A stretch of 34,290 bases of DNA from Melioribacteraceae bacterium (GTDB lineage Bacteria > Bacteroidota > Ignavibacteria > Ignavibacteriales > Melioribacteraceae): positions 1 through 34,290 of the forward strand of contig JAGFIY010000066.1 in assembly GCA_024103215.1 (NCBI GenBank). Direction: 5' to 3'. Each line of letters opens with the position of its first letter. Position 1 is the first letter of the stretch. Below the pieces are notes generated by a model that had not been told where the DNA came from, searched no databases, and saw only the letters and a list, made by a program, of their open reading frames with translations. Positions 1 to 34,290 of the stretch are shown one piece after another. The translations under genes and the position numbers were made by a program.

Positions 1-68
1 ACGCCTGAAGCGTTCTTGAGTTTTTCTGTTATTTCGGAAATGACTTCAGCTTTTTCTGTTTTATTCAT
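1..68 (-). CDS. rplJ: 50S ribosomal protein L10, N-terminal fragment
   Basis: Only the first 22 codons are inside the window; the gene continues beyond base 1. The peptide starts MNKTEKAEVISEI, which resembles the N-terminus of L10, the stalk base protein that anchors L7/L12 on the large subunit. Its place directly after rplK-rplA supports this. A second ATG at 71-73 is followed two codons later by a stop, so the start at 68 is the usable one. The gap of 74 bases to rplA holds no gene and would be where an L10 autoregulatory leader could lie, but I see no clear structure there. The identification rests mainly on gene order. Confidence 0.85.
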   Translation of the reverse strand, partial: MNKTEKAEVISEITEKLKNASG

Positions 69-142
69 TTCATTCCCAGTTTTTTAATTAACTGTTACTA
101 AAAAAATAGAAGCATTTATTTTTTTGAGTACGTAATATTCAA

Positions 143-841
143 TTATTTAGTCGAGATCACTGTATCTTTGGCAATCTCTAATCCCGGTCCCATTGTACTG
201 GTCAGATATAAACTTCTCACGTATTGACCTTTTGCGGAAGCGGGTCTCATTTTCTGAATAGTATTAATAAAAGCGATAGTGTTTTCGACCAATTGTTCAT
301 CAGTAAATGCAAGTTTGCCTAGTGAAACGTGAACGATTCCAGTCTTATCAACACGGAATTCAATTTTACCGGCTTTAACTTCCTTAACTGCTTGAGCAAC
401 GTCTTTTGTAACAGTACCGGATTTTGGATTCGGCATCAATCCTTTTGGTCCTAAAACTCTTCCGAGTTTACCTAATTCACCCATCGAATCCGGCGTAGCG
501 ATAATCACATCGATATCTGCCCAACCACCTTTAATTTTTTCAAGGTATTCTTCGAATCCCGCATAATCCGCACCTGCATCAAGGGCATCTTTTGCAGAAT
601 CGCCTCTAGCAATTACCAAAACTCTAACTTCTTTTCCCGTTCCGTGCGGAAGCGCAACTGTTCCACGAACCATCTGATCAGCATGTCGCGGATCAACACC
701 AAGTCGGATTGCACAATCGAGCGATTCAGTAAATTTAACTTTAGAATTTTCTTTGAGAAGTTTTACGGCTTCTTCAACGGTATATACTTTCTTAAGATCG
801 ATATTTTTTCGAATTTCTTTAACTCTTTTTGAAACTTTCAT
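143..841 (-). CDS. rplA: 50S ribosomal protein L1
   Basis: The product, 232 residues, has the usual length and character of bacterial L1, which binds 23S rRNA at the mobile L1 stalk and in many bacteria represses its own operon. Recognisable family segments include [11 protein letters not shown] near residues 60-70, the [17 protein letters not shown] segment near 127-143, and the C-terminal [11 protein letters not shown] near 211-221. It lies 22 bases downstream of rplK and upstream of rplJ in the conserved rplK-rplA-rplJ order. An L1-binding leader, which often sits before rplK, would have to fit in the 16 bases between nusG and rplK or inside nusG, and I do not see one. Confidence 0.98.
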
Positions 842-863
842 TATCGTAACCAGTTTTTGTTTT

Positions 864-1289
864 TTATTCTTCGACTGTGATTCCCATGCTTCTTGCGGTA
901 CCAGCTACCATGCGCATGGCGTTTTCTATATCGTTTGCATTCAAGTCCGGCATTTTTGATTCAGCAATTTCACGAACTTGTGCTTTCGAAATTTTACCAA
1001 CTTTTGTTTTATTTGGCTCGGCTGAACCTTTTTCTACTTTAATTGCCTTTTTAATGAGTACAGCTGCGGGTGGTGTTTTCGTTATAAAAGTAAAAGATTT
1101 ATCTTTATAAACAGTTATAACAACAGGGATTATTAATCCAGCTTTATCGGAAGTTTTTGCGTTAAACTGCTTGCAAAACTCCATAATATTAACACCTTTT
1201 TGACCAAGCGCCGGACCAACCGGTGGAGACGGATTAGCTTGTCCTGCAGGAATCTGCAGCTTAATATAACCTTCAATTTTCTTTGCCAT
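864..1289 (-). CDS. rplK: 50S ribosomal protein L11
   Basis: The product, 141 residues, is the normal length of L11, which binds the GTPase-associated region of 23S rRNA and contacts elongation factors. The N-terminal proline-rich segment with [20 protein letters not shown] (about residues 17-36) and the C-terminal RNA-binding domain ending in [15 protein letters not shown] are characteristic. It begins 16 bases after the stop of nusG and is followed after 22 bases by rplA, so it is part of the secE-nusG-rplK-rplA-rplJ transcript. Confidence 0.98.
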
Positions 1290-1305
1290 TCCTAACCTAC
1301 TTGAT

Positions 1306-1851
1306 TTATTTTTCTAATTCTGCCTGAACAAAATCGATTTCAACAGGAGTTTTTCTGCCGAATATTGAAACCATAACTTTGATCTTCATTTTTTCTTCGT
1401 TTACTTCCTGAACATATCCCGAAAAGTTATTGAACGGACCATCTATTATTTTTACATAATCTCCATTTCTAAATATCGTTTCGGTTCTTTCTGTTTCGTC
1501 GGTTTTGGAAATCCTTCCAACAATTCTTCTTACTTCGTCGGGTTGTAGCGGTATAGGTTTGTTTCCTGCACCCAAAAAACTCATAACACTGGGCGTATTC
1601 ACAATAAAATCGATTGCCCTGTTATCCAAGTCAGCATTTATAAGTATATATCCTGGGAAAAAGTTTTTAGTTTTTGTTCGCTTTTTACCATCCTTAACCT
1701 CAAAAACCTTTTCAGTTGGAACAAGGACTTCAAAAATTCGCGCACGCAAATCTTCGTTATCCGCCAATTCTGCTTCAATAAGGGTCTTAACCTTGTTTTC
1801 GTGTCCCGAAAAAGTTCGAACCACATACCATTTTGCTTTTTCTTGATCCAA
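1306..1851 (-). CDS. nusG: Transcription termination/antitermination protein NusG
   Basis: The product has 181 residues. The N-terminal NGN domain opens with [12 protein letters not shown] (residues 7-18) and contains [13 protein letters not shown] and the FFPGYILI core. The C-terminal KOW domain starts near residue 127 ([16 protein letters not shown]). NusG binds RNA polymerase and couples transcription to Rho or ribosomes. The start is a TTG at 1851-1849, directly after the TAG of secE. No other start fits, because the upstream codon is a stop and the NGN domain begins at once. An AAAGG ribosome binding site lies inside the end of secE, about ten bases before the TTG. secE and nusG share the same frame. 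Confidence 0.97.
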
Positions 1852-2034
1852 CTAAAAAATACCTTTTAAAATGTTCGAAACACCAATATCTATCACATAA
1901 GTGAAAGCAGCCAGAATTAAACAGACAACAATAACGATTATGGTAGATTCTTTTAATTCGTCCTTTGTTGGCCAAGTAACTTTTTTCATTTCCTTGACCA
2001 CGTCGTTAACAAAGTTTACAATTTTTTCTTTCAT
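1852..2034 (-). CDS. secE: Preprotein translocase subunit SecE
   Basis: This 60-residue protein is the short single-helix form of SecE found in many bacteria. It has an N-terminal amphipathic part with the hallmark KKVTWPTKDEL (about residues 17-27) and then one membrane segment (IIVIVVCLILAAFTYVIDIG, residues 32-51). SecE clamps the two halves of SecY in the Sec channel. It follows tRNA-Trp by 26 bases and abuts nusG with no spacer, its TAG being followed at once by the nusG TTG. The tRNA-secE-nusG-rplK order is conserved across many bacteria. Confidence 0.96.
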   Translation of the reverse strand: MKEKIVNFVNDVVKEMKKVTWPTKDELKESTIIVIVVCLILAAFTYVIDIGVSNILKGIF

Positions 2035-2060
2035 ATCAATTTTTGTCTACGCTAAGTTTG

Positions 2061-2133
<73 letters not shown>

Positions 2134-2135
2134 AT

Positions 2136-2303
2136 TTATTTAGTTTCTTTAAATACTACATGTTTACGAACTACCGGATCATACTTTTTGTATTCTACCC
2201 TGCTGGGATGATTACGTTTGTTCTTTGTCGTAGTGTATCTGTACCCGGTATCTGCCGTGCTTTCTAAAATTATTGTTACTCTTGCGTTTTTTGCTTTTGC
2301 CAT
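2136..2303 (-). CDS. rpmG: 50S ribosomal protein L33, zinc-independent form
   Basis: This 55-residue reading frame begins [16 protein letters not shown] and contains [11 protein letters not shown] (residues 21-31) and the [15 protein letters not shown] tail, which identify L33 of the large subunit. The two CxxC zinc-knuckle pairs of the classical form are absent: the first region reads STADTG and the second YDPVVRKH. It is therefore the C-minus, zinc-free type. It sits two bases upstream of tRNA-Trp and 43 bases downstream of tRNA-Thr, so mRNA and tRNAs would share one transcript that must be processed. In many related genomes tuf occupies this slot. Confidence 0.95.
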
Positions 2304-2346
2304 ATTGGTTCTCGTTTACAATAAATAATTTCAAAAAATTTGATCG

Positions 2347-2419
<73 letters not shown>

Positions 2420-2495
2420 TTTAATAAACTGATTAGTTTTGATTTGAGAAAAGAGGAGAAAAATGATAGCACATAATTATTCTCAAATTCTTTTG

Positions 2496-2569
2496 AGCGG
2501 GAGACGGGACTCGAACCCGCGACCAACAGCTTGGAAGGCTGTGACTCTAGCCAACTGAGTTACTCCCGC
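2496..2569 (-). tRNA. trnG: tRNA-Gly (TCC anticodon)
   Basis: The minus strand gives acceptor arms GCGGGAG and CTCCCGC, an anticodon stem ACAGC/GCTGT around CTTCCAA, hence anticodon TCC for glycine, and a T loop with GGTTCGAGTCC. The CCA end is not encoded. It is 76 bases upstream of tRNA-Thr and 150 bases downstream of tRNA-Tyr in the same array. The spacer to tRNA-Tyr holds a 6-bp inverted repeat (2612-2626) but no convincing gene. Confidence 0.97.
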
Positions 2570-2719
2570 TTAAATAGTTTTTTCACAATTTTAATGAACA
2601 GAAAATTACTAGGATAAATTTTATCCCGTAAATGCATTATTCAATATTTTTCGGATGAGGAAATCAACGAAGTGCGAACAGAATTGGGTTCCATTCTCCT
2701 TCATTAAATTTCGAACAAG

Positions 2720-2802
2720 TGGGGAGGGAGGGAATCGAACCCCCTAAGGCTTTGCCAACGGATTTACAGTCCGCCCCAACTCTCCTACTTTGGCGCCTCC
2801 CC
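2720..2802 (-). tRNA. trnY: tRNA-Tyr (GTA anticodon)
   Basis: This is a class II tRNA of 83 bases with a long variable arm. Acceptor arms are GGGGAGG and CCTCCCC. The anticodon stem GCGGA/TCCGT encloses CTGTAAA, giving GTA for tyrosine. The T loop has GGTTCGATTCC. The discriminator is A and CCA is not encoded. It is the first member of the tRNA-rpmG-tRNA-secE array and lies about 34 bases after the predicted transcription start. Confidence 0.97.
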
Positions 2803-2842
2803 TTCAGAATATAAAGTACACGTCGTAATTTTTGTCGAGCTA

Positions 2843-2873
2843 CAAATATAGAGTGATATTTTTAGAAATGCAA
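2843..2873 (-). promoter_or_regulatory. Bacteroidota-type promoter of the tRNA-rpmG-secE-nusG-rpl operon
   Basis: Read on the minus strand, TTG (2873-2871) is followed after exactly 20 bases by TATATTTG (2850-2843). This fits the Bacteroidota primary sigma factor consensus of TTTG/TTG near -33 and TAnnTTTG near -7. It is the only good match upstream of tRNA-Tyr, about 40 bases before the mature 5' end. A perfect 12-bp palindrome lies just upstream at 2899-2910. Confidence 0.75.
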
Positions 2874-3007
2874 GAAAGGATTTTTATCAAAAAGATGCTG
2901 TAATATTACAATAGGTGTATAATGCATTGCAGTATGAGGTCACAAACTTTTATTATTTAGAGATCTTATAAACCAAGTCACTTAGAGAGACTTTGCTTAT
3001 GAAAAAC

Positions 3008-4546
3008 TCAATGCTTCCAAATATCCCTATCCAGACTCCGATATTGAATAGCTTCACTTAAATGTGCAGCAGAAATATTTTCCGCACCTTCAAGATCGGC
3101 TATTGTTCTACTTACTTTTAATATTCTATCGTAGGCTCTTGCCGAAAGTCCAAGTTTATTCATTGCCATTTTTAACAGTTGATTGCCTGCGCCGTCAATT
3201 TTGCAAAACTGTCTTATTTCTTTGCTCCCCATATCAGCATTTTTATAGATATATGAAATTTTACTAAATCGTTCTCCTTGAACTTTTCTTGCAGCTACCA
3301 CTCGTTTCCTTATGTCGGATGATGTCTCCCCTTTTGCTTTTGAAGTAAGTTCGTCATATTTCACGGCAGGAACTTCTATATGAATATCAATTCTATCCAA
3401 AAGTGGTCCGCTTATTTTTGCCATGTATTTCTGAATCATTCCGGTGTTGCAAGTACACTCCTTATTTGGATCGGTAAAAAATCCGCATGGACAAGGATTC
3501 ATCGCACTTGCAAGCATGAAATTTGCGGGAAACTCGAGTGACAATTTCGACCGGCTTATTGTGACTTTGTAATCCTCAAGAGGCTGACGCATGACTTCCA
3601 GTACATTTTTTTTGAACTCGGGCAACTCGTCAAGGAAAAGAACGCCGTGATGAGCAAATGAAACTTCTCCAGGTCTCGGAATTGAACCACCGCCAATTAA
3701 TGCAGCATCGGAAACTGTGTGATGCGGACTTCTAAATGGTCTTTCGGTTATCAGAGCTAAATCCTTGGAGAGAATTCCGGCAACCGAATGAATTTTTGTT
3801 GTTTCCAATGCTTCTTCAAAATTCATTGGCGGTAAAATTGAAGGAAGTCTTTTAGCAAGCATTGTTTTCCCGGATCCCGGGGGACCAATCATCAAGATAT
3901 TATGTCCTCCTGCTGCCGCAATCTCTAAAGATCTTTTAACATTTTCCTGACCTTTAACATCGCTGAAATCAAGATGGTAAGTATTAACCTTTGCAAAAAT
4001 ATCTTCTATCCGCGATTTTAATGGCGAATGCTTAATTTCACCTTTTAGAAATCTTACTACGTCAAGTAGAGTTTCAAACGGATAAACATCAATTCCTTCA
4101 ACAATTGATGCTTCCTGCGAGGATTCGGCAGGAATAATCAATCGTTTGAATCCAGCTTCTTTAGCTTTAACGGTGATAGGCAGGGCTCCCTTAATTTTTC
4201 GAAGCGAACCGTCGAGAGATAGTTCCCCAACAAAGAGAACTTCGTCGAAAATGCCAGGGTCAATAACATCAGTAGCAGCAAGAATTCCTATAGCAATTGG
4301 GAGATCAAATGCACTACCTTCTTTTTTAATATCTGCAGGAGCAAGATTGACTGTGATTTTCTTAAGAGGAAATTTAAGATTGCTGTTTTTAATTGCAGCT
4401 GAAACCCTTTCTCGCGATTCTTTAACTGCATTATCGGGAAGACCGACGATTGTAAATCCCGGAATTTGTTGTTCACAATGAGTTTCTACTTCAACAATAA
4501 ACGCATCTATTCCGTATGTTGCACTTGAAAATATTTTAGACAGCAT
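3008..4546 (-). CDS. comM: YifB/ComM family Mg-chelatase-like AAA+ ATPase
   Basis: The 512-residue product has the full ComM layout: an N-terminal Lon-protease-like domain (residues 1-165), an AAA+ ATPase core with Walker A GPPGSGKT at 221-228 and Walker B LFLDEL at 303-308, a CPCG cluster near 352 with further cysteines nearby, and a C-terminal Mg-chelatase-type lid. In naturally competent bacteria ComM is a hexameric helicase that drives branch migration during integration of incoming DNA. Its role in non-competent species is less clear. It starts 49 bases after the upstream secreted-protein gene and may be co-transcribed with it. There is no Shine-Dalgarno match before the ATG; instead the heptamer TTTGATC occurs twice in tandem on the plus strand at 4553-4566. 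Confidence 0.95.
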   Translation of the reverse strand: MLSKIFSSATYGIDAFIVEVETHCEQQIPGFTIVGLPDNAVKESRERVSAAIKNSNLKFPLKKITVNLAPADIKKEGSAFDLPIAIGILAATDVIDPGIFDEVLFVGELSLDGSLRKIKGALPITVKAKEAGFKRLIIPAESSQEASIVEGIDVYPFETLLDVVRFLKGEIKHSPLKSRIEDIFAKVNTYHLDFSDVKGQENVKRSLEIAAAGGHNILMIGPPGSGKTMLAKRLPSILPPMNFEEALETTKIHSVAGILSKDLALITERPFRSPHHTVSDAALIGGGSIPRPGEVSFAHHGVLFLDELPEFKKNVLEVMRQPLEDYKVTISRSKLSLEFPANFMLASAMNPCPCGFFTDPNKECTCNTGMIQKYMAKISGPLLDRIDIHIEVPAVKYDELTSKAKGETSSDIRKRVVAARKVQGERFSKISYIYKNADMGSKEIRQFCKIDGAGNQLLKMAMNKLGLSARAYDRILKVSRTIADLEGAENISAAHLSEAIQYRSLDRDIWKH

Positions 4547-4595
4547 AAAAAATTTGATCTTTGATCAATATTAAGATGAAAATTAGAAAAATAAT

Positions 4596-6299
4596 TTATT
4601 TTGCCAAAATCATTTTTCTAACTTTTGAGGAAAGATTTGATTTAATTTCATAAAAATAAATCCCTGATGGAAGGCCTGCACCATTAAATTCGAAATCGTA
4701 AATTCCTTTCGAAAGAAATCCCGAATGAAGTTCCGCAACTCTTTCGCCAACAATATCGTAAACTGTAATTTGAAATTCACCGTCCACCAATACCTCAACG
4801 GATATTTTCGTGATTGGATTAAACGGATTTGGATAATTTTGATGAACTTCAAAGTCAGTTGCATCACCCCTTCCAATTTTAACCGGTGCCGAGTAAACTG
4901 AATTGCTGTTCTTGTTTATCTGTTTTACTCTATATAGGATAATTACGTCCGACACATTTTTAGCGTCAGAATAATAATATCTTCCTTCACTTGAACTTGC
5001 CTGAGTTCTATAGATTTCAACAAAATCATTTCCGGAGGTTGCTTTTTCAACAACGTATTCCTTGATATTTTTAATTTCACCGATAGATTTCCATTCAAGC
5101 GAAATAAAATTATTATAGACATTAACGCTTAAAAGAGGAGCTTGAGAAAAAAGCGGGGCATCAGATTCTACCAATACAATGTTTCGGGATGTGGTTCTAA
5201 TATCTTCCGAATCGAAATTCAAATTATCACGGGCATCGATACTATTGGTGTAAACAACCTCGGCATCTTGAAGATATAAAATTTTTCTATTTTTCTGTCT
5301 AAAATAATCTTGAATATCACCGGAAAAATATAGTGCGCGCAAATTATCCAAGAGAAATTTCCGGTTGTCGGTTTGATTATAAATTTGAAGTAGGATTGAA
5401 CTTAAGTTCTGAATTTCCGGCAAATAAATTTTAGCAGCCGTTGCATTGTTGAGATAAACATTAATATCCAGATCTTTTGTGAATTCTATTGTCAGATAAA
5501 TCCAAGTATTAGGTGAAATAAATATTTCATTAAATTCTTCGGTTAAACCCGTTGATTTGTGATTTAGAAATTTGAAGTTATTTGTACTCAAAGAAAGCAG
5601 TGTATCGTTGTTTACCGGATTTAAAATTTCGAGAAACGCCCTTAATGGTCTGTTTAATTTTATCCAACTGGAAATAAGAAAATTTCTTTCACCAATATTA
5701 AGATTGGACAACTGCAAACTCAACGATGCATCCGGCTGAAGGAGTGCTGCGTTACCGGCGAAATCGTCCGGTTGATAAAACTTAACAGGATATACTGACA
5801 TATCCTCGTTTGAAATTACAGCATCAATCGACGTAAAATGCTTTTCAGTAGTATCGTTGTTCTTGTATTCTATTGAAAAACCAATCTCAGATTCTTTGAT
5901 ACCTCGGCATCCGAATTGAAGAATAATCTGAGAAAATGATTCCGTTATTCCCAATTCTGAACTTGGGATTTGAACACTGTTCTTATTTTTAAATCTGTCG
6001 GAAAGATCTGCTAAATAAGTGAGTTGGTGTTGATAATCGGCAGAATTTAAAACTGCATTCTTAAGGGAGATGCCCGAATTTGTATAAACATTTAAAATTA
6101 CTTCTTCGAATCTATCGGGATGAAGCTGCGTGACTATCGAAACAGAAAAATCAGAATTTACCGGAATGCTTTCAGGAATAGATACATCGAAATATCCTCG
6201 CATTTCTTGAGCATACACGGATGTAAGTAAAATATAGATTAAAAAGACCAGTATTTTGGAAAACTTTTTCAGCATAGGCCTAAATTTAAGGAATCCCAT
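4596..6299 (-). CDS. Type IX secretion system cargo protein with lectin-like and Fn3-like domains
   Basis: The 567-residue product has an N-terminal signal peptide (hydrophobic stretch around residues 16-28, cleavage likely after VYA). The middle (about 195-330) looks like a concanavalin-type beta sandwich. A segment from about 390 to 475 resembles a fibronectin type III domain. The last 80 residues are a type IX C-terminal sorting domain: NYPNPFNP at 488-495, then VYDIVGERV, LPSGIYFYEI and the KMILAK end. Such proteins are exported by Sec, moved across the outer membrane by the T9SS, and anchored or released. A second ATG at 6275 (MLKKFSK) is an alternative start. The binding target or catalytic activity, if any, cannot be told. 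The C-terminal domain is certain; the middle domains are an inference from sequence character. Confidence 0.88.
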   Translation of the reverse strand: MGFLKFRPMLKKFSKILVFLIYILLTSVYAQEMRGYFDVSIPESIPVNSDFSVSIVTQLHPDRFEEVILNVYTNSGISLKNAVLNSADYQHQLTYLADLSDRFKNKNSVQIPSSELGITESFSQIILQFGCRGIKESEIGFSIEYKNNDTTEKHFTSIDAVISNEDMSVYPVKFYQPDDFAGNAALLQPDASLSLQLSNLNIGERNFLISSWIKLNRPLRAFLEILNPVNNDTLLSLSTNNFKFLNHKSTGLTEEFNEIFISPNTWIYLTIEFTKDLDINVYLNNATAAKIYLPEIQNLSSILLQIYNQTDNRKFLLDNLRALYFSGDIQDYFRQKNRKILYLQDAEVVYTNSIDARDNLNFDSEDIRTTSRNIVLVESDAPLFSQAPLLSVNVYNNFISLEWKSIGEIKNIKEYVVEKATSGNDFVEIYRTQASSSEGRYYYSDAKNVSDVIILYRVKQINKNSNSVYSAPVKIGRGDATDFEVHQNYPNPFNPITKISVEVLVDGEFQITVYDIVGERVAELHSGFLSKGIYDFEFNGAGLPSGIYFYEIKSNLSSKVRKMILAK

Positions 6300-6377
6300 T
6301 CTCCACTCAAAATAAAATAAACTTTTTAAGTAAATATTAAAAATTCGAATGAGATATTATATCTTATTTGTTTTTTT

Positions 6378-7628
6378 TTATGAAAACGGATTTTTTGAAC
6401 TTATAACAACTTTCTGCAATGAGTTTGGATCTAGCAAACTATTTGCTAATCGTAAAATATCATTCTCATCCACAGTTTCAATATCCGCAATTGATTCTTC
6501 AACCGTTTTCACTCGCCCGTAGTATATCATAGTTTGTGCAAGTCTAACCATCCGATTTGTTGTGTTCTCCAAACTCATCAGCATCGAACCTTTAATATAT
6601 TCTTTAGCCTTTTTCAGTTCCTTTTCCGAGACTTTTTTTAATCTAATTTTTTCTAACTCACGGTTTATTAATTCATCTGCCCGCAAAATAGAATTATGAT
6701 TTGACGAAAGATAAATTCCAAACGCCGAAGTATCGAAAAAAGAATTTAGAAAAGAATTGATTTGATAACCAATTCCGTTTCGCTCTCGTACAGCATAAAA
6801 AAGTCTGGAACTACTCCCCTCACCTAAAATATGTGAGAGTAAACTTAAGCCTGCTCTTCTTCTATCGCTGAATCCGAATGTCGATGTACCGATTATGATG
6901 TGTGACTGCTGTATTTCTTTCTCAAAAAAATTGTATTGTGAATTTCCTGTGTTCTCAAGTTTAAATAATCTTCTTTTTGAATTCCCCGAAAAAGATTTTG
7001 CAATATACTTTTCGACAAGTGAAATTAATTTATCGTGGTCTACCAAACCTGAAGCAACAATATAAAATTTTCTGTTTGAGTATTTTTTGCTTATAAATTT
7101 AAATAAATCATCTCTTTTGAACCTCATCAGATTTTTCTCTGTTCCAATTATTGGAAGTGCAAGAGAATTTCCGGAGAAAATGCTGGACTCAAATTTATCG
7201 AAGATAATTTCTTCGGGAGAATCTTCAATGTCATAAAGTTCGTCAACAACCACTGCCGATTCCTTTAAAATATCCTTCTCTCTGAAAGAAGAATTTTGAA
7301 TCATATCGGCAAGAACTCTGAAAATTCTCTCGAAATGTTCGGTAAGTCCTCTTCCGTAGAAACACGTATGTTCCTTTGAGGTAAATGCATTTAGATATCC
7401 GCCTAAAGATTCAATCTCGTCAGAGATTCGTTTTGCAGAACGCTTTTCCGTTCCCTTAAAAAACATGTGCTCAAGGAAATGACTTATACCGTTATTGTTA
7501 ATGTCTTCATCACGCGAACCAACATCCATCCAAAAACCAAGCGAAAAAGATTTTACGTATGGAAGAAATTCTGAAATTACAGTTATTCCATTATCCAGTT
7601 TAGTTGTTTTTATATTTTGTGCAATCAT
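6378..7628 (-). CDS. M16 family zinc metalloprotease (processing peptidase-like)
   Basis: The 416-residue product has the inverted zinc motif HFLEH at 50-54 near the N-terminus, followed by the distal glutamate region ESAVVVDELYDIEDSPEE at about residues 123-140. The C-terminal half is the usual second M16 domain with a glycine-rich GEGSSSRLFYAVRE segment. This matches the single-unit bacterial M16B peptidases related to mitochondrial processing peptidase. There is no signal peptide, so it is probably cytoplasmic. The T9SS cargo gene follows after 78 bases on the same strand. A role in peptide turnover or precursor processing is likely, but no substrate can be named. Confidence 0.93.
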   Translation of the reverse strand: MIAQNIKTTKLDNGITVISEFLPYVKSFSLGFWMDVGSRDEDINNNGISHFLEHMFFKGTEKRSAKRISDEIESLGGYLNAFTSKEHTCFYGRGLTEHFERIFRVLADMIQNSSFREKDILKESAVVVDELYDIEDSPEEIIFDKFESSIFSGNSLALPIIGTEKNLMRFKRDDLFKFISKKYSNRKFYIVASGLVDHDKLISLVEKYIAKSFSGNSKRRLFKLENTGNSQYNFFEKEIQQSHIIIGTSTFGFSDRRRAGLSLLSHILGEGSSSRLFYAVRERNGIGYQINSFLNSFFDTSAFGIYLSSNHNSILRADELINRELEKIRLKKVSEKELKKAKEYIKGSMLMSLENTTNRMVRLAQTMIYYGRVKTVEESIADIETVDENDILRLANSLLDPNSLQKVVISSKNPFS

Positions 7629-7786
7629 AATTCTTTTACAAAATGGTGTGAAATATATGGATTAAGAACCCGTCAAGCAAAAAACACTTCATCCAACAAA
7701 AAAATCAAATTCAAAAAAAAAATATGATATTTGGAGTCAATATCTTATTTTGTTTCTATATTTAATTAATATCTGAGAAAATCAAA

Positions 7787-8278
7787 ATGTTTGTAAGAAA
7801 TGAAAATATAGAATTGTCCAAAGAATATGATAAAATAGAAGAACAAAAGTTGGAACAACTGTTGATCAAAAACGTTCCGATATTGAGGTATCATCAATTC
7901 AAAATTTCAAAACTCACAAACGAGAAAATTGAGATAACCGCTCCGATTATTGAAAACCAAAATCATTATTTAACTGCATTTGGCGGAAGTATTTCCACAC
8001 TTGGAATTGTTACAGGCTGGGCTATTTTGCTGTATAAAGTTCAAGAAGCGAAACTACCGCTAAAACTGGTAATTCAAAAAAATTCGATTCATTATAAACT
8101 TCCGATCAAATCAAATTTTACATCCAAAGTAGAAATTAACAATGAAAATTGGATGGAATTCGTTGAAACTGCTCTCAAACAGGGGAAAGCCAAATTATCG
8201 TTGAATATAAAAATTTTCTGCGACGGTCTGATTTGTGCTGAACAAGAATGCAGATATGCTGCTCTGAAAATTGATTGA
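7787..8278 (+). CDS. YiiD C-terminal-type thioesterase (hotdog fold)
   Basis: The 163-residue product matches the thioesterase domain found at the C-terminus of YiiD. The key segment is LTAFGGSISTLGIVTGWAIL (about residues 64-83), preceded by the EITAPIIENQNH strand and followed by IQKNSIHYKLPI and the C-terminal CEQECRYAAL-like strand. The acetyltransferase half of full-length YiiD is absent, as in many stand-alone members. It is the only plus-strand gene between bases 1 and 13436 and sits alone, convergent with the aminotransferase gene (54 bases apart). The upstream 158 bases are very A/T-rich with a near-match TATATTTA promoter element. The substrate, presumably an acyl thioester, is unknown. 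Confidence 0.8.
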   Translation: MFVRNENIELSKEYDKIEEQKLEQLLIKNVPILRYHQFKISKLTNEKIEITAPIIENQNHYLTAFGGSISTLGIVTGWAILLYKVQEAKLPLKLVIQKNSIHYKLPIKSNFTSKVEINNENWMEFVETALKQGKAKLSLNIKIFCDGLICAEQECRYAALKID

Positions 8279-8332
8279 CATGCGAATTAGAATATCAGCT
8301 TCCGTTTAATCTTATCAACAACAGAATTAAAA

Positions 8333-9547
8333 TTACTTATCGAATTTTTCGCGGTATTTCAGATAAAATTCAGCTATGTTCTTATAAGCTTTCTCTAAAA
8401 TTTCATCCTGAGGAAGGAACACAACTCTCATATGATTTGTGCCTGGCACCTGTCCGAAACCAGTTCCCGGAACAACAACAACTCCGGTTTCCTTTATCAA
8501 CTCCGCTACAAAATGATTGTCGGTTTGATTTTTCAACTCGAGTTTGGGAAACGCATAAAACGCACCCTCAGGTTTTACGCAAGAAATTCCGTGGACTGAA
8601 TTCAACATTTCTACTGTCATATCGCGTCGTCTTGTCAACTTCTTGTTAGCTTCAACGAGATGAGATTGATCGCCGTCCAATGCTGCCGGAATTCCATACT
8701 GCTCCGGATGGTTTGCCGAAAGTCTGGCTCGCAGCATTTTGTTGATTGCCTCGATGAAATCCGACTGTGTACTTCGATTCCCGCTGACAATTCCCCATCC
8801 GATTCTAAATCCGGGAACCATATAATTTTTAGATAATCCTCCGAAAGTAATCATTGGAGTTTCCGAATCGAGGGAGGCCAGTGAAATATGTTCTTGTCCA
8901 TCGAACAATAGTTTATCATAAATTTCATCGGCTAGAATAACGAGATTATGTTCTTTTGCAAGATCAATAATTTGAAGCAAGGTTTCTTTGCGGGAATTTG
9001 AACCGGTTGGATTGTTTGGGTTAATTACGATTATTGCTTTTGTCTTATCATTGATTTTGCTTTTAATATCATCGATATCCGGCTGCCAACCATTTGCTTC
9101 GTTCAGATAATATGGATTCTCAATTGCTTGAAGTTTGCTCGCAACCGCCGTATAAAGTGGATAACCGGGTGTAGGAGTTAATACGTTTTCACCTTGATTT
9201 ACTAGCGCGGATAATGATAACTCAATCGCTTCGCTTGCACCGGTCGTCACAAATATATCCTGTATATTTTTTATCCCTTTTCTATCGGCTTCACGTTCAA
9301 TAGCTTCTACAGCAGGTTTAATTCCTGATGAAGGCGAATACCCGTTTTTATTTTCAAGCATTGCTTTATATGTTGCATCAATCATGTGTCTCGGAGGAAC
9401 AAAATCGAAAAGATTAGGATCCCCGATGTTTAAATAAAGCATCTCTTTACCTGATTTGGCAACTTCATTTGCGAGTACTATAATATCTCTAACTGCATAC
9501 GTTATATTTTCCGTTCTTTCCGCTGGCTTAATGACAAAACTGCTCAT
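8333..9547 (-). CDS. alaA: Class I/II PLP-dependent aminotransferase, alanine aminotransferase type
   Basis: The 404-residue product is a fold-type I aminotransferase. Visible signatures are NIGDPN near residue 40, the NPNNPTG loop at 176-182, ADEIYDKL at 206-213 with the pyridine-binding Asp207, GGLSKNY with the PLP lysine at 240, and the substrate arginine in GFRIGWG at 248. The N-terminus and the spacing resemble AlaA/AlaT, which transfer the amino group between glutamate and pyruvate. Other specificities within this subgroup cannot be excluded, so the symbol is tentative. It follows the DUF302 gene by 142 bases on the same strand, with an imperfect hairpin at 9639-9670 between them. Confidence 0.9.
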   Translation of the reverse strand: MSSFVIKPAERTENITYAVRDIIVLANEVAKSGKEMLYLNIGDPNLFDFVPPRHMIDATYKAMLENKNGYSPSSGIKPAVEAIEREADRKGIKNIQDIFVTTGASEAIELSLSALVNQGENVLTPTPGYPLYTAVASKLQAIENPYYLNEANGWQPDIDDIKSKINDKTKAIIVINPNNPTGSNSRKETLLQIIDLAKEHNLVILADEIYDKLLFDGQEHISLASLDSETPMITFGGLSKNYMVPGFRIGWGIVSGNRSTQSDFIEAINKMLRARLSANHPEQYGIPAALDGDQSHLVEANKKLTRRRDMTVEMLNSVHGISCVKPEGAFYAFPKLELKNQTDNHFVAELIKETGVVVVPGTGFGQVPGTNHMRVVFLPQDEILEKAYKNIAEFYLKYREKFDK

Positions 9548-9638
9548 AAAAATCTCCGCTATAATTGTCTTATTTTATTACCAAAATTAAATTATTGATT
9601 TGAGATTAGCAAAATAAAGAGAGAATAAAGAAATGAAG

Positions 9639-9670
9639 ATCAGTCGAGGAAATCTCTCTCCTCAACTGAT
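9639..9670 (-). terminator. Imperfect hairpin between the DUF302 gene and the aminotransferase gene
   Basis: The arms at 9639-9650 and 9659-9670 pair over 12 positions with one mismatch around an 8-base loop. It lies 20 bases after the DUF302 stop. On the minus strand it is followed by a T-rich but broken run (CTTCATTTCTTTATT), so it may be a weak terminator or an RNA-stabilising structure. Confidence 0.4.
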
Positions 9671-9689
9671 GAAATGAGAAACGAGCAAT

Positions 9690-10088
9690 TTATAAATTAT
9701 TTAAAGCAATTTTTACTTTATCAGAAACTGCTTCTGCAATTTTTTCCATTTCTGGATTATCAACTACTTTCATTGCAATTGAAGGATTCATTGCCGATAC
9801 AATTACTTTTCCATCTTCCATTTCCTGAACAACCACGTTGCAAGGAAGAAGTACACCGAGTTGTGATTCAACGGATAAAGCTTGATGTGCAAATTTTGGG
9901 TTGCAAGCGCCGAGAATTTTATATTTTCTAAAATCCACATCTATCTTCTTCTTAAGTGTTTCTTGCACATCTATTTCTGTTAACACCCCAAATCCTTCTT
10001 TTTTAAGTTCCTCAGTTACTTTTTCGATTGCAGCATCGAATGAATAATCAACTTCTTTTACTAAATAATAATCCAAACTCTCCTCCAT
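9690..10088 (-). CDS. DUF302 family protein
   Basis: The 132-residue product matches DUF302: an N-terminal strand-helix with DYSFDAAIEKVTEELKKEGFGV, then the typical IDVQETLKKKIDVDFRKYKILGACNP segment near residues 38-63, and LGVLLPCNVVVQEMEDGKV near 77-95. The single cysteine pair (Cys62 and Cys80) sits in the two conserved blocks. There is no signal peptide. The family has no firmly established biochemical function. It begins 52 bases after the transporter gene on the same strand and could belong to the same transcript as bshB1, the dehydrogenase and the transporter, although it is a common lone gene in other genomes. Confidence 0.9.
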   Translation of the reverse strand: MEESLDYYLVKEVDYSFDAAIEKVTEELKKEGFGVLTEIDVQETLKKKIDVDFRKYKILGACNPKFAHQALSVESQLGVLLPCNVVVQEMEDGKVIVSAMNPSIAMKVVDNPEMEKIAEAVSDKVKIALNNL

Positions 10089-10140
10089 AAATTTTGTTTT
10101 CAGTATGATTCATTTTTTTCATAAAAGATTCAATATCCTT

Positions 10141-11604
10141 TTATGTAAAAATCAGGTAACAGTAAATACTTATTAATAATGCTCCAATTAGATTTATAGC
10201 AAATCCCGCTCTTGCCATATCCAATACTTTCAATCTGCCGCTACCAAACACTATGGCATTCGGGGGAGTTGCAACCGGCATCATAAACGCCATTGATGCT
10301 GATATAGTTGCCGGAATCATCACTAGTTTCGGATCGATCTCAAGTTGAACTGACAATGATGCCAAAATCGGAAGCACGATTTGCGCCGTTGCGGTGTTCG
10401 ATGTTAATTCGGTTAAAAATGTTATTGAAAGACATATGATTAAAATAGTCAAATAAACTGGGAAATCGTGAAGTGCAGCAAATTGAGCACCTATAATCTC
10501 TGATAATCCGGATGCAATAAATCCCTCGGCAAGCGCAAATCCTCCTCCGAAAAGTAAAATAATTTCCCAAGGAATTTTTCGGATAATTCGATTATCAAGG
10601 ATGGCGATTGAATCATTAGTTTTGTCCTTTGCCGGAATAATAAACAACAACAAACTCATTGCAATGGCAATTGTTCCGTCATCGATAAAATCTTTCGAAG
10701 GAAGAAGAGAAGACCATCCGGGAAATGTAAAAAGTCCCGAGTCGATATCGTTTCTAAAGATCCAGAGTACTGCTGTCGAAATAAAAACAAAGGAAACAAT
10801 TTTCTCTTGATAGCTCATACCTCCCAATTGTTTCCTTTCCTTAATCACAATTGATTTATCAATGTTTATTTTATCGTCGAGACGAAAATACAATTTAGTC
10901 AATATCAGCCAAATCACTAACAACATTATTATCGAAAGAGGTAGAACAAGAATAATCCACTCACCAAAAGTTATTGCCTGAATATCGGGAAATTGAATTG
11001 TAAAAACTCTATGAAATACTAGGTTTGGTGGTGTTCCGATTATTGTGGCAATTCCTCCAACGGAACATGCATAGGCAATGCCCAACATTAAAGAAATCGA
11101 AAATTTTCTCGATACCTCCAGACCGGCTTGTTCTTCAATCTTATAAAGCATAGACAATCCAATCGGCAGCAGCATCACTGCGGTTGCGGTATTTGAAATC
11201 CACATTGAAAGAAATGCAGAAGCAATCATAAATCCGAGAACGATCGAGGAGGTGCTTCTTCCGAAAAAAGAGATAAGCACAAGAGCAATTCGTTTGTGAA
11301 GATTCCACTTTTCCATTGCAAGTGCAATTATGAATCCCCCGAGAAATAAAAGGATAGTTGAGTTAAAGTAGGACTTTGCAATTTTCTCTCCACCAACTAG
11401 ACCGAATATAGGAAATAAAATTATCGGCAGAAGTGAAGTCGCAGCAAGCGGCACTGGTTCTGAGATCCACCAATAGGCAATCCAGAAAGCAATTGCCGCT
11501 GTTAGGCTTGCGTTTTCATTCCCGACACCAAAATCTGCAAAAGTATAAACTAAAATAAATCCAATTATACCGATACAGATATTAATTATTCTAACATTAT
11601 TCAC
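10141..11604 (-). CDS. DASS/SLC13 family sodium-coupled anion transporter
   Basis: The 487-residue product is a polytopic membrane protein with the inverted-repeat signature of the divalent anion:Na+ symporter family. Each half carries an SNT motif (SNTATA at 137-142 and 402-407) and each has a downstream TPPN motif (191-194 and 446-449). The SNT motifs bind sodium and the carboxylate groups in VcINDY. Members carry succinate, malate, fumarate, citrate or sulfate, and the sequence alone does not fix the substrate. There is no regulatory TrkA-C insert, which is common in the sulfate-type members, so a dicarboxylate is favoured. It begins 13 bases after the dehydrogenase-like gene and is the third gene of the bshB1 cluster. 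Confidence 0.92.
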   Translation of the reverse strand: MNNVRIINICIGIIGFILVYTFADFGVGNENASLTAAIAFWIAYWWISEPVPLAATSLLPIILFPIFGLVGGEKIAKSYFNSTILLFLGGFIIALAMEKWNLHKRIALVLISFFGRSTSSIVLGFMIASAFLSMWISNTATAVMLLPIGLSMLYKIEEQAGLEVSRKFSISLMLGIAYACSVGGIATIIGTPPNLVFHRVFTIQFPDIQAITFGEWIILVLPLSIIMLLVIWLILTKLYFRLDDKINIDKSIVIKERKQLGGMSYQEKIVSFVFISTAVLWIFRNDIDSGLFTFPGWSSLLPSKDFIDDGTIAIAMSLLLFIIPAKDKTNDSIAILDNRIIRKIPWEIILLFGGGFALAEGFIASGLSEIIGAQFAALHDFPVYLTILIICLSITFLTELTSNTATAQIVLPILASLSVQLEIDPKLVMIPATISASMAFMMPVATPPNAIVFGSGRLKVLDMARAGFAINLIGALLISIYCYLIFT

Positions 11605-11617
11605 ATATATTAAGTAA

Positions 11618-12475
11618 TTATTTTATCGGATGAATCACATTGTAAATTACGGAATAATCTTTCTCCCCTAGTTTGTTTTTTACTCCGTCTTCTATCAAAG
11701 AAACAAGAGATTTAAGAACTTCAGTATTTATTTCAGCGTTTTCAAATTCACCTTTCATCAACCTAACGTCTTTCAGTAGATGTTTTAGAGGAAAATTAGG
11801 ATTCTCAAAATCTCTTTCAAGATAATTTTGAAGTTTCTTATCGAAAGTCGGTGCATAAAGTGCGCTTTCCCTCAATATCTGCATAAATAATTCAGTAGAA
11901 ATATTTTTATTTCTTAAGTATCCCAGACTCATCGCAAAAACCGCAGTTTGCGATGCAATCAATTGATTGAGAGCTAGTTTAATTGCAGCGGCGTCTCCTA
12001 CTTTGCCTATACGCACAACATTTTTCGAAACCCATTCGAATACATTTTTATAATCAGTAAATTGTTTTTCGTTTGATCCAACAAGGGTTATCAATTCTTT
12101 TGCTTCAATTTGTTTAATACTTCCTAGAACAGGAGCTTCAAAATAATCTCCGCCACGTACAAGAATTCTTTCATTAAGAATTTCGCTCTCGCCGGAGGAA
12201 ATAGTTCCCATCTGTATTATTGTTTTATTTTTTAGCGATTCGTTTATACTGCTGAGAAAATCACAAATCGCATTATAGTCGGAGAGGATCAAAATTATTG
12301 AATCACAATTTTGTATTAGCTCGTCGGGGGATTTTATAACTTTAATTTTCTCAGAGGCAATCTCATCTGCTCTACGGGAGGTGCGGTTATAAATGTTTAA
12401 TTCAAATCCGGCATCGGCAAGTTTGAGCGCAAGCGCTTTTCCCATCAATCCTATTCCGGCAATTCCGATTTTCAT
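11618..12475 (-). CDS. Beta-hydroxyacid dehydrogenase family NAD(P)-dependent oxidoreductase
   Basis: The 285-residue product has an N-terminal Rossmann domain with GIGLMG at 7-12 and the nucleotide-specificity region YNRTSRR at 29-35; an arginine pair here suggests NADP. The substrate loop DYFEAPVLGSI lies at 110-120, and the catalytic lysine block IKLALNQL has Lys166 and Asn170. These are the hallmarks of the 3-hydroxyisobutyrate/tartronate semialdehyde/glyoxylate-succinic semialdehyde reductase family. The usual GxGxxG is well kept, so it should be active. The exact substrate is unknown. It starts 8 bases after bshB1 and 13 bases before the transporter gene, so co-transcription is likely. 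Confidence 0.92.
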   Translation of the reverse strand: MKIGIAGIGLMGKALALKLADAGFELNIYNRTSRRADEIASEKIKVIKSPDELIQNCDSIILILSDYNAICDFLSSINESLKNKTIIQMGTISSGESEILNERILVRGGDYFEAPVLGSIKQIEAKELITLVGSNEKQFTDYKNVFEWVSKNVVRIGKVGDAAAIKLALNQLIASQTAVFAMSLGYLRNKNISTELFMQILRESALYAPTFDKKLQNYLERDFENPNFPLKHLLKDVRLMKGEFENAEINTEVLKSLVSLIEDGVKNKLGEKDYSVIYNVIHPIK

Positions 12476-12483
12476 AAAATATC

Positions 12484-13197
12484 CTAAAAAAGTGATGTTA
12501 ATTTTAATTCAATTTTTTCTTCGCTGTAGAAAGGTTCACCATAATCCTTCCCTATTTGAAATCCAAAAACAGCAGCTCTTGCCTCAACATATCTGATAAA
12601 TCTTGGCGAACTGATAAATGTTTCCGGTTCACTGCTTTCCGGATTAAAAAATTGGGTGGAATATGCTCTAACTGCTTTCATCTTGAGATCAAACGTATCC
12701 GAAATATCAATAATAAAAGATGGCTCAAATTCATAAGTCTGCATATAATAAAAAACTCGTTCTGGTCTAAAATTTTGTTGTACTGCATTCTCGGAGATTG
12801 TCTCAAATTTTGCCGCTCCCGAAAAAAACATTGCCTCTTTTACAAGCTGATGAGCCCCGATATGGTCCGGATGTCTGTCATTGTTGTAGGGACCAAAAAC
12901 AATTTGTGGTCTGTGCTTACGAATTGCGGAAACCACTTTTTTTAAGTTCTCCTGAGTAAATTTAACATTGCCGTCAATCATATCAAGATTTTCTCGGTAT
13001 GTTAAGCCCAAAATTTTTGATGCTTCCGCAGCTTCCTCCGCTCTGGTTTCAATAGAGCCGCGCGTTCCCATTTCGCCGCGGGTCATATCAATAATTCCAA
13101 CTTTTTTATTGTTTTTTACAAGTTTAGCAATTGTTCCACCCATCGAAAGTTCAGCATCGTCGGGATGAGCAGCTAAGATTAGAACATCTAAATTCAT
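12484..13197 (-). CDS. bshB1: N-acetyl-alpha-D-glucosaminyl L-malate deacetylase (bacillithiol synthesis)
   Basis: The 237-residue product is a PIG-L/LmbE zinc deacetylase. The zinc motif AHPDDAE is at residues 10-16, and the second zinc histidine lies in RHPDH (108-112). Segments typical of the BshB1 subgroup are MTRGEMGTRGSIETRAEEA (38-56) and YNNDRHPDHIGAHQL. BshB1 removes the acetyl group from GlcNAc-malate, the second step of bacillithiol synthesis, a low-molecular-weight thiol also known in methylated form in Chlorobi. bshA and bshC are not in the window. It heads a probable operon with the dehydrogenase-like and transporter genes and is divergent from gatB. Confidence 0.93.
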   Translation of the reverse strand: MNLDVLILAAHPDDAELSMGGTIAKLVKNNKKVGIIDMTRGEMGTRGSIETRAEEAAEASKILGLTYRENLDMIDGNVKFTQENLKKVVSAIRKHRPQIVFGPYNNDRHPDHIGAHQLVKEAMFFSGAAKFETISENAVQQNFRPERVFYYMQTYEFEPSFIIDISDTFDLKMKAVRAYSTQFFNPESSEPETFISSPRFIRYVEARAAVFGFQIGKDYGEPFYSEEKIELKLTSLF

Positions 13198-13344
13198 TCA
13201 ATCTCCAAGAAATAGAGTAAAAGTTATTCCTAAAATTAAAATTTATCCGAACAAAGTAAACTTTTGAAAAGAATCTTCGATAATAATCTTGAAATAAAAA
13301 TTGTACCCTCATTGACCCTCAGAGTAAATAAACCCTACTCCCTA

Positions 13345-13376
13345 AAAGGCGGATTGGCTATCCGCCTTTGGTTTTT
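13345..13376 (+). terminator. Strong intrinsic terminator-like hairpin between divergent bshB1 and gatB
   Basis: A perfect 10-bp stem (AAAGGCGGAT at 13345-13354 with ATCCGCCTTT at 13360-13369) encloses TGGCT and is followed by GGTTTTT on the plus strand. No T-run follows on the minus strand, so it acts rightward. No protein gene lies upstream on the plus strand, since bshB1 points away. It could end a short RNA starting near 13290 or attenuate the gatB transcript. A weak promoter-like TAATCTTG lies near 13280-13300. Confidence 0.75.
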
Positions 13377-13436
13377 GCACCAAGCATATTTTATCAATTA
13401 TTTCTAACTTGTTCCCCTAAAAACTAAAGTTTTCTT

Positions 13437-14879
13437 ATGCATGAAATTTACGAACCTGTAATCGGGTTGGAAGTTCACGCCCAACTTTCAACCAAAACAA
13501 AAATATTTTGTGCTTGCTCGACTAAATTTGGAAATCCGCCTAACACAAATGTTTGTCCGGTTTGTTTAGGTCATCCGGGAGTTCTTCCTGTTCTCAACAA
13601 AAAAGTAGTTGAATATTCAATAAAAATGGGATTAGCTGTAGATGCAAAAATAAACTCACATTCAGTCTTCGCGCGAAAAAATTATTTTTATCCCGATCTC
13701 CCCAAAGGATACCAGATATCACAGTTTGAACTTCCTATCTGCGAAAATGGCAAAATTGATATCACTTCTCAAGACGGTTCAATTAAATCGATCGGCATAA
13801 AAAGAATTCATATGGAAGAAGATGCGGGAAAACTTATCCATGAACGGGACAATGAAACTTTTATCGACGCAAATAGATGTGGAGTGCCGTTGATTGAAAT
13901 TGTGACTGAACCCGACCTCCGCTCACCAAAAGAAGCATATGATTACTTAACGAATTTAAAACTGATACTTACCTATCTCGATATTTGCGATGTAAATATG
14001 GAAGAAGGCTCGTTGCGATGCGACGCAAATATCTCGATAAGAAAAAAAGGTGATAAAAAACTTTACACTAGAACGGAGATAAAGAATCTTAACTCGTTCA
14101 GGAACGTTGAAAAAGCATTAGAATTTGAGTTTAACAGACAAATTGATTTAATCGAAAACGGCGAGGATATTGTGCAGCAAACTCTTTTATGGAATGCAGA
14201 TTTAAATGAAGCCACCCCTATGCGAGGCAAAGAGGAAGCTCACGATTATCGTTACTTTCCGGAGCCTGATCTTGTTCCGGCGAAAATAAGCAATGACCGG
14301 ATTGACGAAATTGAAAAATCACTTCCCGAACTTCCTTCCTTAAAATTTGAGAGATTTATTAAGAATTACTCACTCAGTAAATATGATGCTGAAATTTTGA
14401 TATCATCAATCGAACTTGCGGATTATTTTGAAAAAGTTTGCAAGACAACAAACGAATTTAAGTCCGCCAGCAACTGGATGATCAGCGAAGTATTGAAATA
14501 CTTAAATGAACACAAATTGGATATAACTCAATTCCCAATTTCACCTGAACATCTCGGCAAGCTGATAAATTTGATTAAAGACGGTACAATAAGCGGTAAA
14601 ATCGGGAAAGATGTTTTTGAATTTATGTTTAATAGTGATGAGGATCCCGAAAAGATTGTAAATGAAAAAGGACTGCTTCAGATAAGCGATTTGTCAGAGT
14701 TGGAAGTTATGATAGATTCTATCATCGCAAAACATCCTAAAGATGCAGAGGATTATAGAAACGGCAACAAAAAGGTAATCGGGTTTTTTGTAGGACAGGT
14801 GATGCGTGAAACTAATGGCAAAGCAAATCCCCAGCTCGTCAACAAATTATTGACCGAAAAATTAAGCCGGTCAATCTAG
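13437..14879 (+). CDS. gatB: Aspartyl/glutamyl-tRNA(Asn/Gln) amidotransferase subunit B
   Basis: The 480-residue product has the GatB start EPVIGLEVHAQLSTKTKIFC (residues 5-24), the CSTKFGNPPNTNVCPVCLGHPG zinc-binding block nearby, NYFYPDLPKGYQISQ near 82-96, the HMEEDAGKL segment, and the C-terminal YqeY-like tail domain. GatCAB converts Glu-tRNA(Gln) to Gln-tRNA(Gln) and Asp-tRNA(Asn) to Asn-tRNA(Asn); subunit B carries the kinase and tRNA-binding parts. gatA and gatC are not adjacent, a common scattering. It has an ATG start, and its TAG overlaps the GTG start of nfo by one base, so the two are translationally linked. Confidence 0.97.
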   Translation: MHEIYEPVIGLEVHAQLSTKTKIFCACSTKFGNPPNTNVCPVCLGHPGVLPVLNKKVVEYSIKMGLAVDAKINSHSVFARKNYFYPDLPKGYQISQFELPICENGKIDITSQDGSIKSIGIKRIHMEEDAGKLIHERDNETFIDANRCGVPLIEIVTEPDLRSPKEAYDYLTNLKLILTYLDICDVNMEEGSLRCDANISIRKKGDKKLYTRTEIKNLNSFRNVEKALEFEFNRQIDLIENGEDIVQQTLLWNADLNEATPMRGKEEAHDYRYFPEPDLVPAKISNDRIDEIEKSLPELPSLKFERFIKNYSLSKYDAEILISSIELADYFEKVCKTTNEFKSASNWMISEVLKYLNEHKLDITQFPISPEHLGKLINLIKDGTISGKIGKDVFEFMFNSDEDPEKIVNEKGLLQISDLSELEVMIDSIIAKHPKDAEDYRNGNKKVIGFFVGQVMRETNGKANPQLVNKLLTEKLSRSI

Positions 14880-15733
14880 TGCCTCAATTGTTAGGAGCTC
14901 ACACTTCAATTTCGGGGGGAGTATCTAAGGCTGTTGATCTTGCCGATAGTCTTGGATTTACAGCTATGCAGATTTTTACAAAAAACAACAATCGCTGGAA
15001 TTCCAAACCTCTTGAAAAAACTGAGATTGAGCTGTTCAAAACGAAACTCAAGAATTCAAATATTAAGTTTGTCGTTACACACGATTCTTACTTGATAAAT
15101 CTTTGTGCTAAAGACAAAACAATTCTCAAAAAATCACGATATGCATTTATTGATGAACTAACAAGATGTAAACAACTTGGAATACCACACTTGAATTTTC
15201 ATCCGGGGGCACATGGAGGAGCGGGAGCGGAAGATGGAATAAAAATCATTGCCGAGTCGTTGAACATCGCCCACGAAAGAACAAAAAATTATAATGTAAG
15301 CAGTATGCTTGAGTTGACTGCAGGGCAAGGGACAGCTCTTGGTTATAGGTTCGAACAAATCAGAGATATTATCGACCTAGTTGAAGCGAAGAATAGATTG
15401 ACTGTTTGCATCGACACCGCTCATATTTTTGCTGCCGGTTATGACATTAGAAATGATAGGAATTACAAAAAAGTTATAAAAGAATTTGATAATATTATTG
15501 GTCTAGAGAAATTAAAATGTATGCATATAAATGACAGTAAAAAAGAACTTGGAAGCAGAGTTGACAGACACGAACATATTGGAAAAGGGTTTATCGGATT
15601 GGATGGATTTTCAAATATTATGAACGATAAAAAACTAGCAAAAGTTCCAAAAATTCTTGAGACACCTAAAGGAAAAGAACAGCTTGAGGATTTGAAAAAT
15701 TTAGTGATTCTTAAAAATTTAATTAAAAATTAA
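14879..15733 (+). CDS. nfo: Endonuclease IV (AP endonuclease)
   Basis: The 284-residue product is a complete TIM-barrel AP endonuclease. The family blocks are GAHTSISGG at 6-14, FHPGAH at 107-112, the metal-ligand Glu145 in MLELTAGQG, CIDTAH at 177-182, HINDSK at 216-221 and DRHEHIGKGFIG at 229-240; the three metal ions are held by these residues. The enzyme cuts the backbone 5' to abasic sites in base excision repair. The start is GTG, overlapping the gatB stop. The family aligns from GAHTSISGG, so no later start is suitable. It converges with the DUF1460 gene, the two TAA stops overlapping in TTAA. Confidence 0.97.
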   Translation: MPQLLGAHTSISGGVSKAVDLADSLGFTAMQIFTKNNNRWNSKPLEKTEIELFKTKLKNSNIKFVVTHDSYLINLCAKDKTILKKSRYAFIDELTRCKQLGIPHLNFHPGAHGGAGAEDGIKIIAESLNIAHERTKNYNVSSMLELTAGQGTALGYRFEQIRDIIDLVEAKNRLTVCIDTAHIFAAGYDIRNDRNYKKVIKEFDNIIGLEKLKCMHINDSKKELGSRVDRHEHIGKGFIGLDGFSNIMNDKKLAKVPKILETPKGKEQLEDLKNLVILKNLIKN

Positions 15734-16596
15734 TTGATCTCCTTCAATCTTAAAATCATAATCCCAGTTTGCGATTTATTTTTTTTCAAATACTCTGCTA
15801 AAGGTTCCTCGGAAATTTGAACTTTCTTTCCGACGTTTGGAGCGTGAAGCAAATGAATTCTACTATCATCTGATTTGAAAGCTATTCCGGTATGAATTAT
15901 ATCAAGTCCATCAATATCTGTTGTGATTCCCAAAATATCGCCGGATTCAATTTTATCTTCAACTTTCTCTATCATATATTCGGGAATGAAAAAATAATCA
16001 CGCGAAGAAATTTCAGCTTCAATCTTTTTCATCTCATCGATAAATTTAGTATTTGCTTCTAATTGTTTGTAAAGCTTTGAGTTGGCACTCATAAAATGAA
16101 CTTTGTTTTCGTACTTAAACCCGCCGATTTCCCGGGTTATGTCAATTCCAATTTTTCTATTATCCAACTCATAAATCCAATCCGAAAAGTAATGCAGCCG
16201 TGAAGGATATCCGTTCAACTTACCGTCTCTGTAACGAATATTTTCCAACTCATTTTTAAAACAATCGAAATTTGTGTTCCTCATTTTTATGCAGCGTGCA
16301 AAAACAATTGCGGCTTCGAGAAAAGTATAACAATCAAGACTAGTTAAGTGCACTACTAGTTCCTCTTCTCCATCGGTTTCGAGAGTTGATGCTTCATAGT
16401 CAGTTCCTACAAAACTTTTTGCGATTTCGTTGATTACCTCGTTAATGGGTTTTTCGAAAAGGTTAAGACTGTCAGTGAGTTCAAACTTTGCCATACAGAT
16501 CTGCAAATCGGCGTCAGTATATTTCACTTGCGGGAATACCGAAATGCATGTAACTGTAAAAAGTATCAAAAAATATTTAAATCGGATAATCATCAT
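15730..16596 (-). CDS. Secreted DUF1460 family amidase-like protein
   Basis: Counting from the ATG at 16596, the product has 288 residues with a signal peptide (MMIIRFKYFLILFTVTCISVFPQ-like start, hydrophobic core 7-19). The body fits DUF1460, an NlpC/P60-related fold. The likely catalytic cysteine is Cys89 in SLDCYTFLEA and the likely histidine His235 in DIIHTGIAF; GDILGIT precedes the latter. Characterised relatives act as N-acetylmuramoyl-L-alanine amidase or peptidoglycan-recycling enzymes, so a role in cell wall metabolism is plausible. An upstream start at 16629 would lie inside dnaB and spoil the signal peptide, so 16596 is chosen; it still overlaps dnaB by 20 bases. Translational coupling to dnaB is likely. 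Confidence 0.85.
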   Translation of the reverse strand: MMIIRFKYFLILFTVTCISVFPQVKYTDADLQICMAKFELTDSLNLFEKPINEVINEIAKSFVGTDYEASTLETDGEEELVVHLTSLDCYTFLEAAIVFARCIKMRNTNFDCFKNELENIRYRDGKLNGYPSRLHYFSDWIYELDNRKIGIDITREIGGFKYENKVHFMSANSKLYKQLEANTKFIDEMKKIEAEISSRDYFFIPEYMIEKVEDKIESGDILGITTDIDGLDIIHTGIAFKSDDSRIHLLHAPNVGKKVQISEEPLAEYLKKNKSQTGIMILRLKEIN

Positions 16597-18019
16597 CGCC
16601 GGCTGTTTCAGGTAATTGTTCCGGAACATCTGAGTGAATTAGTTCCATATTTTCAAAACGCGCATACTGTTTAATAAATCTCATTTTCACTTCACCAATA
16701 GGACCGTTCCTCTGCTTTCCGACAATTACTTCTGCAACACCTTCGGTGGAATTTCCTTGTCTATCGGTTTCAAGTCCATAAGCTTCTGCTCTGTATAAGA
16801 ATAAGACAACGTCAGCATCTTGTTCGATAGAACCTGATTCACGCAAGTGAGAAAGCATCGGACGCTTATCGGATGATTGCTCCACAGCACGGTTCAACTG
16901 CGAAAGTGCAATAACCGGAACATTCAATTCTTTCGCAAGAGCTTTTAATGATCTTGAGATATTCGAAATCTCCCTCTCACGGCTTTCGGAAGAACCGGGA
17001 CCCGACATAAGCTGAAGGTAATCTATTACTATCAATTTTATATCTTTCTCTGCTTTCAACCTTCTGGCTTTTGCACGAATTTGAAGTACTGTTTGACCCG
17101 GAGTATCGTCGATATAAATCGGGGCTTTACTCAGTTTGTGTGCTGTTCGACTGATCCTTGGACCTTCTTCAGCCTTGAATTTACCTGTTCTAACGCTGTG
17201 TGCATTTATTCTTGCTTCCGCACAAATTAAACGGGTGACAAGTTGAATTGTTGCCATTTCCAAACTGAAAATTGCAACTCCCATATTATGATCAACAGCA
17301 GCATTTCGTGCGGCAGAAAGAGCAAATGCAGTTTTTCCCATTGAAGGTCTTGCCGCAACAATTATCAAATCCGATTTTTGAAATCCGCCGAGTATGTCGT
17401 CTAATTCAATAAAACCACTGGGTACCGAAAAAGATGAAATATTTTGAGAATGTATCGCTTCGATATGTTCCAAGGCTTCTTTAACAGCTTTGTCCATCGA
17501 TTTGTAAGATTCTGTTAATCCTTGTTCGGTAATTTGGAAAACACGTCTTTCAGCCGCATCCAGAATATCGAACACATCGTCTTTTCCATCGTAGGCACTT
17601 CCTGCAATTTCAAGGGAAGTTGATATCAGTTCTCGGAGAATCCATTTCTCAAAGATCAATCTTGCATGAAATTCAACATTTGCAGCCGAGGAAATGTCCT
17701 GTGTAAGCTGACTTATATATGCAGCACCACCGGATATCTTAAGTTTATCTGTTTTCTTCAATTCCTCGTAAAGAGAAACCGAATCGATAGGTTCGTTCGA
17801 TTCCGAGAGATTTATCATCGCTTCAAAAATCACTGAATTCTGAGGATCATAAAAGTGTTCGGGTTTTAAGACTTCCAGAACTTTTGAGATTGCTTTTGGA
17901 TCAAGCAAAATTGCCCCTAAAACGGCACGCTCTGTTTCGACAGATTGCGGTGGCTGTTTAGTAGCAGATTTTAAGTCTTCTATCGTAATTGATTTTTCGT
18001 TTTTAGATTTCTTCGCCAT
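16577..18019 (-). CDS. dnaB: Replicative DNA helicase DnaB
   Basis: The 480-residue product has the N-terminal DnaG-interacting domain (PQSVETERAVLGAILLD, about 24-40), a linker, and a RecA-type C-terminal domain with Walker A ARPSMGKTA at 223-231, VIDYLQLM (Walker B) and LSQLNRAVE. DnaB is the hexameric helicase that unwinds DNA at the fork. There is no intein. It begins 3 bases after the udg stop, so udg and dnaB form a transcript together with the overlapping DUF1460 gene. The C-terminus is mildly acidic (GDDDYPI). Confidence 0.97.
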   Translation of the reverse strand: MAKKSKNEKSITIEDLKSATKQPPQSVETERAVLGAILLDPKAISKVLEVLKPEHFYDPQNSVIFEAMINLSESNEPIDSVSLYEELKKTDKLKISGGAAYISQLTQDISSAANVEFHARLIFEKWILRELISTSLEIAGSAYDGKDDVFDILDAAERRVFQITEQGLTESYKSMDKAVKEALEHIEAIHSQNISSFSVPSGFIELDDILGGFQKSDLIIVAARPSMGKTAFALSAARNAAVDHNMGVAIFSLEMATIQLVTRLICAEARINAHSVRTGKFKAEEGPRISRTAHKLSKAPIYIDDTPGQTVLQIRAKARRLKAEKDIKLIVIDYLQLMSGPGSSESREREISNISRSLKALAKELNVPVIALSQLNRAVEQSSDKRPMLSHLRESGSIEQDADVVLFLYRAEAYGLETDRQGNSTEGVAEVIVGKQRNGPIGEVKMRFIKQYARFENMELIHSDVPEQLPETAGDDDYPI

Positions 18020-18022
18020 TCT

Positions 18023-18781
18023 TTACCCTGCTAATTCATCGTAAAGTTTTCTAAACTTCTGAACATCTTCCCAACATCCCTTTTTCCAATTTGGATTTCG
18101 CAGCAGTGCCGCCGGATGATAAGTAACCATAGTTTTTATCCCTTCGAATTCATACACATTGCCACGCATTTTTGTAAGACTTGTGTTTAGATTAAGCAAA
18201 CCTTTTGCGGCAACCAAGCCCAAACATAAAATAACTTTTGGCTTAATCAATTCTATTTGCTTTATGAGGTAAGGCATACACGTTGTCATTTCTTCGGGAA
18301 GCGGATTTCTGTTATTGGGTGGTCGGCATTTAAGAATATTTGCTATATATACTTCCTCTCGTTGAAATTTTATAGCAATCAATATATCATTGAGAAGCTT
18401 TCCTGCTCGTCCAACAAACGGCTCGCCTTGTTTATCCTCTTCAGCACCGGGAGCCTCGCCTATTAACAGAACCTCAGCATTTGGATTACCGGTTCCGAAT
18501 ACGAAATTGGTTCTTGTAGCACCTAATGAACACTTCTGACAACCTGCAATTAATTTATTTAATTCATTCAATGATTTTGCTTTTTGGAAATCTTCTTGGA
18601 ATAGATTGGGCACGTATTTCTCTTCATTTTTTTTTGGTAATAAATTTAGTGTTTCTTTTTCGTACACTATTTTTTCTTCGCGAGTGTTAAGATCGAGGGT
18701 AACAAATAGCTCATCTCCGAAAATCTCTTTTTGATCCTTTAATGATTCAATAATCTGGTCGTTTAGTGATATTTCTGACAT
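18023..18781 (-). CDS. udg: Family 4 uracil-DNA glycosylase with iron-sulfur cluster
   Basis: The 252-residue product has the four cysteines of the 4Fe-4S cluster (Cys81, Cys84, Cys152, Cys168) and the two catalytic motifs of family 4: GEAPGAEED at 108-116 and HPAALLR at 222-228. The enzyme removes uracil arising from cytosine deamination. The first 75 residues are a poorly conserved extension ahead of the catalytic domain, commonly seen in bacterial members. It directly precedes dnaB (3-base gap). Upstream lies the terminator of the rpoZ operon, so it should have its own promoter in the roughly 50 bases after that, where I see only a weak TATAATTG element. Confidence 0.95.
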
Positions 18782-18832
18782 GATTCTTTCAATTATATTG
18801 GGACAGCAATTTGCTAAAAAATAGTTTAAAAC

Positions 18833-18861
18833 AAAAAAAAGCGGAAGTAAAACTTCCGCTT
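18833..18861 (-). terminator. Intrinsic terminator of the yicC-gmk-rpoZ operon
   Basis: On the minus strand a 10-bp perfect stem (AAGCGGAAGT/ACTTCCGCTT, arms 18852-18861 and 18839-18848) with a 3-base loop is followed by eight T residues. It lies 20 bases downstream of the rpoZ stop and ahead of udg. Confidence 0.92.
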
Positions 18862-18880
18862 CATTTAAGAAGGTTAAATT

Positions 18881-19186
18881 TTATTGTTCTTCCACAGAAT
18901 CTTCTTTGAATCGGAATTCCAGTTTTCCTTCCATTAGTTCTTTAAGTGCGAGAAGGTGAGGTTTGGGTTTATTTTCGAATTCCAGTGAAATTCTCGTTTG
19001 GTCGGGATTTTCACGTTCGTCAAATTCGTCTTCAACAGCCGGAATTATTGTGCTTAAAAGGGCATTAAACTGAAGTTTGTTTTCTGCATTTATAAGTCTT
19101 GCTTTTCTTGCAGCTACAATCACGCTTTCATAAACATTATCTGTATATTTCTCAACCTTTGCTATATCAACTGGTTCGATGTTCAT
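18881..19186 (-). CDS. rpoZ: DNA-directed RNA polymerase subunit omega
   Basis: The 101-residue product resembles the omega subunit of Bacteroidota/Chlorobi: NVYESVIVAARKARLINAE near residues 17-35 corresponds to the conserved NKYELVxxAxxRARQ helix, and the C-terminal KPHLLALKELMEGKLEFRF corresponds to the KPVxxALxEIxxGKI segment. Omega helps fold and hold the beta-prime subunit. It has a clear AAGGAG ribosome binding site 9 bases before the ATG and begins 17 bases after gmk; the yicC-gmk-rpoZ order is widely conserved. An insert between the two conserved helices (about residues 45-70, acidic) makes it longer than classical omega. Confidence 0.9.
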   Translation of the reverse strand: MNIEPVDIAKVEKYTDNVYESVIVAARKARLINAENKLQFNALLSTIIPAVEDEFDERENPDQTRISLEFENKPKPHLLALKELMEGKLEFRFKEDSVEEQ

Positions 19187-19203
19187 TTATCTTAACTCCT
19201 TAA

Positions 19204-19761
19204 TTAAATTACTTTTTTAACTATTTCTTTAATCTTCTTGATCGCGGATTCCAGATCGTCGTTAACTACAAGAAAATCAAATTTATCTTTGTAGCTCAGT
19301 TCAAGATCTATCCGGTCGAATCTTTTTTTCAAATCTTCTTCGCTTTCGGTCTTTCTTCTGCGAAGCCGGTCTTTCAATTCCGGAATGCTTGGAGGAGCAA
19401 TAAATATAAGAACTGCATCAGGATAAGTATTCTTTATTTTTAGCGCCCCTTTTACATCAACTTCAAAAACAATAATTTTACCGTTTTGAAGGTGATCGTC
19501 AATAATTTTTTTTAAAGTGCCGTAATAATAATCATAAAATCTCTCCCATTCAACGAATTCACCTGCATTAATTTTATTAATAAATTCGTCTTCGGAGATG
19601 AAAAAATAATCCTTCCCGTCTATTTCCGATCCTCTTTTCTCACGAGTGGTGGCAGAAATCGAAAAAATCCAATCTGGATTCTCATCCAGAAGGTTTCTGA
19701 CAATTGTTGTTTTCCCCGTACCGCTCGGAGCGGAGAAGACTAATAGCTTACCTTTTTTCAC
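19204..19761 (-). CDS. gmk: Guanylate kinase
   Basis: The 185-residue product has the P-loop APSGTGKTT at 11-19, the GMP-binding region SATTREKRGSEIDGKDYFFI, the FVEWERFYDYYYGT segment and the lid with RLRRRKTESEEDLKKR. It phosphorylates GMP to GDP. The start is GTG at 19761-19759, immediately after the TAA of yicC and in the same frame. The N-terminus KKGKLLVFSAPSG aligns with other guanylate kinases, so this start is right. No separate ribosome binding site is obvious, which suggests translational coupling. Confidence 0.97.
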   Translation of the reverse strand: MKKGKLLVFSAPSGTGKTTIVRNLLDENPDWIFSISATTREKRGSEIDGKDYFFISEDEFINKINAGEFVEWERFYDYYYGTLKKIIDDHLQNGKIIVFEVDVKGALKIKNTYPDAVLIFIAPPSIPELKDRLRRRKTESEEDLKKRFDRIDLELSYKDKFDFLVVNDDLESAIKKIKEIVKKVI

Positions 19762-20637
19762 TTATTCTATATTCTGAATTTGTTCCCTAATCTTTTCAAG
19801 TTCTTCCTTAATGAAGATTCCGAAAGCCGAAATGTCCGATGAAACTGATTTACTATTTATGGTATTGGCTTCACGGTTCATTTCCTGCGTAATAAAATTT
19901 AATTTTCTTCCTATTTCGTCTCCAGAAGCTAGAGTTTCGTTGAACATCTTTATATGACTTCTTAAACGCACGCATTCCTCGGTTGTATCGTATTTTTCGG
20001 CAAGCAGAGCAAGTTCTGTCTGAAGTCGTTCAGGATTATTTTCCAGCTCAATATACAACTGCTTAGCACGCTGTTTTAATTTTTCGAAGTAACCGGTAAC
20101 GGCATTTGGACTTATCTCTTCAATTTTTGTCACATAGTCTTCAATAAGTTTTATTCTATCAATCAAATCTTTTTCCAGTTCCTTCCCTTCGCTAGCGCGC
20201 ATTGTTTTCAGTTCTTCAACAGCTTTAGAAATTGCTTCACTCGCAAGTTCAAATTCTTTTTCCGGGTCAAAAATTGAATCAGTTAAAAATAAATTTTGAA
20301 ATTGAAGTAAATGATCAAAACCGATCTCGGTATCAATTCCGGATTTTAGAGAAAGTTCATTTAGTAGATCAACTGCAGTTTTTAAACCTTTTTCATCAAG
20401 AAAAAGTTGACGGTTATCCGATCCGTCTTTTTTCATAAAAACAGATAGAGCTATTTTGCCCCGTTTAAGATTCTTTCTTAAAATTTCGCGGACTGCAAAT
20501 TCCTTATCCGAAATACTTTTAGGCAAACGAATTGATACATCCAAAAATCTGTTGTTAAAACTTTTAATTTCGGCTTCAACCGAAACATCACCTTCTTGAA
20601 CAACTCCTTTCCCAAAACCGGTCATGCTGTAAAGCAT
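19762..20637 (-). CDS. yicC: YicC family endoribonuclease
   Basis: The product, 291 residues from the chosen ATG, opens with LYSMTGFGKG, the family's fixed N-terminus, contains EIKSFNNRFLDVSIRLP near residues 24-40 and ends in the DUF1732 domain with ECVRLRSHIKMF and GRKLNFITQEMNREANTINSK. YicC proteins are reported as endoribonucleases affecting small-RNA turnover and stationary-phase stress. In-frame codons GTG (20643) and ATG (20640) precede the chosen start. The ATG at 20637 is preferred because GGAG then lies 5 bases upstream and the N-terminus matches relatives. It is followed with no gap by gmk. Confidence 0.93.
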   Translation of the reverse strand: MLYSMTGFGKGVVQEGDVSVEAEIKSFNNRFLDVSIRLPKSISDKEFAVREILRKNLKRGKIALSVFMKKDGSDNRQLFLDEKGLKTAVDLLNELSLKSGIDTEIGFDHLLQFQNLFLTDSIFDPEKEFELASEAISKAVEELKTMRASEGKELEKDLIDRIKLIEDYVTKIEEISPNAVTGYFEKLKQRAKQLYIELENNPERLQTELALLAEKYDTTEECVRLRSHIKMFNETLASGDEIGRKLNFITQEMNREANTINSKSVSSDISAFGIFIKEELEKIREQIQNIE

Positions 20638-20699
20638 CATCACTCCAAAAAAATTTAATAAGAAAAATAGTTATTTATGAAATGGAACTAAAGATAAAA

Positions 20700-22829
20700 T
20701 TAAAAAGCTTCGCCAATGGCAAAATGAAATTGGAAAACGTTATCCTTAAAAATTCTTTTCTGCGTTATTGGACGAGGATCTTGTGGATCGTACAATTTAA
20801 AACCGAAATCAATTCTAAACGGAATGAATGAAGAATAATACCTAAACCCGAATCCTCCGGCAACCGCTATATCCTTAAGCACAATTTCGTTGTAATTATT
20901 CCAAACATTGCCGTAATCAATAAAAAGTGCTGAACCTATTTCCCCGAAAAGCCTGTTGCGTGATTCAATAGAACCTTCAAAAATTATAAAGCCGCCTGGT
21001 AAATTATTTTCGAAGAATACTGATTCAAGGTCTGCAATTGTCAATTCGGAAGGAAGTTCCGACACTGCGGGAATAAGTTCACGAGCAGCCCAGCCTCTCA
21101 CAGAGTTGCTTCCGCCTGCTGTAAATCTTTGATTTATCGGAATTTCCGCTTTATCACCGTTGTAAGCATGTAGAATTCCTCCGAGAAGTTTAATACCAAA
21201 TGCAGAAACCTTCGATTTATATACCGCCGGGAAATAAGACGCATTGACTAAAGCTTTATAATAGAGTGGAACTCCGGGTTTTTCTCCGGCAAGTTTATTG
21301 ATTAAAAAATTAATTCCATTTCCGTTCTCAAAGTTTGTCGAAATTCTGAACCCTCTCGTTGGGAAAAGTACATCGTTGGTGCGATTGCTGCCTAAAGTAA
21401 TACCGATAAGATTATTGTCAAAAGTAGATTGCTTTTCGCTCGAAGGAATTTCGGAGAGAAGTACAGCTGCTAATGAATCTACATCAACAAAATCTTGTAT
21501 TCCTTCAATTCTGTTTAATTCTGCTTTGAGCACTCTTAGAATATATTGATCTCGAAAAATTGCTTTGCTGTGTTCGTAATTAATATAAGTTACAAGTGAT
21601 GTGAGAAAAACATTTTGTGCAAGTTCAAAGTCGAAACTAAGCTTAGTACCTGTCAATGATTCATTATAATCTTGTCTTCGTTTTTGAACCGTGAGATAAT
21701 TCTCCCATCGAGTGTGAACTAGTTTACCGAAAAGCATAGGTTGTTCGAGAATTAATCGCAAATCGGAATAACCGTATATGTTTGTATCCGAAAGTGCGGG
21801 ATTCTGCAAAAACTCACTCAAATCCTTAGCTGCCGCGGAGGCTTGAAGCTGAAGCAATCTTGCATCTCCAAAGAAATTCTTTTTCGAAAAACCAAGCGAG
21901 AAACCTATGTTGAAAGTATTATCTTCGTTATTGAAAATAAGTTCTGGAATTAGTTCGTGCATCAGCCCTACATCGGTGTTTACGCGCACAGGAACCGTAT
22001 TTGCCACAGTATCGCCAATAACTTCGGTTACGCTTGCAAACTCGAATAAATTTGTTCTGTAAAGTCTGATTTGAGCCGAAACCATATCGTAAGAACTGTA
22101 ATAATCACCTGAATCTATACTTACTATCTCAGTTATCAAATCATCATCCACCAAATCCTTGCCGGGTCCTTCTTTAACAACTGACAAACCGTTTACTTTA
22201 TACCGCTTTCCGGGAATAAACGTAACATTTACATCAACTTTGTTTGATACAGTATCGATTAAAATCTCAGGAGGATCATAACCGAAAAACATGTAACCGT
22301 GGTTACGCATGTAATCCCGTGTAAAAATAAGTTCACGATTAACAAGACTTTCGTTGTAAATAATTGTAGAATCAATTTGATATTCATCGTTCACTGTTTT
22401 TACGAATTCCGACGGTATTGTCTCAAGTCCGAACTTGTTAAATTTTCTAAAAGTAAACGACGGACCTTCCTCAATATAAAATATTAAAAATACTTCCTCA
22501 TTCTCTCTGTCTAAAGTAAACTCGGATTTAACCTTCGCTTTGAAATAACCATTGATATTGTAAAAAAGTTCAAGTTGTTCGATATCAACAGGGATCATCA
22601 AAGAATCGAACAATATTTCAGATTCACCGAAAGGGGTAAAAGAATTAATAAATTGTGAAAAACCCGACGGACTTTCTTGCGAAGCAAGAATTGATTTCAA
22701 CTCATCTTCGCTGAATGAATTATTCCCTTCGAATGTTATTTCGGCAATCTCGTACTCAATGAGATTGCTTTGGGCATTCAAGCAAGAAAATGAAAAAAGC
22801 ACAATTAAATATATGATCAAACTATTCAC
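20700..22829 (-). CDS. Omp85 superfamily outer membrane protein (BamA/TamA-like)
   Basis: The 709-residue product has a signal peptide (first 19 residues, ending NAQ). POTRA-like beta-alpha repeats follow to about residue 290 (EITFEGNNSFSEDEL is the first). The C-terminal half is a surface-antigen beta barrel from near residue 300 to the terminal phenylalanine (FHFAIGEAF). The loop-6 motif, VRGW at 577-580 preceded by GGSNS, is the Omp85 hallmark. Only about two or three POTRA domains fit, fewer than the five of E. coli BamA, so a TamA-like or accessory assembly role is more likely than the essential BamA; this is uncertain. The start is GTG. It lies 32 bases downstream of the L,D-transpeptidase-like gene. 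Confidence 0.92.
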   Translation of the reverse strand: MNSLIIYLIVLFSFSCLNAQSNLIEYEIAEITFEGNNSFSEDELKSILASQESPSGFSQFINSFTPFGESEILFDSLMIPVDIEQLELFYNINGYFKAKVKSEFTLDRENEEVFLIFYIEEGPSFTFRKFNKFGLETIPSEFVKTVNDEYQIDSTIIYNESLVNRELIFTRDYMRNHGYMFFGYDPPEILIDTVSNKVDVNVTFIPGKRYKVNGLSVVKEGPGKDLVDDDLITEIVSIDSGDYYSSYDMVSAQIRLYRTNLFEFASVTEVIGDTVANTVPVRVNTDVGLMHELIPELIFNNEDNTFNIGFSLGFSKKNFFGDARLLQLQASAAAKDLSEFLQNPALSDTNIYGYSDLRLILEQPMLFGKLVHTRWENYLTVQKRRQDYNESLTGTKLSFDFELAQNVFLTSLVTYINYEHSKAIFRDQYILRVLKAELNRIEGIQDFVDVDSLAAVLLSEIPSSEKQSTFDNNLIGITLGSNRTNDVLFPTRGFRISTNFENGNGINFLINKLAGEKPGVPLYYKALVNASYFPAVYKSKVSAFGIKLLGGILHAYNGDKAEIPINQRFTAGGSNSVRGWAARELIPAVSELPSELTIADLESVFFENNLPGGFIIFEGSIESRNRLFGEIGSALFIDYGNVWNNYNEIVLKDIAVAGGFGFRYYSSFIPFRIDFGFKLYDPQDPRPITQKRIFKDNVFQFHFAIGEAF

Positions 22830-22861
22830 AAGATAATCACTTTTATGTTTGATAGTCTTTC

Positions 22862-23506
22862 TCAGTGTGTTACCTCTACTGGTGTTCCGATAGAAACCAC
22901 GGAAAATATTTCATCAATTGATTCGTCGCTTATTGCGATTGAGCCGTTTGTCCAGTTAAATGTAAAAGGAAGATTTTTGAAGATGAAATTGTAATCGCCA
23001 ATTCCGTGTATATAAATATCCGCACCCAATTTTGTCCCCGGATAGCTGCATTTGTTTGTTTTCATATATTCAATTATTGCGTTAAATTCCTCTTTTGTTA
23101 TAATTGAACTCTTAAAAGCTTCGGAAGCATCGTGAATATTTGGGAAGTCCAACCTGAGGCTTTTATGAAACTCCGATGAATCATTCATTTCACAGATTTT
23201 AAATTTTCCGGAGGGCGTGACAAAATCATTCTTACAACGTTTTATTTTCTCTGAGTTTTTTCCAAAAACCGCTTTATATTCTTTTACCAAAATCGTGTCC
23301 GAATAAAGTTGAAGCGAATAATTAGATTTGTCTATAAAAATCGAAACATTTTTCATTTCTTTTAAACCCTTATCCCTCATCTCTTCTTCTAATGTTTTTT
23401 CACCCGAGTTGAGAATTATTCCATAAATAATCATACCGGCAAAAAACAATATTATACTTATGCTGAAGTAAATAATTTTTCGAATCAAATCTTTATGCCG
23501 GTTCAT
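22862..23506 (-). CDS. L,D-transpeptidase-like (YkuD domain) protein lacking the catalytic cysteine
   Basis: The 214-residue product has one N-terminal membrane segment (residues 11-33) and a YkuD domain in the periplasm: VSIFIDKSNYSLQLY at 54-68, NDFVTPSGKFKI at 93-104, the conserved histidine in IHGIG (His167), and the active-site region TNGSIAIS at 186-193. Family enzymes that cross-link peptidoglycan have cysteine where this protein has Ser189 (codon TCA). Everything else in the motif is retained. It is therefore either an inactive scaffold or an enzyme with an altered nucleophile. It precedes the Omp85 gene by 32 bases, in the same probable operon. No ribosome binding site is clear. Confidence 0.87.
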   Translation of the reverse strand: MNRHKDLIRKIIYFSISIILFFAGMIIYGIILNSGEKTLEEEMRDKGLKEMKNVSIFIDKSNYSLQLYSDTILVKEYKAVFGKNSEKIKRCKNDFVTPSGKFKICEMNDSSEFHKSLRLDFPNIHDASEAFKSSIITKEEFNAIIEYMKTNKCSYPGTKLGADIYIHGIGDYNFIFKNLPFTFNWTNGSIAISDESIDEIFSVVSIGTPVEVTH

Positions 23507-23573
23507 CCGGAAATGATTTTTTAATTAAACTAAAAATATACAAAACAAGTAGTCATGAATAAATATCGAAAAT

Positions 23574-23603
23574 AAAAAAGGTACGCCAATTTGACGTACC
23601 TTT
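23574..23603 (-). terminator. Intrinsic terminator after the malic enzyme gene
   Basis: On the minus strand an 11-bp stem (arms 23593-23603 and 23577-23587, one G-U pair) with a 5-base loop is followed by six T residues. It is 34 bases past the malic enzyme stop. Confidence 0.88.
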
Positions 23604-23637
23604 AAATGAACTATCTTCATCAAAAAAGATTATTCAG

Positions 23638-25890
23638 CTATGATTTAACCGTAGCTTCAACAACTGATATTGCACTCATATTAATAATATCGTTAACGGA
23701 AGCGCCTCTCTGCAGAACATGAACAGGTTTTTTCATTCCCATCAAGATCGGGCCGATAACTGTTGCATCGGTTAATCTTTCAAGAAGTTTGTATGCAATG
23801 TTTCCTGAACTCAAATTGGGGAAAATAAGAATGTTTGCATCACCTTTAATGTTCGAGAAAGGAAATTCCTTTGTTGCAATTTTCGGTTCTACTGCTGTAT
23901 CTGCCTGCATATCACCATCGATAACTAGATCGGGTCGCTGTGATTTTACGATCTCAACAGCTTTAATAACCTTAGAAGTAAGCGGATGTTTAACACTTCC
24001 GAAATTGCTGAAAGATAGCATTGCAATTTTAGGAATAATATCAAATTGCCTTACTGTATCCGCAGCACTTATAGCAACTTCCGCAAGAATTTCTGCAGAG
24101 GGATCAAGATTAACTGTAGTATCAGCAAAGAAAAGAACTCTGCGTTTGATAATTATTATATAAAGTCCCGAAACAACTGTATTCCCCGGTTTAACACCTA
24201 TGCACTGCAGTGCCGGACGAATAGTTTGAGGATAGTGATAGGTTAGACCACCTATCAATGAATCAGCATCACCGCATTCAACCATCATTGCACCAAAATA
24301 ATTTCTATGGCTTAATGCCTCAACTGCAGCCGACCTCGTAATACCTTTCCTTTGTCTTTTTTCGTAAAACAGATCGATGTACTTCTGGGTAAGTTCGGAT
24401 TCTTTTGGATCGATTATTTCGTACTCTGAAAGATCATATCCGTATTCTACTATTTTCGATTTAATGATTTCCTCGTTACCTAAAAGGACAGGATTACCTA
24501 TATTATCAGTTTTAACATAATGTGCTGCTCTTATTATTTTTTCTTCTTCTCCTTCGGGATACACTATTTTTTTCGGATTTTTTTGTGCTTTGTGAACTAT
24601 TAATCTTGTGATCTGCTTTGAAAACCCCAAACGTTCCTGAAGTTCTTCTTCATACGATTTCCAATCTTTAATCGGTTTTCGAGCAACACCTGATTCGATA
24701 GCTGCTTTAGCAACTGCTGGTGCTACTTTCCATAATACTCTCGGATCAAATGGTTTTGGGATGATATATTCAGGTCCGAATGAAAAGTCTGTTCCCCCGT
24801 AAGCATTTATAACTACTTCGGGAACTTCTTCTTTAGCGAGATCAGCCAAGGCTTTAACAGCCGCCAATTTCATTTCTTCATTTATGGCTTTCGCCCTCAC
24901 GTCGAGCGCACCTCTAAAAATGAACGGGAATCCAAGTACGTTATTAACCTGGTTCGGATAATCGCTTCTTCCGGTTGCCATTATCAAATCTTTACGAACT
25001 TCGATAGCAACTTCGTAGCGAATTTCGGGATCCGGATTTGCCATTGCAAAAATTATAGGGTTAGCCGCCATTGACGCAACCATTTCTTTGCTAAGCAAAT
25101 CTGGTTTCGAAAGTCCCACAAATACATCGGCTCCTTTCATTGCGGCTTCCAAATCTTCGTAGATATTATCGATGGCATAAGCGGCTTTGTACTTGTTCAA
25201 ATCTTTTCTTTCTTTGTGGATCAAACCTTTCGAATCGAACAAACAAATATTTTCGCGCTTAACTCCTGCAGTCACATACAGATTGCTGCACGCAATTCCT
25301 GCCGCACCGGCACCCACTACAACTATTCGTATATCTTCCAATTTCTTTTTTGCAATTTCTACAGCATTCATAAGAGCTGCACAGGAAATGATGGCAGTTC
25401 CGTGCTGATCATCGTGGAAGATCGGGATATCCATTGTTTTCTTAAGTTCTTCTTCAATTTCAAAACATTCGGGAGCTTTGATATCCTCCAAGTTAATTCC
25501 GCCAAAAGTGGGTTCCAATAGTTGAACGGTTTTGATTACTTCCTTAGGGTCTTCGGTTTTCAATTCAATATCGAATACGTCAATATCAGCAAATCGTTTG
25601 AACAGCACACCTTTTCCTTCCATTACAGGTTTTCCTGCGTGCGGGCCTATGTTCCCGAGTCCTAAAACCGCAGTTCCGTTTGAGACTACCGCAACTAAAT
25701 TTCCTTTTGCAGTGTAGCTGTAGACATCATCGTCATTCTTGTGAATTTCACGGCAGGGTTCTGCAACACCTGGAGTATATGCAAGAGATAAATCTCTTGA
25801 AGTGTAACAAGGCTTTGTTGCAATCACCTCAATTTTACCGTGTCTGCCTTCTTTGTGATACCTAAGTGCTTCTTCTTTTGATATAGCCAT
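23638..25890 (-). CDS. maeB: NADP-dependent malic enzyme with C-terminal phosphotransacetylase domain
   Basis: The 750-residue product is the two-domain MaeB. The malic enzyme part (1-430) has YTPGVAEPC at 38-46, DDQHGTA at 160-166 and the dinucleotide-binding GAGAAG at 193-198. The phosphotransacetylase-like part (430-750) has [16 protein letters not shown] and ends [16 protein letters not shown]. MaeB decarboxylates malate to pyruvate with NADP+, and the C-terminal domain binds acetyl-CoA, giving allosteric control. It has its own space for a promoter (133 bases after frr) and a terminator on each side, so it is a single-gene unit between frr and the L,D-transpeptidase-like gene. The ATG has AAAGGA 7 bases upstream. 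Confidence 0.96.
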
Positions 25891-25977
25891 AGCTTATCCT
25901 TTGTTTTGCGATTAATCCATTTATAATAGATAAATTGAGTTATATATCTACTTAAAAATATCTATAATATTTAAAAC

Positions 25978-26003
25978 AAAAAAGCCCGGATGAACCGGAC
26001 TTT
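25978..26003 (-). terminator. Intrinsic terminator after frr
   Basis: On the minus strand arms 25995-26003 and 25981-25989 form a 9-bp stem with one G-U pair and a 5-base loop, followed by a run of T residues. It lies 20 bases past the frr stop and closes the rplM-to-frr block. Confidence 0.9.
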
Positions 26004-26023
26004 CATTTATTTTAAAAAAAAAT

Positions 26024-26581
26024 CTAAACTTCCATTATTTCGGCTTCTTTGTGCTTTATTATTTCATCAATTCTTGTGATGTGTTCGTCGGTAAGTTTTT
26101 GAACCTCCTGTTCAGCATCGTGTCTTAGGTCTTCAGATAGTTCTTTGTTTTTCTCCTGCTTTTTCAGATGCTCATTCGCGTCTCTTCTCACATTCCGGAT
26201 CGCAACTTTTGCATCCTCGCCGAATTTTTTCACCAGTTTTACTAGTTCCATTCTTCTCTCTTCGTTGAGAGGAGGAATTGGAATTTTAATATTCGTGCCA
26301 TCGCTTATGGGATTCAATCCCAAATCTGCTGTAAGAATAGCTTTTTCGATTGCCTGAACTACCGATTTATCCCAAGGAGTTATGCTGAGAGTATGAGCAT
26401 CCAAAACACTAACATTGCCCACTTGATTTAGCGGCGACATTGTACCGTAATAATCAACTCTAATTCCATCAAGCAAAGCTGTTGTTGCTTTACCGGTACG
26501 TATTTTAGTGATCTCTTGACGAAAAGCTTCAATAGATTTGTCCATCTTGGACTTTGCGTCTTTTATAGCTGGATTTGTCAT
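26024..26581 (-). CDS. frr: Ribosome recycling factor
   Basis: The 185-residue product has the usual length and segments of RRF: KMDKSIEAFRQEITKIRTGKA near residues 12-32, YYGTMSPLNQVGNV near 44-57, the IPPLNEERRMELVKLVKK block near 96-113 and the charged C-terminal helix. With EF-G, RRF splits the post-termination ribosome. It follows pyrH by 18 bases, the common tsf-pyrH-frr order. Confidence 0.98.
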   Translation of the reverse strand: MTNPAIKDAKSKMDKSIEAFRQEITKIRTGKATTALLDGIRVDYYGTMSPLNQVGNVSVLDAHTLSITPWDKSVVQAIEKAILTADLGLNPISDGTNIKIPIPPLNEERRMELVKLVKKFGEDAKVAIRNVRRDANEHLKKQEKNKELSEDLRHDAEQEVQKLTDEHITRIDEIIKHKEAEIMEV

Positions 26582-26599
26582 TTGAAACTCCCAATAAAT

Positions 26600-27325
26600 T
26601 TATTTAAAATTTCCAACTGCCGTACCAACATTGTTTCCAGTTACTAATTTCAGCAAATTATCTTCAGTATTCATATTAAAAACGATTATCGGCAAATTAT
26701 TTTCTTTGCAAAGCGAGATCGCCGTTAAATCCATAACCCTTAGATCTTTCTGCAGAACATCGAAATATGATATTTCATTAAATCTGTTTGCATTAGGATT
26801 TTTTTCTGGATCAGAATCAAAAATTCCGTCAACTCTTGTACCTTTAAAAATTGCATCGGCTTCAATCTCCACAGCGCGTAGTGAAGCTGCTGTATCGGTG
26901 CTGAAATAAGGATGACCTGTGCCAGAACCGAAGATTACAATTCTTCCTTTTTCAAGATGTCTGATGGCTCTTCGTCGAATATAAGGTTCGGCGATTGCTT
27001 CCATATTAATCGCACTGGTAAGACGAGTGAACATTCCTTTATGTTCGAGTGCGTTTTGGAGTGCAAGCGAATTTATCATTGTTGCAAGCATACCCATTTG
27101 ATCGCCGGTAACCCTATCGATCCCTTGATCACTTGCATTAAGACCTCGGTAAATATTTCCGCCGCCAATTACAATTCCGATTTGAACTCCGAGAGAATGA
27201 ATTTTTTTTATCTCAGTTGTAAAAAAATCAAGAATTGTGGGATCGATGGCTTGATCTGATTTACCCATCAAAGATTCGCCGCTGAGTTTAAGAAGTATTC
27301 TTTTGTACTTGGTATTTGTGTTCAT
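26600..27325 (-). CDS. pyrH: UMP kinase
   Basis: The 241-residue product, counted from ATG 27325, has the amino-acid-kinase fold: [12 protein letters not shown] near the start, [12 protein letters not shown] near residues 48-59, the [17 protein letters not shown] segment and [18 protein letters not shown] near 127-144. It phosphorylates UMP to UDP and is usually GTP-activated and UTP-inhibited. A TTG at 27346 would add seven residues, but AAGG lies 6 bases before the ATG and the N-terminus then matches the family. The hairpin terminator after tsf ends only about 19 bases upstream of this ATG, so its transcription depends on read-through or on a promoter inside tsf. Confidence 0.97.
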
Positions 27326-27343
27326 AATTGACCTTAAAAATAA

Positions 27344-27378
27344 CAAAAAAAAAGGTCTTAATAAAAATTAAGACCTTA
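27344..27378 (-). terminator. Intrinsic terminator or attenuator between tsf and pyrH
   Basis: On the minus strand a perfect 11-bp stem (arms 27367-27377 and 27352-27362) with a 4-base loop is followed by nine T residues. It starts 9 bases after the tsf stop and ends right before the pyrH ribosome binding site. Confidence 0.9.
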
Positions 27379-27386
27379 AATTAGAA

Positions 27387-28256
27387 TTACTTTTTCTCGT
27401 CGCTCAAATGGAAGCGGCGGAAGAATTTCAGTTTTACCTGAGTGCCGTTTTCCTTATTAAATTCTGAAATCAATTCGCCAACAGATTTTGAGTTATCTTT
27501 AACGAATGCTTGTTCGAAAAGACAGGTTTCTTCATAGAATTTATTCAATTTACCCTGTGCAATTTTTTCGATTACTTGCTCTGGTTTGCCTTCTTTTCTT
27601 GCTATTTCTTTGTAGATATCCAGTTCTTTTTCAATTTCATCTGTAGGAACTTCTTCTCTGTATAGATATCCCGGTTTCATCGCAGCAACCTGCATTGCAA
27701 TATCTTTCATTACGGGTTCAATTTTATCAGCAATTCCATCTTCAACATTCTCTGCGGCTAACAAAACTCCAAGTTTAGAACCATGGTGAACATAATCAAC
27801 AATTTTACCGTTTTCGAGATTATTGATCGTAAATCTTGATATCTCAATTTTCTCACCTATTTTGCCGATAAGATTTGTAAGTTCTTCTTGGACTGTAAGA
27901 TCGTTACCTTTCAACTGGAGCAACGCTTCTACATCAGTCGGTTTTTGCGAACAGACAACATCAAGCACCATCTTTCCAAAGTTCACAAAATCATCACTGT
28001 TTGCCACAAAATCAGTTTCACAGTTAACTTCAACCATAACTCCAGTTTTCCCGCCATCGAGCAGTTTAGTAAGAATGGTACCTTCATTAGCGGTTCTTTC
28101 AGCTCTTTTAGCAGCAACCGAAGCACCTTTTTTTCTTAATATTTCGATGGCTTTTTCAAAATCACCGTTTGCTTCGGTTAGCGCTTTTTTACAGTCCATC
28201 ATTCCAGCGCCGGTTTTATCTCTTAACTCTTTAACTTGCGATGCACTAATACTCAT
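27387..28256 (-). CDS. tsf: Elongation factor Ts
   Basis: The 289-residue product starts with the UBA-like helix SASQVKELRDKTGAGMMDCKKAL (residues 4-26), has the TDFVAN motif near residues 80-85 that expels Mg2+ and GDP from EF-Tu, and a second dimerisation lobe to the end. EF-Ts recycles EF-Tu. It follows rpsB by 23 bases; a terminator lies 9 bases after its stop. Length and order are standard. Confidence 0.98.
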   Translation of the reverse strand: MSISASQVKELRDKTGAGMMDCKKALTEANGDFEKAIEILRKKGASVAAKRAERTANEGTILTKLLDGGKTGVMVEVNCETDFVANSDDFVNFGKMVLDVVCSQKPTDVEALLQLKGNDLTVQEELTNLIGKIGEKIEISRFTINNLENGKIVDYVHHGSKLGVLLAAENVEDGIADKIEPVMKDIAMQVAAMKPGYLYREEVPTDEIEKELDIYKEIARKEGKPEQVIEKIAQGKLNKFYEETCLFEQAFVKDNSKSVGELISEFNKENGTQVKLKFFRRFHLSDEKK

Positions 28257-28279
28257 TTAATTTTTCCTTATTTCTATTT

Positions 28280-29242
28280 TTAATTTTCTTTCGTCTCTTC
28301 TTTTGATTGAGAGGCATCGTCACTGTTTGTTTCTTTTTCCTGCTTGTCGGTTTCTTCTACAGCGTTTTCTTTTGAATCGTTTTCATTTTTTTCAGATTTT
28401 TTCTTTCTAGTGACTTTCTCGGATTGCTTCTCACCTTTTTGATCAAACTTTACTCTTCTTACTTTTGGTTTCCCGGATTTTTTCTCTTCTTCATTTTCAC
28501 TTTCGGATTCTTTTTTGGTTCTTTCCTTTTCCGCGTCTTCTTGTGCCTTAAGCTCTTTTGCTTTTTGTGACCCTTCAATTACAGCATCAGCCATTGTTTT
28601 AGTTATTATCTCGATTGCTCTTACCGCATCATCATTTGCGGGAATTACATAATCAACCAAATCCGGATCACAGTTGGTATCCACAATTGCATAAACAGGA
28701 ATATTTAATCTATGAGCTTCCTTAACTGCAATAAATTCCTTTTTAATATCGACAATAAATAAAGCACCGGGAAGTTTATTTAAAAATTCAACGCCATCAA
28801 GAACTTTTCTTAATTTATCTCTTTCGCGAGAAAGCTGTAGTCTTTCTTTCTTTGTAATTTTTTCGAAAGTTCCGTCGCTCTCCATTTTCTCGATGTTCTG
28901 TAATCTCTTGATACTTTTACGTATAGTCGCAAAATTTGTAAGCATTCCACCAAGCCATCTTTCGCTCACCCAATTCATTTCACAACGTTTTGCTTCGTCC
29001 GAAATTACTCCTTTAGCTTGTTTTTTCGTTCCGACAAAAAGTACCTTTTTCCCGCTAGCTACAACATCTCTAAATCTATTAGCAGCAATTTCCAGAGATT
29101 CTTGAGTTTTTTTGAGATCGATAATATGAATACCGTTTCTCTCCATAAAGATATACGGTTTCATTTTTGGATTCCATCTGCGAGTAAGGTGACCGAAATG
29201 TGCGCCTGCGGCGATAAGTTGTGTTAATTCAACTTTTGACAT
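28280..29242 (-). CDS. rpsB: 30S ribosomal protein S2 with long charged C-terminal tail
   Basis: The first ~225 residues are a standard S2: [19 protein letters not shown] near 9-27, [13 protein letters not shown] near 96-108, and [15 protein letters not shown] near 196-210. S2 sits on the back of the 30S subunit and is needed for S1 binding. Residues 224-320 are a tail made almost only of Lys, Glu, Ser, Asp, Asn and Gln, with [12 protein letters not shown] the single non-repetitive part. Many S2 proteins end soon after residue 230. The gene has a 100-base leader after rpsI with a possible structure (29276-29316) and is followed by tsf. Confidence 0.97.
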
Positions 29243-29275
29243 GTTTTCTCCTGTTTTACTTCTACTTTCTTCAAC

Positions 29276-29316
29276 TTTATCCTTAATCCCTTTTTATGTG
29301 GGACACAGGGGATAAA
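29276..29316 (-). promoter_or_regulatory. Candidate structured leader of rpsB
   Basis: In the 100 bases between rpsI and rpsB, TTTATC(C) at 29316-29310 (minus strand) can pair with GGATAAA at 29282-29276. Inside it, TGTG and CACA (29307-29304 with 29300-29297) form a small hairpin with a 3-base loop, and CCC with GGG can add a third stem. No T-run follows, so it is not a terminator. A leader that lets S2 control rpsB-tsf is known in other bacteria; that this is one is an inference. Confidence 0.35.
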
Positions 29317-29342
29317 TCCGAAAGTATGATTGATTAAATAAA

Positions 29343-29732
29343 TTATCTCTTAGAAAATTGAAATCTTTTTCGTGCTTTTGGCTGTCCGTATTTTTTACGC
29401 TCAACCATACGAGGATCACGGGTAAGCAATCCTTCAGACTTAAGAGTCGGTCTGAACTCTTCGTTAATAGCGATAAGCGCTCTAGCAATTCCGAGTCTGA
29501 TTGCTTCTGCTTGACCTGAAACTCCACCGCCTCGAACGTTCGCATAAATATCATATTTGCCGAGTGTTTCTGTTAATGTCAAAGGAAGCATGACATCATC
29601 TCTGTGAGTTTTAAGAGGAAAGTATTTATCGAATTCTCTTTTATTAACTGTAACGTTTCCTTTGCCGCTTCTTAAATAAACGCGAGCAACGGCATTTTTT
29701 CTTCTTCCGATATGAATTTTATCTGCCATCAA
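29343..29732 (-). CDS. rpsI: 30S ribosomal protein S9
   Basis: The 129-residue product has the S9 hallmarks: [17 protein letters not shown] near residues 8-24, [19 protein letters not shown] near 62-80 and the basic C-terminal tail ending [11 protein letters not shown], which reaches P-site tRNA. It begins 6 bases after rplM, the conserved rplM-rpsI pair. Confidence 0.98.
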
Positions 29733-29738
29733 AACCCC

Positions 29739-30179
29739 TTAAAAACTTAATATTTCCGGCTGTTGAGCTGAATGAGGATGATTTTCGCCGGTATAAACTT
29801 TTAATTTTTTAATTAACTTTCTGCCTAATCTATTTTTAGGAAGCATTCCTTTCACTGCTTTTTCGATTACAGCTTCGGGATTTTTATCCATCATTTGTGC
29901 AAAAGATTTAATTTTAACACCACCCGGATAACCGGAATGAGAAAAGTAAGATTTTTGCAGCGGTCTTTTACCGGTCATTCTAATTTTATCGGCATTCACA
30001 ACAATTACGAAATCACCGGCATCCATATTTGGAGTAAACACAGCTTTACGTTTTCCACGGATAACCGACGCAACATTTGCGGCTAGTCTACCCAAAACCT
30101 GATCAGTAGCATCAACAACGTACCATTTTCTATTGGCATCTTCAGGTTTTATAAATTTTGTTAATTTTTCCTGCTTCAC
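29739..30179 (-). CDS. rplM: 50S ribosomal protein L13
   Basis: The 146-residue product has the L13 blocks: [18 protein letters not shown] near residues 17-34, [25 protein letters not shown] near 41-65 and [18 protein letters not shown]-like sequence ([16 protein letters not shown]) near 104-119. The start codon is GTG, with GGAGG about 9 bases upstream, which settles the start. The promoter lies about 45 bases upstream (30224-30254). It heads the rplM-rpsI-rpsB-tsf block. Confidence 0.98.
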
Positions 30180-30223
30180 AGTTTAATTCCTCCAAGGTCG
30201 AGACAAATTTTTTATAGAGCCAA

Positions 30224-30254
30224 CAAATATATTGGATTAGAGTAGAAATGTCAA
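30224..30254 (-). promoter_or_regulatory. Bacteroidota-type promoter of the rplM-rpsI-rpsB-tsf block
   Basis: On the minus strand TTG (30254-30252) is followed after 20 bases by TATATTTG (30231-30224), the same arrangement and the identical -7 octamer as the tRNA operon promoter at 2843-2873. The predicted leader is about 35-40 bases. Confidence 0.78.
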
Positions 30255-30264
30255 GATTATCATA

Positions 30265-31314
30265 TCATTCATTATCTGTAGGAAACGGTACGAAAGCTAA
30301 AATTGTTTTGGGAAATTTGTCCGTCACCATTAGAAATCCTAAATCATCCAATTTTGCCAGCCCTTCCCAATTTCTACTTTCTCCGTCGGTTTGTAATTCA
30401 AGATAAACAGGATTTTTTTCACCCAAAACAATTTTTTGATCAAGAATTTGAAGATTAATTATTCTTTCGACAGAGTCTGAATTTTTATGAGATTTTCCTA
30501 CTCCGAAATTAGTAATTATTATATCATCAGCGGGTTTGAGCTTTTCGTGATCTCCGGGCCAAAAATAGTTTATTACCCAAAAATTACCACTTGAATCAAT
30601 TTGCGATGCATCGGTAATTCTGTACTCGATGTTGTCGAGGCTATAATACTGCGATTCAATTAAATTTGGATCAAGCACATTTACTACTGGATTCGGATTA
30701 ACATTACTCCCGTTTGCTTCATAAATGCTCAAAATTTTGTCATCGTGAACCAGTAAACTCTCTTCAGAATAATTAAAAATTTCTATCGCTTGATCGATCT
30801 TTTTTAATGTTGATTTTTCGAGTACAATTTTATTATCAGTTTCATGATAAATCCCCATTACGATATACCCTGCAGTTTCTCCCCCATCAAGAGATTCAAT
30901 TGTCAGATAAACTTTATCATCTTTAAATGCAATTGCTTCATATCCGGAGCCCCAACTATTAAATTCTTCAAGTCCTTCAGCAAAAAGTTTTATTTGATTA
31001 TAGTTAAGTCGATTATCGAGATCGCCATTGAGAACGTTGAGTATGTCCGATTTATTTATAAAATAAAGATAACCGTATTCATCTAAACCGGACATCTTAA
31101 AAGGAAATTGGGGTAAGATAAACAATTGATCACCGTACCAATCCAATCCGGAGAGTTCGGATGAATTCTCCGAAAGTGGTCCTATAAATTTAAATTCAAA
31201 TAACTTTGATTCATCAACAACCCTAGCATTTTGTTCTTGATTAGTTGTTTCCGGAGCATTATGCGAACACGCGGGAATTAATAAAATAAAGAGGGCAGCA
31301 AAAATTTTTCTCAA
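30265..31314 (-). CDS. Lipoprotein of unknown function, possible beta-propeller
   Basis: The 349-residue product has a lipoprotein signal peptide with the lipobox LIPAC and lipidated Cys16. The mature part has repeated strand-turn segments such as LSGLDWYGDQLFIL, GYEAIAFKDDKVYL, ITDASQIDSSGNFWVI and NWEGLAKLDDLGFLMVTD. These recall the blades of propeller-like proteins related to the esterase-like/phytase-like domain, but I cannot assign a family with confidence. The start is a TTG; no ATG is available before the signal peptide. It is the last gene of a three-gene cluster (30 bases after the preceding gene) and stops just before the rplM promoter. Confidence 0.75.
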   Translation of the reverse strand: MRKIFAALFILLIPACSHNAPETTNQEQNARVVDESKLFEFKFIGPLSENSSELSGLDWYGDQLFILPQFPFKMSGLDEYGYLYFINKSDILNVLNGDLDNRLNYNQIKLFAEGLEEFNSWGSGYEAIAFKDDKVYLTIESLDGGETAGYIVMGIYHETDNKIVLEKSTLKKIDQAIEIFNYSEESLLVHDDKILSIYEANGSNVNPNPVVNVLDPNLIESQYYSLDNIEYRITDASQIDSSGNFWVINYFWPGDHEKLKPADDIIITNFGVGKSHKNSDSVERIINLQILDQKIVLGEKNPVYLELQTDGESRNWEGLAKLDDLGFLMVTDKFPKTILAFVPFPTDNE

Positions 31315-31344
31315 ATCTATTTTCCTATATCTAATTGAAATTAT

Positions 31345-32403
31345 TTAGTCATTAGGTGAATAATATTTTGGAAGCAGATCTGCAACTCCCCTGGTCGACC
31401 AATAGCCATGAGTTTCAATAGACATCACTTCAGTCGCGTATCCGAGTGAATCCAAAACCGCTTCGCCGAACAATAATTTAACCCATGAAATCGGAAGTCC
31501 GTCAATTCTTCTTCTTGTATCTTTTATTTGCAAATAGTGGTCGAAATGCAGAGTATAGTTTTTTGTTTCTTCGTTGAAATTAAGTATTGAATCAGCAGCA
31601 AATACCGGATTTCTGTATCCATCAAAACCCGATTGTGAGGCAATTCTGCTGGTTTCGATCTCGTACCCGTGCTTTCCAAAATCTCCTTTTACTAAAGATT
31701 GCAAGAAGTGATCGAGCGATCCTTCATAAGCTTTTACTCTGTTGCTGCGCCATTCGTCTTGAATGTTTTCGTCGTCTGCAGTCATTTCAATAAATCTTGG
31801 GAGTAGAAGATATTTTACTCTTTGTTCAACATCATTAAATGAAAATTCTTTTAGTTCGCAAATTAGTTCATATCCCAGAGCTTTGTTAATTATTTTAAAT
31901 GGACGTTCGATGCTTGCAACTAATAGATGCGGTTTTGGTTTAGTAAATTCAAAATATTGAACATCCTCAATTATACAATCATCAGCGAATTTTGATCGTC
32001 CGAGGAAATAACGTTTAAATTTTTTCAAATCGGATTCCCATTCGCTGGGCGCAGTAGATTTAACTTCAACTTGATCAACTCTGTAAATTTTTACCCGCAT
32101 TTCTATATTTATTTCCAGAGTTTCATTTTCCTTTAGATTTATAATTTTCTGAACACTTTCATACCCGATCATTGAAGCAACTAATTCATGCTGCCCATTT
32201 TTAATATTCTTTAATGAAAATTTTCCATCCAATCCACTCGTTGTTCCCCAAGTGGTTCCCGAAATAAAAATATTAACGTTCGGCAATGCTTCACCGGATT
32301 CTTGGTCAACAACTTTGCCATTAATTATTCCATCGTTTGCAAATAATTGTCCTAATGCAATAAGAAAAAGAAAAATTAAATTTGATCGAAAAAATAGAAC
32401 CAT
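31345..32403 (-). CDS. Exported protein with carboxypeptidase-regulatory-like domain
   Basis: The 352-residue product has a signal peptide (about residues 1-22). A carboxypeptidase-D-regulatory-like domain follows, with INGKVVDQESGEALPNVNI at 26-44, GTTSGLDGKFSLKNIKNG at 53-70 and ASMIGYESV near 76-84. Such domains form an Ig-like sandwich and occur at the N-terminus of TonB-dependent receptors and in many surface proteins of Bacteroidota. Here no barrel follows; the remaining ~230 residues are of unknown type and appear soluble. It starts one base after the stop of the upstream membrane protein, so the two are tightly coupled. Confidence 0.8.
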   Translation of the reverse strand: MVLFFRSNLIFLFLIALGQLFANDGIINGKVVDQESGEALPNVNIFISGTTWGTTSGLDGKFSLKNIKNGQHELVASMIGYESVQKIINLKENETLEINIEMRVKIYRVDQVEVKSTAPSEWESDLKKFKRYFLGRSKFADDCIIEDVQYFEFTKPKPHLLVASIERPFKIINKALGYELICELKEFSFNDVEQRVKYLLLPRFIEMTADDENIQDEWRSNRVKAYEGSLDHFLQSLVKGDFGKHGYEIETSRIASQSGFDGYRNPVFAADSILNFNEETKNYTLHFDHYLQIKDTRRRIDGLPISWVKLLFGEAVLDSLGYATEVMSIETHGYWSTRGVADLLPKYYSPND

Positions 32404-32404
32404 C

Positions 32405-33280
32405 TTATTTATGTAGCTTTTGTTTTATTGAATTCAATTCTATCGGATTAATTACGGCAACGTATGTAGATTCAATTTTTTCTTTCACTTCTTCCATAAT
32501 TGAAACCAAAGTTTCAGGAAGTCCTTCCTCCCAGGGAATTCTTGTTCTCTCTTGATTGAGAAGTTCATATTCCGATTTTACTAATTGGCTGAATTCAGAA
32601 TCTGCCGATGATTGGATATAATTATTTAAGAAATTTTTGAATAGATAATTTACTTTTTGCGCCAAATCAAAATTACGCATTGCAATTACATCCTCAGCTT
32701 TTTCATCCTTTACTTCCAAATCAAGATTAACTCCGTCCTGTTGAGCATGATCGTCCTCAAAAATCTTTATCGGTGGTCCATCCCCTGGTGATTTTTTTAA
32801 GTAGGAAAAATATGAGACTATATAATAGAAATAATATTCGCCGAGGCTCATTCCGTAATCCAACAAGAGAGTGTTTCTATTTGAATAATACTTAATCATT
32901 TCCGGAACAACACTTATTCCGGTATTAATGAGACCGATAGATTCCCAGAAATTTTTATCCTTCTTTTCACCCGAAATTGTATCGACTAGTTCGCTAAAAT
33001 TCTCATAGAATTTTGTGCTTCTAACATTGAGCGTATCTCGGAGATTTAAGAAGAGATTCAATCTTTCCTCAAATTTAGGCTGTTCGAAAACGGGGACAAA
33101 ATCTTCTTCCCTACCAAACTTTTCCGTTAAAGTTTTTGAAATTTCCTCAATCTGCTCCACATTCTGAACTGTATCTTTTACATAATTATAAACGAGGACT
33201 CCGACAACAATTATTATTATCGCTACTACACCGCATCCTATGCCGCATCCGGTCGCAATTTTAGACGATCTTTCAGCCAT
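32405..33280 (-). CDS. Hypothetical membrane-anchored protein
   Basis: I do not recognise a family. Counted from ATG 33280, chosen because GGGAGG lies 6 bases upstream, the protein has 291 residues. There is an N-terminal membrane helix (about residues 14-34) preceded by the small cysteine-glycine segment GCGIGCG. A helical, probably coiled-coil stretch (VEQIEEISKTLTEKF, about 42-56) and a long helical, acidic region follow. An in-frame ATG at 33337 would add 19 residues without a good ribosome site. With one helix near the N-terminus, most of the chain should lie outside the cytoplasm. It heads the cluster with the carboxypeptidase-regulatory-like and lipoprotein genes. Confidence 0.75.
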   Translation of the reverse strand: MAERSSKIATGCGIGCGVVAIIIIVVGVLVYNYVKDTVQNVEQIEEISKTLTEKFGREEDFVPVFEQPKFEERLNLFLNLRDTLNVRSTKFYENFSELVDTISGEKKDKNFWESIGLINTGISVVPEMIKYYSNRNTLLLDYGMSLGEYYFYYIVSYFSYLKKSPGDGPPIKIFEDDHAQQDGVNLDLEVKDEKAEDVIAMRNFDLAQKVNYLFKNFLNNYIQSSADSEFSQLVKSEYELLNQERTRIPWEEGLPETLVSIMEEVKEKIESTYVAVINPIELNSIKQKLHK

Positions 33281-33355
33281 TTTCTTCCTCCCATATAATA
33301 AACGTTTAAAAATAACCAAATTATTCGGCTTTGCCATGTAATCGCGAGTTAACTT

Positions 33356-33385
33356 TTGCCTTCTCGAAACATTTACATAATTTTA
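33356..33385 (+). promoter_or_regulatory. Possible promoter of the epimerase gene
   Basis: On the plus strand TTG (33356-33358) is followed after 19 bases by TAATTTTA (33378-33385), one mismatch from TAnnTTTG. It is 21 bases upstream of the epimerase ATG, so the leader would be short. This is a weaker match than the promoters of the two ribosomal blocks. Confidence 0.35.
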
Positions 33386-33406
33386 CGGAGTTTATTTGGA
33401 GTGCAA

Positions 33407-34290
33407 ATGAAAATTCTTGTAACAGGGGGTGCCGGATTCTTAGGTATTAACGAGATCCGACACTTATTGAAACGCAATCACGATGTTGTTTCTCTTGACA
33501 TAGCTGAATTTGAATACACAGATGTAAAAGATAAAGTAAAAATCATTACTGGTGATATCCGCGATAAATCGGTCGTAAAAAAAGCTATGCAGGGAGTTGA
33601 TGAAGTAGTACATACAGCGGCAGCACTTCCACTTTATTACGAAGAAGAAATTTTCACAACTGATATTGACGGGACAAGAAATCTTCTCGAAGCGGCAAAA
33701 AAAGAAGGTGTAAAGCGTTTCGTTCATATTTCATCTACGGCAGTTTACGGCATTCCCGATCATCACCCTATTTATGAGATTGATAGACTTGATGGTGTTG
33801 GTCCTTACGGAATAGCAAAAATAAAAGCTGAAGAGGAATGTCTTGCCTTTCGTCGGCAAGGTATGTGTGTACCTATCTTAAGACCGAAATCATTCGTTGG
33901 GCCAGAAAGATTAGGTGTATTCGCGCTTCTCTACGATTGGGCTTATACCGGGCATAACTTTCCTATGATCGGAAACGGAAACAACCATTACCAATTACTT
34001 GACGTGGAAGATTTGTGCGATGCAATTTATTTAGCTCTTACATTGCCAGAAGAGAAAGTAAATGATACGTTTAACATCGGCGCGAAAGAATTTACCACAA
34101 TGAGGGAAGATTACCAGGCGGTGCTGGATTATGCAGGGCATGGAAAAAAGATCATCGGACTGCCGGAAAAACCAATTATCTGGACATTACGTTTTCTTGA
34201 AGTATTAAAACTCTCACCTCTTTACAAATGGGTTTATGAAACCGCTTCAAAGGATTCGTTTGTTTCAATTGAGAAAGCTGAAAAAGTGCT
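33407..34290 (+). CDS. NAD-dependent epimerase/dehydratase, cut by the window end
   Basis: The first 294 codons are present and the frame is still open at base 34290. The product is an extended short-chain dehydrogenase: the cofactor motif TGGAGFLG at residues 6-13, the GDIRD segment with the DNA-sequence-specific acidic residue, the catalytic Ser/Thr cluster ISST at 108-111, and YGIAK with Tyr134 and Lys138. It should act on a nucleotide sugar or a similar substrate, but the family is broad and no specificity is visible. A GGAG lies 6 bases before the ATG. It is divergent from the hypothetical membrane protein gene. Confidence 0.9.

Follow-up and report, generated by a model that had tools for sequence, protein, structure and literature searches.

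A serine stands in place of the catalytic cysteine in a YkuD-domain protein of a Melioribacteraceae bacterium (class Ignavibacteria), and comparison with orthologous sequences confirms that this replacement is fixed in a lineage rather than being an isolated mutation. The catalytic residues of this protein, here called the pseudo-YkuD protein, have very probably been lost, and its gene is followed nearly throughout the lineage by a gene encoding an Omp85-family outer membrane protein. We regard these proteins as a naturally occurring pseudo-YkuD lineage that probably belongs to an envelope module. How cells coordinate the sacculus with outer-membrane assembly is not settled, and a natural, lineage-wide Cys-to-Ser YkuD protein encoded beside an Omp85 protein provides a case, open to experiment, in which a peptidoglycan enzyme may have become a binding subunit, like the degenerate LytM proteins. 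In searches of the open literature, comprising 5.39 million papers, no paper was found that names both YkuD and Ignavibacteri-, the two papers naming both YkuD and Omp85 were on other subjects by title, and neither a paper on the pseudo-YkuD/Omp85 system nor an experiment on any of its members was encountered.

Materials and methods

The window is the whole stretch of DNA that was analysed, comprising 34,290 nucleotides (contig JAGFIY010000066.1 of assembly GCA_024103215.1). Searches of order, class, phylum, and named GTDB genomes matched 157 distinct proteins that formed two separate score groups, which were split at 150 bits into 107 orthologues (lowest score 215) and 50 distant relatives (highest score 125). 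The pattern used to scan the named GTDB genomes contained TNGS, so that Ser proteins were found there by design; it matched 133 stretches, including 95 relatives, of which 80 were kept. Phyla beyond the Bacteroidota were covered by this biased scan only, and the main support for the contrast between Ser and Cys proteins comes from the searches of class and phylum, together with the Pfam-based scan of the family. A locus represented by a 10-base stretch (L273) was left out. For a quick tree, 74 of the 107 orthologues were retained after clustering at 72%, together with those Cys relatives that scored above 60 bits (43 of 50). The residue numbering of DpaA was set such that Cys143, Arg108, Tyr109, and Gln86 all fit.

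The pseudo-YkuD gene and its product

The pseudo-YkuD gene starts with ATG and has 214 codons (Table 1). Membership of its product in the YkuD superfamily is evident from profile and fold, since residues 55-212 score 52 bits against Pfam YkuD (cut-off 23.4) and the AlphaFold2 model (pLDDT 92) matches Bacillus subtilis YkuD (1y7m) with a Z-score of 16.4 over 110 residues at 2.4 A. The well-preserved domain reported in the preliminary description, with His167 in IHGIG and a TPSG segment, was thereby recovered, as was Ser189 at the nucleophile position of the motif WTNGSIAIS. The model begins with a helix of residues 3-33 that has a hydropathy peak of 2.5, and F21, Y28, and G29 of this membrane helix are identical in all 107 orthologues, an invariance that would seem to exceed the needs of a mere anchor. 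Within the source genome (186 contigs, 99.88% complete) the pseudo-YkuD protein is the single Pfam YkuD match.

Table 1. Features of the pseudo-YkuD locus, in positions of the window.
Feature	Position	Strand	Basis and remarks
Omp85 protein, 709 aa, possibly TamA/TamL-like	20700..22829	minus	Pfam Omp85 and POTRA; GTG start
Pseudo-YkuD protein of 214 aa, with a YkuD domain behind an N-terminal membrane anchor	22862..23506	minus	Open reading frame and translation, Pfam, AlphaFold2
Membrane-anchor helix, about residues 9-33	23408..23482	minus	Model helix 3-33; hydropathy; invariant F21/Y28/G29
YkuD domain, residues 55-212	22871..23344	minus	Pfam; structural match to YkuD, Csd6, and DpaA
Ser189 codon (TCA), nucleophile position	22940..22942	minus	Alignment of orthologues and relatives
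His167 codon, catalytic-base position	23006..23008	minus	His in 89/107 orthologues
Lys89 codon; aligned counterpart of DpaA Lys83, which a docking model places on the mDAP carboxylate	23240..23242	minus	Alignments
Cys105 codon; may form a disulfide with Cys153	23192..23194	minus	Cys in 103/107 orthologues
Cys153 codon; may form a disulfide with Cys105	23048..23050	minus	Cys in 95/107 orthologues

Conservation of serine at the nucleophile position

The alignment comprises 107 distinct orthologues, of which 106 carry Ser189; they have a median pairwise identity of 47% and stem from three families of the order Ignavibacteriales and one further family of the class. A Pfam YkuD match was obtained in 70 of 79 Melioribacteraceae genomes, and the orthologues of this family, taken one per genome, all carry Ser189 (68/68) in addition to invariant W185, T186, and G188. 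Across the order, 129 of 146 genomes matched the pseudo-YkuD protein, including two weak matches (in G099 and G133) that need not represent the pseudo-YkuD gene. Cys at position 189 characterises the distant YkuD relatives, being found in all 46 (of 50) that aligned there; the four relatives without a residue in this column read GC by pattern search in two cases and gave no such reading in the other two. The motif of the Cys relatives is WT-x-G-C-I/V-A/S, with Ala or Ser at the Arg position in all but one, which resembles DpaA and not the S/T-HGC-x-R type. The quick tree displays one Ser/Cys split, in which the Ser group makes up one side of a branch with an SH-aLRT of 93, just under the 95 mark of the tool.

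Conservation of Ser in homologues from Ignavibacteria, proposed as a check in the preliminary description, is thus nearly complete, and Cys, the presence of which in close relatives had been named as refuting evidence, was seen only in the distant group. A lone mutation or sequencing error is ruled out by Ser in 68/68 family members and 106/107 orthologues in total, and misalignment of the motif by the profile alignment, in which the Cys of the motif in 46 relatives lines up with Ser189. The same description had argued from the TCA codon that a single error is unlikely; TCA is indeed two changes away from TGT and TGC, but the argument is weak because 29 of the 107 orthologues use TCT or TCC at this position, one change from a Cys codon. 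The codons found there are TCA (54), TCT (22), TCG (20), TCC (7), AGT (2), AGC (1), and AAT (1), amounting to 103 TCN and 3 AGY codons for Ser.

Very probable loss of the catalytic residues

The position of the catalytic base varies among the 107 orthologues, which have His (89), Gln (15), Glu (2), or Ile (1) at position 167. His is absent in 18 orthologues and at least 11 changes are required on the tree with its 74 Ser rows, a figure specific to that tree, which leaves 49 of its 114 inner branches open. All 42 Cys relatives that aligned at this position have His (8 of 50 were unaligned there). Of the features that define L,D-transpeptidases, the Cys of the HGC motif is replaced by Ser189, the His of the HG motif is retained in the pseudo-YkuD protein and absent from those 18 orthologues, and the Arg two residues after the Cys is lacking, this position being occupied by Ala191 and by Ala or Ser in 107/107 orthologues. 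DpaA, which also has Ala there, is likewise described as lacking this Arg (PMC12729407).

Because of the 18 orthologues without His167 and its repeated change on the tree, a Ser-His nucleophile is unlikely, and a Ser that persists through repeated loss of its base is not what would be expected of a nucleophile. The same replacement has been made in the laboratory: LdtMt2 C354S is reported to give no product from four substrates and was crystallised with the natural substrate (PMC11410929; entry 8pxy), and LdtJ C390S is called catalytically inactive (PMC12548408), whereas the Ser of the pseudo-YkuD proteins is natural and conserved. The earlier reading of a non-catalytic YkuD domain stands in view of the conserved Ser and the repeatedly absent His, and we infer that the pseudo-YkuD protein has no enzymatic activity. 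The lone orthologue without Ser189 (L212:3260-3952) has Asn189 and Gln167, and both catalytic positions are gone.

Structural relationships and the binding pocket

The closest solved sequences are those of DpaA (YafK/LdtF), the peptidoglycan-protein amidase of Escherichia coli, and of the LD-carboxypeptidase Csd6 of Helicobacter pylori. The single-protein comparison is marginal (E 0.085, DpaA), and a profile search of solved sequences gave E-values of 1.6e-5 for Csd6, the best match, and 0.00027 for DpaA. In structural comparison the model aligned with Csd6 (Z 16.1, 129 residues), with the LD-carboxypeptidase Pgp2 of Campylobacter jejuni (Z 15.1), and with DpaA (Z 12.9, 125 residues, 2.0 A, 28% identity). 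The top Foldseek match is Bdellovibrio Bd1075 (E 8.6e-8, TM-score 0.46 by query length), and the TM-scores of the listed PDB matches against the whole model are modest, with values up to 0.48 by query length. Csd6 and Pgp2 keep the catalytic Cys and carry an extra C-terminal domain (an NTF2 domain in Pgp2), which the pseudo-YkuD protein lacks. The pseudo-YkuD protein also differs from DpaA, by Ser in place of Cys143, an unconserved His, the membrane helix, a possible disulfide, and the linkage to Omp85; it did not match the NCBIfam model for DpaA (NF040599) at E 0.001, and three homologues fall far short of the cut-off (20 of 365 bits for one, none for the other two).

In a docking model of DpaA, Lys83 is placed on the mDAP carboxylate, and K83A is reported to abolish activity and Y109A to retain 0.7% of it (PMC10653827). 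By phmmer and profile alignments, Lys83 corresponds to Lys89 of the pseudo-YkuD protein and Tyr109 to Phe113. Lys occupies position 89 in 95 of 107 orthologues and 48 of 50 relatives, and position 113 is Tyr in 90, Phe in 13, and Leu in 4 orthologues. The TPxG and YP segments are likewise common to the orthologues and the Cys relatives. As judged from these residues, the binding side of the pocket appears to be largely kept and the cutting side not. Residues specific to the orthologues include the nearly invariant N178-L179-P180-F181, a region where the Cys relatives are mostly gapped and lack NLPF, and the cysteines at positions 105 and 153. Both of these are present in 95 orthologues and Cys153 never occurs without Cys105, a pattern that suggests a Cys105-Cys153 disulfide.

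Linkage to the Omp85 gene and identity of the Omp85 protein

The preliminary description placed an Omp85 gene 32 bases downstream of the pseudo-YkuD gene, and this neighbour could be verified: its product scores 120 bits against Pfam Omp85 and has one POTRA match and a barrel. The same Omp85 gene follows on the coding strand of the YkuD gene, at a distance of less than 3 kb, in 105 of 107 orthologues versus 0 of 50 Cys relatives, 12 of which have a flank shorter than 3 kb. The linkage, the constancy of which had been proposed as a check, is nearly universal but has two exceptions, one at a contig end (L212) and one in genome G090, in which the pseudo-YkuD and lipoprotein genes are together and the Omp85 gene is on another contig. 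In the Melioribacteraceae, Omp85 directly follows pseudo-YkuD in 68/68 cases, with gaps of -49 to +52 between the open frames, and outside this family a gene of about 200 codons for an uncharacterised lipoprotein lies between the two. The lipobox Cys of this lipoprotein is invariant in the 21 and 22 members aligned.

The loci of Melioribacteraceae and Ignavibacteriaceae that were read have largely conserved surroundings, with tsf-pyrH-frr on one side and yicC-gmk-rpoZ on the other (names assigned by eye). The flanks differ in f13, the additional family from the class, with queD-queC-queF upstream (by eye), yet all five f13 loci examined keep the order YkuD, lipoprotein, Omp85. In 17 genomes of the order no YkuD match was found; all 12 of these that were searched, each at least 90% complete, keep Omp85 (the search left out G004, G023, G024, G123, and G139). 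Two of the 12 also keep the lipoprotein gene, and no YkuD frame was found in the flanks examined; the case of G144, with one Omp85 gene close to a contig end, is uncertain. Retention of Omp85 in all 12 makes it the stable part of the module and the YkuD protein the accessory one. On this distribution the barrel would not need the pseudo-YkuD protein everywhere, and together with the separation in G090 it implies a partnership that is not strict.

The Omp85 neighbour obtained its best NCBIfam score with TamL (NF052279), at 178.4 bits for a cut-off of 400, and scored 166.6 bits against BamA (TIGR03303; cut-off 297). It is not the BamA of this genome, which passes the cut-off with 433 bits on another contig (C132, L299:979-3513), in surroundings that look by eye like an uppS-bamA-skp-lpxD cluster. 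An assignment as TamA/TamL-like is plausible. TamL has been described in operons with TamB (PMC4494059), unlike the present Omp85 gene: the pseudo-YkuD/Omp85 locus is on C49, and the sole Pfam TamB match of the genome (58 bits, over the cut-off) is on C132 (L299:11248-15714), about 8 kb from bamA. No Omp85 gene is directly beside that TamB, the NCBIfam TamB score of which is far below the cut-off (48 of 825). The Omp85 neighbour further differs from TamL in having no lipobox that is clear by eye. In total, eight Pfam Omp85 matches were found in the source genome.

Discussion

The reading that we tentatively prefer, at a confidence somewhat short of even, is that the pseudo-YkuD protein is a pseudo-amidase of the DpaA/Csd6 type that would bind peptidoglycan stem peptides and serve a TamA/TamL-like Omp85 protein. 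A periplasmic YkuD domain would be held at the inner membrane by one predicted helix; its catalytic dyad would have been lost by a fixed Cys-to-Ser replacement and a drifting His, and its pocket would have kept the lysine whose DpaA counterpart is proposed to touch the mDAP carboxylate of stem peptides. Such a protein could bind the sacculus without cutting it and act with the adjoining Omp85 protein, and outside the Melioribacteraceae also with the intervening lipoprotein, by which outer-membrane assembly might be tied to, or positioned on, peptidoglycan. The parts of this reading differ in strength. Cooperation with Omp85 or the lipoprotein is rather likely, and the chances that stem peptides are bound appear evenly balanced. 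Peptidoglycan binding is suggested by the retained lysine and, by analogy, by the published Cys-to-Ser mutants; Lys89 is missing in 12 of the 107 orthologues, so that such binding need not be universal. Inactive DpaA reportedly failed to bind free mDAP dipeptides. Gene order points to a possible role in placing the barrel, and a physical interaction, as well as a function in barrel or lipid assembly, would be in line with this. In a more elaborate version, a dead, anchored amidase would read mDAP stem peptides and cooperate with the lipoprotein in placing or gating a TamA/TamL-like Omp85 translocase at sacculus sites. This version is unlikely in its entirety; if true, outer-membrane assembly would have a sensor of its own that reads peptidoglycan directly.

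The dead YkuD fold may instead be purely a protein-protein adaptor that does not bind peptidoglycan, with the helix and the WTNGS/NLPF surface contacting Omp85, TamB, or the lipoprotein. This is possible, if somewhat doubtful. It would account for the invariant residues of the membrane helix and for the nearly invariant NLPF that the relatives lack, and it agrees with the YkuD-lipoprotein pair that stays joined even apart from Omp85 in G090 and with the presence elsewhere in the genome of a TamB without a neighbouring Omp85; retention of Lys89, TPxG, and YP in common with the Cys relatives, however, goes beyond what a pure adaptor would seem to need. The locus might also be a frozen operon whose order has no bearing on function, with the YkuD protein acting elsewhere in the envelope. 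This fits the surroundings of the locus, which are themselves largely conserved, but is made improbable by the f13 family, in which the three-gene order persists between different flanks.

An enzyme in which Ser189 is a weak or specialised nucleophile, as in a serine-type hydrolase or a beta-lactam-reactive protein, would explain why Ser is almost invariant and why His is found in most orthologues. A precedent is the YafK protein Lpg1514 of Legionella, for which serine-dependent beta-lactam turnover is described, and nitrocefin hydrolysis is reported for all YafK homologues tested by the same authors (PMC13400389). Lpg1514 shares a YafK-like fold with a functional serine, but its Ser132 is elsewhere in the pocket, its activity is supported by His166, and its canonical Cys174 is still there (PMC13400389); position 111 of the pseudo-YkuD protein, matched to that Ser by spacing only, is variable in the orthologues. 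Taken with the at least 11 changes of His while Ser stays, and with the inactivity of LdtMt2 C354S and LdtJ C390S, this leaves little room for an active Ser189. It is most improbable that the nucleophile has moved elsewhere. Cys105, as the most conserved cysteine, would be the candidate, but its occurrence relative to Cys153 is that of a disulfide partner, and its position is mostly Val, Ala, or Thr in the relatives (35/50).

The preferred pseudo-amidase reading finds a parallel in degenerate LytM proteins such as DipM, which are described as peptidoglycan-hydrolase folds that regulate wall enzymes without catalysis. The fold of these LytM proteins is unrelated to YkuD. For genome annotation, the L,D-transpeptidase label calls for caution, because no other Pfam YkuD match turned up in the genome: the label would predict YkuD-made 3-3 crosslinks that this genome may be unable to make.

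Additional observations on the loci

Members of the lipoprotein family, such as those at L205:6602-7219 and L269:5841-6455, have the consensus YYNSxxYFxGSGGGEVFSY. Four members had no Pfam match above the cut-off. The lipoprotein model (pLDDT 88) is beta-rich and had no Foldseek match at E <=0.001; structural comparison with VIA gave Z-scores up to 8.2, for the most part against portions of large multi-domain proteins. The lipoprotein was not found in 75 Melioribacteraceae genomes, in a search that was run without a positive control and in which, for many genomes, only some of the candidates were scored. In G090, the YkuD-lipoprotein pair (L302:3762-4998) lies upstream of apparent small heat-shock protein genes, and the lipoprotein homologue has no lipobox that is clear by eye. 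In four of the five f13 loci, a 360-codon SDR-like gene is present ahead of Omp85 (L269:6451-7530, L271:4390-5472, L272:5744-6829, and L303:3648-4736). This insert resembles SDR and thioester-reductase-type enzymes; one copy scored below the NCBIfam cut-off, and the other three are 64-73% identical to that one.
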